In this document: positions 1 through 64,000 of the stretch, piece by piece | How positions within the stretch are numbered: position 1 is the first letter of the stretch | Layout of the letters: each line of letters opens with the position of its first letter | From: Rothia nasimurium | GTDB lineage: Bacteria; Actinomycetota; Actinomycetes; Actinomycetales; Micrococcaceae | Assembly: GCF_928381705.1 (NCBI RefSeq) | Contig: NZ_CAKMSR010000007.1 | Location: forward strand, 62,001 to 126,000 | Length of the DNA stretch: 64,000 nucleotides | Reading direction: 5' to 3' | Notes under the pieces: generated by a model | Database searches by the model: none | The model's input: only the letters and a program-made list of their open reading frames with translations | Told to the model about the DNA's origin: nothing | Translations under genes and position numbers: made by a program

Positions 1-1120
1 CGTCAGAAGCAAGTTCTTTGAATCGGGTGGCGATACGCTCGGGTGTGGTGTCAGATACCCACGCGGCCATAGCGGATTCTGAGCCAGCCAGGTATTTCAT
101 CTTTCCGGGGGCACGCAGGAGGGAGAAAACGTGGAGGTACATGCGTGAGACGTTTTTTCCGCCGATGATGGGGGCCTGGTGCCAGGCTGAGATGTAGGGG
201 AGTTTGTCTACCCCTTCGAAGAATTTGTCGAGTCGATGCAACAGGTCTAGGTACAGCTCGGTGAGTTCGTCTTTTTCTGCTTCGGTAAGTTCTGTGAAGT
301 CACGAACCGGGCGTTTGGGCATGACCATAAGTTCTACAGGCCACTTGGCGGCATACGGTACATACGCCACAAAGGAGTCGGTTTTCCTAATGATTCGTTC
401 TTCTGCTGCAAGTTCCGCAGCGAGAACATCTCCCAGGAGGTCTCCACCGGTTTCTGATGCCCATGCGTCTGCTCGCCGTGCAACAGAAGCTGTATAGGAC
501 GGCATGTAGGGGTAGGCGTAGATCTGACCGTGGGGGTGGGGCAGGGTTACACCAATTTCTTCTCCACGGTTTTCGAAAGGAAAGACCTGTACGACTCCGT
601 CGAGGGCTGAGAGCTCCTTGGTGCGGTGGGTCCAAGCTTCTACAACGGTGCGTGCCCGTTCATAGCTGAGGGAGCCAAAAGAACCGTACTGGTCTGAGGT
701 GAAGCTGATAACCTCGCAACGGCCGCCTGGTGTGGTCTCCTTGAAAAGGGGCTCGTCTCGGAGGGTCTCTAGCGGCCCTTGCAGTGAAGGGAAACGGTTT
801 TCAAAGACAACAACGTCGTAGGATTCTTCCGGGATTTCACCGGGTACGGTTCCTACGCCAGCAGGTGCCAGGGGGTCCTCATCAGCAGGCGGCAGGAAGG
901 TTCGGTTGTTGCGGTGAGCGGCGATAGCAATTGATTCGCCGGTCAGAGGGTCGGTACGCACGCAGGCAGCTTCGTGGGGAGGCAGAGTGCGAGGTTCCAG
1001 GGGGCGGGTATCGCGGATGGTTCGGGTTTTCCGGCCTGAGACGTAGGGTTCAGAGTCATCGAAGAAGATGATTTCTCGCCCGTCTGCGAGGGTTCCTTTA
1101 GTAACTTTTACGTTGGTCAT
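1..1120 (-). CDS. galT: Galactose-1-phosphate uridylyltransferase (3' end outside window)
   Basis: Leloir-pathway enzyme that moves UMP from UDP-glucose to galactose-1-phosphate in the cytoplasm. Reading the minus strand from the ATG at 1120 gives an open frame of about 373 residues that runs off the window. The family signature LPHPHGQIYAY is present, with the HPH active site at about residues 195-197, and a C-terminal WHQAP/HVFSLLR region follows, so only the last few residues should be missing. The start codon overlaps the stop of the upstream DeoR gene (ATGA), which implies one operon and translational coupling. It would process galactose released by the divergent lacZ. Confidence 0.96.
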   Translation of the reverse strand, partial: MTNVKVTKGTLADGREIIFFDDSEPYVSGRKTRTIRDTRPLEPRTLPPHEAACVRTDPLTGESIAIAAHRNNRTFLPPADEDPLAPAGVGTVPGEIPEESYDVVVFENRFPSLQGPLETLRDEPLFKETTPGGRCEVISFTSDQYGSFGSLSYERARTVVEAWTHRTKELSALDGVVQVFPFENRGEEIGVTLPHPHGQIYAYPYMPSYTASVARRADAWASETGGDLLGDVLAAELAAEERIIRKTDSFVAYVPYAAKWPVELMVMPKRPVRDFTELTEAEKDELTELYLDLLHRLDKFFEGVDKLPYISAWHQAPIIGGKNVSRMYLHVFSLLRAPGKMKYLAGSESAMAAWVSDTTPERIATRFKELASD

Positions 1121-1887
1121 GCGGTAATCACCTTAGCTACGTTGTCGGATAGGAAGTTGTGTCGTTCCTGGGTGAGTTCGTCGGTGACGACGGTGTTGAT
1201 GTCTGCCCAGGAGGCAAACCGAGATAGCCCAGCCACATTCCATTTACTGGAGTCGAAAACAGCCACGGTGTCGTGGGCGTTTGCGATAAAAGTTCTGTTA
1301 GTACTGGTCTCGTTCATGTTGGGGGTGTACATGCCTTTCAGAGTCACCCCGTGAGCACCCAGAAACAGAACATCGATGTTGAGGTTTGCCAGGGTTGCGT
1401 CCGCAAGCGGTCCAACGAAGGCGTCAGAGGGTGTGCGCTCACCGCCGATAAGGAGCACTTTGGGCTTGTTCTTTGTATCAGCTAACCCGTGGAAGAAGTC
1501 AGAGACGGGGAGGGAGTTCGTGACGATGGTGAGGTTCTCAAGCTCTGTGCGGGCAGCTATTTCTTGGGCAAGGCGTGCGCTGGTTGACCCTCCGCCGATT
1601 GCAATTGATTGGCCGCTTCGGACTAGCTGGGCTGCGGCCTTTGCAATTTTTGCTTTCGACTCTGCGTTGAGCGTGGTCTTCTCAGCAAAGATTGGCTCAT
1701 GGGTAGATTCAGAGATAGTTGCACCTCCGTGAACCCTGCTCAGTAACCCCTGTTCTTCTAGTTCTGCCAGGTCACGGCGAATCGTCATCGCAGATACATT
1801 CAGCAGGCCAGCCAGATCTTGGACCTGAACAGTGCCTTTTTCCTGTACTTTTGCAACGATTGCGTTGTGGCGTTGTTGAGCCAGCAC
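1117..1887 (-). CDS. DeoR-family transcriptional regulator of the lac/gal genes
   Basis: 256-residue DeoR-type repressor. Residues ~1-55 form the winged helix-turn-helix (VSAMTIRRDLAELEEQGLL is the recognition part), followed by a DeoR sugar-phosphate sensor domain with the IGGGST segment near residue 100. The start is GTG with GAGG five bases upstream. It is co-transcribed with galT through a 4-bp overlap and diverges from lacZ. Inferred role: sensing a galactose or tagatose phosphate and repressing both directions from the repeats at 1925-2053. The ligand is not visible from sequence. Confidence 0.9.
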   Translation of the reverse strand: MLAQQRHNAIVAKVQEKGTVQVQDLAGLLNVSAMTIRRDLAELEEQGLLSRVHGGATISESTHEPIFAEKTTLNAESKAKIAKAAAQLVRSGQSIAIGGGSTSARLAQEIAARTELENLTIVTNSLPVSDFFHGLADTKNKPKVLLIGGERTPSDAFVGPLADATLANLNIDVLFLGAHGVTLKGMYTPNMNETSTNRTFIANAHDTVAVFDSSKWNVAGLSRFASWADINTVVTDELTQERHNFLSDNVAKVITA

Positions 1888-1924
1888 TTAAACCTCATTC
1901 CGGTTGTAACGACTTCTTCTAAAC

Positions 1925-2053
1925 TGAACAATATCAAACAAAAACAAGCATTTCCAGAGCTGAAACATGCTCAAAATGAGTCTTTTGAACAAAAAGGAAC
2001 GATTTTTTGTTCAGATATCTACAAAAAGCAACAATCTTGAACTAATATGAACA
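1925..2053. promoter_or_regulatory. Divergent lac/gal control region with TGAAC-type operators
   Basis: The 246-bp gap between the DeoR gene and lacZ is AT-rich. It holds a perfect 10-bp inverted repeat, TGAACAAAAA at 1986-1995 and its complement at 2004-2013, with an 8-bp spacer. Further TGAAC copies start at 1925, 2038 and 2048. DeoR regulators commonly bind such repeats. Assignment to the neighbouring regulator is inference. Confidence 0.65.
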
Positions 2054-2133
2054 CCGTAGGGCTTGAACCTCAGCCCTCTCGATAGCAACAGGACCCGAGG
2101 TTCAGCCAATTCCATCAGGAAGGACAAGAGAGC

Positions 2134-5100
2134 ATGTACCCCACCAAGCACCACGAGAGCCTCAACGTTCTCCACGAGAACGTCCTCGCCCCCCGGGCCT
2201 ACTACGTCCCTGCCTCCCATGACATGGGCCCGCTGGTGAACAACCGTGAGTCCTCCGACCGCTTCCTCAACCTCAATGGAACCTGGCAGTTCACCTACTT
2301 CAACGACGATTCCGAACTACCACAGGACTTCCACACTGCCACATACGCCCACACCGACGCGTCCCCCATCATCGTCCCGGGCGCCTGGCAAACCCAGGGC
2401 TTCGACACCCACCAGTACACCAACTTCAAATACCCCTTCCCTCTTGACCCACCCTTCGTACCCCACGAAAACCCCTGCGGTCTTTACACTCTAGACTTCC
2501 AGTACACCCAGGATCAGCAGGCCCCGCTCGCCCACCTCACCTTTGAAGGCGTTGATTCATGCTTCTACCTCTGGGTCAACGGAAGCTACATCGGCTACAG
2601 CCAGGTATCCCACGCAAGCAGCGAATTCGACATCACCGAATACCTCACCAACGGCTCAAACCGCCTCACCGTACTTGTCTACAAGTGGTGCGATGGCTCC
2701 TACCTCGAAGACCAGGACAAATTCCGCATGAGCGGCATCTTCCGAGACGTCTACATTCTCAGCCGCCCCCGCCACGCCCTCTACGACTACTTCATCACCA
2801 CCAACCTCAACGAAAAAACCAGCGACGCGACCCTCAACATCGCGGCACACTTCCTCAGCCAAGAAACACACACCATACTCACCCTCACCAACGCTGAAGG
2901 CGAAGAGGTAGCGAGCTCCACGCTCACACCCAATGCTGCCAACCCCAACTTCACTCACTCAGCAACCCTTCATATCCCTAACGCCCATACCTGGAACCCA
3001 GAAAACCCCTACCTCTACACCCTCCACCTAAAAACCCAGGACGAGGTCATCACCGAACGCGTGGGCGTCCGCACCATTCGCATTGAACACAATGTCATTC
3101 TGCTCAACGGCAAGCCCATCACCTTCCGCGGCGTAAACCGCCACGACTCCGACCCCGTCACCGGCCCAACCGTGGACTACAACCACATCAAACGCGACCT
3201 CGGGCTCATCAAACAGCACAACTTCAACGCTATCCGTAGCAGCCACTACCCCAACTCCCCCTACTTCTACCAAATGTGCGATGAGTACGGGTTCCTCGTC
3301 ATGAGCGAAGCCGACAACGAAAGCCACGGCACCCAGGTCCAGTACCTCGAAGATGGCTCCTTCGACAACCAGGTAAATCACTGGAACGAACGCATCTCAG
3401 ACAATCCAGAATGGACTGAAGCAACACTCGACCGTGTCCAGCTCTGCGTGCTCCGCGAAAAGAACCGCCCCAGCATTGTCTCCTGGTCAGCAGGTAACGA
3501 ATGCGGCTACGGCGTTACCCTCGAAAAGTCCCTCGCCTGGGTCAAGTCCTACGACACCACCCGAATCACCCAGTACGAAAGCGCCTACTACGACGACAAA
3601 AAGCGCCGCTACGACTACTCCAACATCGACCTCTACAGCCGCATGTACCCGCCCTTCGAGGACATCGAACAGTACCTCAACAGCAACTCCAATAAGCCCT
3701 TCCTCCTCGTCGAGTACGCCCACGCTATGGGCAACGGCCCCGGCAACCTCGAAGACTACTTCCAGGTCATCGACCAGAACCAGGCAATGTGCGGCGGCTT
3801 CGTTTGGGAATGGTGCGACCACGCCATCTACGCTGGTACCACCGAAAATGGCACACCCAAATACCTCTACGGCGGCGACCACGGCGAAGAAGTACACGAC
3901 GGAAACTTCTGCATGGACGGCCTTGTCTACCCCGACCGCACTCCCCACGTTGGTCTCCTCGAATACCGCAACGTCTACCGCCCCCTCAGAGTCGTCTCCT
4001 TCGACACCGTATCCGGCTCCCTCACCCTCAAGAACTACCTTGACTTCACCGACGCACAAGAAGCCATAGAACTGAAATACACCTTCAGCCAGGACGGCAT
4101 AGAAGTAGCATCAGGCACCTACCACTTTGAGCAGGCATTCCTCCCCCACCAAGAAACCACCATTAACCTTGAGGCACCTTCGCTCACCAGCGGACGCTGC
4201 TACCTCCACATCGAATACATTCTCAAGAAGGACCTCCCCCTACTTCCCACAGGCCTCTTCCTCGGCCGCGACGAAGTACCCGTCCACACCATCAACCCCA
4301 CCCATGCCAAGGCACTAGATATTCTGGGCACCACCAACAACGCACAGAACCTCGCTGTAACCGAAACAGGTAAGCACTACACCGTCCAAGGCGATGGATT
4401 CACCTACACCTTCAACCGACGAACCGGTGTATTCGACCAGCTCTCCACCAAAGACCACAACCTCCTCACCCAGCCCATGAACATCAATATCTGGCGGGCA
4501 CCCACAGATAATGACATGTACATCAAACTCAAATGGGCAGAAGCGCACTACCACCAGGCCTACTCAAGGGTCTACACCAGTGGATACACGCACACCGAAA
4601 ACGGTGTCACCATCTCCTGCACCCTGAGCATGGTAGCCCCCACAGTGCAACCCATCTTCACCGGCACCGTCCTCTGGAACGTCACAAACGACGGAAAAAT
4701 CACCGCTCGATTCAACATCGAACGCGCCCCAGAATTCCCCGATCTCCCCCGCTTCGGAGTTCGCCTCTTCCTCGACAAGTCTTTTGCCGATGTTGAGTAC
4801 TTCGGCATGGGTCCCCATGAAAGCTACAGCGACAAACACGAAGCAAGCTACCACGGCACCTTCCAATCTTCCGTCGAAGATCTCCACGAGGACTACATCA
4901 TGCCGCAGGAAAACGGTAGCCGATTCGACTGCGACTACGTCCACCTATCAAGCCCCCACCATCAGCTCTCTGTAGCCTCCGAACACCCCTTCTCGTTCAG
5001 CGCCTCCCACTACACGCAGGAAGAGCTGACGAACAAAAACCATAATTTCGAGCTGGTCGAAGCCGACTCAACAGTCCTCTGCCTCGACTACGCCCACAAC

Positions 5101-5199
5101 GGAATCGGGTCCAACAGCTGCGGCCCCGAAGTCTTAGACGAGTACAAACTCAACGCACAAAACATCAACTTTGGTTTCACTCTCGCCCCCACCCTATAG
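2134..5199 (+). CDS. lacZ: Beta-galactosidase, glycoside hydrolase family 2
   Basis: 1021-residue GH2 enzyme that hydrolyses lactose to glucose and galactose; the length matches E. coli LacZ (1024). In order: sugar-binding jelly roll (~50-220), Ig-like domain, TIM barrel (~320-620), then the C-terminal beta-sandwich. The acid/base glutamate is E456 in SAGNECGYG and the nucleophile is E527 in LVEYAHAMGN, spaced as in LacZ. There is no signal peptide, so it is cytoplasmic. AGGAAGGA precedes the ATG. A permease follows after 27 bp, forming an operon that imports and cleaves lactose. Confidence 0.97.
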   Translation: MYPTKHHESLNVLHENVLAPRAYYVPASHDMGPLVNNRESSDRFLNLNGTWQFTYFNDDSELPQDFHTATYAHTDASPIIVPGAWQTQGFDTHQYTNFKYPFPLDPPFVPHENPCGLYTLDFQYTQDQQAPLAHLTFEGVDSCFYLWVNGSYIGYSQVSHASSEFDITEYLTNGSNRLTVLVYKWCDGSYLEDQDKFRMSGIFRDVYILSRPRHALYDYFITTNLNEKTSDATLNIAAHFLSQETHTILTLTNAEGEEVASSTLTPNAANPNFTHSATLHIPNAHTWNPENPYLYTLHLKTQDEVITERVGVRTIRIEHNVILLNGKPITFRGVNRHDSDPVTGPTVDYNHIKRDLGLIKQHNFNAIRSSHYPNSPYFYQMCDEYGFLVMSEADNESHGTQVQYLEDGSFDNQVNHWNERISDNPEWTEATLDRVQLCVLREKNRPSIVSWSAGNECGYGVTLEKSLAWVKSYDTTRITQYESAYYDDKKRRYDYSNIDLYSRMYPPFEDIEQYLNSNSNKPFLLVEYAHAMGNGPGNLEDYFQVIDQNQAMCGGFVWEWCDHAIYAGTTENGTPKYLYGGDHGEEVHDGNFCMDGLVYPDRTPHVGLLEYRNVYRPLRVVSFDTVSGSLTLKNYLDFTDAQEAIELKYTFSQDGIEVASGTYHFEQAFLPHQETTINLEAPSLTSGRCYLHIEYILKKDLPLLPTGLFLGRDEVPVHTINPTHAKALDILGTTNNAQNLAVTETGKHYTVQGDGFTYTFNRRTGVFDQLSTKDHNLLTQPMNINIWRAPTDNDMYIKLKWAEAHYHQAYSRVYTSGYTHTENGVTISCTLSMVAPTVQPIFTGTVLWNVTNDGKITARFNIERAPEFPDLPRFGVRLFLDKSFADVEYFGMGPHESYSDKHEASYHGTFQSSVEDLHEDYIMPQENGSRFDCDYVHLSSPHHQLSVASEHPFSFSASHYTQEELTNKNHNFELVEADSTVLCLDYAHNGIGSNSCGPEVLDEYKLNAQNINFGFTLAPTL

Positions 5200-5226
5200 C
5201 GCGAGAAACAGGCAAAAGGTAACACA

Positions 5227-6636
5227 ATGAAAGAAACAAAATACCTGAAATGGTACAACGTAGTAGGTTACGGTTCCGGCGATGTTGCCGGCAACGTGGT
5301 CTACGCCTTCCTCGCATCATTCGTGATGATTTACCTTACCGACACGGTAGGACTCAACCCAGGAATTATCGGCACCCTCATTCTTGTCTCCAAGATTTTT
5401 GACGGCGTTTCCGACCTCTTCTTTGGGGCAATGATCGACAAAACCAACACCCGCATGGGTAAAGCACGCCCCTGGATGCTCTGGGGCTACGTCGGCTGCG
5501 CCGCAATGATTATCGCCATCTTCGCGATTCCGCCATCACTCGGTGATTTCGCCCAGTACGCCTGGTTCTTCATCGCCTACACCCTCCTCAACGGCGTGTT
5601 CTACACCGCCAACAACATTGCCTACTCCGCACTCACCTCACTCATCACCAAGAACGGTAACGAACGCGTACAGATGGGTTCAACCCGCTTCATGTTTGCG
5701 TTCGGCACCAGCCTCCTCATTCAAAGCATCACCGTTCAAGGCGTCGAAATGTTCGGCGGCGGCGCAGAAGGCTGGCGCACCATCGCCATCATCTACGCCC
5801 TCATCGGCCTCGCCGTCAATACCCTCTCCGTCTTCTCCGTCAAGGAGCTCCCCAAATCAGTCCTTGAAGAAGAAACCCAGGCTATCCCCATCATTCACGA
5901 GAGGAACAACCCTGTTCCCGAGAAGTACAGCTTCAAAGAATCCCTCGGCCTGCTCGGAAGCAACAAGTTCTATCTCCTGATTCTTGCAGTCTTCCTGCTC
6001 AACCAGATTTTCAACACTACACTGAGCATGGGCATCTACTTCATGACCTATATCCTGGGTGATGCCAAGCTCCTCGGCCCCTTCGCCTGGGCTATCAACG
6101 TCCCCCTCATCATTGGCCTGCTCTTCACCCCCATCGTGGTGAAAAAATTCCAAGGCATGTACAAAATCAACGTCATCGGCTACATCATCGCGTTCGTTGC
6201 CCGCGTTCTTGTAATCGTGGCAGCCTACATGGGCAATATCCCCCTGATGCTGGTCTTCTCCGGTATTGCCTCCATCGGAATGAGCCCCCTCCAGGGCACC
6301 ATCAACGCACTCATCGCTGAAGCCTCGGAATACACCTTCCTCTCCAAAAAGAAGAGGGTAGATGGAACCATGTTCTCCGCAACCTCACTGGGCGTCAAGA
6401 TCGGTGGCGGTGTAGGCACTGCGCTCGCTGGCTGGCTACTCGCTTTCAGCGGCTACGTCGCTAACGCACCGGAGCAATCAGAATCTGCACTACAGATGCT
6501 CTACATCATGTACCTATGGATCCCGGCAGCGGTCAACCTCATCATTCTTCTCCTGCTCACCCAGCTTAAGGTGGAGAAAGCCAACAAGGAACTAAGGGAA
6601 AACGCACCTATCAATTACACGGTGCTCGATAGGTAA
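5227..6636 (+). CDS. GPH-family sugar:cation symporter (galactoside permease)
   Basis: 469-residue, 12-helix transporter of the glycoside-pentoside-hexuronide family. The family hallmark is present near residues 55-85 (KIFDGVSDLFFGAMIDKT, then RMGKARPW). The length lacks the C-terminal EIIA domain found in streptococcal LacS, so PTS phosphorylation control through that domain is not expected. It lies directly downstream of lacZ and is the likely lactose/galactoside importer. Substrate is inferred from context; melibiose or other galactosides are possible. Confidence 0.9.
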   Translation: MKETKYLKWYNVVGYGSGDVAGNVVYAFLASFVMIYLTDTVGLNPGIIGTLILVSKIFDGVSDLFFGAMIDKTNTRMGKARPWMLWGYVGCAAMIIAIFAIPPSLGDFAQYAWFFIAYTLLNGVFYTANNIAYSALTSLITKNGNERVQMGSTRFMFAFGTSLLIQSITVQGVEMFGGGAEGWRTIAIIYALIGLAVNTLSVFSVKELPKSVLEEETQAIPIIHERNNPVPEKYSFKESLGLLGSNKFYLLILAVFLLNQIFNTTLSMGIYFMTYILGDAKLLGPFAWAINVPLIIGLLFTPIVVKKFQGMYKINVIGYIIAFVARVLVIVAAYMGNIPLMLVFSGIASIGMSPLQGTINALIAEASEYTFLSKKKRVDGTMFSATSLGVKIGGGVGTALAGWLLAFSGYVANAPEQSESALQMLYIMYLWIPAAVNLIILLLLTQLKVEKANKELRENAPINYTVLDR

Positions 6637-6655
6637 AAGTATTCTGCTGAACCCC

Positions 6656-6695
6656 AAAAGCGTTGCACGCCATTCCCCTGGTGTGCAACGCTTTT
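6656..6695 (+). terminator. Rho-independent terminator after the lac operon
   Basis: Perfect 13-bp stem AAAAGCGTTGCAC (6656-6668) and its complement (6683-6695), 14-base loop, with Ts at the end of the 3' arm. It lies 20 bp after the permease stop. Confidence 0.8.
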
Positions 6696-6839
6696 ATGCG
6701 GTTATTAGGTATTCCTCGTATCGAGGTCAGCGGGGGATCTACAAACGCCTTCCTAGGCTCACCAACAATTTCTATATGTGACAACCATCGCGTATGCTAC
6801 ATCACGACCTTAAAGCCGTATCACCACGAAAGGCGACCC

Positions 6840-7061
6840 ATGAACCTCGCCATTATCCTGCTTTACCTCGGTGCCCTCGTTTTCTTCGGGTACCTTGGCA
6901 AGCGCCGCGCCAACAGTACCGAAGACTTCCGTGTTGCAGGTCGCCGTCTAGGCCCCGTCCTTTATACCGGCACCATGAGCGCGGTAGTGCTGGGCGGGGC
7001 CTCAACCGTGGGCGGTGTGGGCCTGGGCTATACCTATGGCCTGGCAGGAACGGCTGAATAG
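6840..7061 (+). pseudogene. Truncated sodium:solute symporter (N-terminal remnant)
   Basis: 73 residues matching the start of SSS-family transporters: a first transmembrane helix, then the conserved STEDFRVAGRRLGP stretch and TMSAVVLGGAST, ending abruptly after YGLAG with TAE and a stop. Full members have 450-550 residues, so more than 80% is missing. The ATG has GAAAGG at proper spacing, so the fragment is probably still translated. The acetyltransferase start lies only 5 bp beyond, suggesting that a deletion joined the two. A transport function is not expected. Confidence 0.8.
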
Positions 7062-7066
7062 CTAGT

Positions 7067-7921
7067 ATGCAACTGGTTTATTCTGGAGCTCCAGCTGGCC
7101 ATCGGGAGCAGCTGCCGGCCTGGGCGCAAGCCGTGTATTTCGCGGATTTCACCCGCGATGAGCACACGCGCTGCCTCCTGGCCTATCACGATAGAGAGTT
7201 GATAGGAATTGTTGCCTGGTGGACGGCCCGCGCCCACCACACCCGCTATGAACTCCAGCTTGCGGTGGCGCCCCATCTGCGGCGTCAGGGTATAGGTGCT
7301 GCCCTCTACCGGCAGGCGCGGGCGCAGGCGTCCGCTCCCCTACCCTTCTTCATGCGTGACTATCTGGGCGAACCGACCCTGCACTTAGCCGACTCGCTGG
7401 GTGCCCAGACTATTCAGATGGTTCCGCCCGCCGCCATACCCACTTCATCGGCGCAGGCCCTGCGGGAGCACGCGTCCGCCCGCTCTGCACGCAGCGTGAG
7501 CTACCCAGAATTCGAGCAGGCCTACATCGATTTTTACGAGTGGACGCACGCCAGCTGGCACCCCGTATCGGGCGACCACCGGCCGGTACTGGCACGCCAT
7601 GCCGCCGAAGCCTACAACGACTACTCGTCAATCGCAGTGGACGCCGCCGGGCAGGTGCGCGCGGTCATAGCGGTTTTCCCCGGTGACCAGCCTGAACTCT
7701 GCGGAGAGACAACCACCCCAGCTCCTAATCAGGGGGAACTGCTCTTAGAGGCCTGCCTGCGACGCTCCCTCGAAAAACTAGCAGACGTAGGGCACAGTAC
7801 GGTCGAAGCTGACGGGCACATCTCAGACCCGCATCTATTCCCCGCCTGGGCAAAAACCGGAGCGAGCGGACGCTGGTACCGGCTAGTGGAGATACCGGCA
7901 GCCTCCTCACGCCGAATGTGA
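7067..7921 (+). CDS. GNAT-family N-acetyltransferase
   Basis: 284-residue cytoplasmic protein. The acetyl-CoA-binding motif A is clear near residues 65-85 (LQLAVAPHLRRQGIGAALY, with the Q/RxxGxG core). The C-terminal half (~140-284) looks like a degenerate second GNAT lobe. The acceptor substrate cannot be told. There is no convincing Shine-Dalgarno before the ATG; the upstream symporter remnant stops 5 bp earlier, so translation may be coupled to it. Its stop codon lies inside the large palindrome at 7914-7978. Confidence 0.75.
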   Translation: MQLVYSGAPAGHREQLPAWAQAVYFADFTRDEHTRCLLAYHDRELIGIVAWWTARAHHTRYELQLAVAPHLRRQGIGAALYRQARAQASAPLPFFMRDYLGEPTLHLADSLGAQTIQMVPPAAIPTSSAQALREHASARSARSVSYPEFEQAYIDFYEWTHASWHPVSGDHRPVLARHAAEAYNDYSSIAVDAAGQVRAVIAVFPGDQPELCGETTTPAPNQGELLLEACLRRSLEKLADVGHSTVEADGHISDPHLFPAWAKTGASGRWYRLVEIPAASSRRM

Positions 7922-7978
7922 CTTCTTTTCCCGAGCGGGCGTTAAAGAAACGCCCGCTCGGGAAAAGAAGTCACATTC
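7914..7978. terminator. Perfect 30-bp hairpin, bidirectional terminator
   Basis: Arms 7914-7943 and 7949-7978 are exactly complementary over 30 bp with the 5-base loop AAAGA. The 5' arm contains the TGA stop of the acetyltransferase. It lies between convergent genes. Only short T/A runs flank the GC core. Confidence 0.75.
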
Positions 7979-8011
7979 ACGCCAGGGTTCGCTTGCCAGA
8001 TAACCCCGACC

Positions 8012-9070
8012 CTACTGGTAGGTCACCACATAGGGCTTGGGGGTGAGGGCATAGGTCTGGGCGGGGGTCAGAGTGGGGGTGTCCTCGTCGTAGAAATTCT
8101 TCCACGAGGGCTTAATGGCCGGGTCAAGATCGCGGATAAGCTCCTGGTAGGTAGAGTTTTTCAGCTCAGGTGTGCCGTGGCCGTCCGCGTGCAGGGTAAG
8201 AGCCAACTCCGGGTGGCTCGTATCGAGTGTCGCCCGGTTGGTGATCATGGAATGCGTGAACTGGTGCAACACCACCATTTTCTGGGGCAGGCGGTGCTTA
8301 TCGGTCAGAGCCGCCAGGTAGTCCAGAGTTTCATTGATTTCTGAGGCATCTACAGTACCGATTTGTTGCAGGTGCACCTGGCCGGGGTAGATACGCCACT
8401 CAGGGTCGATGCCCAGGCCAACATGGGGTTCCTTGAGCAACTCCTCATACTGTTTGACCTGCTCGGTGAAGGTACTGCGGCCGGGCTGGAAGTCCAAGAT
8501 AACGTAGACCCCGTTTTTACGGGCCTCATCGACAAGCGGGCGCAGGCTTTCAATGGTTGCCTCATCGGAGTAATCGCCGTCGGGCCCGGGAGCTGAGCTG
8601 GCTACCGTGGTGATGATTTCAAAGGCGGGAATGACCTTTTCGTCGGTGTGTGCCTGGTATTCAGCGGCGAGATTTTTAACCCGGGCAACAGATTCAGCCG
8701 GGCCCTGCTCACCGAGCACTCCCAGGGACGGGCCGCCGGGGTTCCCGTAGAGTGCCACATAGCGGTGGGCAAAGATTTGGTCGCCGCCGCCGAGCACCTC
8801 GCTCTTAGGGGCGTTGGCCCGTGAGGTTTGTGCGGGAGCGGACGCCGTAGCGCTGGCACTTGCGGACGGGCTAGCGGTCGAGGTGGCAGGAGCAGGTGAG
8901 GACGCCGCCGCACTCGCGCTGGGTGTGGGGCTGGCGGTTGCCGAGCTGCTTGCGGCCGTTGTGGGGGTGGTTTCGCTCGCAGAGTTATCAGCTGGAGTAG
9001 CTGAGCACCCTGTCAGGACGAGGGCAGAGAGGGTCGCAAGGGCAAGAAGATAAGTGTGACGAGTAGGCAT
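8012..9070 (-). CDS. Secreted lipoprotein with Ser/Thr/Ala linker and glycosidase-like domain
   Basis: 352 residues. The signal peptide ends in lipobox LTGC (C22), so it is probably lipid-anchored outside the membrane. Residues ~25-90 are a low-complexity Ser/Thr/Ala/Pro linker. The folded domain (~95-352) has TIM-barrel-like beta-strand segments (VYVILDFQPGRS, VGLGIDPEWRI) and acidic residues such as the DPEW pair that resemble glycosidase active sites. I do not recognise a named family. It is transcribed alone and converges on the acetyltransferase. Confidence 0.7.
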   Translation of the reverse strand: MPTRHTYLLALATLSALVLTGCSATPADNSASETTPTTAASSSATASPTPSASAAASSPAPATSTASPSASASATASAPAQTSRANAPKSEVLGGGDQIFAHRYVALYGNPGGPSLGVLGEQGPAESVARVKNLAAEYQAHTDEKVIPAFEIITTVASSAPGPDGDYSDEATIESLRPLVDEARKNGVYVILDFQPGRSTFTEQVKQYEELLKEPHVGLGIDPEWRIYPGQVHLQQIGTVDASEINETLDYLAALTDKHRLPQKMVVLHQFTHSMITNRATLDTSHPELALTLHADGHGTPELKNSTYQELIRDLDPAIKPSWKNFYDEDTPTLTPAQTYALTPKPYVVTYQ

Positions 9071-9327
9071 GGTGTCCTGGGAGTTGACTGCAAATGTTTA
9101 ATCAGTCTACTGAATATTTGCCCTTAATGTCTTTCTGTGACGCAGCATGAAACCATAACAGAGCCCCTACCACCAGAGCCACCCAGCGCAACCAAGTCGC
9201 CACGCGCGTCCGCTCATAAACATACTGTGCTCCGCATAACATTTCAGGAGCGAAAATCCCGCATATCTATGCATTGACCCCGTATGCTAAAGCGGAAGCC
9301 CGCACCCCGCGCCCACGAAAGGCCACC

Positions 9328-10977
9328 ATGACTCACCCATCACTTCCCGACCGTTCCGGCGAAACCACAGAGCCCCGCCGCAACGCCGGCTACGCCATTC
9401 TGGCGACCCTGCGTAGCTACGGCATCGACACCGTTTTCGGCATTCCCGGCACCCACAACCTCGAGTTCTACCGCCACCTCGAAGAGCTCGACATCCACCC
9501 CGTCACTACCCGCCACGAGCAGGGTGCCTCCTACGGGGCGGACGGCTGGTCGCTGACCCGCGGCCTGCCCGGCGTCGTCATCACCACTTCGGGCCCCGGC
9601 CTGCTCAACTCCCTCTCGGGTGCCGCCACCGCCTATGCCGAGTCGCGCCCCATGATTATCCTCTCCCCCGGCCGCCCCGTGGGTCACGAGTTCCGCGACA
9701 TCGGCGCCCTGCACGAGACCAAGAACCCCACCGGTGCCGTCAACTCCATCGTCGAGTTCTCCCGCCGCGTGAACTCCGCCGAAGAGGCCGTGGACATCAT
9801 CCACAACGCCTTCCGCTCCTTCGCCCACAACCGTCCGCGCCCCATCCACATCGAAGTACCCCTCGACGTGCTCGAACGCGAGGTTGAGCTTGACCCCGCT
9901 ATCCTGCAGGCCCGTCCCCTCGGCAAGCCCCAGCCCGCACCCATCGACGATGTGCGCGAGGCTGCCCGCATGCTGGCTGAATCGAAAAAACCCATTATCG
10001 TTGCCGGTGGCGGCTCTATCGGCGCGGCAGCCGACCTGCTGCGCCTGGCAGAAACCCTGGAAGCTCCCGTCATCACCTCGGTCAACGGCAAGGGCGCCAT
10101 TCCCGAAAAGCACCGCCTCTCCCTCGGCGCTGACCTGCGCCTGAGCGCAGCCCACGCCTTCTGCCGTGAGGCTGATGCCATGCTGATTATCGGCTCGAAG
10201 ATCGGTGAAGCGGAGCTCTGGGACGGCGACATCCGCCCCGCTGGCCCCGTCATTCGCATCGATATTACGCGCGACCAGATGCTCACCAACATCACCCCCG
10301 ATATCGAGCTGCCGGGCAACTCCAAGGCCGTCATTCCGCAGCTTCTGGACGCCCTCGCCGAGCTCGGCCTAGCTCCCGGCTCCCGCGAGCCCCGCGACCT
10401 GCAAAACATCTTCGACGCCCTCGACAACGAGGGGCGGGCAATCGCGCCCGAACTGGCAGAGCTCAACGAGAAGATCATGGAGATCCTGCCCGAAGACACC
10501 ATCATCGCCGGCGACTCCTCCCAGGTCACCTACATGGGCACCACCACCTTCTACCGGGCGGCCCGCCCCAACTCCCTGCTCTACATGGCAACCTACGCCA
10601 CCCTGGGCTACGGCCTGCCCGCCGCTATCGGCGCCAAGGTAGCTGCACCCGAGCGTCCGGTGGTCTGCCTACTCGGTGACGGCGCCCTCATGTTCGCCAT
10701 CCAGGAGCTCATGACCGCCGTTGAGCAGCAGCTCGACCTCCCCATCATCTGCGTTGAGAACGGCGGCTACGGCGAGATCCGCCAGAACGAGCGCGACCGC
10801 GGCATCGCCCCTGTAGCGGTAGACCTGGTGCAGCCTGACTGGGTCAAACTGGCCGAGGGCTTCGGCGCTACAGGCTTCTCAGCCACCATGGACACCCTGG
10901 CCGAGACCGTCCAGCAGGCTCTTGCTACCAGCGGCCCCTCGGTCGTGCACCTGAAGATTGGTGAGACCCTGCGCTAG
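9328..10977 (+). CDS. Thiamine-diphosphate-dependent enzyme, acetolactate synthase large-subunit type
   Basis: 549-residue protein with the three POX/AHAS domains: N-terminal Pyr domain with the catalytic Glu in RHEQGASYGADG, a central nucleotide-binding-like domain, and a C-terminal PP domain with GDGALMFAIQ followed by NGGYGEIRQ, the metal-ThDP motif. The ATG at 9328 is preferred because GAAAGG lies upstream; an in-frame upstream start at 9274 lacks this. No small regulatory subunit (ilvN) follows and the gene is monocistronic, so a catabolic acetolactate synthase, 2-oxoacid decarboxylase or benzoylformate decarboxylase-like role is as likely as branched-chain synthesis. Confidence 0.82.
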   Translation: MTHPSLPDRSGETTEPRRNAGYAILATLRSYGIDTVFGIPGTHNLEFYRHLEELDIHPVTTRHEQGASYGADGWSLTRGLPGVVITTSGPGLLNSLSGAATAYAESRPMIILSPGRPVGHEFRDIGALHETKNPTGAVNSIVEFSRRVNSAEEAVDIIHNAFRSFAHNRPRPIHIEVPLDVLEREVELDPAILQARPLGKPQPAPIDDVREAARMLAESKKPIIVAGGGSIGAAADLLRLAETLEAPVITSVNGKGAIPEKHRLSLGADLRLSAAHAFCREADAMLIIGSKIGEAELWDGDIRPAGPVIRIDITRDQMLTNITPDIELPGNSKAVIPQLLDALAELGLAPGSREPRDLQNIFDALDNEGRAIAPELAELNEKIMEILPEDTIIAGDSSQVTYMGTTTFYRAARPNSLLYMATYATLGYGLPAAIGAKVAAPERPVVCLLGDGALMFAIQELMTAVEQQLDLPIICVENGGYGEIRQNERDRGIAPVAVDLVQPDWVKLAEGFGATGFSATMDTLAETVQQALATSGPSVVHLKIGETLR

Positions 10978-10998
10978 GCGCAGCTAGCTCATAGAGAT

Positions 10999-11060
10999 AA
11001 GGACGCCGCCCCGCACTTCCCTGCCAATTGGCAGGAAAGTGCGGGGCGGCGTCCTTTTTT
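10999..11060. terminator. Strong rho-independent terminator
   Basis: 27-bp arms at 10999-11025 and 11030-11056 with one mismatch around AATT, followed by six Ts. It separates the convergent ThDP enzyme and ABC permease genes and carries GGACGCC/GGCGTCC near the stem base. Confidence 0.88.
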
Positions 11061-11089
11061 CGTCTGCTCACCCGGGGTGAGATGGATAG

Positions 11090-12382
11090 CTACTCGTAGC
11101 GCAGGGCGTCGATGGGGTCGAGCTTAGCCGCCTTGTTGGCCGGGTAGTAGCCGAAGAAGAGACCGATGGCCAGGGAGAACCCCAGGGCTAGAAGCACGGC
11201 GCTGAGCGGCGGGAAGACGAAGGTGCCCAGCATATTGGCTCCCAGCATGCCCAGGCCACCACCGATGAGAACACCGAGGATACCGCCGACCAGGCAGACC
11301 ATCATGGCCTCCACCACGAACTGTAGGCGGATTGCCCCTCGCGTTGCCCCCAGGGCCTTGCGGATGCCGATTTCGCGGGTACGTTCGGTGACGGTCACGA
11401 GCATAATGTTCATGACGCCAATGCCGCCTACCAGTAGTGAGATACCGGCGATAGCCGAGATAGCTGCGCTGATGCCGTCCAGTACCGCATTGAAGGACTC
11501 GGTCATGGCTGAGAAGTCTTGAATTTCAGCCATGAACTGGTCGTCACTACGGTACATGCTGGTCAGGTGGGCCTGCAGTAGGGCCTTGACCTGCCCCAGG
11601 TCCTTGCCTTCGGCGGGACGCACGGTGATGCTATTCCAGCCGTCGCTGTTATAGGAGTTGAAGTCGGGTTCTAGGGACAGCGGCAGGTAGACCGAGCCGG
11701 GGCCGTTGAAGGCAAAGGGGCCGCTAGCCATCTCGGTCTGGTAGACACCCACCACGAGAACCGTGCGCGAGGTCAGCCCCGCCTGCACATCAATTTCGCT
11801 TCCCACTGCCGCCTGGGGGTCGCCAAAGAGCGGGACAGCCTGATCCATGGAAAGGAGGGTGACCGGCCGCTTGGTGTCCATATCCGCCTGGGTCAGGGAG
11901 CGCCCCGCCACCAGGGTGACCGGGTTAAGTTCCAGGTAGTCCATATTGACGAACTGGGCATTGGTGTAGGGGGCCTCATTCTCACCGGCGAACAGATCTA
12001 CGCCGAAGTAGGAGTTTGCCCCGAGGGGAATACCCGCAATGTTGTCGCCCAGGGCCTCTTTGAGGCGGGCGATGTTATCCTCGTCGAACTTGGACTCAGC
12101 TGCGGGCTCGATGTATTCCCCGTTCGGCATACCCATGGGGCCGGAGGTCAGCCCCGCTTCTTCCTGCTCCTCAGTGGGGCGCTGCACCACGCTCACCATC
12201 AGGTCGTTAGCACCGGAGCTCACAATCGACTCAGAGGCCTGAGTTTTCAGCGAATGCCCCAGGGTCAAAATCGTAATGACCGAAGCAATACCCACGATGA
12301 TGCCAAGCAGGGTAAGGAAGGAGCGCATCTTGTTGTTGCGCAGGCTCCCCAGGGCCAGGGAGATTGATTCACGCACGTTCAT
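11090..12382 (-). CDS. MacB-type ABC transporter permease
   Basis: 430-residue permease: an N-terminal transmembrane helix with the SLRNNKMRSFLTLLGIIVG hallmark, an extracytoplasmic MacB-like core (~45-290), then three C-terminal helices of the FtsX domain, including GIGVMNIMLVTVTERTREIG. It is the third gene of a minus-strand operon (fusion protein, ATPase, permease) and its ATG overlaps the ATPase stop by 4 bp. The complex probably exports an antibiotic peptide, siderophore or lipid. No outer-membrane partner is expected in this lineage. Confidence 0.9.
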   Translation of the reverse strand: MNVRESISLALGSLRNNKMRSFLTLLGIIVGIASVITILTLGHSLKTQASESIVSSGANDLMVSVVQRPTEEQEEAGLTSGPMGMPNGEYIEPAAESKFDEDNIARLKEALGDNIAGIPLGANSYFGVDLFAGENEAPYTNAQFVNMDYLELNPVTLVAGRSLTQADMDTKRPVTLLSMDQAVPLFGDPQAAVGSEIDVQAGLTSRTVLVVGVYQTEMASGPFAFNGPGSVYLPLSLEPDFNSYNSDGWNSITVRPAEGKDLGQVKALLQAHLTSMYRSDDQFMAEIQDFSAMTESFNAVLDGISAAISAIAGISLLVGGIGVMNIMLVTVTERTREIGIRKALGATRGAIRLQFVVEAMMVCLVGGILGVLIGGGLGMLGANMLGTFVFPPLSAVLLALGFSLAIGLFFGYYPANKAAKLDPIDALRYE

Positions 12383-13068
12383 TGCGAGACCTCCTCTGTA
12401 ATCCGACCATCGACCATGGTGACGATGCGGTCGGTCTCAGCAGCCAGTTCGGGGTTGTGGGTAATGAAGACGATGGTCTTGCCCTGCTCACGGTTGAGCT
12501 CGTGGAAGAGGTCCATGACCATGCGCCCGGTCTGGGAGTCCAGGGCACCGGTGGGCTCGTCGGCCAGGAGTAGGGGCGGGTCGTTGGCCAGGGCACGGGC
12601 GATAGCAACACGCTGCTTCTGGCCACCGGAGAGAGCTGCGGGGCTGTGGTTCATGCGGTCGGCCATGCCCATCTGCTCTAGCAGGTGGGCGGCGCGTTCG
12701 CGGCGGTCACGGGGGTTCATACCGGCGTACATCATGGGCATTTCCACGTTCTTGAGGGCAGAAATACGGCCCACCAGGTTGAAGCTCTGGAAGATAAACC
12801 CGATGTTCTGGCTACGGTAGTAGGCTAGCTCGTCATCACTGAGGGAGGGGATATTCTCACCGGCAAAGGTGTAATAACCCTGGGTGGCCCGGTCGAGCAG
12901 GCCGATGATGTTCATCAGTGTGGTCTTACCCGAGCCGGACTGGCCGACCACTGACACGAATTCACCGTGGTCCACGTGGAAGTCGATACCGGGTAGCACC
13001 GTGATAGCGCTGGGTGTTCCCGCGTTGAAGGTTTTGACGATACCTCGCATATCGAGCAGAGTGCTCAT
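12379..13068 (-). CDS. MacB/LolD-type ABC transporter ATPase
   Basis: 229-residue ATP-binding subunit. Walker A GQSGSGKTT (~38-46), Q-loop in FQSFNL, signature LSGGQKQR, Walker B LLLADEPTGALDSQ and the switch His in FITHNPE are all intact. It starts 4 bp after the fusion protein stop and overlaps the permease start, so the three products form one efflux machine. Confidence 0.94.
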   Translation of the reverse strand: MSTLLDMRGIVKTFNAGTPSAITVLPGIDFHVDHGEFVSVVGQSGSGKTTLMNIIGLLDRATQGYYTFAGENIPSLSDDELAYYRSQNIGFIFQSFNLVGRISALKNVEMPMMYAGMNPRDRRERAAHLLEQMGMADRMNHSPAALSGGQKQRVAIARALANDPPLLLADEPTGALDSQTGRMVMDLFHELNREQGKTIVFITHNPELAAETDRIVTMVDGRITEEVSQ

Positions 13069-13071
13069 GGC

Positions 13072-14568
13072 CTACCACCCGAAGCTGGTGCCGGCATCGA
13101 GGGTGACGGTTTCACCCACGCGGTAGCGGTAGGTTTCACCGTAGGTGAGCACCATGTCGCCGGAAGCTACGTCACCACCGGTAATGGCGATATCAAATTC
13201 ATTAGCCAGGCCGGTTTCAATGGAGCGTTCTTCAAGGGTGAAGGAGCCGTCGTCGTTGGCGACAGCCACCACAACACTCTCGCTACCGAGATCGTTGGTG
13301 TAGACCGCATCGATGGGCACAGCCAGGGAGCTTTCCTCTTCAGCGGTGATAATGCTGGCCTTGACTGAGGACCCCAGGTAGAGGCCGTCGCGGTCACCGG
13401 TAACTTCGATGGTGACGGTAAAGGTGGGTGAACCACCGGCTGCCATGCCCGCTGCGGCAGCCTCAGGGTTGGCCTGCTGGGCGGAGTCGGCGATGGACGC
13501 AACCGAGGTGACGGTGCCCGAGTATTCCTTGGTGCCGGTTGCTCCGGCGGTGAAGGTGACGCGGTTACCTTCCTTGATGGTGGCAACGTCAGTCTCGCGG
13601 ACGCTGGTGGTAATGGTGAGCTTGGAATCGTCGCCGATGGTCACCACGGGGCCGGTTGCCGGGGCACCGGGCTTGGCTACGCTCATAACGACACCGTTGA
13701 TGGGTGAGGTGAGGGTGGCTGAGCTGAGATCGCCCTGTAGGGCTCCCAGGGTCTGGTCGCGAGTGGTTTCTGAGCTGGTCAGGGCGGTGCGGGCGCTGTT
13801 GAGCTCGGTTTCGAGGGCTGCAAGCTGGGTGTTGGCGGAGGTGCGGGCGGTGGCGACGCCGGTGTCTGCGTCCGCCTTTGCCCCGTTAGCCAGGCGCAGG
13901 GCCGACTCGGCGGCGGCGACTTCGGCGTTAATCATGGTGAGGTCTTCACCGGCGGCAGCGGCCTGGTCGCGTACCTGGTACTTGGCGTTGAGGTCGGTGG
14001 CAGCCAGGGAGGCCTGTTCGTTAGCGGAGCGCTGAGTGGCGAGGGCCGCTAGAATTTCGGGGTTGGTGCCGTTGGTGATTCCCTGGCTGTACTGGTCATA
14101 GGCAGTCTGGGCTGCGGTCAGAGCGCCCTGGGCGCTGGTGACAGCCCCATCGAGCTGGGTGCGTTGGGTATCGAGGCCCCCCTGGAGGGTGGAGGTGTCG
14201 ATGGTGGCTAGGGTTTGGCCGAGCTCGACCCGGTCGCCGACCTCTACCTCAACGGAGCTGATTGGGCTGGTGAGGTGGGTGGTGATGGAGCGGACTTCGC
14301 CGGGGGCGATGGTACCATCCACCCGTACTTTGTTGCTGACGCCTTCGTCGCTCAAAATCAGGTAGTCGGTGGAGGGGATGGAGTTCTGAGCGCTGGTGTT
14401 GCCACCAAACATGCTACCTACGACTAGCGCGCCGATGGCGATGAGGGCGATGACGCCTACAGCCAGACCAATGAGCACCTTGGTGAGGGTGCTCATTTTC
14501 TTTTTGGCAGGCGGACGCCGGTGCGCAGCTTCCGGTGCTTGGGTCGGAGGTGTGGGGGTTGTGCTCAT
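13072..14568 (-). CDS. MacA-like efflux membrane-fusion protein (HlyD/RND type)
   Basis: 498 residues. A Pro-rich cytoplasmic N-terminus is followed by one transmembrane helix (~28-50), a lipoyl/barrel-sandwich half ending in VEVGDRVELGQTLATID, a long Ala/Gln/Glu-rich coiled-coil hairpin (~125-290), the second lipoyl half (LTSPINGVVMSV) and a beta-barrel domain. It is the first gene of the efflux operon. In Gram-positive bacteria such proteins link the permease to the cell-wall side. The tandem palindromes at 14668-14705 lie about 100 bp upstream. Confidence 0.87.
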   Translation of the reverse strand: MSTTPTPPTQAPEAAHRRPPAKKKMSTLTKVLIGLAVGVIALIAIGALVVGSMFGGNTSAQNSIPSTDYLILSDEGVSNKVRVDGTIAPGEVRSITTHLTSPISSVEVEVGDRVELGQTLATIDTSTLQGGLDTQRTQLDGAVTSAQGALTAAQTAYDQYSQGITNGTNPEILAALATQRSANEQASLAATDLNAKYQVRDQAAAAGEDLTMINAEVAAAESALRLANGAKADADTGVATARTSANTQLAALETELNSARTALTSSETTRDQTLGALQGDLSSATLTSPINGVVMSVAKPGAPATGPVVTIGDDSKLTITTSVRETDVATIKEGNRVTFTAGATGTKEYSGTVTSVASIADSAQQANPEAAAAGMAAGGSPTFTVTIEVTGDRDGLYLGSSVKASIITAEEESSLAVPIDAVYTNDLGSESVVVAVANDDGSFTLEERSIETGLANEFDIAITGGDVASGDMVLTYGETYRYRVGETVTLDAGTSFGW

Positions 14569-14667
14569 GGTGCTGGTCCTTCACTAGCGGAGATAAATGT
14601 GGTGCAGTTCTCTTTTAGTGTAAGCGTTAACCTGCCCAGACAACACCCGGTTGCTGCCCAGAAAACA

Positions 14668-14705
14668 ACAAATCATACCGGGGTATACAAATCATACCGG
14701 GGTAT
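14668..14705. promoter_or_regulatory. Tandem 19-bp repeats with palindromic ATACCGGGGTAT cores
   Basis: Two exact head-to-tail copies, 14668-14686 and 14687-14705. Each contains ATACC-GG-GGTAT, an inverted repeat; the second copy extends to CATACC-GG-GGTATG. On the minus strand each unit also offers TATGAT, close to a -10 hexamer. They lie between the efflux operon start (14568) and the 3' end of the gene at 14732-15202, so they probably control the efflux operon. The regulator is unknown. Confidence 0.55.
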
Positions 14706-14731
14706 GAGGGGTAGGCTTGCAGCCTCATCCT

Positions 14732-15202
14732 CTAGGCGAAGCCGCCTCCCACCCACATGATGAAGGTTATGGCGAGAATGAAGAATAGCGGGGCAGCAAC
14801 GATAATCAACACCCCTAAAATCAGGGCAAAAATCGCGGTTATTTTCTCTCGGCCTCTCACGAAGAGGGCCCCTATTGCCAGCCCCATGGCACCAAGCCAG
14901 GTAAACCCTGTGGGCAGGGCTATGCTGAGTTCCCAGTCGAAGAAGATGAAGTTGGCAAGCCCTACACAGGTCATAAGTAGCATCATGACCAGGGAGATCG
15001 TGCCGTAGGGATTGAGCTTCTTTGCCTGTTCCGGCGGGCGAACCGCTGGAGGGTAATGGGCAACTGGGTGCTGGCCAGCGCCTACATGGTGCCCGGCACC
15101 CGGGGGCGGGTATGCGTTGGGCTGACCGGGGTGGGCCGGATAAGCCGGGGCGGTAGATAGCGGGCGAGGCGGACGCTCGGGGTGCTGAAAGGTATTATTC
15201 AT
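14732..15202 (-). CDS. Small membrane protein with Pro/His-rich N-terminus
   Basis: 156 residues. The first ~70 are rich in Pro, His, Ala and Tyr and probably disordered in the cytoplasm; three hydrophobic segments follow (~72-92, 98-115, 123-152). The layout resembles DUF4190-type actinobacterial proteins, but I cannot assign it to a family with confidence. Function unknown. It diverges from the DUF805 gene. Confidence 0.6.
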   Translation of the reverse strand: MNNTFQHPERPPRPLSTAPAYPAHPGQPNAYPPPGAGHHVGAGQHPVAHYPPAVRPPEQAKKLNPYGTISLVMMLLMTCVGLANFIFFDWELSIALPTGFTWLGAMGLAIGALFVRGREKITAIFALILGVLIIVAAPLFFILAITFIMWVGGGFA

Positions 15203-15250
15203 GGCACCAGTATGGGCAAAAATTCATGTTCCCACTAGGTCTTTTAAAAA

Positions 15251-15314
15251 TCTGTGGATAACTCCGGGGTGCCCGGCGGATTTATGACCGAGCATTACAG
15301 GGGTTATCCACAGA
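15251..15314. repeat. Inverted pair of perfect DnaA boxes
   Basis: A 12-bp perfect inverted repeat, 15251-15262 and 15303-15314, has TGTGGATAA (15253-15261) facing TTATCCACA (15304-15312). Both match the DnaA box consensus exactly. It lies in the divergent gap between the genes at 15202 and 15387. A DnaA role is inferred from sequence only. Confidence 0.55.
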
Positions 15315-15386
15315 CGCGCCAATGAAAGCTGGCCCCTCACGTTTCCTCTGTAGAATATGGTAAACGGACTAACAAGGAGGTTTTCC

Positions 15387-15908
15387 GTGACCACTCCTCT
15401 TTTCTCTTCCCCTGAGCCTATTCCAGGAGCAAGCCCCCTTCTAGCAACACGTCGCATGTTCGCCAAGACCTTTACCTTCTCGGGGCGGGCGTCTCGTAGT
15501 GAGTTCTGGTGGCCCAATATGCTTGCCTTGAGTGTGCTGATGGCATGCGATATTGCGGCACGACGTTACGACCGCTCCCGAAACCCTGATTCCTATACAG
15601 GGCCTCACAACAAGGATGCCTTCTGGCCCTTCCCTGATCGACCGGCCCCAGGCATGCCCGAGACACAAGAAGAACAGGCAGCGCGTAAACAACGTTTTAA
15701 CAGAGCTGAGATGACTTCCTTGGCTTTTAGTGCTCCGGCGCTTGTAGCACTCGGCGTGCCTACGTTGTCGCTTTCGGTTCGACGCCTCCATGATGCTAAT
15801 TTGTCAGGTCATTGGATGTGGATTCATGCATTCCCTTTTATAGGTTCCCTCGTAACCTTCGCGCTCTCAGCCCTACCCAGTAACCCCAAGGGTGAGAGAT
15901 TTGACTAG
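15387..15908 (+). CDS. DUF805 family membrane protein
   Basis: 173 residues from a GTG that follows a strong AAGGAGG by six bases; the in-frame ATG at 15357 is upstream of that ribosome site and is rejected. The DUF805 hallmarks are present: FTFSGRASRSEFWW near residue 30 and SVRRLHDANLSGHW near residue 130, with hydrophobic segments around ~45-60, ~115-130 and ~140-160. A ~55-residue polar insertion separates the first two helices. The function of DUF805 proteins is unknown. Confidence 0.85.
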   Translation: MTTPLFSSPEPIPGASPLLATRRMFAKTFTFSGRASRSEFWWPNMLALSVLMACDIAARRYDRSRNPDSYTGPHNKDAFWPFPDRPAPGMPETQEEQAARKQRFNRAEMTSLAFSAPALVALGVPTLSLSVRRLHDANLSGHWMWIHAFPFIGSLVTFALSALPSNPKGERFD

Positions 15909-15927
15909 AGCAAACGACTTTTAACGA

Positions 15928-15957
15928 GAGAAAGCGAGCCGATCGGCTCGCCTTCTC
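15928..15957. terminator. Bidirectional hairpin terminator
   Basis: Arms 15928-15940 and 15945-15957 (GAGAAAGCGAGCC type, one mismatch) with a GATC loop, between the convergent DUF805 and tautomerase genes. Confidence 0.65.
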
Positions 15958-15985
15958 CTCCACTCAGAGGCAACATAGTGAGACA

Positions 15986-16390
15986 CTAGGCCTTGGGTAC
16001 TCCCAGTTCCCCGGTAACATATTGGGCGACCCCGAAGCCGAAGGACCAATCGTAAAATGTGTTCTCAACATAACCAATGAACACATCTTCACCAGCAATT
16101 CCCACCTGCCCCAGCTTCTCCGCTATACGAGCATAAAGTTCCTGCTTAGCCTCTGATGAGCGACCTTCTTGGGTGAAAATCTGAATCATAACTACACCCT
16201 CACTACGATCAAACCCCAGACTAGCATCTTCAGCAATAATTTCTCCGGGCTGATGACGATTGATGATCTGGAAACGGTCACGGACAGGGATGCCATAGAC
16301 CTCAACAATAGCTTCATGAACAGCATCCGCAATAGTACGAGCACGCTCGGGAGTATGAGATTCATTGAGGTCGATTCGAACAAGGGGCAT
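15986..16390 (-). CDS. Tautomerase/MIF-superfamily protein
   Basis: 134-residue protein beginning Met-Pro-Leu-Val-Arg, as in 4-oxalocrotonate tautomerases, where the N-terminal proline exposed after Met removal is the catalytic base. The ATG at 16390 is chosen because AGAAAGGA lies six to seven bases upstream; the ATG two codons earlier directly abuts that site and would bury the proline. It resembles the longer tautomerase_3-type family. A copy of the putative IolR operator (16426-16439) lies just upstream, so it may belong to the inositol regulon. Substrate unknown. Confidence 0.82.
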   Translation of the reverse strand: MPLVRIDLNESHTPERARTIADAVHEAIVEVYGIPVRDRFQIINRHQPGEIIAEDASLGFDRSEGVVMIQIFTQEGRSSEAKQELYARIAEKLGQVGIAGEDVFIGYVENTFYDWSFGFGVAQYVTGELGVPKA

Positions 16391-16425
16391 AGCCATTCCT
16401 TTCTGTAGCCATACCCACCCTACAT

Positions 16426-16439
16426 TTTGTCCTTACAAA
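16426..16439. promoter_or_regulatory. Putative IolR operator 1 (TTTGTCCTTACAAA)
   Basis: Member of a set of five related 14-bp sites found only at inositol-cluster control regions. It is 36 bp upstream of the tautomerase start and in the leader of the GntR regulator, suggesting control in both directions. Confidence 0.65.
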
Positions 16440-16517
16440 GTTCAATCATTACGAAAAATTTCCAGAAAAGAACTCCTTCATCCATGCGAATATTCCGTGA
16501 AAATCCTGTAATCTGAT

Positions 16518-16531
16518 TTTGTAATTACAAA
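16518..16531. promoter_or_regulatory. Putative IolR autoregulatory operator (TTTGTAATTACAAA)
   Basis: A perfect 14-bp palindrome 27 bp upstream of the GntR gene. It shares TTTGT and TTACAAA with the other sites and would block transcription initiation if bound. Confidence 0.65.
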
Positions 16532-16557
16532 GTAACATTATCGAGAAGACTCGAACT

Positions 16558-17295
16558 ATGACGCTCCTACCCCCCATAAGCATCGACCGCAGCTCCCCGG
16601 TTCCCCTCTATCACCAGCTCATTACGGGTATCCGCAACGCTATCTCCGAAGGCACCCTCAGTGCTGGGTCAATGCTTCCCAATGAGTTAGATATCGCCAA
16701 AACCCTCCACCTCTCTCGCCCAACCGTCCGCAAGGCCATGGACGAGCTCGTCCGGTCTGGTCTGCTCGTCCGTAAGCGCGGAGTAGGCACCCAGGTCGTC
16801 TCTAACGAGATCAGACGCCCCCTCTCCCTCAGTTCCCTCTACGACGACCTAGCCCGCAGCGGCATCGACCCCAGCACCCGCGTCCTCACCTTTGATACCA
16901 TCGTCCCTCCCCCCTTCATCACAGAAGAGCTAGGGCTAGATGATAAGGCCAGGGTCTACTACATCCGCCGTATCCGCTATGAGAACAAGACCCCCCTCGC
17001 CCTCATGGAAAACTGGGTACCCACATCCATCGGCGACATCACCCCCGCCATGCTTGAAGAGAACGGCCTCTACGAAACGATGAGAAGCCTAGGCGCAACA
17101 TTCAGCGTCGGCCACCAAAAAGTTGGCGCAACCGTCGCCACCGCCGAACAAGCGGAGCACCTTGAAACCACCCCCGGTGCTGCCCTCGTCACCATGAAGC
17201 GTACCATCATGAACGACGTAGGAACGCGCATTGAAACGGGTTCCCACGTTTACCGTGCAGACCTCTACACCTTTGAGATGACCCTCTCCCAGTAA
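16558..17295 (+). CDS. iolR: GntR-family (HutC subfamily) regulator, probable inositol repressor
   Basis: 245 residues: an N-terminal GntR winged helix (~8-75; PLYHQLITGIRNAISEG and LSRPTVRKAMDELVRSGLL) and a C-terminal UTRA ligand domain (~95-240). It lies upstream of iolB with a 14-bp gap, so it is co-transcribed. IolR of Corynebacterium glutamicum is a GntR repressor of the same pathway; equivalence here is inferred from position and from the shared operator-like sites. The ligand is likely a pathway intermediate. Confidence 0.8.
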   Translation: MTLLPPISIDRSSPVPLYHQLITGIRNAISEGTLSAGSMLPNELDIAKTLHLSRPTVRKAMDELVRSGLLVRKRGVGTQVVSNEIRRPLSLSSLYDDLARSGIDPSTRVLTFDTIVPPPFITEELGLDDKARVYYIRRIRYENKTPLALMENWVPTSIGDITPAMLEENGLYETMRSLGATFSVGHQKVGATVATAEQAEHLETTPGAALVTMKRTIMNDVGTRIETGSHVYRADLYTFEMTLSQ

Positions 17296-17309
17296 GGAAG
17301 GAAAGCAAA

Positions 17310-18203
17310 ATGACCAACTGGTTCTACCCTGCCGGCACTGCCCAGGACGGCCCCTGGGATGTTTCCCTCGGTGCCTCCGATTCATCCACCACCGTCGACG
17401 GCTGGAAGCATACCGGCGTTAAAACCGCAACCTTCACCGATGCGCCTCTTACCCTAGAGGCCACCCACGAAGAACGAATCATCGTCCCCCTGACCGGTGA
17501 TGTCAGCGTAACCATGAAGGGTCGCACCTACCACCTCTCCGGGCGCCGCAGCGTTTTTCACGGCCCCGCCGATGTCCTCTACACCGGTGTGAACGCCGAA
17601 GTCACCTTAACTGCAGCCCCCGGAGTGAGGGTCGCCGTTGCGTCTGGCCCGGCTAACAAGGACTACCCCACACGCCACATCACCAAGGACGAGATTCCCG
17701 TTGAACTCCGGGGCGCCGGTACCAGCTCCCGTCAGGTGCATAACTTTGGCACCCCGGCGTCTCTCGAAGCAGACCGGATTATTGTCTGCGAAGTGATTAC
17801 TCCTGGTGGCAACTGGTCTTCCTACCCTCCCCACAAGCACGATGAGGAAAAGGATGGCGAAACTGCCCTCGAGGAAATCTACTACTTCGAAACTCGACCC
17901 ACCCCCGGTGCTCCGGCTGAAGCAACCGATGCGATTGGCTACCAGAGGGTTTATGCCTCCGATGACCGCCCCATTGATGTCAATGAGGAGGTCCGTACCG
18001 GTGACGTTATCCTGGTCCCCTACGGTTGGCACGGTCCGGCCATGGCAGCGCCCGGCTACGATCTCTACTACCTGAATGTCATGGCAGGCCCCGGCCCCGT
18101 CCGTGACTGGCTCATTAGCGACGACCCCCACCACGGCTGGGTCCGGAGCACCTGGGAGGGGCAAGATATCGACCCCCGCCTGCCCTTTACCGCTGACCAG
18201 TAG
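17310..18203 (+). CDS. iolB: 5-deoxy-glucuronate isomerase
   Basis: 297-residue bicupin that isomerises 5-deoxy-D-glucuronate to 2-deoxy-5-keto-D-gluconate, the step before IolC. The C-terminal cupin carries the metal-site motif GGNWSSYPPHKHDEE (~165-180), then EEIYYF and a late YGWHGPAMAAPGYDLYYLNVM block typical of IolB. AAGGAAGG precedes the ATG. It follows the regulator, and the pair is closed by the terminator at 18219. Confidence 0.96.
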   Translation: MTNWFYPAGTAQDGPWDVSLGASDSSTTVDGWKHTGVKTATFTDAPLTLEATHEERIIVPLTGDVSVTMKGRTYHLSGRRSVFHGPADVLYTGVNAEVTLTAAPGVRVAVASGPANKDYPTRHITKDEIPVELRGAGTSSRQVHNFGTPASLEADRIIVCEVITPGGNWSSYPPHKHDEEKDGETALEEIYYFETRPTPGAPAEATDAIGYQRVYASDDRPIDVNEEVRTGDVILVPYGWHGPAMAAPGYDLYYLNVMAGPGPVRDWLISDDPHHGWVRSTWEGQDIDPRLPFTADQ

Positions 18204-18218
18204 CCCTTCCTTTCATCG

Positions 18219-18257
18219 GACGCACCCCGCCCATCCCGGGCGTGGTGCGTCTATTTT
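18219..18257 (+). terminator. Terminator after iolB
   Basis: 14-bp arms at 18219-18232 and 18238-18251 with one mismatch, then CTATTTT. Confidence 0.75.
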
Positions 18258-18289
18258 CTGCCTGGCCATATCGCACATAAAGGGGCATC

Positions 18290-19039
18290 ATGGATTTCCC
18301 AGCTCTTACCTGGACTTTTCTCGCGCTAGCAGCCTTTCTTACCGGTCTGTCAAAGACGGCTATCCCGGGAATTAATACTGTTTCTGTGGCCCTTGTGGCA
18401 GCTTTGCTCCCGGCTAAGGCGTCAACCGGAATCGTCCTTCTCTTGTTTATGGTGGGTGACGTTTTCGCTCTAGCTATGTACCGCAAGCACGCCCATTGGC
18501 CCACCCTACTCGGTATGATTCCTGCCGTTTTGGTAGGTCTTCTGGCTGGGGTTCTCTTCCTGGCTCAGGCAACAGATAGCGGGGTTAAACAGCTGATTGG
18601 AGGGATTCTCCTTGCGGCTCTCGGTGTGACTTTCTGGCAGCGGCATACCCAACAGAGGGCTGGAGTCGTCAGCTCTCAGAGAAGGTCACGGGCCCGTCGT
18701 CTAGGGTACGGGGCTCTTGCTGGCTTCACGACGACGGTTGCTAACGCTGGTGGCCCCATGATGAGTATGTATTTTCTCGCTGCACGGTTTGATGTGAAGG
18801 CTTTTTTGGGAACGGCTGCCTGGTTTTTTGCCGTGGTTAACCTCTGTAAGCTCCCTTTTTCCCTGGGGCTGGAGATCATTACTCCTGATTCCTTAGCTGT
18901 GGCTTCTTTTCTTGCTCCTGCTGTGGTAATTGGTGCCTTTTTGGGTAGGTTTCTGGCAAGAATAATTAGTCAGACCGTATTTGATCGTCTTGTCGGTGTG
19001 ACGACCTTGTTTGGAGCTCTCTATCTTCTTCTCGGTTAA
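18290..19039 (+). CDS. TSUP-family (TauE/SafE) membrane transporter
   Basis: 249 residues with seven to eight hydrophobic helices and the two TSUP repeats: FLTGLSKTAIPGINTVSVAL in the first half and GFTTTVANAGGPMMSMYFLA in the second. The family exports sulfite, sulfonates and organic anions. It has its own AAAGGGG site and terminators on both sides, so its place inside the inositol cluster may be coincidental. Export of a carboxylate by-product is possible. Substrate unknown. Confidence 0.85.
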   Translation: MDFPALTWTFLALAAFLTGLSKTAIPGINTVSVALVAALLPAKASTGIVLLLFMVGDVFALAMYRKHAHWPTLLGMIPAVLVGLLAGVLFLAQATDSGVKQLIGGILLAALGVTFWQRHTQQRAGVVSSQRRSRARRLGYGALAGFTTTVANAGGPMMSMYFLAARFDVKAFLGTAAWFFAVVNLCKLPFSLGLEIITPDSLAVASFLAPAVVIGAFLGRFLARIISQTVFDRLVGVTTLFGALYLLLG

Positions 19040-19043
19040 AGAA

Positions 19044-19075
19044 AGGCCGCCCGCCAGATTTCTGGTGGGCGGCCT
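19044..19075. terminator. Bidirectional terminator between TSUP and iolT genes
   Basis: 13-bp arms 19044-19056 and 19063-19075 (AGGCCGCCCGCCA) with one G-T wobble, between convergent genes. Confidence 0.75.
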
Positions 19076-19089
19076 GCGCTTCGGGGGTT

Positions 19090-20541
19090 TTAGCGCTTGA
19101 TGTCCTTGGGCTGGACGATGTAGATAGCGCCGGTTGTTACTCCGACTTCTACTTCTTCCAGGGACTTTCCGCGGGTTTCAGGCAGGAACTTGACCATCAC
19201 GAGGACGGCTGCGGCGTTGATGGCGGCGAAGCCGAAGAAGGTGGTGTTCAAGCCAACAGCCTCAAGAACAATGGGGAAGGTGAAGGAGATAGCTGCATTG
19301 GCGATCCACATGCAGAATACTGCGGTACCCATACCGAAGGCGCGAATCTGCTGGGGGAAGATTTCAGAGAGTAGCACCCAGGTGGAGACGTTGAGGAAGG
19401 TCTGCATGGAGCCGACAAAGCCAACGATAAGAACAAGCAGAATCCAGGGGCGGGCGGCGGAATCTGCGGGAATGGCGAGGGAAGCCAGGCCAATGAGGAG
19501 GTGGAGGAGGGTGACCAGGGAGTAGCCGGTGATGACGGTGGTGCGGCGGTTAATTTTTTCCATCATCCAGAGGGCTACGAAGGCACCGAGGACGGCGATC
19601 ACGCCGGGAGCTACGTTAGCGATGAGGGCTGCTTGATGGGAGAAACCGGCGTCCTGCAGGACGATGGTTCCGTAATACATGATGGAGTTAATACCGGTGA
19701 ATTGCTGGAATACAGCCAGGGCGATACCGACGAGCAGAATACGGAAGATCCACTTGTCTTTGATCATGGAGCCCAAGGAGGGGGTGACCATGCTGGAGTC
19801 TCGTTCGAGGGACTTCTCTACTTCGCGGGCTTCGGCAAGAGCACGGTCCTCGGAGCGGATTGTTTTGAGGACGGCGATAGCTTCTTCCTTGCGTCCCTTG
19901 GAGAGTAGCCAGCGGGGAGATTCGGGCATGCGGAGCATGCCGATAAAGAGGAAGACTGCAGGTAGGGCACATATGGCTAGCATGATTCGCCAGACGTGAT
20001 CGAGGTGGCCCATGGTGGTGCCCAGGATTGCATTGACGACGAAGGCAGCTAGCTGGCCGACAACAATCATCATTTCGTTTCGGCCTGAGAGGGATCCGCG
20101 GATTTCGTAGGGGGCGAGTTCGGCGAGGAAAACGGGGACGACGGTGGATGCGCCGCCGACGCCGAGGCCCAGGAGAACACGACCAACCAGGAGGATGCCT
20201 AAGTTAGGTGCAACTGCACATAAAACTGCGCCGAGGAAGAAGATGGTAGCTAGCAGGAGGATGGTCTTGCGACGGCCAATTGCGTCTGACAAGTAGCCAA
20301 TGGAGATTGCGCCCAGGGCAGCGCCAACCAGCAGGGTTGCGGTGACGAGGCCGATGCCTGATGCTTCTAGCCCGAGCTCTGCGGTCATGGGGTCGATTGC
20401 GCCGTTGATCACGCCGGTGTCGTACCCGAAGAGGAGGCCGCCGAGGGTGGCGACGGTGGCTACTTGACCCAGTCGGCGGGTGTGGGGTCCTTTGGTGAGC
20501 GGGGGCAGATTGCTCTCGCTGGCAGAAACTGCATGACTCAT
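19090..20541 (-). CDS. iolT: MFS sugar-porter family transporter, probable myo-inositol importer
   Basis: 483 residues, 12 helices. Sugar-porter signatures are clear: GGLLFGYDTGVINGA in TM1, the GRRKT loop between TM2 and TM3, PESPRWLLSKGR after TM6, FQQFTGINSIMYYG in TM7 and PETRGKSLEEVE at the C-terminus. It is 43 bp downstream of iolH and likely co-transcribed with it. Inositol specificity is inferred from context and similarity to actinobacterial IolT proteins. Confidence 0.9.
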   Translation of the reverse strand: MSHAVSASESNLPPLTKGPHTRRLGQVATVATLGGLLFGYDTGVINGAIDPMTAELGLEASGIGLVTATLLVGAALGAISIGYLSDAIGRRKTILLLATIFFLGAVLCAVAPNLGILLVGRVLLGLGVGGASTVVPVFLAELAPYEIRGSLSGRNEMMIVVGQLAAFVVNAILGTTMGHLDHVWRIMLAICALPAVFLFIGMLRMPESPRWLLSKGRKEEAIAVLKTIRSEDRALAEAREVEKSLERDSSMVTPSLGSMIKDKWIFRILLVGIALAVFQQFTGINSIMYYGTIVLQDAGFSHQAALIANVAPGVIAVLGAFVALWMMEKINRRTTVITGYSLVTLLHLLIGLASLAIPADSAARPWILLVLIVGFVGSMQTFLNVSTWVLLSEIFPQQIRAFGMGTAVFCMWIANAAISFTFPIVLEAVGLNTTFFGFAAINAAAVLVMVKFLPETRGKSLEEVEVGVTTGAIYIVQPKDIKR

Positions 20542-20584
20542 GTTTTTATGATCTTTCTATTCAAAAGTTATCTTCGTTGAATAA

Positions 20585-21463
20585 CTATGCCTTACGAGCC
20601 TCTTGGACCATGTTTTTCATGGTGGTTAGTTGGTATGTGGATACTTCGTGGGCGTTTTCGTTTTCTGCGAAGACTGATGAGGCCATCACTGTATCGGGGT
20701 TATCGAGGAATCCGATTTCTTGTAGGCCGGAGAAGAACTCTTGCCAGTTGACGTCTCCATCGCCGATTTTGAGGTGCTGGTGGACGCGGACGGGGTTGCC
20801 CGGGGGATTGGTGATGTAGCGGAGGCCGTGGGAGCGGTGGTGATCCATGGTATCTGCAACGTGAACGATTCGGATTCGGTCTCCTGCTGCACGCATGATG
20901 TCGAGGGGGGCGTCCTTCATGTGGAAGGTGTGGGGGGCTACGTAGACCATGCCCAGGTTTTTGGAGTTGACCCCTCGGATGACCCGCCAGGCGGCGAGGC
21001 CTTCTTCGACAAAGTCGTCGGGGTGGGGGTCGATAGCGACGTGTAGGCCCTCTCGTTCGATGATGGGGAGGAGTTCTTCCATGGAGCGGTAGAAGGCTCG
21101 TTCTGATTCTTCGGCGAGCTCTGGGCGGCCGGAGAATTCGGTTCCTATTTGCTGGACGCCGAGGTCAACGGCGATGCGGAGAACGCGCTTCCAGTAGCGT
21201 ACGGCGGCTTCTCGGGCGTCGGGGTCTGGGGAGGACCAGCGGAGGACGGGCAGGAGGGAGGCAATTTCTACTTCGGCGTCTTTACAGGCTTGAGCCAGTT
21301 GGCGAACGAGCTCGTCGTCGGCTTTGGGGTGGTTGAAGAAGGGAATGAAGTCGGCGTGGGGTGTCATCTGCAGGTAGTCGTATCCCAGGTCTTTGGCGAG
21401 ACGAGGGAACTCCAGCAGGCTGTGGGAGTGGTGGAAGGGGGTGGGATCCAACGCAATTTTCAC
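20585..21463 (-). CDS. iolH: IolH-type sugar phosphate isomerase/epimerase (AP-endonuclease-2 TIM barrel)
   Basis: 292 residues. It closely follows Bacillus subtilis IolH as I recall it: an MKIA start, HADFIPFFNHP, LPVLRWSSPD, EAAVRYWKR, the RSMEELLPI block and HPDDFVEE. The His/Glu/Asp residues of the metal-centred TIM barrel are kept. Its precise reaction in inositol use is not established. It is the first gene of the iolH-iolT operon and shares its control region with the divergent iolG. Confidence 0.87.
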   Translation of the reverse strand: MKIALDPTPFHHSHSLLEFPRLAKDLGYDYLQMTPHADFIPFFNHPKADDELVRQLAQACKDAEVEIASLLPVLRWSSPDPDAREAAVRYWKRVLRIAVDLGVQQIGTEFSGRPELAEESERAFYRSMEELLPIIEREGLHVAIDPHPDDFVEEGLAAWRVIRGVNSKNLGMVYVAPHTFHMKDAPLDIMRAAGDRIRIVHVADTMDHHRSHGLRYITNPPGNPVRVHQHLKIGDGDVNWQEFFSGLQEIGFLDNPDTVMASSVFAENENAHEVSTYQLTTMKNMVQEARKA

Positions 21464-21597
21464 CGTGTTCTCCGTAAATATCTATGGAAGGGTTTGTGCA
21501 ACTCTGCAGGTCACCCCTGGGATTGTTCTGTGCTACACACCACTATAGCTTTGTTAGGTCATATATACAATATGGGTAGACCAGGTCAATTATTGAT

Positions 21598-21611
21598 TTT
21601 GTTCTTACAAA
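21598..21611. promoter_or_regulatory. Putative IolR operator 2 (TTTGTTCTTACAAA)
   Basis: Lies in the 243-bp divergent gap between iolH and iolG, beside a TTGACA hexamer at 21615-21620. Probably controls one or both promoters. Confidence 0.68.
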
Positions 21612-21706
21612 CAATTGACAGGACTAAGTATCGTAGGACACTCTTTAAGAGCAACAACAGTTATGCTCATCACAGGTAATGTGGTGGCTACCAACAAAGG
21701 ACACTC

Positions 21707-22687
21707 ATGAGCGCAGAACTCCGTATCGCCGTCGTCGGCGCTGGTCGCATGGGATCAGATCATATCTCCCGCATTCGCGACCGCATGAAGAAGGCCCGCC
21801 TCACCGCCGTCATCGACATCAATGAAGAAGCAGCAACCCAGGCTATCGAAGGTATCGAAGGCGCCAAGGTCTACACTAATTTCCTTGAGGCTCTGGACTC
21901 CGATACCGTTGACGCCGTCCTAATTGCAACACCCGGTTTCCTCCACGAAGCTGTCCTGATTCCCGCTATCGAACGTGGGCTTCCCATCCTCTGTGAAAAG
22001 CCCCTCACTACCGATTCGGGGTCTGCCTGGCGAGTTGTTGAAGCCGAAGTCAAGGCCGGCAAGAAGCTGGTCCAGGTAGGCTTCAACCGCCGTTTCGATG
22101 CAGGGTACCAGGACATCAAGACTAAGCTGGACACCGGTGAATACGGTGAACTTCTCCAGCTCAACCTGGAACACGTCAACCCCGATGTCCCCGACTGGTA
22201 CACCGGTCGCAACCTCATCGACGACACTGTAGTCCATGAGTTTGATGCCGTCCGCTACTTTACCAACGAAGAGGTCTCCACCGTCCAGGTTCGCGCAGGT
22301 AAGAAGTCAGCAGACGTCCTCAACCCTGAACTCAAGGACCCCGCCCTGGTTCTTATGGAAACCACTTCAGGAGTTCTCGTAACCGTCAATACCCACGTTG
22401 TCTCAAACTACGGCTACCAGGTCACCACCCGGGCGATCACCGAGAAAGACCACCTCACCGCCGGAATCGACCAGATCACCGAAGGCTTCGTTGAGCGCTT
22501 CCAGGACTCATACGACCGTGAGGTCCAGGCCTGGATCGACGCCACCCTAGCCGGTGAGCAGGTTGGCCCTTCCGCCTGGGACGGCTATGCCGCCACCGCC
22601 TGCTGTGAAGCCGGCATTGAGGCCGTAGAAAATATCGGCTCCACCGTGACCGTCAAGCTCAACGAAAAGCCTGACCTCTACAAGTAA
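21707..22687 (+). CDS. iolG: Inositol 2-dehydrogenase (Gfo/Idh/MocA family)
   Basis: 326 residues. N-terminal Rossmann fold with VGAGRMGSDH (~10-19), the family EKP motif in CEKPLT (~97-102) and the catalytic Asp/His pair in DDTVVHEFDAVRYF. It oxidises myo-inositol to scyllo-inosose with NAD, the first catabolic step. It is monocistronic, bounded by the terminator at 22699. Some members also use scyllo- or chiro-inositol. A second family member lies at 34840. Confidence 0.92.
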   Translation: MSAELRIAVVGAGRMGSDHISRIRDRMKKARLTAVIDINEEAATQAIEGIEGAKVYTNFLEALDSDTVDAVLIATPGFLHEAVLIPAIERGLPILCEKPLTTDSGSAWRVVEAEVKAGKKLVQVGFNRRFDAGYQDIKTKLDTGEYGELLQLNLEHVNPDVPDWYTGRNLIDDTVVHEFDAVRYFTNEEVSTVQVRAGKKSADVLNPELKDPALVLMETTSGVLVTVNTHVVSNYGYQVTTRAITEKDHLTAGIDQITEGFVERFQDSYDREVQAWIDATLAGEQVGPSAWDGYAATACCEAGIEAVENIGSTVTVKLNEKPDLYK

Positions 22688-22698
22688 CAACGCCCCTT

Positions 22699-22730
22699 AG
22701 AGAGCCCCGTCCCTACGGGGCTCTTCTTGT
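22699..22730 (+). terminator. Terminator after iolG
   Basis: 10-bp perfect stem AGAGCCCCGT (22701-22710) and 22715-22724, loop CCCT, then TCTTGT. Confidence 0.75.
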
Positions 22731-22734
22731 ACCT

Positions 22735-22744
22735 CCCCCCCCCC
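22735..22744 (+). repeat. Homopolymeric tract of ten cytosines
   Basis: A run of exactly ten Cs between the iolG terminator and the ribosome site of the isomerase at 22763. Tracts of this length can slip in replication; here a length change would alter leader spacing, not a reading frame. Confidence 0.9.
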
Positions 22745-22762
22745 TAAGCGCAAAGGAACATC

Positions 22763-23539
22763 ATGCCCTATCAATTGGCTGCCTGTGCTGAAATGCACTA
22801 TCTGGATTTACCCTTGCTTGACCGCATCTCCGCCATCCACAACCAGGGGTTCCAGGTTGAAATCTGGGATTTCACCTCTAAAAACCTGCCGGAGCTCGCT
22901 GCTACAGGCGCGACCTTTTCCTCCATGACGGGGTACATCAGAGGAAACTTTACAACGGAAGCCGGTAGGCAGGAGCTCATCGAAACAGCCCGACTGGCCT
23001 TAGAAGCCTCTCTGGTCTTAGATCTTCCCCGGCTCAACCTTCACGGGACAGGATTGGGAGAAGGGGGGCTTCCCGTCCTGGCCCAGGAAGAGGTCACAGG
23101 GTACGACTGGATCAAGACTGCAGACACCCTCCGCCGGCTGGGAGATGAGGCAGCTAAATTCAATAAAACCTTCATCCTCGAAAATCTCAATACCGCGGTA
23201 GACCACCCCGGAACCCCGTGGGCTAAGGCTGAGGATACTTTGGCCCTCATCCAGGCAGTAGACCACCCGAATATCCGACTCAACCTCGATCTCTACCATG
23301 CCCAGATTGGGGAGGGTAACTTGATTCAGCTCCTTGAACGTTGCATGCCCTGGATAGGAGAGATACAAATTGCGGATGTACCCGGGCGATGCGAACCAGG
23401 TACAGGAGAGATCCGCTACGAGGCTATTGCCTCTTACCTCCAGTCCGTTGACTACCAGGGGGTCATAGCCCTGGAATCCTACGCGAAGACTTCTTCAGAC
23501 CTGGCCCTCCAGATCTTCCGGGACATCTTCACTCCCTAG
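22763..23539 (+). CDS. Hydroxypyruvate isomerase-like TIM-barrel protein
   Basis: 258 residues of the Hyi/xylose-isomerase-like fold. Metal and substrate residues are visible in FILENLN (Glu), LNLDLYHAQIGEGNL (Asp/His) and QIADVPGRCEPGTGEIRY, the last being close to the hydroxypyruvate isomerase signature; a C-terminal Glu lies in ALESYAK. The ATG has AAAGGAAC upstream. Within the inositol cluster it may act on an inosose or keto-sugar rather than hydroxypyruvate; the substrate cannot be decided from sequence. Confidence 0.8.
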   Translation: MPYQLAACAEMHYLDLPLLDRISAIHNQGFQVEIWDFTSKNLPELAATGATFSSMTGYIRGNFTTEAGRQELIETARLALEASLVLDLPRLNLHGTGLGEGGLPVLAQEEVTGYDWIKTADTLRRLGDEAAKFNKTFILENLNTAVDHPGTPWAKAEDTLALIQAVDHPNIRLNLDLYHAQIGEGNLIQLLERCMPWIGEIQIADVPGRCEPGTGEIRYEAIASYLQSVDYQGVIALESYAKTSSDLALQIFRDIFTP

Positions 23540-23547
23540 CTTAAACA

Positions 23548-23599
23548 AGGCTGGCTGGCCTACTCGGGCAATGCGAGTAGGCCAGCCAGCCTCATTTTT
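23548..23599. terminator. Strong terminator between convergent isomerase genes
   Basis: 19-bp perfect arms 23548-23566 and 23574-23592, then five Ts at 23595-23599. Confidence 0.9.
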
Positions 23600-23642
23600 A
23601 TGCGGGGTAACTACCAAAGGAGGCGGGCCCTACCCCACCAAC

Positions 23643-24518
23643 CTAGGCTTGGAGGCACTGACGCAGGAATTCCAGGGATGCTTTAGCGTCCAAGAGGGGT
23701 CCTTCACCAGGCTGCGGTTCTGCAGTGATGACGTTGTCTTGCTCTAGGACGAACCAGCCCTGGTAGCCGCTGGCGACCAGGCTGGAGACGATCCGGGCGA
23801 TATCAACGTCCCCGGCCCCCAAAGGGGTGTACATGCCCTGCACAACGCCATCGTAGTAGGTGATAGAGCCGTCCTGCACCTTCCGGGCCAGGTCTAGGCG
23901 GACGTCCTTGAGATGGACGTGGGACACCCGGCTTGCGTAGTCAACGGCGAACTCTACGGGGTCGATTCCGCCGATAAACATGTGGCCGGTATCGAAGCAG
24001 ATATTGACGGTGGTATTCTGCAAAATCTTATCAAGGTCTTCAGCTTGCTCCACCATGGTTCCAGCATGAGGGTGAAGGGAAACTGCAATACCTACAGCAG
24101 AGGCCGCTTCAGCAATTCGTTCAAGGTTGCTGTACACAGTCTGCCACTGCTCCGAGGTGAGAACCGGGCGGGGAGCATCATATCCATTGATACCGGTTGC
24201 CGCAGCCAAAACCAGGGTCTCCGCACCAGCTGCAACAAAGCTCTCCAGTTCGCGCTTGATAGCAGGGAGGGGGTCCTTATCTTCGTCGTGCAGAACGACG
24301 GGCACGAACCCAGCAATTGCTTTCATTCCATATTCTTCAAGAACCTCAACCTTGCCTGCCGGCTCGGCGGGCAGGAAGCCTTCTGGGCCAAATTCGGTTG
24401 CAGCGAACCCTAGCTCCTTCATCTCGGCTAGAACTCGCTGGGGATTCATCTGGTGACCCCAGCCTTCAACCTCACAAACTCCCCAAGAGATGGGAGCAGC
24501 AGAAATTTTGTATGCCAT
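23643..24518 (-). CDS. IolE/IolI-like sugar isomerase or inosose dehydratase paralogue
   Basis: 291 residues. It begins with the ISAAPISWGVCEVEGWGHQ stretch typical of inosose-converting TIM barrels and carries AVSLHPHAGTMVE, CFDTGHMFIGG and HVHLKD, the metal-binding His/Asp set. The ATG at 24518 is chosen because AGAGGA lies six bases upstream; two earlier ATGs lie on or before that site. It diverges from the ABC importer genes. It may act on other inositol isomers or duplicate iolE. Confidence 0.85.
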   Translation of the reverse strand: MAYKISAAPISWGVCEVEGWGHQMNPQRVLAEMKELGFAATEFGPEGFLPAEPAGKVEVLEEYGMKAIAGFVPVVLHDEDKDPLPAIKRELESFVAAGAETLVLAAATGINGYDAPRPVLTSEQWQTVYSNLERIAEAASAVGIAVSLHPHAGTMVEQAEDLDKILQNTTVNICFDTGHMFIGGIDPVEFAVDYASRVSHVHLKDVRLDLARKVQDGSITYYDGVVQGMYTPLGAGDVDIARIVSSLVASGYQGWFVLEQDNVITAEPQPGEGPLLDAKASLEFLRQCLQA

Positions 24519-24883
24519 TTTCATTCCTCTCATTGTGGTGGAACCACAGGATTTTTACGTTTTCCTTGTTTCAGCATGCCGGTGGCAAGGCCGGTTTACC
24601 CCCGGGGGGCAAAAGTCCAAACTTCAGTGTTTCAACCAGCCAAACCCCACTTATTTCACATCGGAAGCGGAATAACCAATTAATTTTTTTCTTCATACGC
24701 GACCAGCTTGCGACCCTTCATGCCCCACCGCACCATTGCCGAGACAATCGATATTGCGTGCGACACTCTCAAATGATCTCAAAAAAATAGTGTTGCCCAT
24801 CTCACTAATGTGATGTAGCTTTATCTGAAACAAACCTTTGTACGGTCATACTAACCTACCCACTATCCCTTTGGGAGGAAATC
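24519..24883. other. 365-bp intergenic control region, mostly unassigned
   Basis: AT-rich leader region between divergent genes. A weak half-match to the inositol operator (TTTGTAC at 24837-24843) and a strong GGGAGGA ribosome site before 24884 are the only signals I can support. Confidence 0.4.
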
Positions 24884-25903
24884 ATGAAACTTTTCTCAAG
24901 CACTCTTGCTCGCAAGTCAGCAATTGCAACCGCAGCAACAACTGTTCTCCTCCTCAGCGCCTGCGGCGGCCCCGCCGGCGTCAACGGTGAACTCAAGAAT
25001 TCAAGCTCAACCGGCACCTCCGTGACCAACACCGTCAGCACCCCCTCCATGAAGGTTGCTTTCATTACCCACGCCTCCCCCGGTGATACCTTCTGGGACA
25101 TCGCCCGCAAGGGTGCTGAAACCGCAGCAGCCAAGGACAACATCGAACTGCTCTACAACTCCGACCCCGATGGCTCCCGCCAGGCCCAGCTCGTCGAACA
25201 GGCTGTAGACCAGGGCGTTGATGGCATCGTCGTCACCCTCGCCAAGCCCGACGCTCTCGCAGGTGCCCTGGCCAAGGCCAAGGAAGCCGGAATCCCCGTC
25301 TTCACTATCAACTCCGGCGAAGCAGAATCAGCCACCGTTGGCGCCCTGGCCCATTTTGGCCAGAACGAATCCGTCGCCGGTGAAGCCGCCGGTGAAGCCC
25401 TCAACGACCAGGGTTCCAAGCGCGTCATCTGCGTGATTCACGAACAGGGCAACGTTGGACTTGAAAGCCGCTGTGAAGGCGTCAGCAAGACCTTCTCCGG
25501 CCAGTACGAAGTCCTCTACGTCCAGGGAACCGACATGACCAACGTCGCCTCCACCATCACCTCCAAGCTCCAGACCAACTCAGACATCGATGCGATTCTG
25601 ACCCTGGGCGCCCCTATCGCCATGACCGCCATCGACTCCGCAGCTGACGCCGGCTCCGAAGCAGCTATCGCCACCTTCGATATGAACTCCGACGCCATCG
25701 GTGCCCTCCAGAGCGGCGGTCTGGACTTCATCGTCGACCAGCAGCCCTACCTGCAGGGCTACTCAGCCGTTGACGGCATCTGGCTCTACAAGACCAACGG
25801 CAACGTCCTCGGTGGCGGTCAGGCCGTCCTCACCGGTCCCCAAATCATCACTTCCGAAAATGCCGATGCTGTTGCTGAATACGCAGCCAACGGCACCCGC
25901 TAA
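24884..25903 (+). CDS. Sugar ABC transporter substrate-binding lipoprotein
   Basis: 339 residues. The signal peptide ends in lipobox LSAC (C27). The mature part is a ribose-binding-protein fold (Peripla_BP_4): KVAFITHASPGDTFWDIARKG, the DGIVVTLAKPDAL segment and AIATFDMNSDAIGAL. A strong GGGAGGA precedes the ATG. It is the first gene of a three-gene importer operon and probably binds an inositol or related polyol, judged from the cluster. Confidence 0.9.
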   Translation: MKLFSSTLARKSAIATAATTVLLLSACGGPAGVNGELKNSSSTGTSVTNTVSTPSMKVAFITHASPGDTFWDIARKGAETAAAKDNIELLYNSDPDGSRQAQLVEQAVDQGVDGIVVTLAKPDALAGALAKAKEAGIPVFTINSGEAESATVGALAHFGQNESVAGEAAGEALNDQGSKRVICVIHEQGNVGLESRCEGVSKTFSGQYEVLYVQGTDMTNVASTITSKLQTNSDIDAILTLGAPIAMTAIDSAADAGSEAAIATFDMNSDAIGALQSGGLDFIVDQQPYLQGYSAVDGIWLYKTNGNVLGGGQAVLTGPQIITSENADAVAEYAANGTR

Positions 25904-25914
25904 GGAGCACACTC

Positions 25915-26946
25915 ATGACCACAACTGACGAGCGCCTCGCTCGCCCCAACCTCTTCGTTAGGTTCTTTAGCCAACCCATCGCAGGCGCCTCCACCGCAGC
26001 TGTTGCCCTCTTCATCATCTTCGCGATGGCCTCCAGCCAGTTCCTCCAACCGACCTCTATCGCCACCGTCCTCTACGGTGCCTCCACCGTAGGCATCATG
26101 GCAGTCGGCGTCTCCCTCCTCATGATTGGCGGTGAGGTAGACCTATCAGCAGGTGTCGCCGTCACCACCAGCGCCCTCTCAGGAGCCATCTTCGTCTACT
26201 GGTTCGGCTCAAACGTCTGGCTGGGTGTCCTCTTCTCCCTGCTACTCTCCCTAGCAATTGGCGCCCTCAATGGTTACCTCCTGACCAAGTCAAAGCTAGC
26301 TAGCTTCATCGTAACCCTCGCCACCTTCTTCATGCTGACCGGTATCAACCTCGGTGTCACCCGCATGCTCACCGGCGGCGTCGCTACTCCCTCCATCGGC
26401 TCTGGCGCAGGGTTCTCTTCAGCAGAAGCAGTTTTCGCCTCAGACATCAATCTCTTTGGCGTCAACGTCAAAATCACTGTCCTCTACTGGATCGCCCTCG
26501 TCCTCGTTGCCACCTGGATTCTCCAGCGCACCCGGGCAGGTAACTGGATCTTCGCCTCCGGTGGAGCCCCCGACGCGGCCCGCGCTGTAGGCGTCCCCGT
26601 CGTCCGCACCAAAATTGCCCTCTACATGGGTGTCAGCTTCTGCGCCTGGCTCCTGGGCATGCACCAGCTCTTCGCCTTCCGCACCGTCCAATCCGGTGAA
26701 GGTATCGGCAACGAGTTCCTCTACATCATCGCAGCAGTCGTCGGTGGCTGTCTCATGACCGGTGGCTACGGCTCAGCTATCGGAGGCGCAATCGGCGCCC
26801 TCATCTACGGCATGGCCCTCAAGGGCATTGTCTACGCCGAGTGGAATCCGGACTGGCTCAAGTTCTTCCTGGGCCTCATGCTCCTGATTGCAACCGTCCT
26901 TAACTTCACCCTCCAACGTCGAGCAGCCCGAGGTGGCAAGAAATGA
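25915..26946 (+). CDS. Sugar ABC transporter permease (RbsC/XylH family)
   Basis: 343 residues with about ten hydrophobic helices. The BPD_transp_2 signature [20 protein letters not shown] lies near residue 70 and [20 protein letters not shown] near 280. It starts 11 bp after the binding-protein stop, and its TGA overlaps the ATPase ATG. Confidence 0.92.
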
Positions 26947-27863
26947 CACAAGATACCGCAACCGCTACCGCAGCACCGCTGGTCAAACTTGACACCGTCG
27001 GCAAGGACTACGGCAACATCATCGCCCTCCGAGACATCACCCTCGAAGTAGGCGCCGGGGAAGTCACCTGCGTTCTGGGCGACAACGGTGCAGGTAAATC
27101 AACCCTGATTAAAATCATCGCTGGCCTCCACAAGCACGATCACGGCACCTACGAGGTCAGCGGTGAGGACGTCCGCTTCAACTCCCCCCGTGAAGCCCTT
27201 GACCGGGGTATCGCAACCGTCTACCAGGACCTCGCTGTAGCCCCCCTCATGCCCGTCTGGCGCAACTTCTTCCTCGGGTCTGAAGTGACTAAGGGCTGGG
27301 GCCCCTTCAAGCGTCTCGATGTTGAGTACATGCGCGAGACCACCAAAAAAGAACTGCTGGATATGGGTATCGACCTGCGCGATGTCAACCAGCCCATCGG
27401 CACCCTGTCTGGTGGCGAGCGCCAGTGTGTAGCTATCGCCCGTGCCGTCCACTTCGGCGCTAAGGTACTGATTCTGGACGAGCCCACGGCAGCTCTCGGT
27501 GTGAAGCAGTCTGGTGTGGTTCTGAAGTACATCCTGCAGGCCCGTGACCGGGGCCTGGGCGTCATCTTCATTACCCACAACCCCCACCATGCCTACCCGG
27601 TGGGTGACCGCTTCCTGCTCCTGAAGCGTGGTCGTTCTATTGGCTACCACAAGAAGAGCGATATCACTGTTGAAGAGCTGACTTCTTTGATGGCTGGTGG
27701 CGCTGAGCTAGAAGCCCTGGTGCATGAGCTCCGGGCAGCTGGCACGGATACCGGCGAGATCCGTCAGGTCCGCGACGATATCTCCAGTGATAAGAGCGCA
27801 GGAGTTGGCCATATTCCGGTCACCTCTGCAATCAAGGTGATTACCGTGGATGAAGACCAGTAG
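26943..27863 (+). CDS. Sugar ABC transporter ATPase, single-domain type
   Basis: 306 residues with one nucleotide-binding domain: Walker [10 protein letters not shown], signature LSGGERQ, Walker [12 protein letters not shown] and switch His in [10 protein letters not shown]. Many sugar importers of the RbsA class carry two fused NBDs (~500 residues); this one has one, so it should act as a dimer. An extra ~60-residue C-terminal tail has no recognised domain. It overlaps the permease by 4 bp. Confidence 0.92.
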
Positions 27864-27884
27864 TATCTGGTAGATTCAACGCCT

Positions 27885-27919
27885 CAGTGGTCCCACAGGA
27901 TCTTCCTGTGGGGCCACTG
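27885..27919 (+). terminator. Hairpin after the sugar importer operon
   Basis: 16-bp arms 27885-27900 and 27904-27919 with one T-G wobble. The U-tract is poor. Confidence 0.55.
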
Positions 27920-27942
27920 TGTTCGTGCGTCATGGCAAGAAA

Positions 27943-27985
27943 ATACTGCCCATGGACGCCCCGGATGGGGTTCCATGGGCAGTAT
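27943..27985 (-). terminator. Hairpin downstream of iolE
   Basis: 14-bp perfect arms 27943-27956 and 27972-27985, with inner CCCC/GGGG pairing. It lies 14 bp beyond the iolE stop on the minus strand. Confidence 0.6.
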
Positions 27986-27998
27986 CTTGTTGAGGGGT

Positions 27999-28913
27999 TT
28001 AGCCGATGGTGGTGCGTGAACCACAGCCGAGCAGGTAGTTCTTGGTGCGCTTGGCAATCGGCAAGGGGGTATCGAAGGAGTCGACGGGGTACATGTCTTG
28101 TTCGACGATGCCAAAGAGGGGGCGGCCGAGGGCTTCTGCTGCTTCGATGACCTTGGAGAGGTCAGGCAAACCGTAGGGGGGCTCGCACATGGCCCCGAGG
28201 CGGACGGCCTTGGAGAAGGACATTTCTTCAGCCCTAACCTGGGCGACAATCTTGGGGTCTACCTGCTTCAGGTGCAGGTAGCCAATGCGGTCAGGGTATT
28301 TTTCGATTAGTTCGACGGAGGATGCTCCACCGTATTCGGCGTGGCCGGTGTCGAGGCAGAGGGTAACTAGCTTGGGGTCGGTTACGGCTAGGAATTTTTC
28401 GATTTCTTCCATGGTTTCGACGTGGGAGTCGGCGTGGGAGTGGAACTGTTGGAAGAGGCCGAATTCTTTCTGGAGGGTTTCGCCGAGGCGGTTGTGGCCT
28501 GCGGCGAGGTCGTCCCACTGCTTGTCGGTGAGGGTGGAGGGTTCAAGTTCCTTGCCGGTCTTGTCGTCGCGCCAGAGGGCGGGGATGACGACGATGTGCT
28601 GGGCTCCCATGGCTGCGGTAAGTTCTGCTACCTTGCGGGCGGGTTCCCAGGCGATATCCCACTGGTCGAGGCCGCGGTGGAAGGCGGTGAAGACGGTTCC
28701 TGCAGACACCTGCAGGTCGCGGTCTTTGAGTTCCTTGGCTAGGATTTCGGGGTCTGCGGGGAGGTAGCCGTAGGGCCCCAGTTCAATCCACTTATAGCCT
28801 GCTTCTGCGACCTCGTCGAGGAAGCGTTGCCAGGGGGTCTGGGCGTCGTCTTCGGGGAACCAGACTCCCCAGGAATCCGGGGCGGTGCCAATGATGAGCT
28901 TGTTCTCTGTCAT
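27999..28913 (-). CDS. iolE: Inosose dehydratase
   Basis: 304 residues. The start TAPDSWGVWFPEDDAQTPW, then ELGPYGYLPAD, FQQFHSHADSHVE, CLDTGHAEYGG and YLHLKQVDP are hallmarks of actinobacterial IolE, the TIM-barrel enzyme that dehydrates scyllo-inosose to the trihydroxycyclohexanedione. The ATG at 28913 is chosen for AGAAAGAGA upstream; the longer frame to 28988 crosses the operator. Monocistronic, with its own operator copy at 28968. Confidence 0.93.
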   Translation of the reverse strand: MTENKLIIGTAPDSWGVWFPEDDAQTPWQRFLDEVAEAGYKWIELGPYGYLPADPEILAKELKDRDLQVSAGTVFTAFHRGLDQWDIAWEPARKVAELTAAMGAQHIVVIPALWRDDKTGKELEPSTLTDKQWDDLAAGHNRLGETLQKEFGLFQQFHSHADSHVETMEEIEKFLAVTDPKLVTLCLDTGHAEYGGASSVELIEKYPDRIGYLHLKQVDPKIVAQVRAEEMSFSKAVRLGAMCEPPYGLPDLSKVIEAAEALGRPLFGIVEQDMYPVDSFDTPLPIAKRTKNYLLGCGSRTTIG

Positions 28914-28967
28914 GTGTAGTCTCTTTCTGCGGTGAAAGGGAAGGGGGCGGGGCAGAAACCCCACAGA

Positions 28968-28981
28968 TTTGTCCTTACATT
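28968..28981. promoter_or_regulatory. Putative IolR operator 3 (TTTGTCCTTACATT)
   Basis: 55 bp upstream of the iolE start. Shares TTTGTCCTTACA with operator 1. Confidence 0.66.
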
Positions 28982-29040
28982 CTATCAAATCTGCTACTTA
29001 GCCGTGTGCTCGGTCTCACCAGAACCGCTATTCAGTCATA

Positions 29041-29090
29041 AAAAACTCCGGCCAAGATACCTACCCAAAGGTCAGTATCCTGGCCGGAGT
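29041..29090 (-). terminator. Terminator after the iolCDA operon
   Basis: 16-bp arms 29045-29060 and 29075-29090 with one mismatch. Read on the minus strand the hairpin runs into a T-rich tract. It lies 38 bp after the iolA stop. Confidence 0.8.
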
Positions 29091-29127
29091 ACTCTTTCCA
29101 GCAGAGCCCCAGTGGGGTCACCTCACC

Positions 29128-30633
29128 CTAGGAGTTAGAGCGGGACTCAAAATTGAAGGACGCCCCTGAAGCCTGCTTGGGCTCGGGCCAGCGCTGGGTG
29201 ATGGCCTTAGCGCGGGTGTAGAAGCGGACCCCTTCTTCACCGTAGATGTGGTGCTCACCGAAGAGGGAATCATTCCAGCCACCGAAGGAGTGGTTAGCCA
29301 GGGGCACCGGCAGGGGTACGTTCACGCCGACCATACCGACCTTGATGTCGCGGGTGAAGCGACGGGCAGCAGCCCCAGATGAGGTGAAGATGCAGGTACC
29401 GTTACCGAAGGGGTTGGAGTTAATCAGCTGGATACCTTCTTCCAGGGATTCAACACGCACCACTACGAGTACGGGGCCAAAAATTTCTTCACCGTAGGCG
29501 GCCATTTCAGTCTTGACCTGGTCCAGGATGGTGGGGCCAACGAAGTTGCCACCCTCGTAGCCTTCAACGACGAGGTTGCGGCCGTCAACCACAACAGCCG
29601 CACCGGCCTGCTCCGCTTCGGTGATAATACGCTGGACGCGGTCGCGGGAAGCGGGGGTAATCAGCGGGCCCATGTCGGCGTCCTGATCCATACCGTTCGA
29701 AACCTTGATCTTCTGGGCGCGTTCTGCCACCTTGGCGATGGAGATTTCTGCAGCGTCCCCTACAGCAACTGCCACTGAGATTGCCATGCAACGCTGACCG
29801 GCAGCACCGAAGGCGGCGGCGCTGAGGTGGTCAGCGACGACGTCCATGTCAGCATCGGGCATGATCAGGGCATGGTTCTTGGCGCCGCCCAGGGCCTGGA
29901 CGCGCTTGCCGTGAGCGGTTCCGGTCTCGTAGACGTACTTGGCGATGGGGGTTGAACCAACGAAGGAGATACCGTCAACATCAGGGTGGGTAAGCAGGCC
30001 ATCGACCATCTCCTTGCCACCGTGCAGGACGTTGAAGACACCGTCAGGCAGACCTGCCTCCTTCCACAGCTTGGCAATGAAGTTAGCGGCAGAAGGGTCG
30101 CGCTCTGAAGGCTTGAGGATGAAAGCGTTACCTGAGGCAATAGCCAGAGGAGCCATCCAGAGCTGAATCATGACGGGGAAGTTGAAGGGGGTGATACCTG
30201 CAACGACGCCCAGGGGCTGCCGCATGGAGTAGGCGTCAATACCGGTTGCCGCCTGGGGGGTGTAGGCACCGGAGATGATGTTGGTAATACCGCAGGCGTA
30301 TTCTACGATTTCCTGGCCACGGGCAATTTCACCCTTGGCATCGGAGAAGACCTTACCGTGCTCCCTAACAACGATTTCTGCCAGTTCGTCAGTCCGCTCA
30401 ACAAGCAGTTCACGGAAGCGGAAAAGAATGGCAGTGCGCTTGGCCAGGGAGACCTCAGACCAGCTCTGGCCCGCAGTCTTGGCAGCGGCAACAGCAGCCT
30501 GCAGCTCGTCCTGACCACCCAAGTGCAGGGTGCCAATGGTTTCGCCGGTAGCAGGGTTGAAGATATCCTGGCGGGCGTCGCCTGCGCTGGCAACCTCGGA
30601 GCCCTGGATGAAGTGTACGACCTCGTATGACAT
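29128..30633 (-). CDS. iolA: Methylmalonate-semialdehyde dehydrogenase (acylating)
   Basis: 501-residue aldehyde dehydrogenase. The MMSDH-specific nucleophile segment AFGAAGQRCMAISVAV is present, along with FNFPVMIQLWM near residue 140 and a C-terminal GGWNDSLFGEHHIYGEEGV block. With NAD and CoA it converts malonate semialdehyde to acetyl-CoA plus CO2, the last step of inositol breakdown; it may also serve valine catabolism (mmsA). Last gene of the iolC-aldolase-iolD-iolA operon. Confidence 0.95.
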   Translation of the reverse strand: MSYEVVHFIQGSEVASAGDARQDIFNPATGETIGTLHLGGQDELQAAVAAAKTAGQSWSEVSLAKRTAILFRFRELLVERTDELAEIVVREHGKVFSDAKGEIARGQEIVEYACGITNIISGAYTPQAATGIDAYSMRQPLGVVAGITPFNFPVMIQLWMAPLAIASGNAFILKPSERDPSAANFIAKLWKEAGLPDGVFNVLHGGKEMVDGLLTHPDVDGISFVGSTPIAKYVYETGTAHGKRVQALGGAKNHALIMPDADMDVVADHLSAAAFGAAGQRCMAISVAVAVGDAAEISIAKVAERAQKIKVSNGMDQDADMGPLITPASRDRVQRIITEAEQAGAAVVVDGRNLVVEGYEGGNFVGPTILDQVKTEMAAYGEEIFGPVLVVVRVESLEEGIQLINSNPFGNGTCIFTSSGAAARRFTRDIKVGMVGVNVPLPVPLANHSFGGWNDSLFGEHHIYGEEGVRFYTRAKAITQRWPEPKQASGASFNFESRSNS

Positions 30634-30775
30634 GAACTTTTTCTTTCTCTTGATGTTGATATGTACATCGATCGGGTTCCAGCCCCGTGAGCCTGACGCT
30701 CATGGAGACTTGCGGGGTATCTAGGGCTGGAACCCAGGCTTAGTTTTGCCCTCTGCAGGGGCAGTGGAGGGTGGC

Positions 30776-32707
30776 CTAGCCGAGCAGGGGACGCTGCTTG
30801 GCCTTGTTGCTGACGTAATCCTGATAGGCCTGCTGGGTTGATTCCAACTCGCTCTCGGCAGTGACCGGAACGTCCCACCAGGATTCCGATGAGGGGGCAT
30901 CAATCATGGGATCTGACTCGACATGAATGACGATGGGCCCTGACCCTTCGGGGGCTGCCTTAGCTTCCTTGATAGCTGCCATCAGGTCTTCGCGGACATT
31001 CTCCCCCGGCTCAACGCGGATTACACGGGCACCGAGGGACTCAGCGTTGGTTGCCAGGTCGATCGGGAGCTTGTCGCCGTGGTCGAAGGTGTGGTTTTCG
31101 GCGTCGTGCATACGGTACTTGGTGCCGAAGCGCTGGGAGCCCAGGGATTCTGAGAGGGCACCAATGGAGGCGTAGCCGTGGTTCTGGATCAAGACGGTAA
31201 TGAGCTTGATTCCCTCTGCAACTGCGGTCACCAATTCGGTGTGCATCATCAGGTAGGAGCCGTCCCCCACCATGACGACGACGTCGCGTCCGTCCTGGGC
31301 ATCCAGGGAGGCTCGCTTGACGCCCAGGCCGCCGGGGATTTCGTAACCCATGCAAGAGTAGGCATATTCGACGTGGTAGCCGAAGGCGTCCTTGACCCGC
31401 CACATCTTGTGGAGGTCACCGGGTAGAGAACCGGCAGCGCACACAACGACGTCCCGGTCGTCCATCGCTTCGTTGACGGCACCGATGATTTCGTTCTGGC
31501 TCATCAGGGGGCGGAATCGCTGGGCGAAAGCCTCGTCCACAATGCCGTCCCACCGCTGCTTCTCGTCGGCAACCTGCTGACGGACAGCGTCCGAGACGCT
31601 AAAGCCGCTCATCGCTTCATTGAGCTTCACCAGGGCCTTGCGGGCGTCAGCAACCATAGATACGGCAGCACCCTGCTTGTAGGCGTCGAAGGCCGCAACG
31701 TTGATGTTGACGAACTTTACGTCGGGGTTCTGGAAGGCGGTGCGGGAGGCCGTGGTGAAGTCCTCGTAGCGGGTGCCGATACCGATAATCAGGTCTGCCT
31801 CACGGACCAGGGCGTTTGAGGCGGTAGAGCCGGTGGAGCCGACAGCGCCCAGGCAGAGGGGATGGTCCCAGTCCATGACGCCTACAGCTGCCTGAGTGTA
31901 AGCCACGGGGATACCCGTTGCCTCAACGAACTTCTTGAGCTCATCTGTTGCAAAGGCATAGTGGACACCGCCACCGGCAATAATGACCGGCTTCTGGGCG
32001 GCCCGAATAGCCTCAACAGCAGCCCGGATATCAACCTCTTCAGGTTCCGGACGGCGGATCCGCCACTCGCGGGGGGCCAAGAACTCTTCCGGCACATCCA
32101 GGACCTCAGCCTGGACGTCCTGGGGCAGGGCAATGGTGACAGCACCGGTGTCGACCGGATCGGTCAGCACCCGCATACCGTTGAGGAGAGCTGAAAAGAC
32201 CTGCTCGGGACGCTGGACCCGATCGAAGTAGCGGGAAACAGGGCGGAAAATATCATTGACCGTGATATCACCGGCATCAAAACGTTCCAGCTGCTGGAGC
32301 ACCGGATCGGGGGTGCGGGTTGCAAACTGGTCTGAGGGGAAGAGCAAGGCGGGCAGGCGGTTAGTGGTCGCCAGGGCGGCGCCGGTAACCATATTGGAGG
32401 AGCCGGGGCCGATGGAGGTGGTCACGGCGAAGGTCTGACGACGACGGGTGTGACGGGCATAGCCAACAGCCTGGTGAACCTGGGCCTGCTCATTGCGGCC
32501 CTGGTAGTAGGGCATAAGACCCGGAGCGGTTTCCTGGTACTGGCGCAGGGCCTGCCCCATACCGGCGACGTTGCCGTGGCCAAAAATACCGAACATACCC
32601 GGAACGGTGCGGGCCCGGAAAGTTTCGTCGCCGATGGTATCGACGGTGTACTGGTTGCCAAGGAAGGTAACGACTGCCTGGGCGACAGACATTCTCTGAT
32701 GTGCCAT
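30776..32707 (-). CDS. iolD: 3D-(3,5/4)-trihydroxycyclohexane-1,2-dione hydrolase
   Basis: 643-residue ThDP-dependent enzyme that opens the cyclohexanedione ring to 5-deoxy-D-glucuronate. IolD-specific N-terminal blocks (FGIFGHGNVAGMGQAL, YYQGRNEQAQVHQAVGYAR) and the ThDP motif VGDGSYLMMHTEL with a following NHGYASIG are seen. Length matches the family. GAAAG lies upstream of the ATG. The gap to iolA is 142 bp without a clear promoter. Confidence 0.96.
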   Translation of the reverse strand: MAHQRMSVAQAVVTFLGNQYTVDTIGDETFRARTVPGMFGIFGHGNVAGMGQALRQYQETAPGLMPYYQGRNEQAQVHQAVGYARHTRRRQTFAVTTSIGPGSSNMVTGAALATTNRLPALLFPSDQFATRTPDPVLQQLERFDAGDITVNDIFRPVSRYFDRVQRPEQVFSALLNGMRVLTDPVDTGAVTIALPQDVQAEVLDVPEEFLAPREWRIRRPEPEEVDIRAAVEAIRAAQKPVIIAGGGVHYAFATDELKKFVEATGIPVAYTQAAVGVMDWDHPLCLGAVGSTGSTASNALVREADLIIGIGTRYEDFTTASRTAFQNPDVKFVNINVAAFDAYKQGAAVSMVADARKALVKLNEAMSGFSVSDAVRQQVADEKQRWDGIVDEAFAQRFRPLMSQNEIIGAVNEAMDDRDVVVCAAGSLPGDLHKMWRVKDAFGYHVEYAYSCMGYEIPGGLGVKRASLDAQDGRDVVVMVGDGSYLMMHTELVTAVAEGIKLITVLIQNHGYASIGALSESLGSQRFGTKYRMHDAENHTFDHGDKLPIDLATNAESLGARVIRVEPGENVREDLMAAIKEAKAAPEGSGPIVIHVESDPMIDAPSSESWWDVPVTAESELESTQQAYQDYVSNKAKQRPLLG

Positions 32708-32740
32708 GAGGGTTTCTTTCTAACCGGAGTGATTCTTCTT

Positions 32741-33649
32741 TTAAGCGGTGTGGTGGAGCAGGGAAGCTGCGGTCGCAACGGCCCCGGCGACGTCGCCGTC
32801 CTCGGGGTAGAGCAGGGTCCGCCCTACAGTTAGCCCCTGCACGCCGGGGAGCTTAAGGGCAGCTTCCCAGGTGGCGAAAACTTCATCGGGGGACGAGGAG
32901 GGGTCACCCCCCAGCAGGACGGTAGGCAGGGTGGTGGAGGCCATGACCCGCTCCATCTCATCAACGACCGGCAGTTTCATCCAGGTGTAGGCACTGTTGG
33001 TACCCAGGGCACTGGCAATGCCCACTGACTTTATGACAGCGTCGGGAGTGAGGTCATTGCGGATTGCCCCATCAATGGTTTCAGAGATGAAGGGCTCAAC
33101 CATGGCATAGAGCCCCTGGTCAGCAAGGGAGTTCACGGCCTGGGCTGTGGCTTCAAGGGTCGCAACCGTGTTGGGGTCCCCGTAGTGGATTCGGGTCAGC
33201 ATTTTGCCACCGTCAGCCCCGATGGATTTGAGGTAGTCAGCGGTGTGGCCGGTAAAGCGGTCATCCATTTCATTGACAAGCCCCGAAAGACCACCCCGGT
33301 TCATAGACCCGAAGACGAGCTTTCCGTCGAGGGCACCAAGCAGGAGGAGGTCGTCGAGGATATCGGGGGAAGCCAGGACGCCGTCAACAGCCGGGTTGGC
33401 CAGGGCAATCTGGAGGCGGTCAAGAAGGTCCCGACGGTCTGCCATGGCCATGGGGTTTGAACCTACGCGGTTAGCGCCCCGGGCTGGGTGGTCTGCTGCC
33501 ACAATGAAGTTCTGACGCCCGTAGGTCGGCCCCTCATGGCGGGGTCGGGCTGCAGCAGCCCTGGCTACTGCCTGGGGGTCTTCCAGGCGGATTTTGGTGA
33601 GATGCTCGTAGCGGCGGGGGTCCCGATCAGCGGTGAGATCAATCGTCAT
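32741..33649 (-). CDS. Cgl0159-like (beta/alpha)8 aldolase, probable DKGP aldolase
   Basis: 302 residues. It resembles the actinobacterial Cgl0159 family found between iolC and iolD: NFIVAADHPARGAN near residue 50, a central DDLLLLGALDGKLVFGSMNRGG and a late PTVLLGGDPSS strand. No class II aldolase metal site of the B. subtilis IolJ kind is visible. From pathway position it probably cleaves 2-deoxy-5-keto-gluconate-6-phosphate to dihydroxyacetone phosphate and malonate semialdehyde, filling the otherwise missing IolJ step. That role is inference. Confidence 0.82.
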   Translation of the reverse strand: MTIDLTADRDPRRYEHLTKIRLEDPQAVARAAAARPRHEGPTYGRQNFIVAADHPARGANRVGSNPMAMADRRDLLDRLQIALANPAVDGVLASPDILDDLLLLGALDGKLVFGSMNRGGLSGLVNEMDDRFTGHTADYLKSIGADGGKMLTRIHYGDPNTVATLEATAQAVNSLADQGLYAMVEPFISETIDGAIRNDLTPDAVIKSVGIASALGTNSAYTWMKLPVVDEMERVMASTTLPTVLLGGDPSSSPDEVFATWEAALKLPGVQGLTVGRTLLYPEDGDVAGAVATAASLLHHTA

Positions 33650-33666
33650 GGTCGTTCCCGTCCTTT

Positions 33667-34638
33667 CTAGAATCCGCGGTTACGGTCGTTCAGGAAGTCC
33701 ATGACGTCCTGTTCCTGGGGCATTGCCTCTGAGCAGGCAATCTGGGAGGCAACAATAGCGCCAGCTGCATTCGCAAAGGTCAGAGCATTTTCCAGGGGCC
33801 AGCCTGAGAGAATTCCATGGGTGAAGGCCCCACCGAAGGAGTCTCCTGCGCCAAGTCCGTTAGCGGTTTCGACCGGGGTGGGGGCTGAGACAACTCGTTC
33901 AGTAGCAGTCTTCGCCATCACACCCTCAGCGCCCATCTTGACCACAGCAATTTTCACGCCTGCAGCCAGGAGACGGTCAGCCTGTTCGTCCGGGGTGCCA
34001 TCACCGACAGCAACAGCGCATTCTTCCCGGTTACCAATGGCAATGGTGGCGTACTTAAGCAGTTCCTGAGCTGCGGCAGTTGCCTCTTCGGGCTTCTCCC
34101 AGAACATGGGGCGATAGTCCAGATCGAGAATCGTGTGCTGACCCTCAGCCAGGTTGTCGCGTCCACGAGCCTCATGGGCTGCTAGCTGGGCGGAGCGGGC
34201 CGGCTCCTGGCACATACCGGTCAGGGTCGTCCAGAAAATGGTGGCATTTTTGACGGCTTCCATATCGATGTCGTCGGCGGTGATCTGAAGATCCGGCGCG
34301 GTGGGGAAGCGCCCATAGAAGTAGAGGGGGAAATCTTCTGGGGGTTTAATCGCGCAGAAGGTGACGCAGGTCTGGAGGTTCGAATCGACGGTGACGTTTG
34401 CGTCATCTGCCCCGTAGCGGTTGAGTTCCCGGCGCAAGTATGTGCCGAAAGGATCATTGCCGACGCGGGTGATTACAGAGGTCTTATGTCCGTACTTAGC
34501 TGCGGCTACGGCGACATTGGCCGGTGAGCCACCCAGGTATTTACCGAAGCTGGTGACGTCTTCAAGGCCAACGCCGATGTCATTGGGGTAAACATCAACG
34601 CTGATACGCCCCATAGTCAGTAGTTCGTAGTGTGTCAT
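33667..34638 (-). CDS. iolC: 5-dehydro-2-deoxygluconokinase
   Basis: 323-residue PfkB/ribokinase-fold kinase that phosphorylates 2-deoxy-5-keto-D-gluconate. The N-terminal GRISVDVYPNDIGVGLEDV block is IolC-like; the glycine-rich GGSPANVAVAAAKYG and the catalytic ANGLGAGDSFGGAF (Asp base) are intact. First gene of the minus-strand operon, 17 bp before the aldolase. Confidence 0.95.
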   Translation of the reverse strand: MTHYELLTMGRISVDVYPNDIGVGLEDVTSFGKYLGGSPANVAVAAAKYGHKTSVITRVGNDPFGTYLRRELNRYGADDANVTVDSNLQTCVTFCAIKPPEDFPLYFYGRFPTAPDLQITADDIDMEAVKNATIFWTTLTGMCQEPARSAQLAAHEARGRDNLAEGQHTILDLDYRPMFWEKPEEATAAAQELLKYATIAIGNREECAVAVGDGTPDEQADRLLAAGVKIAVVKMGAEGVMAKTATERVVSAPTPVETANGLGAGDSFGGAFTHGILSGWPLENALTFANAAGAIVASQIACSEAMPQEQDVMDFLNDRNRGF

Positions 34639-34721
34639 GTGCTGCCCGTCCTTGGTATGAAACGTGGGAGTTGGAGGTTCTTACCCTCTAGAGTGCTACA
34701 CAGCACACCCCCATGTCAAGG

Positions 34722-34735
34722 TTTGTACTTACATA
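34722..34735. promoter_or_regulatory. Putative IolR operator 4 (TTTGTACTTACATA)
   Basis: Lies 84 bp upstream of iolC and 105 bp upstream of the dehydrogenase at 34840. A TTGACA hexamer follows at 34736-34741. Confidence 0.66.
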
Positions 34736-34839
34736 TTGACAAAATAAGTTATTTGGGACTTAAATGAAGAATTAAGAATGACGCAGGTCTCCACCACCGA
34801 AGGACACACGTCTCCCCACCCACTGAGAAAGCACACCCC

Positions 34840-36018
34840 ATGACTCCTCAAAAACCCCTCGGCATTGGCCTCATCAGCGTCGGCTGGATGGGCAAAGTCC
34901 ACACCAAGGCCTACCGCGAACTCCCCAGCGTCTACCCCGAACTCGGTGTCGCCCCCCGCCTGGTCCAAGCAGCAGACACCAGCGAAGAACGCGTCCAATA
35001 CGCCCAAGAAGTCCTCGGTTACGAAAGCGGAACCACCGACTACCACGAGGTCCTCGCCAACCCAGACGTAGACGTCGTCTCCATCTGCGCCCCCAACTTC
35101 CTCCACCGCGAAATGGGCATAGCTGCAGCCAAAGCAGGAAAACCCTTCTGGATTGAAAAGCCTGCAGGACGATCCGGCGACGAAACCGCTGACATTGCCC
35201 AGGCCGCAGCCGAGGCAGGCGTCCTAACCTCCGTCGGCTTCAACTACCGCAACGCCCCCGCCCTAGAACACGCAAAAAAAATCATCGCCGAAGGAAAACT
35301 CGGGCGAATCACCCATGTACGCGGAATCTTCTTTGCAGACTACTCAGCCAACCCCAAGGGCGCCCTCTCCTGGCGATTTATCCGCGACAAGGCCGGTAGC
35401 GGCGTCCTCGGCGACCTCATGGGCCACCTCGTAGACCTCATGCACTACATCGTTGCCCCCATCGAAGAAGTCACCGCCCTCACCAGCACCTTCTACACCG
35501 AACGCCCCGTACTCCCCATGGGCCAAGCCACCCATTTCGCCATTATTGAAGACGGAGAAACGGGCCCCGTAGAAAATGAAGACTACGCCGCCATGCTCGT
35601 CCGCTTCACCCCCGACGAAAGCGGCCTCCCCGCCGTTGGAACCCTCGAAGCCTCCCGCGCTTCCTCCGGCCCCCGCGCCCGCTACGCCCTTGAAATCTAC
35701 GGCACCGAAGGCTCCCTCATGTGGGACTTCGAACGCATGAACGAACTCGAGATCGCCCTCAACTCAGCAGAATACACCGGCTACACCCGCGTCATGGCCG
35801 ACCCCACCATGGGCGACTTCTCCCACTTCCAACCGGGTGCCGGAACCTCCATGGGCTACGACGACCTCAAAATTATCGAAGCCCAAAAGTTTGTCCGCGC
35901 CCTCCTCGGCGAAGACAGCGACCACGCCAGCATTGAGGACACCGTAGCCTCAGCCCGCGTCCTCGACGCAGCTGAACGCTCAGCAGCCTCCGGCCGCTGG
36001 GAAACTGTCACCCGCTAA
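34840..36018 (+). CDS. Second Gfo/Idh/MocA family dehydrogenase (inositol-type)
   Basis: 392 residues. Rossmann start GLISVGWMGKVHTKAY, family EKPAGRSGDE segment and a C-terminal alpha/beta domain with a GVLGDLMGHLVDLMHYI active-site region. About 65 residues longer than iolG and only distantly similar to it. It shares an operator region with the divergent iolC. It may oxidise scyllo- or chiro-inositol or a related polyol. Codon choice is strongly C-ending, as in lacZ. Confidence 0.87.
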   Translation: MTPQKPLGIGLISVGWMGKVHTKAYRELPSVYPELGVAPRLVQAADTSEERVQYAQEVLGYESGTTDYHEVLANPDVDVVSICAPNFLHREMGIAAAKAGKPFWIEKPAGRSGDETADIAQAAAEAGVLTSVGFNYRNAPALEHAKKIIAEGKLGRITHVRGIFFADYSANPKGALSWRFIRDKAGSGVLGDLMGHLVDLMHYIVAPIEEVTALTSTFYTERPVLPMGQATHFAIIEDGETGPVENEDYAAMLVRFTPDESGLPAVGTLEASRASSGPRARYALEIYGTEGSLMWDFERMNELEIALNSAEYTGYTRVMADPTMGDFSHFQPGAGTSMGYDDLKIIEAQKFVRALLGEDSDHASIEDTVASARVLDAAERSAASGRWETVTR

Positions 36019-36024
36019 ATTCAC

Positions 36025-36060
36025 CGAGAAAGGCGAGCCACCTCTGGCTCGCCTTTTCTC
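36025..36060 (+). terminator. Terminator at the end of the inositol cluster
   Basis: 15-bp perfect arms around loop CCTC (GAGAAAGGCGAGCCA at 36026-36040 and its complement at 36045-36059 or 36060), with a T run inside the 3' arm. Confidence 0.8.
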
Positions 36061-36098
36061 AAAACACACACATTTTGCGCGGCCCTGACGGGCAGTTA

Positions 36099-36587
36099 CT
36101 ATGCGAAGAAAGATTTGCCCTTCTGCGCCTGTGAAGCCTCAAGAATGGCCGCCTGCTGCTCCGGGGTATAGGTAGCATCAACGGTACGAATGGCCTCGCG
36201 CAGGTCGTAGGCGTCCTGCTCGGCTAAGAGCTGGGCAGAATCAGCTAGCACGTCCGCCACCCGGGTCTTCAAGTCAGCCGCGCTGGCTAGGCCGTCCTCC
36301 TGTAGCACGAGCTGCTCACCAGCGTCCGCATCCGGCTCAGCGCCCGGCTCTGCGGCGTCCTCTAGCTCAAAGAGAGCGAAGCCGTAGCGGCGTTCATCCC
36401 CAATATAAAAAATGTTCAGCAGCAGGGTAAAGACGCGACCGGTCAGGTCAATATAGGTCTTCTCAAGTTCGGCGGTCTCTAGCCAGAGGCCATCGACCTC
36501 AGCCGGGGCGTCGTACTCAAAATCGTAGCCAAAGTCGGTAGCCAGGGCGTGGGCCAGCGGGCCAATGCCGTAGTCGGGGCGAGCCAT
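36099..36587 (-). CDS. Hypothetical acidic protein
   Basis: 162 residues from the ATG at 36587, which has AAGGA upstream; the open frame extends to 36713 without a ribosome site. The N-terminal part (~1-85) looks folded; then an acidic Glu/Ala/Pro/Asp stretch and a helical C-terminus ending QKGKSFFA. No recognised domain, signal peptide or membrane segment. Transcribed toward the inositol cluster and divergent from pxpA. Confidence 0.6.
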   Translation of the reverse strand: MARPDYGIGPLAHALATDFGYDFEYDAPAEVDGLWLETAELEKTYIDLTGRVFTLLLNIFYIGDERRYGFALFELEDAAEPGAEPDADAGEQLVLQEDGLASAADLKTRVADVLADSAQLLAEQDAYDLREAIRTVDATYTPEQQAAILEASQAQKGKSFFA

Positions 36588-36688
36588 AGGGTTCCTTAGG
36601 GTAGTAGGGCGGACGCCGGGGGTATGACGAGAGACCTCAGCAATTCTAGCCCTCTTGCCCCGCCCAGGGAACATGCGCAGGCTAAGCC

Positions 36689-36706
36689 GGGGCGGACGTC
36701 CGCGCC
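36689..36706. repeat. 18-bp repeat with GCGGACGTCCGC palindrome, copy 1
   Basis: Identical to 37488-37505. It contains a perfect 12-bp palindrome and lies 47 bp upstream of pxpA; the other copy is at the pxpA 3' end. Confidence 0.6.
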
Positions 36707-36752
36707 CCAGCAAGGTGCGCCCGGCAGGTAGCTGCGGCGGTAGGCTAGTGCC

Positions 36753-37514
36753 ATGAGCACCCTACATATTGATGTGAATTCTGATTCTGGGGAGTCGTTT
36801 GGCTCCTGGACCATGGGAGATGACGCTGCGATGATGCAGACCGTCTCTTCAGCCAATATCGCCTGCGGTTTTCATGCCGGTGACCCGTCGGTTGCGCGTG
36901 CTACCGTGCGGGCGGCGCGGGAGAACGGCGTGACGATCGGGGCCCACGTTTCTTACCCCGACCTGGCTGGTTTTGGCCGCCGCTTCATGGATATGACGGC
37001 CACCGAACTCACCGACGCGGTGATTTACCAGGTGGGCGCGCTTGAGGCGGTAGCGCGGGTTGAGGGTGCCGAAGTGCGCTACTGTAAGCCCCACGGCGGA
37101 CTCTATAACGCTATTGTTCACCACGATGTGCAGGCGGCGGCAGTGGCACAGGCCCTGCACGAACTCGGTGACCTGCCGGTTCTCTGCCTGCCCAATTCAG
37201 CTGTTGCCCGCGAGGCTCAGGCGCTGGGTGTTCCGGTTTTCTACGAGGCCTTTGCCGACCGTGGGTACACCCCCGAAGGCACCCTGGTGTCCCGCCGGGA
37301 GGCCGGGGCAGTCATCCACGACCCGCAGGCTGTGGCCGAGCGTGTGGTGCGCATGGCGGTGGAGCGCAAAGTGGTAGCTGTTGATGGGTCGGTTGTTCCT
37401 TTGCATGCCGACAGCATCTGCGTTCACGGCGATACCCCTGGGGCTGTCGCCATCGCCCAGCAGGTGCGGGAAGCCCTTGAGGACGCCGGGGCGGACGTCC
37501 GCGCCTTCGCCTAG
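36753..37514 (+). CDS. pxpA: 5-oxoprolinase subunit A (LamB/YcsF family)
   Basis: 253 residues. Family hallmarks: the start [27 protein letters not shown] (~32-44), [17 protein letters not shown] and [12 protein letters not shown]. With PxpB and PxpC it forms the ATP-dependent prokaryotic 5-oxoprolinase that opens the 5-oxoproline ring to glutamate. It precedes the pxpBC fusion by ~150 bp, with a regulator palindrome in between, so the later genes may also have their own promoter. Confidence 0.95.
37488..37505. repeat. 18-bp repeat with GCGGACGTCCGC palindrome, copy 2
   Basis: Exact copy of 36689-36706, inside the last codons of pxpA. Confidence 0.6.
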
Positions 37515-37563
37515 GAAGGCGGGCGGCGGCGCAGCTTGCGTGGGCGGCGCCACATCTGCCAGA

Positions 37564-37576
37564 ATTGTTGAACAAT
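37564..37576. promoter_or_regulatory. Palindromic operator ATTGTTGAACAAT, copy 1
   Basis: A perfect 13-bp inverted repeat about 90 bp upstream of the pxpBC start. The same 13 bases occur at 44251-44263 before the NRAMP-type gene. FadR-type GntR proteins bind palindromes of this size; the GntR at 42251 is the obvious candidate. Confidence 0.7.
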
Positions 37577-37667
37577 CTTAGGAGTGGTGGCACGGCCCAG
37601 ACCCCGGCGCAATAACGCACAGCCTGCCACCCCTCCCCCGCCAACGAAGCTAGCAGAGAGGGGCGCT

Positions 37668-39434
37668 ATGGCCACCGCGCAGACACCCGGCAGACCCACC
37701 ACCGGCGGCCACACAGCCGATATCTACACGGTCAAGCCCTTCGGTCTGCTGGCAGTGATGGTGAACTGCCGCACCCTCGAAAACGCCCTGCACCTGCACG
37801 GGCACCTGCAGCAGCACCCGGCTCAGGGTCAGGTTGAGCTGGTCCCGGCAGCTCAAACCGTGCTCGTCCGCTTTGCTACCGCCGAGCACACCACCGCCTT
37901 TCTTGCTGCACCCGATCTGCCACAGGCGTCCGGCGATGTGCGCACCCACGGGCGCACCGTGACCATTCCGGTGGTCTACGACGGCCAGGACCTCGCGGAC
38001 GTCGCAACCCACCTGGGCATCAGCGAGCAGGCGGTTATCTACGCCCACACCACCGGCCACTGGTCGGTGGCTTTCGCGGGTTTTGCCCCCGGCTTCTTCT
38101 ACCTGCACCGGCACGATAATGTGCTCGATGTTCCGCGACGAACCACCCCGCGCACTTCTGTGCCTGCCGGGTCGGTGGGTCTGGCCGGTGATTTTTCGGG
38201 CATCTACCCCCGCACCTCCCCCGGCGGCTGGCAGCTGATCGGTCACACCAATGCGCCCCTCTGGGACCTCACCCAGAACCCGCCAGCCCTGCTAGAGCCG
38301 GGCATGCAGGTGCAGTTCGAGGCGGTGCGGGAGCTTATCTCTCTCGAGCACAAGGACGCCCCCACCCACCCCGCTGAAGCTGGGCAGGCACCTGCCCGAC
38401 CCGTACTTGAGGTGAAGACGCCGGGGCTGCAGACTCTCTTCCAGGACGGGGGACGAGCCGGACTAACCCATTGGGGCGTCTCCCCCTCTGGGCCTGCAGA
38501 CCGGGCTGCAGCAGCTGAAGCTAACCGTCTGGTCGGCAATTCGGCTGGTGCCACCGTACTCGAAAACCTCGCTGGCGGGCTGAAGCTGACCGCCCTGACC
38601 GATGTGGAGCTAGCCCTGACTGGGGCAGATACCCCGGCGCAGATTACCGAGGACGCCCCTGAGCAGGTCACAGATCCCGCAGAAGGTTCAGTCCCGGCGG
38701 CAGAGACACCCCTGGCTGTGCCTTCCTATGCCCCCTTTGCCCTGAAGCCCGGCCAGACGCTTACCCTGGGCGCCCCGGCCCGGGGCTTACGCACCTATAT
38801 CGCGGTACGCGGAGGGTTTGCCGCTAGAACCGAAGCGGCAAGCGCCTCCCGCGATACTCTGGCTAGTCTAGGCCCCGAACCTCTCACCGCGGGCGAACAG
38901 CTCTCCCTCGCCAACCCGCCCGTAGCGGTGGTGGCTGATCCCGTGCCAGCTCTGCCCTTGCCGGAGCCGGGCGCTGTATTGACAGTGCGAGCGCTGCCCG
39001 GGCCGCGTGAGGACTGGTTTACCCCCGAGTCTCTGGACCGCTTCACCGAGGTGACTTGGGAAGTCTCCCAGTCCAGTGACCGTATCGGGGTCAGGCTGAT
39101 TTTGGCTGACGCTGCACAGGAAGCCCCGCTGGGGCAGGACGTCCTGAGCACCCCCGCCGACGGGCCCGTAGCCCCCCAGCCCACCGACGTCCTCACCCGG
39201 GCCGTGCCCCGGGAGCTGCCCAGTGAGGGCATGGTGGCGGGGGCAGTCCAGGTGCCGCCGAGTGGTGAGCCCGTGGTCTTCCTGGCCGACCACCCGGTCA
39301 CCGGCGGCTACCCCGTGATTGCCACGGTTCACCCGGCTGACCTGCGCCTGCTGGCCCAGGCCCCGCCCGGCGCCCGCCTGCGCTTCACCCTGCTAACCCC
39401 ACCCCAGACCACCCCTACCTCGACCGAAAAGTGA
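37668..39434 (+). CDS. 5-oxoprolinase subunits B and C, fused
   Basis: 588 residues from the ATG at 37668 (GAGAGGGG upstream); a GTG at 37584 is in frame but poorly placed. Residues ~15-225 are PxpB/KipI-like with GFAPGFFYL and the SVPAGSVGLAG block; residues ~245-588 are PxpC/KipA-like with GLQTLFQDGGRAGLTHWGV and NRLVGNSAGATVLE. B. subtilis and E. coli have separate genes. The acidic insertion near ~325-350 is unusual. The end overlaps the carboxylase start. Confidence 0.93.
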   Translation: MATAQTPGRPTTGGHTADIYTVKPFGLLAVMVNCRTLENALHLHGHLQQHPAQGQVELVPAAQTVLVRFATAEHTTAFLAAPDLPQASGDVRTHGRTVTIPVVYDGQDLADVATHLGISEQAVIYAHTTGHWSVAFAGFAPGFFYLHRHDNVLDVPRRTTPRTSVPAGSVGLAGDFSGIYPRTSPGGWQLIGHTNAPLWDLTQNPPALLEPGMQVQFEAVRELISLEHKDAPTHPAEAGQAPARPVLEVKTPGLQTLFQDGGRAGLTHWGVSPSGPADRAAAAEANRLVGNSAGATVLENLAGGLKLTALTDVELALTGADTPAQITEDAPEQVTDPAEGSVPAAETPLAVPSYAPFALKPGQTLTLGAPARGLRTYIAVRGGFAARTEAASASRDTLASLGPEPLTAGEQLSLANPPVAVVADPVPALPLPEPGAVLTVRALPGPREDWFTPESLDRFTEVTWEVSQSSDRIGVRLILADAAQEAPLGQDVLSTPADGPVAPQPTDVLTRAVPRELPSEGMVAGAVQVPPSGEPVVFLADHPVTGGYPVIATVHPADLRLLAQAPPGARLRFTLLTPPQTTPTSTEK

Positions 39435-41197
39435 GCCCCCGCATGCGTAAAGTTCTCGTTGCCAACCGTGGCGAAATTGCCGTCCGTATTATTGGCGCCT
39501 GCGCCGCCCAGGGTATCGCGTCGGTAGCGGTTTACGCCGATTCGGACGCCGAGGCCCTGCACACCGCCCTGGCCGATGAGGCCTACGCCCTGGAGGGCAC
39601 CGGCCCGGCCGAAACCTACCTGGATATGGAGAAAGTACTGGCCATTGCGGTGACCTCGGGGGCTACCGACGTTCACCCCGGCTACGGTTTTTTGGCGGAG
39701 AACGCTGACTTTGCCCGGGCGGTCATGGCAGCCGGTCTGACCTGGATTGGCCCCGCCCCCGAGACCATCGAGGCCCTGGGTGACAAGGTCAAGGCCCGCG
39801 AACTGGCTCAGTCGGTGGGCGCCCCGCTGGCGCCGGGGTCGGACGGCCCCGTGGCCTCCCCCGAGGAGGCCCGCGCCTTTGCCCAGGAGCACGGCCTGCC
39901 CTCTATTATTAAGGCCGCCCACGGTGGCGGCGGGCGCGGTATGCGCATTGTGCGGGAGCTGGGCGAGGTTGAGGACGCCTTCGTCGCAGCTTCGCGCGAG
40001 GCTGTGGCTGCTTTCGGTAACGGGGAGTGCTTCATTGAGCGCTTCCTAGAGAAGCCCCGCCATGTGGAAGCCCAGGTGGCTGCGGATTCCCACGGGAATG
40101 TGGTGGTAGTTGGAACCCGCGACTGCTCCCTGCAGCGTCGTAACCAGAAGCTGGTGGAGGAGGCTCCCGCTCCCTTCCTCACAAATGAGCAGCGGGCCCA
40201 GATTGAGCGGGCGTCCGCTGAGATTTTCCGGGCCGCCGGGTATGTGGGTGTAGGCACCGCCGAGTTTATGGTGGCCCTCGACGGCACGATTTCCTTCCTT
40301 GAGGTCAACACCCGCATTCAGGTGGAGCACCCGGTCACCGAGGAGGTCACCGGCGTTGACCTGGTAGCCCTGCAGCTCGATATTGCGGCGGGCAAGCCCC
40401 TGCCCTTTACTGAGACTCCCGAGCCGGTCGGTCACGCCTTTGAGTTCCGTATCAATGCCGAGGACCCGGCGCGGGGCTTCCTGCCTGCCGCCGGCCGCAT
40501 TGAGTCCATGACCATACCCTCTGGCCCCGGGATTCGCTGGGACGCCGGGGTACGCCCCGGTTCTGTAGTCAGCGGGGAGTTCGATTCCATGCTGGCCAAG
40601 CTGATTGTCACCGGCCCGACCCGCGAGGTGGCCCTGCGCAGGGCCCGCTTTGCCCTGGCCCAGATGGATATTGCCGGGGTGGCGACCGTGCTGCCCTTTG
40701 ACCGGCAGGTGCTTGAGGCCCCGGCCTTTACCGCCGAGAGCGGCGACTTTGGGGTCTACACGACCTGGATCGAGGATTCTTTCCTGGCGTCCGAACCTGC
40801 CCAGGGCTACCGCCAGCCCCTGCTGCCGGTGGGTGCCAGTGTCTTCCCGGGCACCGGCGTCACCCGCTTCACCCTGGAGATTGACGGCACCCCGCACAGG
40901 GTGGGTCTGCCCGATTCGGTGTTTGCTTCTTTGAGGTCGGGTGCGGACGCCGTCGCCCCCACCAGCGGGCAGGGGCAGGCGGGTGCCGGTCAGGTACTGG
41001 CACCCATGGGCGGGGCCCTGCTTAACTACACGGTTGCCGTGGGCGATGAGGTAGCCGCCGGCGACCAGGTGGCCTTGATGGAGGCCATGAAGACCGAGGT
41101 TCCGGTGCTGGCAGAAACCGCTGGTACCGTGGCTGACCTCCCCGCCCAGGCAGGCGAGCGCCTGACCGCGGGCCAGGTGCTGGTGGTCTTCGAATAA
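39431..41197 (+). CDS. Biotin carboxylase-biotin carboxyl carrier fusion (acyl-CoA carboxylase alpha type)
   Basis: 588 residues from a GTG overlapping the pxpBC stop; an ATG four codons on (39443) is an alternative. N-terminal biotin carboxylase: VLVANRGEIAVRI, HPGYGFLAEN, the GGGGRGM ATP loop and EVNTRIQVEHPVTEE. The C-terminal carrier domain has EAMKTE, so K554 is biotinylated. No carboxyltransferase is adjacent. Association with pxp genes recurs in some bacteria; here it may use a distant partner or serve 5-oxoproline metabolism in an unknown way. Confidence 0.92.
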   Translation: MSPRMRKVLVANRGEIAVRIIGACAAQGIASVAVYADSDAEALHTALADEAYALEGTGPAETYLDMEKVLAIAVTSGATDVHPGYGFLAENADFARAVMAAGLTWIGPAPETIEALGDKVKARELAQSVGAPLAPGSDGPVASPEEARAFAQEHGLPSIIKAAHGGGGRGMRIVRELGEVEDAFVAASREAVAAFGNGECFIERFLEKPRHVEAQVAADSHGNVVVVGTRDCSLQRRNQKLVEEAPAPFLTNEQRAQIERASAEIFRAAGYVGVGTAEFMVALDGTISFLEVNTRIQVEHPVTEEVTGVDLVALQLDIAAGKPLPFTETPEPVGHAFEFRINAEDPARGFLPAAGRIESMTIPSGPGIRWDAGVRPGSVVSGEFDSMLAKLIVTGPTREVALRRARFALAQMDIAGVATVLPFDRQVLEAPAFTAESGDFGVYTTWIEDSFLASEPAQGYRQPLLPVGASVFPGTGVTRFTLEIDGTPHRVGLPDSVFASLRSGADAVAPTSGQGQAGAGQVLAPMGGALLNYTVAVGDEVAAGDQVALMEAMKTEVPVLAETAGTVADLPAQAGERLTAGQVLVVFE

Positions 41198-41203
41198 AAG
41201 AAG

Positions 41204-41236
41204 TCCCCGCATTCGCGAGCGAATGCGGGGATTTAT
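41204..41236 (+). terminator. Terminator after the pxp-carboxylase operon
   Basis: 12- to 13-bp perfect stem TCCCCGCATTCGC (41204-41216) and 41219-41231, followed by ATTTAT. Confidence 0.78.
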
Positions 41237-41373
41237 ACTTCATTCAAAAATACCTGGGTCACTTTCATAACCAACATAGCAAGTTGGCGGCCCGGTTTCT
41301 GATTAAAGCCTACGCGCGCGCAACAGGAGAATCAATAGAACATATTTTCTAAAATGCAGGTTACTATCTATAC

Positions 41374-42183
41374 ATGACCTACCCTTTTGAAGCTCATATG
41401 GCTCCTGCCCGATTTGCTTCCTACGCTTCATGGAGCCCAAATAGAGAGGCACAGAGAGCACTTTATCTGTGGAATATCGAGTTAGCCCAGGCCCTCAATA
41501 CGACGCTAGGTCACGTCGAAGTTTTTTTGAGACACGCTATCGATACTCAACTGCGCACCTGGAATTCACAGCAACCATATTTAGATCCCATGCCTGAAGT
41601 TCACCCTCGTGACCCCAGGTATCGGTACGGTGGAGCGAGCGAAGAGTGGTTAAAGCACCCCGCCAAAGAATTAGCCACACTTATCATTACAGGCCGAGGT
41701 AGAAAAACCTCCCCTTACGACACGGCCTACCAGCGAGCTATTGCTGACCAAAGTAACCGGATTGCTACCCACCCCAGATACGGTCACACGGTTAACTATG
41801 ACGACATTCTTGCTCATACAACCCTGGGACTTTGGGGGCGCCTTTTACCCGATGCGAGATATAGAACTGACCCTTCTAATCCAAGGCATCTGAGCCGCGA
41901 CAAGCAGAGAATACGCGATGCACAGATTAAACTCTGGAATGAAAGTATCAAAAACGCCTTTCCCCACCAGAACGCCTATCCGTATCTCATCTCCCATCGA
42001 GTCAACCAAGTAAGTACTGCTCGAAACCGCATAGCTCATCAAGAAAGCCTGCTCAACGTCGATGTTAAGAAGGTTTTTCGCTCCGCTGTCCGCCTTACTC
42101 AGGCTATCGACCCAGCCCTTGGAAGCTGGGTAGCTGGCACTTCTCGCGTTATGCAGGTCTACGCTAAAAAACCCTATGGATAG
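41374..42183 (+). CDS. Abi/HEPN-like protein, candidate phage-defence or toxin gene
   Basis: 269 residues. Residues ~30-62 carry the YLWNIELAQALNTTL and GHVEVFLRHAID pattern seen in Abi-like proteins. Near the C-terminus R217-N218-x3-H222 (RNRIAH) fits the HEPN RNase motif RX4-6H. The gene and its 135-bp leader are more AT-rich than the flanking carboxylase and regulator genes and have no operon partner, which suggests acquisition. No antitoxin-like gene lies beside it. The defence role is inference; a housekeeping HEPN RNase is the alternative. Confidence 0.7.
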   Translation: MTYPFEAHMAPARFASYASWSPNREAQRALYLWNIELAQALNTTLGHVEVFLRHAIDTQLRTWNSQQPYLDPMPEVHPRDPRYRYGGASEEWLKHPAKELATLIITGRGRKTSPYDTAYQRAIADQSNRIATHPRYGHTVNYDDILAHTTLGLWGRLLPDARYRTDPSNPRHLSRDKQRIRDAQIKLWNESIKNAFPHQNAYPYLISHRVNQVSTARNRIAHQESLLNVDVKKVFRSAVRLTQAIDPALGSWVAGTSRVMQVYAKKPYG

Positions 42184-42250
42184 CACCCTGTTCCCAGGAG
42201 CGGGGTTTATTGCTTAACTACCAGAGACGCCTGCTCGGTAAAATGAAACT

Positions 42251-42946
42251 GTGACTTCCCTAGCCCCTGAACCCCTGCCGTCCGCGTCCCTTGATGAGAT
42301 AGCCCGCAAGCGCCCCGCCGAGTTGCGGGCGTCCGAGTGGGCTGTGTATGCCCTGCGAACCGCCATGGATGCGGGTGTTCTCACCCCCGGCACCCAGCTC
42401 ACGGAAGAAGCACTGGCCGCCACCCTGGATGTCTCCCGCAACACCCTGCGCCAGGCCTTCACCGAGCTTGAGGGGCAGAACCTGGTGCAGCGCATCCCCC
42501 ACCGCGGGGTTTTTGTGGCCCGGCCCGACAGCACGCAAGTGCGAGAGCTTTTTATTGAGCGGTGGGCGGTGCAGGCGGCCGCCCTTGACCTGGCTCCTGC
42601 TGGGGAGAATAAGGACGCCCGGGCCGCCCTCGCGCGTGCAAGAGCGGCCCGGGATGCGGGGTCGGTGGACGGTATGGCCAACGCCAACCAGGATTTTCAC
42701 CGGGCCCTGGTTGCGGCTGCCGGGTCAGAGCGGCTAAGCCGCACCATGTCACGGTTGCTTGCCGAGATGCGCCTGCTCTTTTTTGAGTACACCCAGGACG
42801 GGGGCTTCCACGCTCCCTACGTTGAAATGAACGCCCACCTGCTCGATCTGGTCGAGCACGGTGAGCGGACCGCCGCCCACGAGGCCTTACGCAGTTACCT
42901 GGTGGCCTCGCGGGATAAGTTTTTGCAGCGGCAGGCGGATTCCTAG
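42251..42946 (+). CDS. GntR-family (FadR/FCD type) regulator
   Basis: 231 residues from a GTG. GntR winged helix at ~27-92 (LTEEALAATLDVSRNTLRQAFTEL as two parts) and an FCD helical ligand domain at ~100-225, with the FHRALVAAAGSERL metal-site region. Its stop overlaps the convergent transporter's stop inside the tetranucleotide CTAG. It probably binds the two ATTGTTGAACAAT palindromes and controls pxpBC-carboxylase and the transporter. Ligand possibly 5-oxoproline or glutamate; inferred. Confidence 0.85.
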   Translation: MTSLAPEPLPSASLDEIARKRPAELRASEWAVYALRTAMDAGVLTPGTQLTEEALAATLDVSRNTLRQAFTELEGQNLVQRIPHRGVFVARPDSTQVRELFIERWAVQAAALDLAPAGENKDARAALARARAARDAGSVDGMANANQDFHRALVAAAGSERLSRTMSRLLAEMRLLFFEYTQDGGFHAPYVEMNAHLLDLVEHGERTAAHEALRSYLVASRDKFLQRQADS

Positions 42947-44178
42947 CCAGCCCAGAGGGCGGCGATACCGCTGAGGGACTTGTAGCCCAGGTAGATGGTC
43001 AGCAGCCAGGAGATCCAGCCAATTACGATGAGCCAGACGGGGTAGCGGTAGCCGCCCAGCAGGGTTTTGGCGCGGAAGGTCGCTACGAAGAGAAGCACCG
43101 CAAAACCTACCGGCAGGATGAGGCCGTTGACGGCACCAGCCACGATCAGCAGGGTGGCGGGGGCCTTGCCCGCAACGATGAAGACGACAGTTGAGACGAC
43201 GATGAAGCCGATGGTCAGGGCATTCTTGACGGTTACGGAAGTCTTAGCGGTGGTTAGGAAGGACACCGAGGTAAAGGCCGCACCGATGACGGACGAGATT
43301 GCTGCGCCCCAGAGAATCAGACCGAAGAGGCGGGTTCCAATTTCACCGGCGGCGATGCCGAAGGCCTGACCGGCGATGGACTTGTCGGTATCGAGGGCTA
43401 CGCCGGTAGCGACCACGCCCAGAATGGCGAGGAAAAGTAGGAAGCGCATGATGCCGGTGATGACGATGCCGGTGACGGATGAGCGGGAGATGTCCTTGAC
43501 GTACTCGGGGCCGTGGATACCGGCGTCCAGCATGCGGTGGGCACCGGCGTAGGTGATGTAACCGCCCACGGTGCCGCCGACCAGGGTGGTGATGACGGTG
43601 AAGTTCACTTCACTGGGAATAACGGTGTTCTTGAGGGCCTCACCGACGGGTGGGTTGGAGACAATCGCGACGTAGAGGGTTGCCAGAATCATGACGGCGC
43701 CGAGGACGACGACGATGCGGTCCAGGGCGACGCCGGCTCGCTTGGAAAGGAAGACACCGATAGCGAGGGCGGCGGTGATGATGCCGCCGGTGGTGGCGTC
43801 CATGCCGAGCATGGAGTTGAGGCCCAGGCCGCCACCGGCGACGTTACCGACGTTGAAGACGAAGCCGCCGAGGGCTACCAGGATAGCGAGGAAGATGCCG
43901 AGGCCAGGAAGGACGGAGTTGGCAAGTTCCTGGGCTTTCATGCCGGAGACGCCAATAACGCGCCAGACATTGAGCTGCACGGCGATGTCGATGAGGATCG
44001 ATACCAGAATCGCGAAGGCGAAGGCTGCGCCCATCTGGTAGGTGAACTGGCCGGTCTGGGTGATGAAGCCGGGGCCGATGGCGCTGGTGGCCATGAGGAA
44101 GAGGGAGCCGAGCAGAGCTGTACGGCGCCCCTTGGCGGCCTGGTCTTTGGGGGTGATCAGGGCGTTTGCGTCTGCCAT
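42943..44178 (-). CDS. NRAMP-fold transporter of YcsG type
   Basis: 411 residues, 11-12 helices, LeuT-fold NRAMP family. The ATG at 44178 is chosen for AAGGAGAG; the frame continues to 44316 through the operator. The TM1 metal-binding DPGN of true NRAMPs is replaced by IGPGFITQTG, and the TM6 MPH segment by YAGAHRML, so divalent metal transport is unlikely. B. subtilis ycsG sits beside ycsF (pxpA) and kipIA, the same neighbourhood. Transport of 5-oxoproline or a related amide is a reasonable inference. Confidence 0.85.
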   Translation of the reverse strand: MADANALITPKDQAAKGRRTALLGSLFLMATSAIGPGFITQTGQFTYQMGAAFAFAILVSILIDIAVQLNVWRVIGVSGMKAQELANSVLPGLGIFLAILVALGGFVFNVGNVAGGGLGLNSMLGMDATTGGIITAALAIGVFLSKRAGVALDRIVVVLGAVMILATLYVAIVSNPPVGEALKNTVIPSEVNFTVITTLVGGTVGGYITYAGAHRMLDAGIHGPEYVKDISRSSVTGIVITGIMRFLLFLAILGVVATGVALDTDKSIAGQAFGIAAGEIGTRLFGLILWGAAISSVIGAAFTSVSFLTTAKTSVTVKNALTIGFIVVSTVVFIVAGKAPATLLIVAGAVNGLILPVGFAVLLFVATFRAKTLLGGYRYPVWLIVIGWISWLLTIYLGYKSLSGIAALWAG

Positions 44179-44250
44179 GTCTCTCCTTGGGGTGCGGGCA
44201 CGCGACGGGGGCGTCATAATGCGTGCTAGGTCATAGACATAGATTACACA

Positions 44251-44263
44251 ATTGTTGAACAAT
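44251..44263. promoter_or_regulatory. Palindromic operator ATTGTTGAACAAT, copy 2
   Basis: Identical to 37564-37576, with matching flanking bases (AATTGTTGAACAATC). It lies 73 bp upstream of the NRAMP-type start. Confidence 0.7.
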
Positions 44264-44295
44264 CGCAAGAGGAGAGCTCGCGCACGTGCCATCGT

Positions 44296-44340
44296 AAAAG
44301 TGCAACTGCCCGTCACTTAGTGAAGGGCAGTTGCACTTTT
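44296..44340. terminator. Terminator downstream of the wall-anchored protein gene
   Basis: 16-bp perfect arms 44296-44311 and 44325-44340 (AAAAGTGCAACTGCCC). On the minus strand it follows the gene ending at 44364. The 18-mer at 44296-44313 recurs at 53584-53601. Confidence 0.78.
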
Positions 44341-44363
44341 AAGGGGGCGGGTTCAGCAGGGGG

Positions 44364-47141
44364 TTAGCGCTGACGGCGGCGCAGCGTCAGGACGCCCGCT
44401 GTCAGGGCTGCGAGTCCAGCTAGGCCAAGACCGACCACCTGGGCACCGGTGGAGGCAAGCACCCCGCCACTTGCAGCAGGCTGGCTACCTGCAGGCTGGG
44501 CGGCAGGCTGGAAGCCCTGCTGGGTTCCGGCACCACCGTTCGGGGTATCCACCTGGACGCCGGGGGTCGCGGACTGGCTTGCCCCTGCAGTAGCGCCGGG
44601 GGTGGGAGCAGGCTGGCTGCTGGCGCTAGGAGCGGGGGTCGACTGGGGCGCAAAGACGGGCAGGCTGCTGGGGTCGGCACTCGGCACAGGGCTGGGCTGA
44701 CTGGTCGGCTCGACGCTGGGTTCAACAGTCGGTTCGACACTAGGTTCTACAGTCGGCTCAGGGCTGGGGGCATTCTCAGCTACAGCCAGGCAGTCGTCAA
44801 TCGCCGCGCCGCCTACAGCAAAGACCGCACGCTGGGTCTCGCTGCGGGCCGTGGTTCCATTGGGCAGCGGGGCGCTGTAGTAGACTTCGAAGCCGTAGAC
44901 GCCGGGAGTGGTAAAGACCCAGTTAGCGTGGGCGTGGGTGGCGAAGTCAATGTCGATGGTGGTGTCCTTGGCTGTGCCACCGGCGTGCAGGGTGACAGCA
45001 CCGGCGAAGTCCTGCTCGTAGACGCCGTAACTAGCGCCTTCGGGTACTTCAACCGGCACAAGGTGCAAGGTGGCAGGCCCGGCAAGCTGGGCGTAGTCAA
45101 CGTCCTGGGTGTTCCAGCCGGGCCAGAGAATACCGGCCTGCTGGGTCTGCGGCAGGCCGTAGAACTCGCTACCGGCATCGCCCAGGAAGTCCAGCTCGGG
45201 GGCCATCATCTGCTCCTGGCGGGCAAAGCGGGTGTTATCGCCCAGACCCAGCACCACGTCATTGAGAGATCGCTCAGCAGCTTCACGGGTGACAGCCCCG
45301 GTCTCGTCCTTCAGCGCCAGCTTCAGCGCCCCGCCTGCCAGGGAGGCCTTGATATCGACGTGCCCGTCGGTGAGCAGGTAGCGACCTTCAAGCTCAGGAG
45401 CCTTGCACTGGCGGGCATCGGGCAGGGGCTGGGCGGGGGTGGAAGGGCTGGTGGTAGGCTCAGGCTGAACCGGGGCGGACGGACTCGGGGCCGGAGTGCT
45501 GGGTGAAGGAGCAGGTGAGCTGGGCTCAGGGCTGGGCGCAGGCTGGCTAGGAGCTACCACGGGGTCGGTGAGTGTAAGGGAGCCGCTGGAGCTATATTCC
45601 TGGCCGGGCACATAGTCGCTGGTGACAGTGTGCCGGTCGGTGCGGGCGTCCATGTCGGGGTGGGGGGTGATATTGAAGATGGCATGGTAGCCCTTGAGCC
45701 AGCTGGCTGCGCTCAGGTAGCAGCTAGCGACCCCGTTGTCGATGTGGGCATAGCAGTTGGCGGCGCCCGAGGCGTCCTCGGCCCGGCGGAACATACCGCC
45801 TGAAACGTAGCCGCGCACGGTGGGGTCGGCAAATTTAATCTGTACCAGGTTGTACCCCTCATGGTCTGAGGGTTTGATGGTGACGGTGTAGTCGCCGCTG
45901 GTCAGGGCGTGGTGGCCGGTGGGGAGCACGGTGTTGCCGGGGTCAGCGGTGGGGGCGGGCCAGCGTCCTTCACCCGCATCTGAGCGCACGGACGCGCTCC
46001 CCCCGGGTGCGTAGGTCAGGGCGGGGGTGACCCACTTGGCGGCCTTGGCACCGGAAGCCGCCGCGGCGCCATCCGGAATAAAGACGCCCTGAATCTGAGA
46101 ATCTAGGGAACCCAGCATTTCTGACCAGGTGGCCTTACCGTTTTCAACACGCACGTCGGTGAGGAAGTAGCCCTGGTTGTAGAGAGTCAGGGTGCCCGAG
46201 ACGTCGGTGCGCCCGGCATCGAAGGTGATGTCGGTGAGGGAGTCGTCGCCGTCCTTTTCAGGGTTCGCCTTGGGAGCCAGGGTCAGACTGTAGTTTTCCC
46301 TGGTGAGGGCGGTAGTCAGGGCCCTGTTGTAGGCATCAATCAGGGGTGCCTCAGTTGCAACACCAGCGCCGTCTGCCGGGCGATTTCCGCCCACCTGCCA
46401 GACGGCGGTGGTGGGCTTAGATTCGATGGTTTGACCGTCAAGACCGCGGGCGACGGTGCGGTAGGTGACCTCGTAGCGGCCAGGGCGAGAGAAGGTGGTG
46501 AAGTTGTGGGTGTGGGCGCCGGGGGTGAGCACGGCCGACTGGAAATCGGGGTCGGTGGAGCTGAGCATGCGGCGCACGTCGTTGGGGAAGTAGTTGGAGC
46601 GGTAGGTGAACATCTCCATGACGCCGGGGCCGTTGACGTTCAACAGGTCGAGGGTAAAGGTGCCGTCGCGGAAGTTTTCAACGGGGATGTTGGTGTCTGC
46701 CCCGAAGCCAATCCAGGCCGGGTTGTGGTTGCCGTAGGGCAGGGAGGGGGCCATGTAGAGCTTGTCGCCGGGCCTGCCCAGGAAGCTAGCATTGGGCGAA
46801 TCGGGCACGGTGAAGATGTACTGGTTTTTGGCTTCAGCGCGGGCGGAGTAACCCTTGCCCAGCCAGAGAACCGACTGGTCAAAGGGCACGAGGGCGTCAT
46901 TTTTGTCGCCGTGGGGCATCTTGCCGTAGAGGCTAAAGCCGTTGTTTTCCCAGACGGTTTGCGGGGCGTCGATATGGGCCTGGGTGCCCACGATTTTGCC
47001 GTCGTCGGGCCCGGCAGTGGCGGGCAGGGCTGAGCCGACCAGGGTGGCGATGGCCAGGGCCGAGAGGGTTAGAGCGCGGTAAGGACGCCTGCGGGCAACT
47101 GGGCGCAGTGAGGGGGAGGACGCGGGTGCTTGGGTCTGCAT
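44364..47141 (-). CDS. Sortase-anchored surface protein of the anchored-repeat ABC system
   Basis: 925 residues from the ATG at 47141 (AGAAAGA upstream). Signal peptide ~1-43; a first repeat-like region with HTHNFTTFSRPGRYEV; a central unassigned domain around SWLKGYHAIFNITPH; a Ser/Pro linker; a canonical wall repeat (DFLGDAGSEFYGLPQTQQ, WPGWNTQ, HAHANWVFTTPGVYGF); a Pro/Ser/Val/Glu repeat spacer; then LASTG, a hydrophobic helix and RRRQR for class E-type sortase anchoring. It diverges from the transporter operon across a Fur-like box. Likely captures ligand at the surface. Confidence 0.88.
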   Translation of the reverse strand: MQTQAPASSPSLRPVARRRPYRALTLSALAIATLVGSALPATAGPDDGKIVGTQAHIDAPQTVWENNGFSLYGKMPHGDKNDALVPFDQSVLWLGKGYSARAEAKNQYIFTVPDSPNASFLGRPGDKLYMAPSLPYGNHNPAWIGFGADTNIPVENFRDGTFTLDLLNVNGPGVMEMFTYRSNYFPNDVRRMLSSTDPDFQSAVLTPGAHTHNFTTFSRPGRYEVTYRTVARGLDGQTIESKPTTAVWQVGGNRPADGAGVATEAPLIDAYNRALTTALTRENYSLTLAPKANPEKDGDDSLTDITFDAGRTDVSGTLTLYNQGYFLTDVRVENGKATWSEMLGSLDSQIQGVFIPDGAAAASGAKAAKWVTPALTYAPGGSASVRSDAGEGRWPAPTADPGNTVLPTGHHALTSGDYTVTIKPSDHEGYNLVQIKFADPTVRGYVSGGMFRRAEDASGAANCYAHIDNGVASCYLSAASWLKGYHAIFNITPHPDMDARTDRHTVTSDYVPGQEYSSSGSLTLTDPVVAPSQPAPSPEPSSPAPSPSTPAPSPSAPVQPEPTTSPSTPAQPLPDARQCKAPELEGRYLLTDGHVDIKASLAGGALKLALKDETGAVTREAAERSLNDVVLGLGDNTRFARQEQMMAPELDFLGDAGSEFYGLPQTQQAGILWPGWNTQDVDYAQLAGPATLHLVPVEVPEGASYGVYEQDFAGAVTLHAGGTAKDTTIDIDFATHAHANWVFTTPGVYGFEVYYSAPLPNGTTARSETQRAVFAVGGAAIDDCLAVAENAPSPEPTVEPSVEPTVEPSVEPTSQPSPVPSADPSSLPVFAPQSTPAPSASSQPAPTPGATAGASQSATPGVQVDTPNGGAGTQQGFQPAAQPAGSQPAASGGVLASTGAQVVGLGLAGLAALTAGVLTLRRRQR

Positions 47142-47197
47142 TGCGGTCTTTCTAGTGTGTGCGGGGTGGGTGGCGAGAAGCTCACCCATAAGTTGAG

Positions 47198-47210
47198 AAT
47201 GATTATCATT
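47198..47210. promoter_or_regulatory. Fur/Zur-like box AATGATTATCATT
   Basis: A perfect 6-1-6 inverted repeat inside GAGAATGATTATCATTAAA, between the divergent starts at 47141 and 47266. It resembles Fur-family (Zur, Fur) sites. Given the metal-type binding protein downstream, zinc- or iron-dependent repression of both directions is likely. Confidence 0.7.
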
Positions 47211-47265
47211 AAAGATATTCTATGTGTCGAGAAAAGCCAAACAACACACAGCTAGAAAGCACACC

Positions 47266-49362
47266 ATGTACCAGTTCCCCCGCGCCCTCTCGGTCGCAGC
47301 CCTTTCCGTGGCCCTGCTTGCAGGCCCCCTAGCAGCCTCACCCGCAGTAGCCGAACAGGGCGGCCCCGCCCCTGCCGCCAGCCAGGCAGCCCCCACCGCG
47401 AGCCAAGAAGCCGCGGCGCGCACCGTTCTCGCCGTCGAGCACACCGACGCCCTAGCTATGGCTCTAACCAACGGGCAGCTAGAACTCTTCACCTACGCCG
47501 ACCTGCCCGGCGCACCCCGCACCCGCCTTGACCCCGCCCAGACAGTCTTCAACCTGCAAGACCGTGCTGACACCAGGGTCAGCGTGCCCGCAGGGTTCGA
47601 TTTTTTGGGTGCCGAGGGGTCAACCATCTGGCTGGCACCCCAGACCCAGGTAGCCGGGGTGCTCTGGCCCGGCTGGAATACCGAGGGGATCCACCCCGGT
47701 GAGTTAGCCGGCGACAAACTGACCCTAGAACTCGTAAAAACCAAGGCCCCCGAAGGCGGTGCGGTCGAGGTCTTCCAGTCCTCCCCCTTCGGCACCGAAC
47801 GGGTCTTTAGCTCCCGCGAGAAACTGCCCGCCCTGCAACAGCCGGTTGGTTCCCACGTACACGCCAACTGGGCTTTCACCGCCACCGGAACCTACGAGCT
47901 CACCTTCCGCGCCAGCGCCACCCGGGCGGACGGCACCCCCGTCAGCACCGAGCAGACCTACACCTTTGTGGTAGGGCAGCTCCCCGCCGAACTGGGCGGC
48001 CCAACCGAGGCAACCCAGCCGACCGCCACCCCCTCCCCCAGCACGGCACCCGAGACACCTTCATCTACTAGCCCCAAACCCAGCGCACCCGCACCGGTAG
48101 AGACAACCGAAGCACCGGCGTCCGCACCGGCAGCACCAAGCTACGCTCCCTTCAACCCGGCACCGGCCCCCGGCGGTAGCCAGGAAAGCGCCAGCACCCA
48201 GACCAGCCAGCAGCATGCAGCCCCGGCGGCGGGAAGCAGCAACCAGGTTCACCGAGCACCGACCGCCCAGAATCCAGCTCAGCAGCACCCCGCCCAGCAG
48301 CACTCAGCGGCAGGCGGTAGCGGGGGCGCCGCGCCCCAGCAGTGCCTGGTCACCGAGGAACTGGTCAAACCTGCCGAGCAGGCTCAGCAGGGTGAGGCAG
48401 GTACGGCTAACCGGGCGTCCGCGCGCACCCTGGACAAGCCCGCCTTCACCATTCAAAAAGCCGTTAATACAAGCACCAGCAAGGCCACCAGCGGCCACTT
48501 TGATTTTGGTGCGGTCCTGAGCGGCGGTAACCTCTCAGCCCAGGTCAAGGACGACCGCACCTCCCCTGCCACCTGGAAGCAGCCAGGTGCCCTCACTTTT
48601 GTGCTGGGTGACGGCGCAAAGACCACCATGCCCGGCGGCATGGACCATATCGCCCCGGCGGGGGCCGAGGTCTACCTGATCGGGGCAACCCAGCAGGCCA
48701 CCGTGCCCTGGGTCGGCTGGAACACACAGAACCCCGAACTGGTTGCCCAGGCCTCCGGCCCGGCCACCCTCACCCTGACCGATTTGCAGGGTCCGGGTAG
48801 GCTGTCGGTTTTCCTCTCGGGCAACTTTGGCTCAGCTGGAACCACCGTCTTCAACGGGGTAGGTGACTCCTTCTCGGTACCGCTCAATACTCACCAGCAC
48901 GCCAACTGGGTCTTCACTGCCCCCGGTGCTTACTCTGCAACCCTCACCTGGACGGTGCCGCTCAAGAGCGGCGGGCAGGCAACAGCTAGCGGAACCTTGA
49001 ATTTTGAGGTGGGCGATATGGCCCAGTCCCAACAGCAGACCCAGCAGCAGGACGCCGGTAGCGGCTCTAGCTCCAAGGCCCCCGCAGGTGGTGGGCAGGG
49101 CTCTGTCGATAGCGCCACCGGCCTGGTCACGCGACCCGACGGCTCCCAGGTGCGCATTGTGGGCAAGACCGCCGACGGGCGCGACTGCACCCTGAGCGAG
49201 GACGAACTCGCCAAGGCCCAGCAGGCCTCAGCCCGAGGCGAGCTGGCCTACACCGGCACCTCATCGACTGGCACCCTCGCCGCAGCCGGTGGCCTGGCCC
49301 TGCTGGCCGGGGCGGGCGTCCTGCTCTTTGTTCGTCGTCGCTCTGCCCGCCGTGCAGCGTAA
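47266..49362 (+). CDS. Sortase-anchored wall protein with two transporter-associated repeats
   Basis: 698 residues from the ATG at 47266 (AGAAAG upstream). Signal peptide ~1-30. Repeat 1 (~45-235): GFDFLGAEGSTIWLAPQTQ, WPGWNT and HVHANWAFTATGTYEL. A long Pro/Ser/Thr/Gln-rich linker (~240-380). Repeat 2 (~400-580): WVGWNTQNPE and HQHANWVFTAPGAYSA. The C-terminus has LAYTG, a hydrophobic helix and RRRSARR, so it is cell-wall linked. First gene of a six-gene run with the binding protein, ATPase and permease. Confidence 0.9.
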   Translation: MYQFPRALSVAALSVALLAGPLAASPAVAEQGGPAPAASQAAPTASQEAAARTVLAVEHTDALAMALTNGQLELFTYADLPGAPRTRLDPAQTVFNLQDRADTRVSVPAGFDFLGAEGSTIWLAPQTQVAGVLWPGWNTEGIHPGELAGDKLTLELVKTKAPEGGAVEVFQSSPFGTERVFSSREKLPALQQPVGSHVHANWAFTATGTYELTFRASATRADGTPVSTEQTYTFVVGQLPAELGGPTEATQPTATPSPSTAPETPSSTSPKPSAPAPVETTEAPASAPAAPSYAPFNPAPAPGGSQESASTQTSQQHAAPAAGSSNQVHRAPTAQNPAQQHPAQQHSAAGGSGGAAPQQCLVTEELVKPAEQAQQGEAGTANRASARTLDKPAFTIQKAVNTSTSKATSGHFDFGAVLSGGNLSAQVKDDRTSPATWKQPGALTFVLGDGAKTTMPGGMDHIAPAGAEVYLIGATQQATVPWVGWNTQNPELVAQASGPATLTLTDLQGPGRLSVFLSGNFGSAGTTVFNGVGDSFSVPLNTHQHANWVFTAPGAYSATLTWTVPLKSGGQATASGTLNFEVGDMAQSQQQTQQQDAGSGSSSKAPAGGGQGSVDSATGLVTRPDGSQVRIVGKTADGRDCTLSEDELAKAQQASARGELAYTGTSSTGTLAAAGGLALLAGAGVLLFVRRRSARRAA

Positions 49363-50926
49363 CCGTTTTCGCCGCTTCGCCCCTCTCCTACTGACCGCTC
49401 TGCTGGCCCTCACCGGCTGTGGCGGTGCAGGGGAGCGGGGCCAGGAGGGCCTGCAGGTGGTAGCATCCACCCCCATTGTGGCCGACCTGGCCTCGGCCGT
49501 TGCCGGGGACAGGGCCCAGGTGACCTCGCTGGTTCCCGCCGGGGCTGACCCCCACACCTACGAGCCCTCCCTGCGCGACGTTCGCGACGTAGCCTACGCC
49601 GATGTAGCCTTCACCAACGGCCTGCTGCTAGAACAGCAGAAGCTGGTGCGCACGGTCGACGCCAACCTGCCTGAGGGGGCGCTCTCGGTGGCGGTTGCCG
49701 AAGAGATTGAGAGCTACGGAGGCAGCCTGATTCCGATTGTTGAGGACGCCTCCCTCGACTCCATCTGGCTGGGCCTGCGCACCTCTGGCGCCCCGCGCGA
49801 TGCCGACCTGGGTCGTGACGCCTCGGTCACATTCAGGGCCACTGCTGCCAGCGGGCCGGGCCAGCTCGCCGCCTTTATTACCGGAACCTTCGGGTCGGTT
49901 GAGAAGGTAGCGGACTCCGGCGCGGACGGCGGCACACAGGCGGGAAACCTGGGGGAAACCTCCCTACCCCTTCAGGCCCATACCCATCTTTCATGGGCAT
50001 ATACCCAGCCGGGCATATACTCCCTGGAGCTTGAAGCCCAGGCCCGCGGCGCTGACGGCGCGGCCCTGGACGGCCTCACCGACGTCCGCCCAACCACCGT
50101 GCACTTTGCCGTCGGCGTCTCCCCCGACGCCCAGGCACGCGCCCTACAGGAGGCCACCGGCCAGCCCGTCACCGTCCTCGATGCCGGGCATGCCGACCTC
50201 ACCGCCCAGCTCGACACCGGCCGCCTGGTGATTCGCACCGATTCCGACGGGCAGGTCACCGAGCACGACCCCGCCAGCACCGTCATTGCGGTACCCTCCC
50301 GCACCCTGCAGGAACTCCCTACCGGGCCCCAGTACCGCTTCCTCGGCAAGCCCGGCGACCAGGTCTACCTGCTGGCCCAGGCGGTGCTGGGCAAGCACGT
50401 CCACGGCGAAATCGACCCCCACATCTGGCACTCGGTACCCAACGCCATGGCCGCAGCCCAGCTCATACGCGACACCCTCACCGCCGCCGACCCCGCCGGG
50501 GCCGCCACCTACCGGGCCAACACCGAAGCCCTGCTCACCGAACTGGCAGACACCGACCGGGAACTCCACCGCATCTACGGCCAGCTCCCCGACGCTGCTA
50601 AGAACCTGGTCACCACCCACGACGGTTACCGCTACCTCGCCTCAACCTACGGGCTCACCGTCGCCGGCTACGTCTCCCCCGGCGCGGGCGTAGAACCCAG
50701 CATCCAGCAGCGCGAGCGCCTGCGCCGCACCATCGACGACCTAGCCGTACCCGCCCTCTACACCGAGCGCGGGTCAATGAACAGGACGCCGGTGCTCCAA
50801 CAGGTAGGCAAGGAGGCCGGGGTGCGGGTCTGCGAACTCTACTCCGACTCCCTCGATGCAGATGCCCCCAGGTACTCCCAAATGATGCTGGCCAACGCGC
50901 AGGCCATTACCGACTGTTCCACCTAA
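49352..50926 (+). CDS. Anchored-repeat ABC transporter substrate-binding lipoprotein (TroA/ZnuA-like)
   Basis: 524 residues from a GTG that overlaps the previous gene by 11 bp; lipobox LTGC (C23). The TroA-type metal site is complete: H68 (DPHTYEPS), H357 (DPHIWHS), H423 (THDGYRY) and E472 (YTERGS). About 200 residues are inserted between the first and second ligands and contain the wall-repeat domain, but with its second half (IWLGLR, GPG, HTHLSWAYTQPGIY) before its first half (GHADL, FLGKPGDQVYLL). It probably receives zinc, manganese or iron from the wall proteins. Confidence 0.92.
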   Translation: MQRNRFRRFAPLLLTALLALTGCGGAGERGQEGLQVVASTPIVADLASAVAGDRAQVTSLVPAGADPHTYEPSLRDVRDVAYADVAFTNGLLLEQQKLVRTVDANLPEGALSVAVAEEIESYGGSLIPIVEDASLDSIWLGLRTSGAPRDADLGRDASVTFRATAASGPGQLAAFITGTFGSVEKVADSGADGGTQAGNLGETSLPLQAHTHLSWAYTQPGIYSLELEAQARGADGAALDGLTDVRPTTVHFAVGVSPDAQARALQEATGQPVTVLDAGHADLTAQLDTGRLVIRTDSDGQVTEHDPASTVIAVPSRTLQELPTGPQYRFLGKPGDQVYLLAQAVLGKHVHGEIDPHIWHSVPNAMAAAQLIRDTLTAADPAGAATYRANTEALLTELADTDRELHRIYGQLPDAAKNLVTTHDGYRYLASTYGLTVAGYVSPGAGVEPSIQQRERLRRTIDDLAVPALYTERGSMNRTPVLQQVGKEAGVRVCELYSDSLDADAPRYSQMMLANAQAITDCST

Positions 50927-50939
50927 CCCAAGGATTTCC

Positions 50940-51980
50940 ATGAAAATCTCTCCCCGATTCACTACCGCCCTGGCCCTGGCAGCCCTGCTGGTGCCGGCGT
51001 CCGCGCTGACCCCCGCAGCCTACGCGGCCGAAGAGAACAAGAGCGCCGAAGAGCGCGCCCTGGAACAGACCCTCTCGCCCGACGAGCCGGTCGTCAGCGG
51101 CCAGCACGAGATTGCTGCCGGGCACGTTGATATGGGCCCGGCCTTCGTTGAGGGCTCCTGGGAGCTCATGTTCCGCGACGATTCAACTGCCGAGCCGGTC
51201 TGGCGCGACCCTGCCGACGTGGTGCTGCGCGGCGATGACACCGCCATGATGGCCGTACCCGATGACCCCCGCTACTCCTTTGTGCAGGCCTCCCCCGGGG
51301 AGCAGGTCTACGTGATTCCGCAGACCGAGCTGGCCGGGGTGGTCTGGCCCGGCTGGAACACCCAGAACCCCCAGGTGGTGGAGCGCCTGGGTCGCGGCGT
51401 CACCTTCACCCTTGAGGCGGTAGAGGGCCCCGGCGGGTTCTCCATGTACCTGGAAAACGGCACCTTCGGGGCGCCGGAAGTGCTGTGGACCTCCGACAGC
51501 ACCGACCCCCAGGACATCTTCGTTGAACCCAACGTGCACACCCACGCCAACTGGGTCTTCACCGCCCCCGGCGCCTACTACCTGACCGTGCGCGCCCACG
51601 CTGAACTGGCCGACGGCACCGTCGTCAGCGACACCGCCCGCCTGCTCTTCGCCGTCGGCTCGACCGTGAGTAACGAGCAGGTCTTTGCCGGGGCGGACGC
51701 CCTCGGTGCGGTTGACGAGGGCAGCTCAGGGGGCGAGAGCCAGGGGGAAGACCAGGACGCGAGCGCCCAGGCGACCGAGGCAACCTCCACCGCTGCGGCA
51801 GCTGGCGATTCAAGCACCAGCAGTGAAGCAGAGAACAGCGACTCAACCCTACCGATTGGCCTCATGGCCGGTGGTGGCGCGCTACTTCTGGCCCTCACCG
51901 TCGGTGGTGTTCTCCTAGCCCGTCGCTCCGCAGCCGCTAAGGCTGAAGCCTTCGAGCAGTCCACCGGGGGCCGCGCATGA
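50940..51980 (+). CDS. Membrane-anchored repeat protein of the ABC system
   Basis: 346 residues with AAGGA before the ATG. Signal peptide ~1-30, one complete wall repeat (~58-245: GHVDM, WPGWNTQNPQ, GPGGFSMYLENGTFG, HTHANWVFTAPGAYYL), an acidic Ser/Glu/Ala linker, one C-terminal transmembrane helix (~300-325) and a basic start to the tail. There is no LxxTG motif, so it stays in the membrane, between the wall proteins and the importer. Overlaps the ATPase start by 4 bp. Confidence 0.88.
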   Translation: MKISPRFTTALALAALLVPASALTPAAYAAEENKSAEERALEQTLSPDEPVVSGQHEIAAGHVDMGPAFVEGSWELMFRDDSTAEPVWRDPADVVLRGDDTAMMAVPDDPRYSFVQASPGEQVYVIPQTELAGVVWPGWNTQNPQVVERLGRGVTFTLEAVEGPGGFSMYLENGTFGAPEVLWTSDSTDPQDIFVEPNVHTHANWVFTAPGAYYLTVRAHAELADGTVVSDTARLLFAVGSTVSNEQVFAGADALGAVDEGSSGGESQGEDQDASAQATEATSTAAAAGDSSTSSEAENSDSTLPIGLMAGGGALLLALTVGGVLLARRSAAAKAEAFEQSTGGRA

Positions 51981-52756
51981 CCACCACCTCACCTACCCTC
52001 ACCCGAGAAACCGGTGCAGAGGCATCCGCCCCCACCGTCACCATCACCGACCTACACGCAGGCTACCCGGGGCGGCCCGTCCTCACCAGCCTCAACCTAA
52101 CCCTGCACCCCGGCGAATTCGTCGGGCTCATCGGGGCAAACGGCGCAGGCAAAACCACCCTGCTGCGCTCCCTGCTCGGGCTTGTGCCTACCAGTAAAGG
52201 GCGTATCGATATTCTCGATGAACCGCCCCTCAAAGCCCGCGCCCACATCGGCTACGTACCCCAAAAGCACCTCTTCCAGTGGGACTTCCCCATTACCGTT
52301 GAAAACGCCGTCATGAGCGGGCGCACCCGCGCCATCGGCTGGTTCCGCCGCCCCCGCCGCACCGACTGGCAGGCGGTCTACTCCGCCCTCGACAAGGCAG
52401 AGCTGACCGACCTCAAAGACCGCCCCGTGGGCGAACTCTCCGGCGGGCAAAAGCAGCGAGTCCTGCTGGCCCGCGCCCTGGCGTCCGCACCCAAGCTCCT
52501 GCTTCTCGACGAGCCCTTCACCGGCGTGGACGCCCCCACCCAGGACTCCCTCAACCGCCTCTACCGGGCACTAGCCGCCGAGGGGATGACCATTCTGATG
52601 TCCACCCACGACATGATCGCCGCCCGCACCTGGTGCACCCGCATCGTCGGGGTGCGCGGCCACCTCGCCGTGGACGCCCCCGCCCAGCAGCACAGCATCG
52701 AAGAACTCTACGCCTTCCTGCACGGCCAGCACGAAGGGTGTGAACGAGCCCTATGA
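51977..52756 (+). CDS. Metal-type ABC transporter ATPase (anchored-repeat system)
   Basis: 259 residues: Walker A GANGAGKTT (~53-61), Q-loop in YVPQKHLFQW, signature LSGGQKQR, Walker B LLLLDEPF and switch His in MSTHDM. Similar to ZnuC/MntA-type ATPases that pair with TroA-like binding proteins. Translationally coupled on both sides by 4-bp overlaps. Confidence 0.94.
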   Translation: MTTTSPTLTRETGAEASAPTVTITDLHAGYPGRPVLTSLNLTLHPGEFVGLIGANGAGKTTLLRSLLGLVPTSKGRIDILDEPPLKARAHIGYVPQKHLFQWDFPITVENAVMSGRTRAIGWFRRPRRTDWQAVYSALDKAELTDLKDRPVGELSGGQKQRVLLARALASAPKLLLLDEPFTGVDAPTQDSLNRLYRALAAEGMTILMSTHDMIAARTWCTRIVGVRGHLAVDAPAQQHSIEELYAFLHGQHEGCERAL

Positions 52757-53604
52757 TTACTCCCTACGAATTTATCCAAGACCTTTTCAACCCCAACCTG
52801 GCCTTCCTGGCGCGGGCGCTGGCGGCGGTCGTGATTGCCTCCCTGATTACCGGGCTGGTGGGCTGCCATGTGGTCATGCGCGGCATGGTCTTCATCGGTG
52901 ACGCTGTTGCCCACTCGGTCTTCCCCGGCCTGGCGGTGGCCTTTGTGGTTGGCGGGTCGCTGGTAGTGGGCGGCCTGGTGGCGGGCGTCATCACCGCTAT
53001 TCTGGTGGCGATTTTTAGCCAGAACCAGAAGCTCAAAGAGGACTCGGTCATCGGTATTTTCTTTGCCGGTTCCTTCGCCCTGGGTATCACCATCATTTCC
53101 CTGGCCCCGGGCTACTCGGGGTCGGTGCAGGATTTTTTGTTCGGTTCCATCGTGGGTATTTCGGGGGCGGACGTCGCCCAGGCAGCGGCCATTGCTGCTG
53201 TGCTGGCACTTGTGCTGGGGCTCTTCCATAAAGAGATTGTGGCGGTATCACTCGATAAGGAGAGCGCCAAAGCTGCGGGTCTGCCGGTGCTAGCCCTGGA
53301 TATTTTGCTCTACGTGGTGGTTACCGTGTCTGTTGTGATCTCCCTTCAAACCCTGGGCAATGTGCTGGTGTTGGCCCTGCTGGTGGTTCCGGCGGCGAGC
53401 GCCCGCCTACTCTGCTCTACTCTGGGGCGCATGATGGTCTTTGCACCGGCCTTCGGGGCGGTGACATCCACGGTGGGGCTTTACCTTTCCTGGGCCTTTA
53501 ACCTGCCCACCGGCGGCGTCATCGTGCTGACCATGATTGCCGGGTTCCTGCTCTGCTGGGCGGCCCGCGGGCGGTTCCCCCTGAAAAGTGCAACTTCCCG
53601 TTAA
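52753..53604 (+). CDS. Metal-type ABC transporter permease (ABC-3 family)
   Basis: 283 residues with eight or nine hydrophobic helices. ABC-3 (ZnuB/MntB) features are present: LVGCHVVMRGMVFIGDAVAHSV with the conserved GDAVAHS, and the LQTLGNVLVLALLVVPAASA segment. Last gene of the anchored-repeat operon. Its stop lies inside the terminator hairpin at 53583. Confidence 0.94.
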   Translation: MITPYEFIQDLFNPNLAFLARALAAVVIASLITGLVGCHVVMRGMVFIGDAVAHSVFPGLAVAFVVGGSLVVGGLVAGVITAILVAIFSQNQKLKEDSVIGIFFAGSFALGITIISLAPGYSGSVQDFLFGSIVGISGADVAQAAAIAAVLALVLGLFHKEIVAVSLDKESAKAAGLPVLALDILLYVVVTVSVVISLQTLGNVLVLALLVVPAASARLLCSTLGRMMVFAPAFGAVTSTVGLYLSWAFNLPTGGVIVLTMIAGFLLCWAARGRFPLKSATSR

Positions 53605-53629
53605 AAAGTGACAGGCATGTGCACTTTTC
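53583..53629 (+). terminator. Hairpin closing the anchored-repeat operon
   Basis: 10-bp arms GAAAAGTGCA (53583-53592) and TGCACTTTTC (53620-53629). It overlaps the permease 3' end and shares its 18-base start with 44296-44313. Confidence 0.6.
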
Positions 53630-53705
53630 CGGGGGCATCTTTTGCAGGAGAGTTCGCCCTCTGCATAGCGAGTATGGTAAGTACTAGCCCCAAGCAGGAA
53701 CCTGT

Positions 53706-54185
53706 TTAATCTTCACCTAGCTGAGCGTCGAGACGTTCGCGATCTCTCTGACGTTGATGAGCAGAAATTTTGTTTGCTAGGACTAAAGACACCACTATTC
53801 CAATAACGCCTCCAACTAGTAGCCCGCGAGAAAAGTCATGGTCCACGACGTCTAAGGTATTCCAGTAAATACCACCCACGACCATGACCGATACGATAAC
53901 TGTCAGAAGCTTCCATAAAGAGTGCTGTGTCGGACGGGGGGATGGCACACGTTTACGCAACCATGAATCTCTCACCGCCATAGCGAAAATTAGTACCCCC
54001 ATGGGCATTACTGCCCACATCGAATACATCTCAGGCAATACCCAAGCTAGGACAGCAGACGCTATAAACATCAGGTTCATAGTCCAGACGTAAGAAATCG
54101 CAGTTGCCCTGTACAACACCTCACGTTCATATTCATCATCCACTGACTCGTCGTAGTCGTTCAAAATTTTTTCGTTAAAACTCAT
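53706..54185 (-). CDS. Small membrane protein paired with an XRE regulator
   Basis: 159 residues with four hydrophobic segments (~33-50, 57-70, 92-110, 123-140), an acidic N-terminus and a charged C-terminus. No family recognised with certainty. The ATG overlaps the stop of the XRE gene by 4 bp. Short XRE regulator plus multi-pass membrane protein pairs are widespread in Gram-positive bacteria and of mostly unknown function. Confidence 0.7.
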   Translation of the reverse strand: MSFNEKILNDYDESVDDEYEREVLYRATAISYVWTMNLMFIASAVLAWVLPEMYSMWAVMPMGVLIFAMAVRDSWLRKRVPSPRPTQHSLWKLLTVIVSVMVVGGIYWNTLDVVDHDFSRGLLVGGVIGIVVSLVLANKISAHQRQRDRERLDAQLGED

Positions 54186-54400
54186 GAATCCTCCATTTCA
54201 GGGTCAAAGACCTCTTCTACTGTCCTCCCCAAAACCCGGCAAATTGCCAAGGCAAGATGCACCGATGGGGAGTAGTTACCCTTCTCAATATTTGCGATTG
54301 TTTGCCTTGAAACACCGACACGGGTCGCAAGGTCCCCCTGCGAGATTTCTTGCCATCGCCTAAATTTCCGAACCATATTGGTTGCGGCTTCTGTTGTCAT
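54182..54400 (-). CDS. XRE-family (Cro/CI) HTH regulator
   Basis: 72 residues, almost all one HTH_3 domain: REISQGDLATRVG-like helix 1-2 region, then VSRQTIANIEKGNYSPS and a C-terminal TVEEVFDPE, typical of stand-alone regulators of this type. The ATG at 54400 has GGAG eight bases upstream and is preferred to the TTG at 54421. Probably autoregulated through the inverted repeat at 54433-54450. Confidence 0.88.
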   Translation of the reverse strand: MTTEAATNMVRKFRRWQEISQGDLATRVGVSRQTIANIEKGNYSPSVHLALAICRVLGRTVEEVFDPEMEDS

Positions 54401-54432
54401 ATGTGAACTCCAACGTGTCAACCTCCATTAAG

Positions 54433-54450
54433 TGTAAACTATTTTTTACA
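54433..54450. promoter_or_regulatory. Inverted repeat TGTAAA-N6-TTTACA upstream of the XRE gene
   Basis: Perfect 6-bp arms 54433-54438 and 54445-54450, about 35 bp upstream of the XRE start and in the divergent gap. A likely autoregulatory operator; inferred. Confidence 0.5.
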
Positions 54451-54588
54451 TTAAGGAATGAAAAATTATCATTCGGCAAAGAAAATTTCACTTCTGCTTG
54501 TAGACATCGCTCATAACTTAATTGCTGACAAGGTACGCCTGCTCTGCCTAGGATGAAGTTGAGAAGTAAGTACACATTGGGAGAGAAC

Positions 54589-54909
54589 ATGATTTTCATT
54601 GTTGTGAAGTACCAGGTTAAGGACGGCGACCGCGAGGGCTTTTTGGCCGCTACCCGCGAGTTCACCGAGGCTACCCGCGCTGAGCCGGGCAATAAGTGGT
54701 TTGAGTGGTCGCTGAGCGTTGAGGACCCCAACGAGGTTGTTCTGGTTGAGGCTTTTGAGGACGACGCCGCGGCAGATCACGTGGAGTCAGACCACTTTGC
54801 CAAGGGGCTGGAGGCCATGAAGCCTTGGCTGACCGAAACTCCCAAGATTATTTCTCGCACGATCGACGGCAATGACTGGGATGAAATGGGAGAGCTGAAA
54901 ATTTCGTAG
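54589..54909 (+). CDS. Antibiotic-biosynthesis-monooxygenase-like (ABM/YgiN) protein
   Basis: 106 residues from the ATG at 54589 (GGGAGAG upstream). One dimeric alpha-beta barrel domain: IFIVVKYQVKDGDREGFLA, NKWFEWSLSVEDPNEVVLVE and a late HVESDHFAKGLEAM, matching quinol monooxygenase-like proteins. The family oxidises quinones or protects against electrophiles. Substrate not visible. Monocistronic. Confidence 0.8.
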   Translation: MIFIVVKYQVKDGDREGFLAATREFTEATRAEPGNKWFEWSLSVEDPNEVVLVEAFEDDAAADHVESDHFAKGLEAMKPWLTETPKIISRTIDGNDWDEMGELKIS

Positions 54910-54923
54910 CTTGCTCCGCACCC

Positions 54924-54968
54924 GGACGCCGGTGGGCAGTTCACTGCCTACTGGCGTCCTTGTTTTTG
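54924..54968 (+). terminator. Terminator after the ABM-like gene
   Basis: 16-bp arms beginning GGACGCC (54924) and ending GGCGTCC (54959), two G-T wobbles, loop TTCA, then TTGTTTTT. Confidence 0.82.
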
Positions 54969-55077
54969 CCCCTGGTGTGTAGCCGGGGTAGGGTTATCTC
55001 TTGACCGATTGACTAGAATGGGTGTGGAGGTCGCCGTGGGGCGTCCTGATTTTTACTGCCTACGACCGGGGAGCCAC

Positions 55078-55899
55078 ATGACTTTGCCGAATGCCGCCCA
55101 GGCCCACCACGATGAGCATCTTGATGCTGACCATACGTCGGTTTCGCTTGCTGTTTCTACCGTGATTTTGGCTCTGCGGCGCAAGGAGGGCGAGTCTCAT
55201 CATTCGCTGTGGCTGCCTCTGGTGCGCCGTCTGCGTGAACCCTATAAGGGTCAGTGGGCCCTGCCGGGTGGCCCCTTGCAGCCCGATATGTCTCTTGAAG
55301 AAGCGGCTGGTTACACCCTTCAGCGGGCGACCGGCCTGGTGCCGGGTTATCTTGAGCAGCTCTATGCTTTTGGCGACGTGCACCGCACTCCGGACTACAA
55401 GATTATGCGCGAGGGCGGTTCCTTGCCGGTTCCTGCTGAGGAAGATCGGCATGAGCGTGTGGTGTCGGTGATTTACTGGGCGTCTATCCCTCAGACCGAG
55501 GTCAACCGCACCCGGGTTCACGAGAATATCCGTTGGTTCCCCATCGACGAGCTGCCCATCCTGGCTTTCGACCATAACGAGATTGTTGAGTACGCCCTCT
55601 ACCGCCTGCAGAATAAGGTGGAGTACTCCCGTATTGCCCATTCTTTCTTGGGCGAGGAGTTTACTCTGGCTCAGCTGCGTGAGGTTTATGAGGCGATTTT
55701 GGGTCGTGCTCTTGACCCTGCAAATTTCCGCCGCCAGATTGCGGCCTCTAAGTCTATTATTGATACGGGTAAGCGTGTTGAGGGTACCCGCCACCGCCCG
55801 CCGCGTCTTTACCGTTACAATCACTCGCGTGCCTTCGCGGATCAGGGCCCTCTGGGCATGTACCGTGAGGCCGCCTATAACGCCGAACAGGGGAAGTAA
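55078..55899 (+). CDS. nrtR: NrtR-type transcriptional regulator (Nudix-like sensor plus winged helix)
   Basis: 273 residues from the ATG at 55078 (GGGGAG upstream). Residues ~20-165 are Nudix-like, and ~175-270 match the NrtR winged helix with FTLAQLREVYEAILGRALD and FRRQI. The Nudix box is degraded: the REUxEE core is replaced by TLQRAT after GGPLQPDMSLEEA, so hydrolysis is not expected. NrtR proteins repress NAD biosynthesis or salvage genes and sense ADP-ribose; no NAD gene is adjacent, so targets lie outside the window. Confidence 0.88.
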   Translation: MTLPNAAQAHHDEHLDADHTSVSLAVSTVILALRRKEGESHHSLWLPLVRRLREPYKGQWALPGGPLQPDMSLEEAAGYTLQRATGLVPGYLEQLYAFGDVHRTPDYKIMREGGSLPVPAEEDRHERVVSVIYWASIPQTEVNRTRVHENIRWFPIDELPILAFDHNEIVEYALYRLQNKVEYSRIAHSFLGEEFTLAQLREVYEAILGRALDPANFRRQIAASKSIIDTGKRVEGTRHRPPRLYRYNHSRAFADQGPLGMYREAAYNAEQGK

Positions 55900-55903
55900 A
55901 TTT

Positions 55904-56758
55904 ATGAAGCGCCTAGTGCCCTTAGCAGTAGTCACCATTCTTGCTCTCAGCGCATGTGGCACCTCTGTAGAGACAGCCCCTGAAGCTGCACCCACTATCA
56001 CTTATACCGATGGGATGACAGCTACGGTAGTGACAGTTGAATCAGCTAATACATTTACCGCGAGTATCGATGGAGTGGAAAAAGAAGTTCGTCTTCTTAA
56101 TGTCGCAGCCCCTACTAGCAGTGGGATTGCTCTCTCAAGTACCTGTTTAGTGGATGAGTCCAAAGCTCTGCTTGCCGAGAAACTGCCTGAGGGTAGCCAG
56201 GTAACTCTAAATTTTGATGAGTCTCAGCGCGGGGCAACCGGCTACGTTGAGGCCGCCGTGTATGCAGGAGATGCCTTTATCAATCGTGATATGGCGCGGG
56301 CTGGCATGGTTGCTACCACCTTTACTAGCAATGCAGATGAGTTCTACGGAGAGATTTCTCAGGCTCAGCAGGATGCCGCCAATGAGGGTCTTGGTCTTTA
56401 TTCCAAGGACATCGAATGTACCATTCCTGCTCAAATCCAGGCACAAAAGATAGCTGTAGAGGACGCTAAAAGCTGGGAAGTAGACACATCAGCCGAAGCT
56501 CCACTAGAGCAAAAGCAACGTGAAAACGAACGCCAGGCTATCTACCGTGACGCCTCTGCGGTGTACAAGGACTTAGAAGAACAGACTAAAGCTCCCGCTC
56601 AGTGGGTAGGGTCAATCGTGACCCTAGACGCCGTTACAGCACAGCTAAATGAACTCCGCTCACTTCTGGGCGATGACTTCTACCCTGAGAACGGCACCAG
56701 CGTGAACCAGCAGAAGAAGGCTGAGGCTGAGGCCACCCCGGTGCGCCCGGGTTCCTAA
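55904..56758 (+). CDS. SNase-fold lipoprotein, probably non-catalytic (copy 1)
   Basis: 284 residues from the ATG at 55904 (GGGGAAG upstream, 4 bp after the nrtR stop). Lipobox LSAC (C18). Residues ~32-165 follow the staphylococcal nuclease fold: an ATVVTVESANTFTA first strand, VRLLNVAAPTSSG, and a late DAFINRDMARAGMV. The Asp of DGDT, the active-site Glu after P and the YGR Arg are absent, so nuclease activity is unlikely. The C-terminal ~110 residues are a charged helical region. Convergent with a second such gene. Confidence 0.75.
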   Translation: MKRLVPLAVVTILALSACGTSVETAPEAAPTITYTDGMTATVVTVESANTFTASIDGVEKEVRLLNVAAPTSSGIALSSTCLVDESKALLAEKLPEGSQVTLNFDESQRGATGYVEAAVYAGDAFINRDMARAGMVATTFTSNADEFYGEISQAQQDAANEGLGLYSKDIECTIPAQIQAQKIAVEDAKSWEVDTSAEAPLEQKQRENERQAIYRDASAVYKDLEEQTKAPAQWVGSIVTLDAVTAQLNELRSLLGDDFYPENGTSVNQQKKAEAEATPVRPGS

Positions 56759-56769
56759 AAGGGCTGAGC

Positions 56770-57915
56770 TCAGCGGACGCCGCCCCTCGTTCCCCTGCCT
56801 CTGGGCAGGCGGGTGAGGGGCGGCGTCCTTTTAATCCACTGTGGTAGATGGGCTAGGGGGCTGAGGTAAGAGCTCTCTGTGGGGTTTGCGGGGTCTTCAG
56901 GGTGGGGTGTATCGCCCGGGTGGGTGGTATCTGGGTTAACGGAGGTAGGTTCGGGGGCAGGGGGCTGTTCTGGGGCTGGAACTTCTTCCGGAGCCGGAGC
57001 TTGATCTGAGGCAGGAGGTGCGTCAGGAGCCGGCAACTGGGCGACCTCACCTGTGGGGTGGTTCTTGCCGTCCTTCTCTGCTTTTTCGTTTTCTAGTCTT
57101 TCTCGTTCAGCTTCTTCGGCTAGGTTGTAGACGATGCGTTTGCTGTCGCGAGCCCGCAGGAAGGTGTCACGCAGGGTTTTGACGGATTGGGTTTGGGCAA
57201 TGGCTGAGAGCAGGGGCAGGTCGCTGGCAGTTTCGTACTCTTCGAGGCGGCGGGTGAGAGAATCTGCGGCTTCTAGGGGCTCTTTGAGACCTATTCCTTG
57301 GGCGTTATTTACACTGGTGAGAGTAGAATTTAACTGGGACGGGAGTGCGCACTCAACGCTTCGACTGTAGATACCTGCCTGTTGCTGATCAGCCTCGTCT
57401 TGGGCTGCGCTGATAGTTTCATAGAGGGTGGAGCTACCCTCGGTAACGGCTACGCCGAAGCCTGCTCTGGCCATCTCAGCGTTAAGTAGTCGCCCATCGG
57501 GCAGGGTGACTCCCGCCGTAACCTTAACGGTGGGGCTGGCGGAGGGCTCTGGCTGGCTGGTTTCCCCCGCCCCTAGGGCCTCATCGTAAGTAAGGGTGAC
57601 GGGTGAGCCGACAGGTAGAAGCTTGGTCAGGTACTCGGTGGCCTCTGTGGACAGGCAGCGCATATCCTCATTATCGTGCTTGGCCTGCGGGGTAACCAGG
57701 TTCAGCAGGTTAACGGTGATAGTAGTGCCGTCCCTTTCCAGGCTGAGGGTGTCGGCATCGATGACGTGTACAACACAAGCTACGGAGGTGCTGTCTGTAG
57801 CGCTGGGGGTGGCGGTGCTGGCAGGTTCAGCAGCATTGCCAAAGAGGCCGCAAGCGGTGAGAGTGAACATGCCGACCGTGAGAGTGGCGGGTGCAAAAAT
57901 GCGAGCAGGGCGCAT
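56770..57915 (-). CDS. SNase-fold lipoprotein with Pro-rich tail, probably non-catalytic (copy 2)
   Basis: 381 residues. Lipobox LTAC (C22). SNase-like region ~45-195: VVHVIDADTLSLERDG, VNLLNLVTPQ, LLNAEMARAGFGVAV; the strand Arg is Asn and the Glu is Gln, so it is probably not a nuclease. A helical segment (~215-300) with RERLENEKAEKDG follows, then a Pro/Ala/Glu tail. The frame continues through the shared terminator, which encodes the last ~20 residues. Pairs with the convergent homologue at 55904. Confidence 0.75.
   Translation of the reverse strand: MRPARIFAPATLTVGMFTLTACGLFGNAAEPASTATPSATDSTSVACVVHVIDADTLSLERDGTTITVNLLNLVTPQAKHDNEDMRCLSTEATEYLTKLLPVGSPVTLTYDEALGAGETSQPEPSASPTVKVTAGVTLPDGRLLNAEMARAGFGVAVTEGSSTLYETISAAQDEADQQQAGIYSRSVECALPSQLNSTLTSVNNAQGIGLKEPLEAADSLTRRLEEYETASDLPLLSAIAQTQSVKTLRDTFLRARDSKRIVYNLAEEAERERLENEKAEKDGKNHPTGEVAQLPAPDAPPASDQAPAPEEVPAPEQPPAPEPTSVNPDTTHPGDTPHPEDPANPTESSYLSPLAHLPQWIKRTPPLTRLPRGRGTRGGVR
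56775..56832. terminator. Bidirectional terminator between the two SNase-fold genes
   Basis: 14-bp perfect outer arms 56775-56788 and 56815-56828 (GGACGCCGCCCCTC) with an inner CCTGCC/GGCAGG stem, then four Ts. It lies inside the 3' end of the minus-strand gene. Confidence 0.82.
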
Positions 57916-57997
57916 GGATCTACTCCTTTGTGTTGCTCACCATACTAGGTGTCCCAGTGGCTGACTTGCCAGTATTACAGCCCCAGGTTGTGCCCTT

Positions 57998-58052
57998 AAA
58001 AGCCGGGTGCCGGCGTCCGCTCTGCTGAGAAGGACGCCGGCACCCGGCTTTT
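57998..58052. terminator. Terminator after sodA
   Basis: 21-bp perfect arms 57998-58018 and 58032-58052, 13-base loop, A/T runs at both ends. It can act in both directions. Confidence 0.88.
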
Positions 58053-58077
58053 CACCTGCACACGGGGTGCGAGGGTT

Positions 58078-58710
58078 TTAGGCCTCGGGAATGATGAGAC
58101 CCTTGGTCTGGGAGACAGCGCGGTCAAAGCGGGCTGCGACGTCTTCCCAGTTGACGATGTTCCAGAAGGCCTTGACGTAGTCAGCCTTGACGTTCTGGTA
58201 GTCCAGGTAGAAGGCGTGCTCCCACATATCCAGCTGCAGCACGGGGATCAGGGCGACGGAGATGTTGCCCTGCTGGTCGTAGAGCTGCTCGATGACGAGG
58301 CGCTTACCGACGGTGTCCCAAGCCAGGATGGCCCAGCCGGAGCCCTGGATGGTGAGGGCTACGTTTTCGAAGTGGGCGCGGAAGCCGTCAAAGGAGCCGA
58401 AGTCGTTGTCGATTGCTGCTGCCAGCTCGCCGACGGGCTTGTCGCCACCCTCGGGTGAGAGGTTCTTCCAGAAGATGGAGTGGTTGGTGTGGCCGCCCAG
58501 GTTGAAGGCTAGGTCCTTGGAGAGCTTGCCGATGTTGGCGAAGTCGCCCTTTTCGCGGGCTTCTTCCATCTTTTCCAGGGCGGTGTTGGCGCCGCCAACG
58601 TAGGTGGCGTGGTGCTTGGAGTGGTGCAGCTCCATGATGCGGGCTGAAATGTGGGGCTCGAGGGCTGCGTAGTCGTAGTCGAGTTCAGGCAGAACGTACT
58701 TTTCTGACAT
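58078..58710 (-). CDS. sodA: Superoxide dismutase, Mn/Fe family
   Basis: 210 residues from the ATG at 58710, six bases after AAAGGA; an ATG two codons earlier abuts that site. It converts superoxide to peroxide and oxygen in the cytoplasm. Metal ligands: His in [12 protein letters not shown], His in [10 protein letters not shown], and Asp/His in [12 protein letters not shown]. The QGSGW segment with Gln is usually linked to manganese or cambialistic enzymes. Monocistronic. Confidence 0.97.
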
Positions 58711-58716
58711 GGTCAT

Positions 58717-59330
58717 TCCTTTCGTTGAAGGCCCTTCTTTGGGTCTTTCTGGGTTTAACTCTACACACTGGGGAGCACGGGGTCACGAGAGGTTACTTGA
58801 TAAGTCCCCTTGTTTAGCCCTGGGCAAAACGGCTGAAAGGGGGCAGGCGGACGCCCGGGGTAGGTTCTCCACAGTTTTCCACTTAAGAGCGGGGAAAGTT
58901 ATCCACAGGTGGGGATAAAACTGGGGATATTCGAATTACACGGCTGGGAGTTTCGAAGATGTTCGAGAAAATAGTGCAGAGGATAGGGCAAGCAGGGGCG
59001 TAGCCTTTCGAAAATACACCGGTGTTGTTCGAAAATCACACCGGTGTCACTTATCCACGGGTGTGGATAAGCACTGTGGAAAACATACTTTTTAGGCACT
59101 TCAACTCGGTGATGAGCGCACTTTTGAGCGTTTTTACCCACAGGGCTGGCGGTTTTTCCACCTTTTAAGTGGATATTGTTCACAGACTTATCCACAGGTG
59201 GGGATAAAAGGTGCCCCGGCCGCCTAAACAGGCTGACCGGGGCACCTTTTTATAGATAATCCAGATTTAAAGCTGTGGATAAGAACTGTGCATAGACATA
59301 GCGGGAACCACCACCAGAGGTTTAAATCGC
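58717..59330. other. DnaA-box cluster and repeat-rich intergenic region
   Basis: 614 bp without a gene. Perfect TTATCCACA occurs at 58899-58907 and 59188-59196 (+) and at 59062-59070 and 59274-59282 (-). One-mismatch boxes lie at 58865, 59051, 59075 (-), 59134, 59176 and 59287 (-). A 22-bp sequence at 58899-58920 recurs exactly at 59188-59209. Two copies of TTCGAAAAT followed by palindrome ACACCGGTGT lie at 59007-59025 and 59028-59047. AT-rich DNA lies near 59250-59270. No dnaA or dnaN is adjacent. Confidence 0.75.
59206..59250 (-). terminator. Terminator after the MarR gene
   Basis: 14-bp perfect arms 59206-59219 and 59237-59250 (AAAAGGTGCCCCGG) with an inner GCC/GGC stem. It lies 80 bp beyond the MarR stop, inside the DnaA-box region. 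Confidence 0.75.
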
Positions 59331-59849
59331 CTAGTCGAGAGAGGCTACATTCGAGACGTTAATGACCGTGCTGGGCTTGTCCCCCAGGACTGATTCACCG
59401 ATTTTGGCGAGGGACTTCACCTGGCGGGCATTAAGCTGATCAAAGATAATGCGGCGAACAGCCTCGACGTGGCCGGGGGCAGCCTCCTGCACCTTAGCCA
59501 GACCACCGGGCAGCAGGTGGCAGATGGAGACACGGCGGTCTTTTTCCCAGGTGCTGCGCTCAACAAAGTTATCTTTCTCCAGGCGGGTTACCACCCGTGA
59601 CAGTCGAGGCAGCAGGGTGTTGGTCTGCCGAGCCAGGTCGGTCATGGTGAGTTTGTGCTGGGGAGATTCTGAGAGCATAGCGAGCACCATGTACTCAACG
59701 AAGCTGAGGCCCGAATCCTTCTGCAACTGGCTTTCAAGTTGGCCGGGCAGGTTAAACATGATGGAGGAGATAAAGAGCCAGCCTTCGCGCTCTTCTTCGT
59801 TCAGCCATCGGGTGCTCTGGTTAGCAGCTGCAGGGGTTTCTTCGCTCAT
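59331..59849 (-). CDS. MarR-family transcriptional regulator
   Basis: 172 residues from the ATG at 59849 (AGAGGAACC upstream). The winged helix spans ~45-125: LSFVEYMVLAMLSESP, LTMTDLARQTNTLLPRLSRVV, then the wing EKDRRVSICHLLPGG. It forms a dimer through the terminal helices. It diverges from nhaA; targets are unknown. Confidence 0.9.
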   Translation of the reverse strand: MSEETPAAANQSTRWLNEEEREGWLFISSIMFNLPGQLESQLQKDSGLSFVEYMVLAMLSESPQHKLTMTDLARQTNTLLPRLSRVVTRLEKDNFVERSTWEKDRRVSICHLLPGGLAKVQEAAPGHVEAVRRIIFDQLNARQVKSLAKIGESVLGDKPSTVINVSNVASLD

Positions 59850-60215
59850 GGTTCCTCTGGTCGGTACTGTAGGCAAAAGTGGGGTTGTCTATACCTAGTC
59901 TAAGTTTCATTCAAAACAGTTTCTGCTCCTGGTGCACCCGTGTTGATGCCTTTTGCAAAAAATATCGGTTATTTAGGGCTAGTTTTTCCTTCCGCTCTTC
60001 AGCAAGGTCCCCTCAAGCCAGCCCCTTGCTAGTATGACTCGCGCCCAAAACCTACACCCACTCCCTTAATTCCTCACCAGGCCTTCATTTGATAAGCTAG
60101 ATTACTAAGGTGTGCCGGGAAGACTGGTCGGCCCGCCCAACTCACCACCGCTCTACCGAAGATAGATGCCCCGGCGCCGCAACCGTCCGCCCCAACATCG
60201 CTTCAGGAGACTCCT
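59850..60215. other. 366-bp divergent promoter region
   Basis: Between the MarR gene and nhaA. Possible -10-like AT-rich stretches (around 60090-60110) but no operator palindrome I can support. Confidence 0.35.
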
Positions 60216-61610
60216 GTGAGTAGGCGGTTTATCGTTACCCATCGACCCCAAAGAGCGTTTATGTCATCTGAAAATACCGTCCTGTCGCGCGGCTCCTATA
60301 AGGAATCCCAGCGCATTTCAGAGATCCTATCCAAGGAATCCACCGGCGGCATCATCCTGCTGGTTGCTACCGTCCTCGCCCTCATTTTTGCTAACTCAGC
60401 CGCCGCCGAGCACTACTTCGGCCTGCGCGATACCTACCTGGGCGCTGATTTCTGGGGCCTACACCTTAAACTTTCTATCGGTCACTGGGCTGCCGACGGT
60501 CTGCTGGCGGTTTTCTTCTTCCTGGTCGGCCTTGAACTCAAAAAGGAATTTGTCGAGGGCGACTTGCGCAACCCCGGCAAGGCCCTCGTTCCTATCGTGG
60601 CAGCAGCCGGTGGTGTTGCCCTGCCCGCCATCATCTACGTACTGGTTAACCTCAACAGCAGTTCTGAGGCGCTGGGGGGCTGGGCTATTCCCGCAGCAAC
60701 CGACATCGCTTTCGCGGTGGCCGTCCTCGCTGTTATCGGCTCCCACCTACCGTCAGCCCTGCGCACCTTCCTGCTGACCCTGGCTGTGGTCGATGACCTG
60801 ATCGCCATCACCATCATCGCCCTCTTCTACACCTCAGACCTGAAGATCGGTTTCCTTGCCCTCTCGATCATTCCCATTGCCCTCTACGCCCTGGTAGCGC
60901 GCAAGGGCGAGAAGCTCTTCCACCTCTCCCCCGCCGCGTCCTGGTTCATCCTGCTGCCCATCGGTTTTGTGGTCTGGGTACTCTTCCTCAATTCCGGTAT
61001 TCACGCCACCATCGCGGGCGTCATTCTGGCCTTCATGATTCCCGTGCGCAAGAACAAGCGCACCGAAGCAGCGGACGCCCACCACGGCCTGGCCGAGGTC
61101 ATGGAGCACCGCGTGCGCCCCTTCTCCGCAGGTTTCTGCGTCCCCGTCTTCGCCTTCTTCTCAGCGGGCGTCGCTATCGGCGGCTTCCAGGGCTTCATTG
61201 ACGCGGTCACCGAGCCTATTGCTTACGGCATCATTCTGGCCCTGATTTTCGGCAAGATGATTGGTATTACTGCTTCCACCTGGCTGGTCACCCGCCTGCG
61301 CCGCGCCAACCTGGACCCCGATATCGCCTGGATTGACGTGATTGGTGTGGCCACCCTGGCCGGTATCGGCTTCACCGTCTCCCTGCTGATTGCCGAGCTC
61401 TCCTTCGGTCTGGGCTCCGACTACAACGACGCCGCTAAGGTCGCGATTCTGACCGCCTCGGTCACCGCCGCCCTGCTCGGTGCCATCATCCTGTCGATCC
61501 GCAACAAGCACTACAAGCAGGTTGCGCTCAAGGAGACTGTGGATGAAAACCAGGACGGCATCCCCGACGTCTTCACCGACAACACGGACGCACCCCGCCC
61601 CGGCGCCTAA
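60216..61610 (+). CDS. nhaA: Na+/H+ antiporter NhaA (copy 1)
   Basis: 464 residues from a GTG with CAGGAGA five bases upstream; an ATG at 60261 is possible. Twelve-helix NhaA fold: LEKKEFVEGDL-type loop, the GWAIPAATDIAFA stretch and LAVVDDLIAI with the two ion-binding aspartates (DD), and a late GIGFTVSLLIAEL. It exports Na+ for protons at alkaline pH. The C-terminal DGIPDVFTDNTDAPRPGA tail is shared with copy 2. Confidence 0.95.
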   Translation: MSRRFIVTHRPQRAFMSSENTVLSRGSYKESQRISEILSKESTGGIILLVATVLALIFANSAAAEHYFGLRDTYLGADFWGLHLKLSIGHWAADGLLAVFFFLVGLELKKEFVEGDLRNPGKALVPIVAAAGGVALPAIIYVLVNLNSSSEALGGWAIPAATDIAFAVAVLAVIGSHLPSALRTFLLTLAVVDDLIAITIIALFYTSDLKIGFLALSIIPIALYALVARKGEKLFHLSPAASWFILLPIGFVVWVLFLNSGIHATIAGVILAFMIPVRKNKRTEAADAHHGLAEVMEHRVRPFSAGFCVPVFAFFSAGVAIGGFQGFIDAVTEPIAYGIILALIFGKMIGITASTWLVTRLRRANLDPDIAWIDVIGVATLAGIGFTVSLLIAELSFGLGSDYNDAAKVAILTASVTAALLGAIILSIRNKHYKQVALKETVDENQDGIPDVFTDNTDAPRPGA

Positions 61611-61650
61611 CGTCCACTTCCCCGCTACCTCAAGGGGACCTTATTTCCTC

Positions 61651-61680
61651 AAAGGGACCGCATAGTATGCGGCCCCTTTT
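61651..61680 (+). terminator. Probable terminator after nhaA copy 1
   Basis: AAAGGGaCCGCAT (61651-61663) pairs with ATGCGGcCCCTTT (61667-61679), one mismatch, then TTTT overlap. Confidence 0.6.
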
Positions 61681-61797
61681 GGGTTGTGCGGTCCCCTTGT
61701 GTGCGGGGCAGGTGCGCGGAGGCTTTTCAAACGGGGCGGACGCCGGGGTGCAGTTCTGCATCTCAGATTCCGGCATTAGCTGGGCTAAAGGAGCATA

Positions 61798-63201
61798 ATG
61801 GAACCTGAAGCAAGCGAAGATACACCTGACCTAAGGAGAGGCATGACTGAAGCGCCTCACAAGGACCCGCTCTTTTCCCGCGGATCGTACGCCGAGACCA
61901 GCCGCGTCTCAGAGATTATGCGCAAGGAATCGGTGGGTGGTTTTATTCTGCTCGCCGCCACCGTGCTCGCCGTTATTCTGGCTAACTCCCAGGCAGCACA
62001 TTTCTACGAGAGTGTGCGCGATACCGAGCTGGGCTTGAGCATTCCAGGCTTCAGCCACCTGATGATGAACGTGCACCTGTGGGCCGCTGACGGCCTGCTC
62101 ACGGTCTTCTTCTTCCTCACCGGCCTAGAACTCAAAAAAGAGTTCGTGGTGGGCGACCTGCGCGACCCGGGTAAAGCCGTCGTCCCCATCGCGGCGGCCT
62201 TCGGCGGCGCCATGACGCCGGCTATCATCTATTTCGCCATCAACCACGGCAATGAGACCGCTGTGCACGGCTGGGCTATTCCCGCTGCCACCGATATCGC
62301 TTTCGCGGTGGCCGTCCTGGCCGGTGCGGGCACCTTCCTACCCGCGGCCCTGCGCACCTTCCTACTGACCCTGGCTGTGGTCGATGACCTGATTGCCATC
62401 GTCATTATCGCCCTCTTCTACACCAGCAACTTCCACGCCTGGTACCTGATTATCTCTATCATTCCCATCGGGCTATATTTCTGGCTGACCCACAAGCATG
62501 AGAAGTTCTTCCACGAGAAAAAGTGGGCGGCCTGGGTCATCTTGCTACCCCTGGGGCTCATCACCTGGGCTCTCTTCCTAGAGTCAGGCATTCACGCCAC
62601 CATTGCAGGCGTCATTCTGGGCTTCTGCGTCCCCGTCCGCATGACCGCCCAGGCCAAGCAAGCCGATGCTCACGCCTCCCTGGCCGAGACCCTGGAGCAC
62701 CGCCTGCGTCCGCTCTCCACCGGCATCTGCGTACCCCTCTTCGCCTTCTTCTCCGCCGGTGTAGCAGTCGGTGGCTGGGACGGCCTGCGCACCGCCCTTA
62801 CCGACTCCGTTGCTATCGGCATCATGGTTGGCCTGGTACTGGGCAAGACCGTCGGCATTACCGGTACCACCTGGCTCATCACCCGATTCCGCGGCGTGAA
62901 CCTAGACTCCGATATCAAGTGGATTGATGTGATCGGCCTAGCCGTCACCGGCGGTATCGGCTTCACCGTTTCTATGCTGGTCGCCGAGCTCTCCTTCGAG
63001 TCAGGCTCCCTGCACACCGAGGACGCCAAGATCGGCATTATGATCGGCTCGGTTATCGCAGCGGTCTTAGGCGCAACGATTCTGTCGATTCGCAACAAGC
63101 ACTACAAGCAGATTGCACTCAAGGAAAGCATCGACGAGAACGAGGACGGCATCCCCGACGTCTTCACCGACAACACGGACGCGCCCCGCCCCGGCGCCTA
63201 G
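61798..63201 (+). CDS. nhaA: Na+/H+ antiporter NhaA (copy 2)
   Basis: 467 residues from an ATG with AAAGGAG upstream; an ATG at 61843, also with AAGGAGAG, would remove 15 residues. Same fold and motifs as copy 1 (GWAIPAATDIAFA, LAVVDDLIAI), moderately diverged in the N-terminal half and loops, while the last ~20 residues are nearly identical. A tandem duplication in which the two pumps may differ in pH range or affinity; inference. Confidence 0.95.
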   Translation: MEPEASEDTPDLRRGMTEAPHKDPLFSRGSYAETSRVSEIMRKESVGGFILLAATVLAVILANSQAAHFYESVRDTELGLSIPGFSHLMMNVHLWAADGLLTVFFFLTGLELKKEFVVGDLRDPGKAVVPIAAAFGGAMTPAIIYFAINHGNETAVHGWAIPAATDIAFAVAVLAGAGTFLPAALRTFLLTLAVVDDLIAIVIIALFYTSNFHAWYLIISIIPIGLYFWLTHKHEKFFHEKKWAAWVILLPLGLITWALFLESGIHATIAGVILGFCVPVRMTAQAKQADAHASLAETLEHRLRPLSTGICVPLFAFFSAGVAVGGWDGLRTALTDSVAIGIMVGLVLGKTVGITGTTWLITRFRGVNLDSDIKWIDVIGLAVTGGIGFTVSMLVAELSFESGSLHTEDAKIGIMIGSVIAAVLGATILSIRNKHYKQIALKESIDENEDGIPDVFTDNTDAPRPGA

Positions 63202-63223
63202 CGTCCGTCCGCCCTATCTCGCA

Positions 63224-63294
63224 GGGTAGGTACCATCTAACTCAGAAAAACCCACCAACCAGCTGGGTTTTTCCGAGTCAGATGGTACCTATCC
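63224..63294 (+). terminator. Long hairpin terminator after nhaA copy 2
   Basis: 31-bp arms 63224-63254 and 63264-63294 with three mismatches or wobbles. The inner CCCA/TGGG stem followed by TTTTT is a classical terminator core. The rest of the 307-bp gap to 63509 shows nothing else I can support. Confidence 0.75.
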
Positions 63295-63508
63295 GTTTAA
63301 AGCGGTGCACGAAACGGCAACATCACAGTGGGCATGTTTTGCACAAACGCAACCGAGCTGTGAGAATTACCCCTAGTGTTCACCGCCCTAGCGCCGGTGA
63401 TTCTCCGCCCTTGCTGCCCACTGTGCCGCAGCTAAGGCGCCCCACCACGTGCCACCGCGCCCACCTATACCCCGGGCCGACCCGGCCTCTTACCGATTTG
63501 GAGTACAC

Positions 63509-64000
63509 ATGGATACTCTGCTCAACGCAGTGCACTGGATTAACGAATCCACCGCTGGAGCAACCGAGGTTATTACCGGCATCTCAGATAACCTCTGGGC
63601 CAACTTCCTCATGTACGCCCTGGTGGCCGTAGGCCTGGGCATCACCATCGCAACGCGAGGCGTTCAGTTCCGCCTCATCGGCGAAATGTTCCGCACCCTC
63701 AAGGACCCCGCCGGCACCGAGTACAACGGCAAGAAGAGCATCTCAGCCTTCCGCGCCTTCACCGTCTCTGCTGCCTCCCGTGTGGGCGTGGGCAACATCG
63801 TCGGTGTTGCCATGGCTATCACCATGGGCGGCCCCGGCGCTGTCTTCTGGATGTGGGTTATCGCCTCCGTCGGCGCCGCGTCTGCCTTCGCAGAGTCCCT
63901 GCTGGGCCAGCTCTACAAGCGCAAGGGCGAGGACTCCTACATCGGCGGCCCCGCCTACTACATGTCACGCGGTCTTAACGCCCGCTGGCTGGGCCTCATC
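63509..64000 (+). CDS. Alanine/glycine:cation symporter, AGCS family (3' end outside window)
   Basis: 164 residues visible from the ATG at 63509, with GGAG six bases upstream. Typical AGCS features are TRGVQFRLIGEMFRTL, the ISAFRAFTVSAASRVGVGNIVGVA segment (sodium site and GxGNI), GGPGAVFWMWV and FAESLLGQLYK. It imports alanine or glycine with sodium. Following two nhaA genes, it joins a sodium-linked transport set. It runs off the window with no stop. Confidence 0.93.
   Translation, partial: MDTLLNAVHWINESTAGATEVITGISDNLWANFLMYALVAVGLGITIATRGVQFRLIGEMFRTLKDPAGTEYNGKKSISAFRAFTVSAASRVGVGNIVGVAMAITMGGPGAVFWMWVIASVGAASAFAESLLGQLYKRKGEDSYIGGPAYYMSRGLNARWLGLI

Follow-up and report, generated by a model that had tools for sequence, protein, structure and literature searches.

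A rotated wall-repeat domain within the TroA-type binding protein of an anchored-repeat ABC transporter

The TroA/ZnuA-type substrate-binding lipoprotein (TIGR03772) encoded at 49352..50926 (+ strand, 524 residues) of the window, the whole 64,000-nucleotide stretch of Rothia nasimurium DNA analysed here, contains an insert of about 210 residues. The insert shares homology with the repeat found in the wall and membrane proteins next to it, but in rotated form. The evidence for a circularly permuted wall repeat in this binding protein is strong, and all family members we examined show the permutation. One domain is used on the wall, at the membrane and within the binding protein of the importer, which suggests a route of zinc hand-off from wall to importer. 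Since the internal copy is rotated and its conserved side chains should, by prediction, adjoin the metal site of the importer, the exact residues can be named. It also provides a clean natural case of circular permutation together with domain insertion into a functional loop. In Gram-positive bacteria, scarce zinc must cross a thick wall to reach the membrane importer, and to our knowledge a zinc relay by wall proteins has so far been suggested without a mechanism.

The binding protein and its locus

The gene of the binding protein starts with GTG at 49352 and its stop is at 50926, and a lipobox (LTGC) was recognized by eye. TIGR03772 matched the protein over model positions 1-485 of 486 (573.6 bits, cut-off 350.45), and PF01297 matched it with 217.8 bits. 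The predicted model has the TroA fold, as compared with YfeA 5uxs (Z 33.6, rmsd 1.8 A, 268 residues aligned). The TroA N-terminal part before the insert, residues 33-135 (49448..49756, +), contains ligand His68 and was located with phmmer matches to solved metal-binding proteins (residues 33-95) and alignment A2, while the TroA C-terminal part (50384..50920, +), with ligands His357, His423 and Asp499, was located with phmmer, alignment A2 and the predicted model. Alignment A2 includes 78 of the 83 binding proteins, with L086, L103, L033, L031 and L073 omitted as presumed near-duplicates, and all four ligands, the set of cluster A-I proteins, are invariant in it (78 of 78). His357 was placed as metal ligand through alignment with His138 of AztC, and His68, His423 and Asp499 are presumably the metal ligands of TroA/ZnuA type. 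By prediction, the binding protein is a metal-binding lipoprotein of TroA fold whose loop ahead of the second metal ligand has given way to one permuted copy of the wall repeat.

Upstream lies a wall-anchored protein with an LPXTG-type anchor and two normally ordered repeats (47224..49362, +; TIGR03773 357.1 bits, cut-off 190.3; LPXTG_anchor 22.4 bits). Downstream are a membrane-anchored protein with one repeat in normal order (50940..51980, +; NF038134 196.8 bits, anchor by eye), the ATP-binding subunit (TIGR03771; 51977..52756, +; 285.3 bits, cut-off 268.8) and the permease subunit (TIGR03770; 52753..53604, +; 364.1 bits, cut-off 296.8). Another wall protein (44364..47189, -; NF038134 284.1 bits), divergent from the operon, contains two repeats in normal order, both matched at positions 2/3-184. 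With four models above cut-off, the system found here is the TIGR03772/TIGR03771/TIGR03770/TIGR03773 anchored-repeat ABC transporter system.

The divergent promoter contains a 15-base inverted repeat, TGAGAATGATTATCA (47194..47208, no strand assigned), which we take to be a Zur-type box by its consensus. It is the only exact match to TGANAATNATTNTCA in the genome, and only the exact match is telling, because with one mismatch allowed the genome has 6 Zur-type places versus 4 for the reversed control pattern. For the related loci, it turned out that 53 of 68 have a Zur-type box with at least 13 of 15 matches, versus 9 of 136 resampled controls. Besides, the C. diphtheriae cluster is described as zinc- and Zur-regulated in excerpts of PMC6711530. 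The exact box, its recurrence across loci and this regulation all speak against import of manganese instead of zinc, a reading we regard as quite improbable. In favour of manganese, an NRAMP-like gene (42943-44316, by eye) adjoins, and the nearest solved relatives include MntA, MntC and YfeA.

Order of the repeat halves in the insert

A repeat profile was built from 319 unique neighbouring repeats (357 first-pass matches, 325 near full length). In the binding protein of the window it matched the second half of the repeat with 74.3 bits and then the first half with 52.5 bits. The second half, residues 136-261 (49757..50134, +), corresponds to profile positions 87-199 and reads WLGLR..GPG..FG..HTHLSW..PGIY..FAVG; the first half, residues 268-344 (50153..50383, +), corresponds to positions 5-83 and reads GHADL..FLGKPGDQVYLLAQA. 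Both halves are also homologous to the choice-of-anchor M domain, whose curated model NF038134 (184 positions) matched with 74-183 first (69.3 bits) and 1-73 after it (42.3 bits). The insert is therefore not collinear with 1-184 but a single rotated copy embedded in the TroA domain, while all repeats of the neighbouring proteins (5 of 5) match 2/3-184 in one piece. The first-half piece alone is below the NF038134 cut-off of 55, and the whole binding protein is above it with 108.4 bits. The domain model TIGR03769 cannot show the rotation, because it covers only 41 residues within the second half of the repeat. An earlier note had claimed from the motif order that the insert is the wall repeat with its halves swapped; the repeat profile and, independently, NF038134 both bear this out, and the homologues share the swap.

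With the repeat profile, the second half preceded the first in all 83 binding proteins of one set and all 24 of a further set, which together amount to 105 distinct proteins (one pair within the 83 is identical, and one of the 24 is identical to another). Each binding protein contains one insert, in which both halves occur once and jointly cover the domain. The 402 wall-repeat matches included no swapped pair (369 near full length, 28 with the second half only and 1 with the first half only). When the inserts were un-rotated in silico by a cut at the profile-defined boundary, the best single-domain score rose in all 83, from a median of 77 to 135 bits, and 82 of 83 covered at least 170 of 201 profile positions; shuffled inserts had a median of -1.9 bits. 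With the cut left free, the best cut fell between the end and start motifs in each of the 5 proteins scanned. In 16 TroA-type proteins lacking the insert, no repeat-profile match was better than E = 0.036.

For the structures, two AF2 models from separate alignments, one of the insert and one of the wall repeat, showed 84% secondary-structure agreement under the rotated alignment, compared with a mean of 39% and a maximum of 49% in 112 slid controls. The repeat was modelled from the protein at 50940 (pLDDT 92.6). In the fold search of the repeat, no clear known relative was found, with all neighbours at Z <= 6.3 and not above background; we make no claim for FimH/FmlH lectin domains, PAD middle domains, laccases or nitrite reductases as its family.

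The order alone would also permit two separate insertions, with the second and the first half captured independently and not as one domain. This is very unlikely: the halves cover the profile in a complementary way, hardly overlap and break at nearly the same place in all proteins, the match becomes full length after un-rotation, each half forms one clade, the strand order in the predicted model fits the rotated repeat, and a composite residue set (see below) is drawn from both halves. For the single permuted domain, the natural termini of the repeat (VG end, GHxD start) are joined within the insert by a linker with a median of 17 residues (range 12-36; 67 of 83 proteins, in which both motifs were found). 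The new termini lie in a loop that connects strand VYxLPQT to WxGW, and it is this part that is fused to the TroA domain, so the earlier suggestion that the domain was inserted through its own termini has to be reworded.

The inserts form one clade with support 0.999, and further trees gave 0.994 for the full length, 0.839 for the first half and 0.996 for the second half; alignment A3 included 115 of 160 clustered repeats and those of the window. The separate half trees point to different nearest wall repeats, as judged by mean patristic distance, which has no support value, and no single donor emerges. Un-rotated or doubled inserts, as intermediates, were not seen in the genomes searched, and rare ones could be missed because the large scan gave 387 relatives, of which only 80 were taken in. 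In the class search (394 genomes) at E <= 1e-60, a threshold that drops shorter matches, all 27 matches covered the model essentially whole (start 1 or 2, end 484-486). In the phylum search (396 genomes), 3 passed the cut-off, and the next among the matches listed begin at model position 294 at the earliest, in the TroA part. One idea is that the stretch leading into the insert (consensus IIPLVEDVSLDTxWLGL) might retain a duplicate of the boundary strand, such as a tandem duplication would leave behind. The first profile match begins before position 75 in 6 of 83 and 3 of 24 proteins (L118, L137, L139). A comparable strand at this place in other TroA proteins (by eye), presumably including PsaA, weighs against the idea.

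Conserved side chains and the metal site

The insert occupies the place of a variable, often His-rich loop of other metal-binding proteins, just before ligand His357 in DPH. The junction from insert to His357 is HVHGEIDPH (50396..50422, +; alignment A2 and comparison with other proteins), in which HVHG and DPH are invariant (78 of 78 aligned binding proteins). Judged by eye, DPHxW is preceded by a His-rich loop in 9 of 16 control proteins, and the other 7 lack such a loop. A flexible His/Asp/Glu-rich loop in cluster A-I proteins indicates zinc specificity, according to excerpts of PMC7463823; the binding protein has a folded insert instead of such a loop, and only HVHG remains. As the insert takes the variable-loop place before His357, we reasonably infer that it may couple ligand capture to the metal site.

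Within the insert, His210-x-His212 (49979..49987, +; profile 153/155) and His280-x-Asp282 (50189..50197, +; profile 17/19) come from opposite halves of the repeat and do not vary among the 78 aligned binding proteins; each of the two histidines of the former is present in 90% of wall repeats. H17, D19, H153 and H155 are all present in 106 of 107 inserts. Among 359 ungapped wall repeats, 322 contain all four, 4 contain one pair and 33 have neither pair intact, 17 of which lack all four. W/F90 plus G92 occurs in 318 of the 322 four-residue repeats versus 1 of the 33 with neither pair. In DCA, positions 17/19 are coupled with 153/155 and 90/92; the 60 strongest wall couplings include 22 inter-half pairs, which is no enrichment over the 50% among all pairs. 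The loss of each pair takes 3 Fitch changes, and with so few events the p-value of 4.6e-42, which counts sequences, overstates the co-loss. The His-x-Asp and His-x-His set is mostly kept or lost together, and it is coupled to the W-x-G loop, where the rotation cuts the domain. It may form a second metal site beside that of the importer and act in zinc hand-off.

Alternatively, the rotation could be real and the insert only a docking module, which binds the wall and membrane repeats and holds the binding protein near, with a structural His/Asp set. Such a role would agree with wall-repeat ORFs at 83 of 83 binding-protein loci, with the same domain in the surface partners and with one insert per binding protein. 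The four metal-type side chains and HVHG, invariant in 78 of 78, argue against it, as does the insert place, which is that of the zinc-transfer loop of AztC; we consider pure docking unlikely, yet well worth keeping in mind.

Proposed zinc relay and related systems

The explanation as a whole, which seems to us fairly probable, is that the permuted wall-repeat domain binds zinc, serves as a folded loop replacement and relays zinc to the TroA cleft. The domain would bind zinc via His280/Asp282 and His210/His212, near the Trp139-Leu-Gly141 loop, and through the rotation the chain would begin and end at precisely this loop instead of at the natural termini. Because of this shift, its own site would abut the TroA site (His68, His357, His423, Asp499), with His349/His351 between. 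The insert would be a built-in, folded stand-in for the flexible His-rich loop; zinc caught by the homologous domains on wall and membrane proteins would pass to the insert and then into the TroA cleft, for import by the ATPase/permease pair under Zur control. We tentatively propose, as a serious possibility, that the rotated domain took the place of the His-rich loop and serves as a zinc chaperone built into the binding protein, with a three-His-one-Asp site facing the TroA site and zinc moving from wall protein to membrane protein to importer.

The family and the insert are already catalogued, and the family notes reportedly describe the insert and suggest substrate relay. No mention of its rotation was found in the open-licence papers searched; the glucose-binding lipoprotein of divergent topology (PMC4990184) is a different protein. 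AztC has the same TroA fold as the binding protein (5kzj, Z 33.5, predicted model), and its loop is at the same position as the insert, before the second His ligand. Direct transfer of zinc from AztD depends on this loop, which spans residues 117-133 and precedes ligand His138, according to excerpts of PMC7463823 and PMC6689063. The loop has 17 residues, whereas the binding protein has a folded domain of about 210, and the AztD metallochaperone is a beta-propeller and no relative of the wall repeat. The AztC model NF040870 gave 184.7 bits for the binding protein, below its cut-off of 350. AdcA consists of a ZnuA domain plus a ZinT domain, and ZinT is either C-terminal in AdcA or a separate protein. 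ZnuA/ZinT is a pair of metal-binding protein and zinc-handling partner, according to excerpts of PMC6689063. AdcA and ZnuA/ZinT resemble the binding protein in that a metal-binding protein has gained a domain or partner for zinc handling, a role predicted for the insert; what differs is that the insert lies within the TroA domain, in rotated form.

Swapped repeat halves in the binding lipoproteins

The earlier note had claimed that the halves of the wall repeat are swapped in the insert of the TroA-type binding lipoprotein, and this swap is real. We took ORFs from the window, two further loci and 80 loci (of 387 relatives), and searched the binding proteins with a profile of 201 positions built from 319 wall and membrane repeats. 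In all of them (83 of 83), the second part of the profile came first and the first part last; second-part matches started at profile positions 39-108 (before 75 in 6 of 83), and first-part matches ended at 73-83. In the window protein, residues 136-261 correspond to profile positions 87-199, followed by residues 268-344, which correspond to 5-83. The check in homologues proposed with that claim gave the same answer beyond this set, as the profile search found the swapped order in 24 of 24 additional loci. In total there are 105 distinct binding proteins, with one identical pair among the 83 and the protein of locus L141 (of the 24) equal to that of locus L038 over the last 480 residues. The curated NF038134 model, made by others, also matched the window insert with 74-183 first and 1-73 second.

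Among 402 repeat matches in 250 wall-protein ORFs, no swapped pair was found within 60 residues; 369 of these matches are near full, 28 cover the second half only and 1 the first half only. The 16 TroA-type proteins without insert, drawn from 27 loci of which the remaining 11 had no ORF with the DPHxW pattern, gave no profile match better than E = 0.036. Two profile matches were obtained in 82 of 83 binding proteins and three in that of locus L040 (Rothia koreensis, ORF from 8483, forward strand). There the second half was matched as two pieces (87-141 and 127-196) which overlap on the profile, indicating that this copy diverged or acquired extra residues.

When the two pieces were exchanged in silico, the best single-domain score rose in 83 of 83 inserts (median from 77.2 to 134.8 bits, against -1.9 bits for shuffled inserts), and 82 of 83 un-rotated inserts spanned at least 170 of the 201 profile positions. 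Since the swap point in this test was set by the profile matches, a free-cut scan is fairer: when the insert was circularised and opened at each position in turn, the optimum was flat and lay in the linker that joins the VG end to the GHxD start in all five proteins tried. The new chain ends of the rotated domain lie between profile positions 83 (PQT) and 87 (LLWPGW).

Native sequences of the repeat and of the binding protein were modelled with AF2, the former on an alignment of 116 repeats (pLDDT 92.6, pTM 0.87), the latter on one of 78 binding proteins (pLDDT 88.5, pTM 0.80). With residues of insert and repeat paired through the profile, secondary structure is the same at 84% of 189 pairs with 29% sequence identity, while 112 slid placements reached 39% on average and 49% at most, and the best ungapped collinear placement reached 49%. 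The rest of the binding protein is modelled as a TroA fold, matching YfeA 5uxs (Z 33.6, rmsd 1.8 A, 268 residues) and AztC 5kzj (Z 33.5, rmsd 1.7 A, 265 residues).

Insertion site and origin

Directly before DPHxW, by eye, 9 of the 16 control proteins have a His-rich loop and 7 a short plain loop. The TIGR03772 insert occupies this loop place and ends in ..QAVLGKHVHGEIDPH, whose last His aligns with AztC His138; HVHG and DPH are invariant in the alignment of binding proteins (78 of 78). According to PMC7463823 and PMC6689063, direct transfer of zinc from AztD to AztC requires the loop of residues 117-133 before His138, which contains three His. Where AztC has its transfer loop, TIGR03772 has the insert.

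In a tree of 49 inserts and 149 wall repeats, the inserts form one clade (support 0.999). In a larger set (60 and 179 sequences), clade support is 0.994 for the full length, 0.839 for the first half and 0.996 for the second half. The simplest history is a single event in which a rotated domain took the place of the loop. Relatives with the insert include Conexibacter and Solirubrobacter loci, genera outside the window's class, so that the insert extends past it.

A His/Asp set composed from both halves

Wall repeats and inserts alike conserve H17 and D19 in the first half, W90 and G92 in the loop at the cut, and H153 and H155 in the second half; the window equivalents are His280, Asp282, Trp139, Gly141, His210 and His212. 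For the 359 ungapped of 374 wall repeats, all four His/Asp are present in 322, one pair is intact in 4 and neither in 33. Of these 33, 17 have none of the four, 13 retain D19 alone and 3 retain other residues. W/F90 and G92 are found together in 318 of the 322 full sets and in 1 of the 33. These changes represent a handful of events rather than dozens, because few branches account for them (3 Fitch changes per pair). Altogether 37 of 359 repeats, in 28 loci (L041 and L107, for example), lack at least one residue of the set, the 33 almost always lacking the W-x-G loop as well; repeats without the full set may be structural spacers.

Mean-field DCA was run on 374 wall repeats (effective 284) and 107 inserts (effective 71). 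The top 18 couplings of the wall repeats include 17-153, 17-155, 90-153, 19-153, 90-155 and 19-90. The top 20 inter-half couplings are raised in the inserts too (mean percentile 0.75 against 0.69 for the intra-half reference; resampling p 0.0004), while inter-half pairs make up only 22 of the 60 top couplings of the wall repeats versus 50% of all pairs. All four His/Asp are present in 106 of 107 inserts; the exception, that of L040, probably reflects a slip in the alignment, as both His are invariant in the binding-protein alignment, which contains it.

Locus, regulation and a possible route for zinc

The binding lipoprotein (49352-50926, forward strand, 524 residues) matches TIGR03772 over its entire length (573.6 bits) and PF01297 ZnuA, and its closest relatives among the loci examined are in L031-L033 (94-96% identity), so the window probably belongs to a Rothia genome. 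What looks like an operon also encodes a wall-anchored (47224-49362, forward) and a membrane-anchored repeat protein (50940-51980, forward), together with the ATPase and permease. The gene of another wall protein (44364-47189, reverse) points the other way, and the divergent promoter contains a Zur-type inverted repeat at 47194-47208; TGANAATNATTNTCA has no other exact match in this genome of 2.6 Mb. If one mismatch is tolerated, the genome contains 6 places with the pattern and 4 with the reversed control. At least 13 of the 15 positions match at a site in 53 of 68 related loci and in 9 of 136 resampled controls, counted anywhere in loci of at least 14 kb irrespective of promoter position and with a consensus drawn up after the window's box had been seen.

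The proposed route builds on parts read or predicted from sequence, namely the TroA fold, the rotated homologous insert at the loop, the conserved residues, the partner genes and the Zur-type box. The His/Asp set of the insert would bind zinc, and the rotation would have moved the chain ends to the W-x-G loop beside this set, so that the insert's site may face the TroA cleft. Zinc could then pass from the wall repeats to the insert and on to the TroA site.

The C. diphtheriae troA-dip0445 cluster is regulated by zinc and Zur (PMC6711530), the ten most induced genes in a table for Gardnerella in genital-secretion medium include members of this system (PMC11979175), and TIGR03773 and choice-of-anchor M genes are among those changed in C. 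acnes in mixed biofilm, where zinc is discussed (PMC10045295). These data concern regulation, not the relay mechanism. The system and the insert-bearing family are already catalogued (TIGR models); searches of open-licence papers for the family and system names, and for circular permutation in ZnuA-type or zinc-related substrate-binding proteins, found no mention of the rotation, the single origin, the loop replacement or the composite residue set.

Adjoining the operon, an ORF judged by eye to be an NRAMP-like multi-pass transporter (42943-44316, reverse) hints at manganese handling besides zinc. Elsewhere in the same genome, a second TroA-type binding-protein match (G000:C1:352879-353403) covers the TroA part of the model only. 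By eye, the window also carries a convergent pair of secreted proteins with similar nuclease-like domains (55583-56758, forward; 56770-57915, reverse), and two tandem NhaA-like antiporter genes (60216-61610 and 61798-63201, forward) with identical C-terminal tails, DGIPDVFTDNTDAPRPGA.
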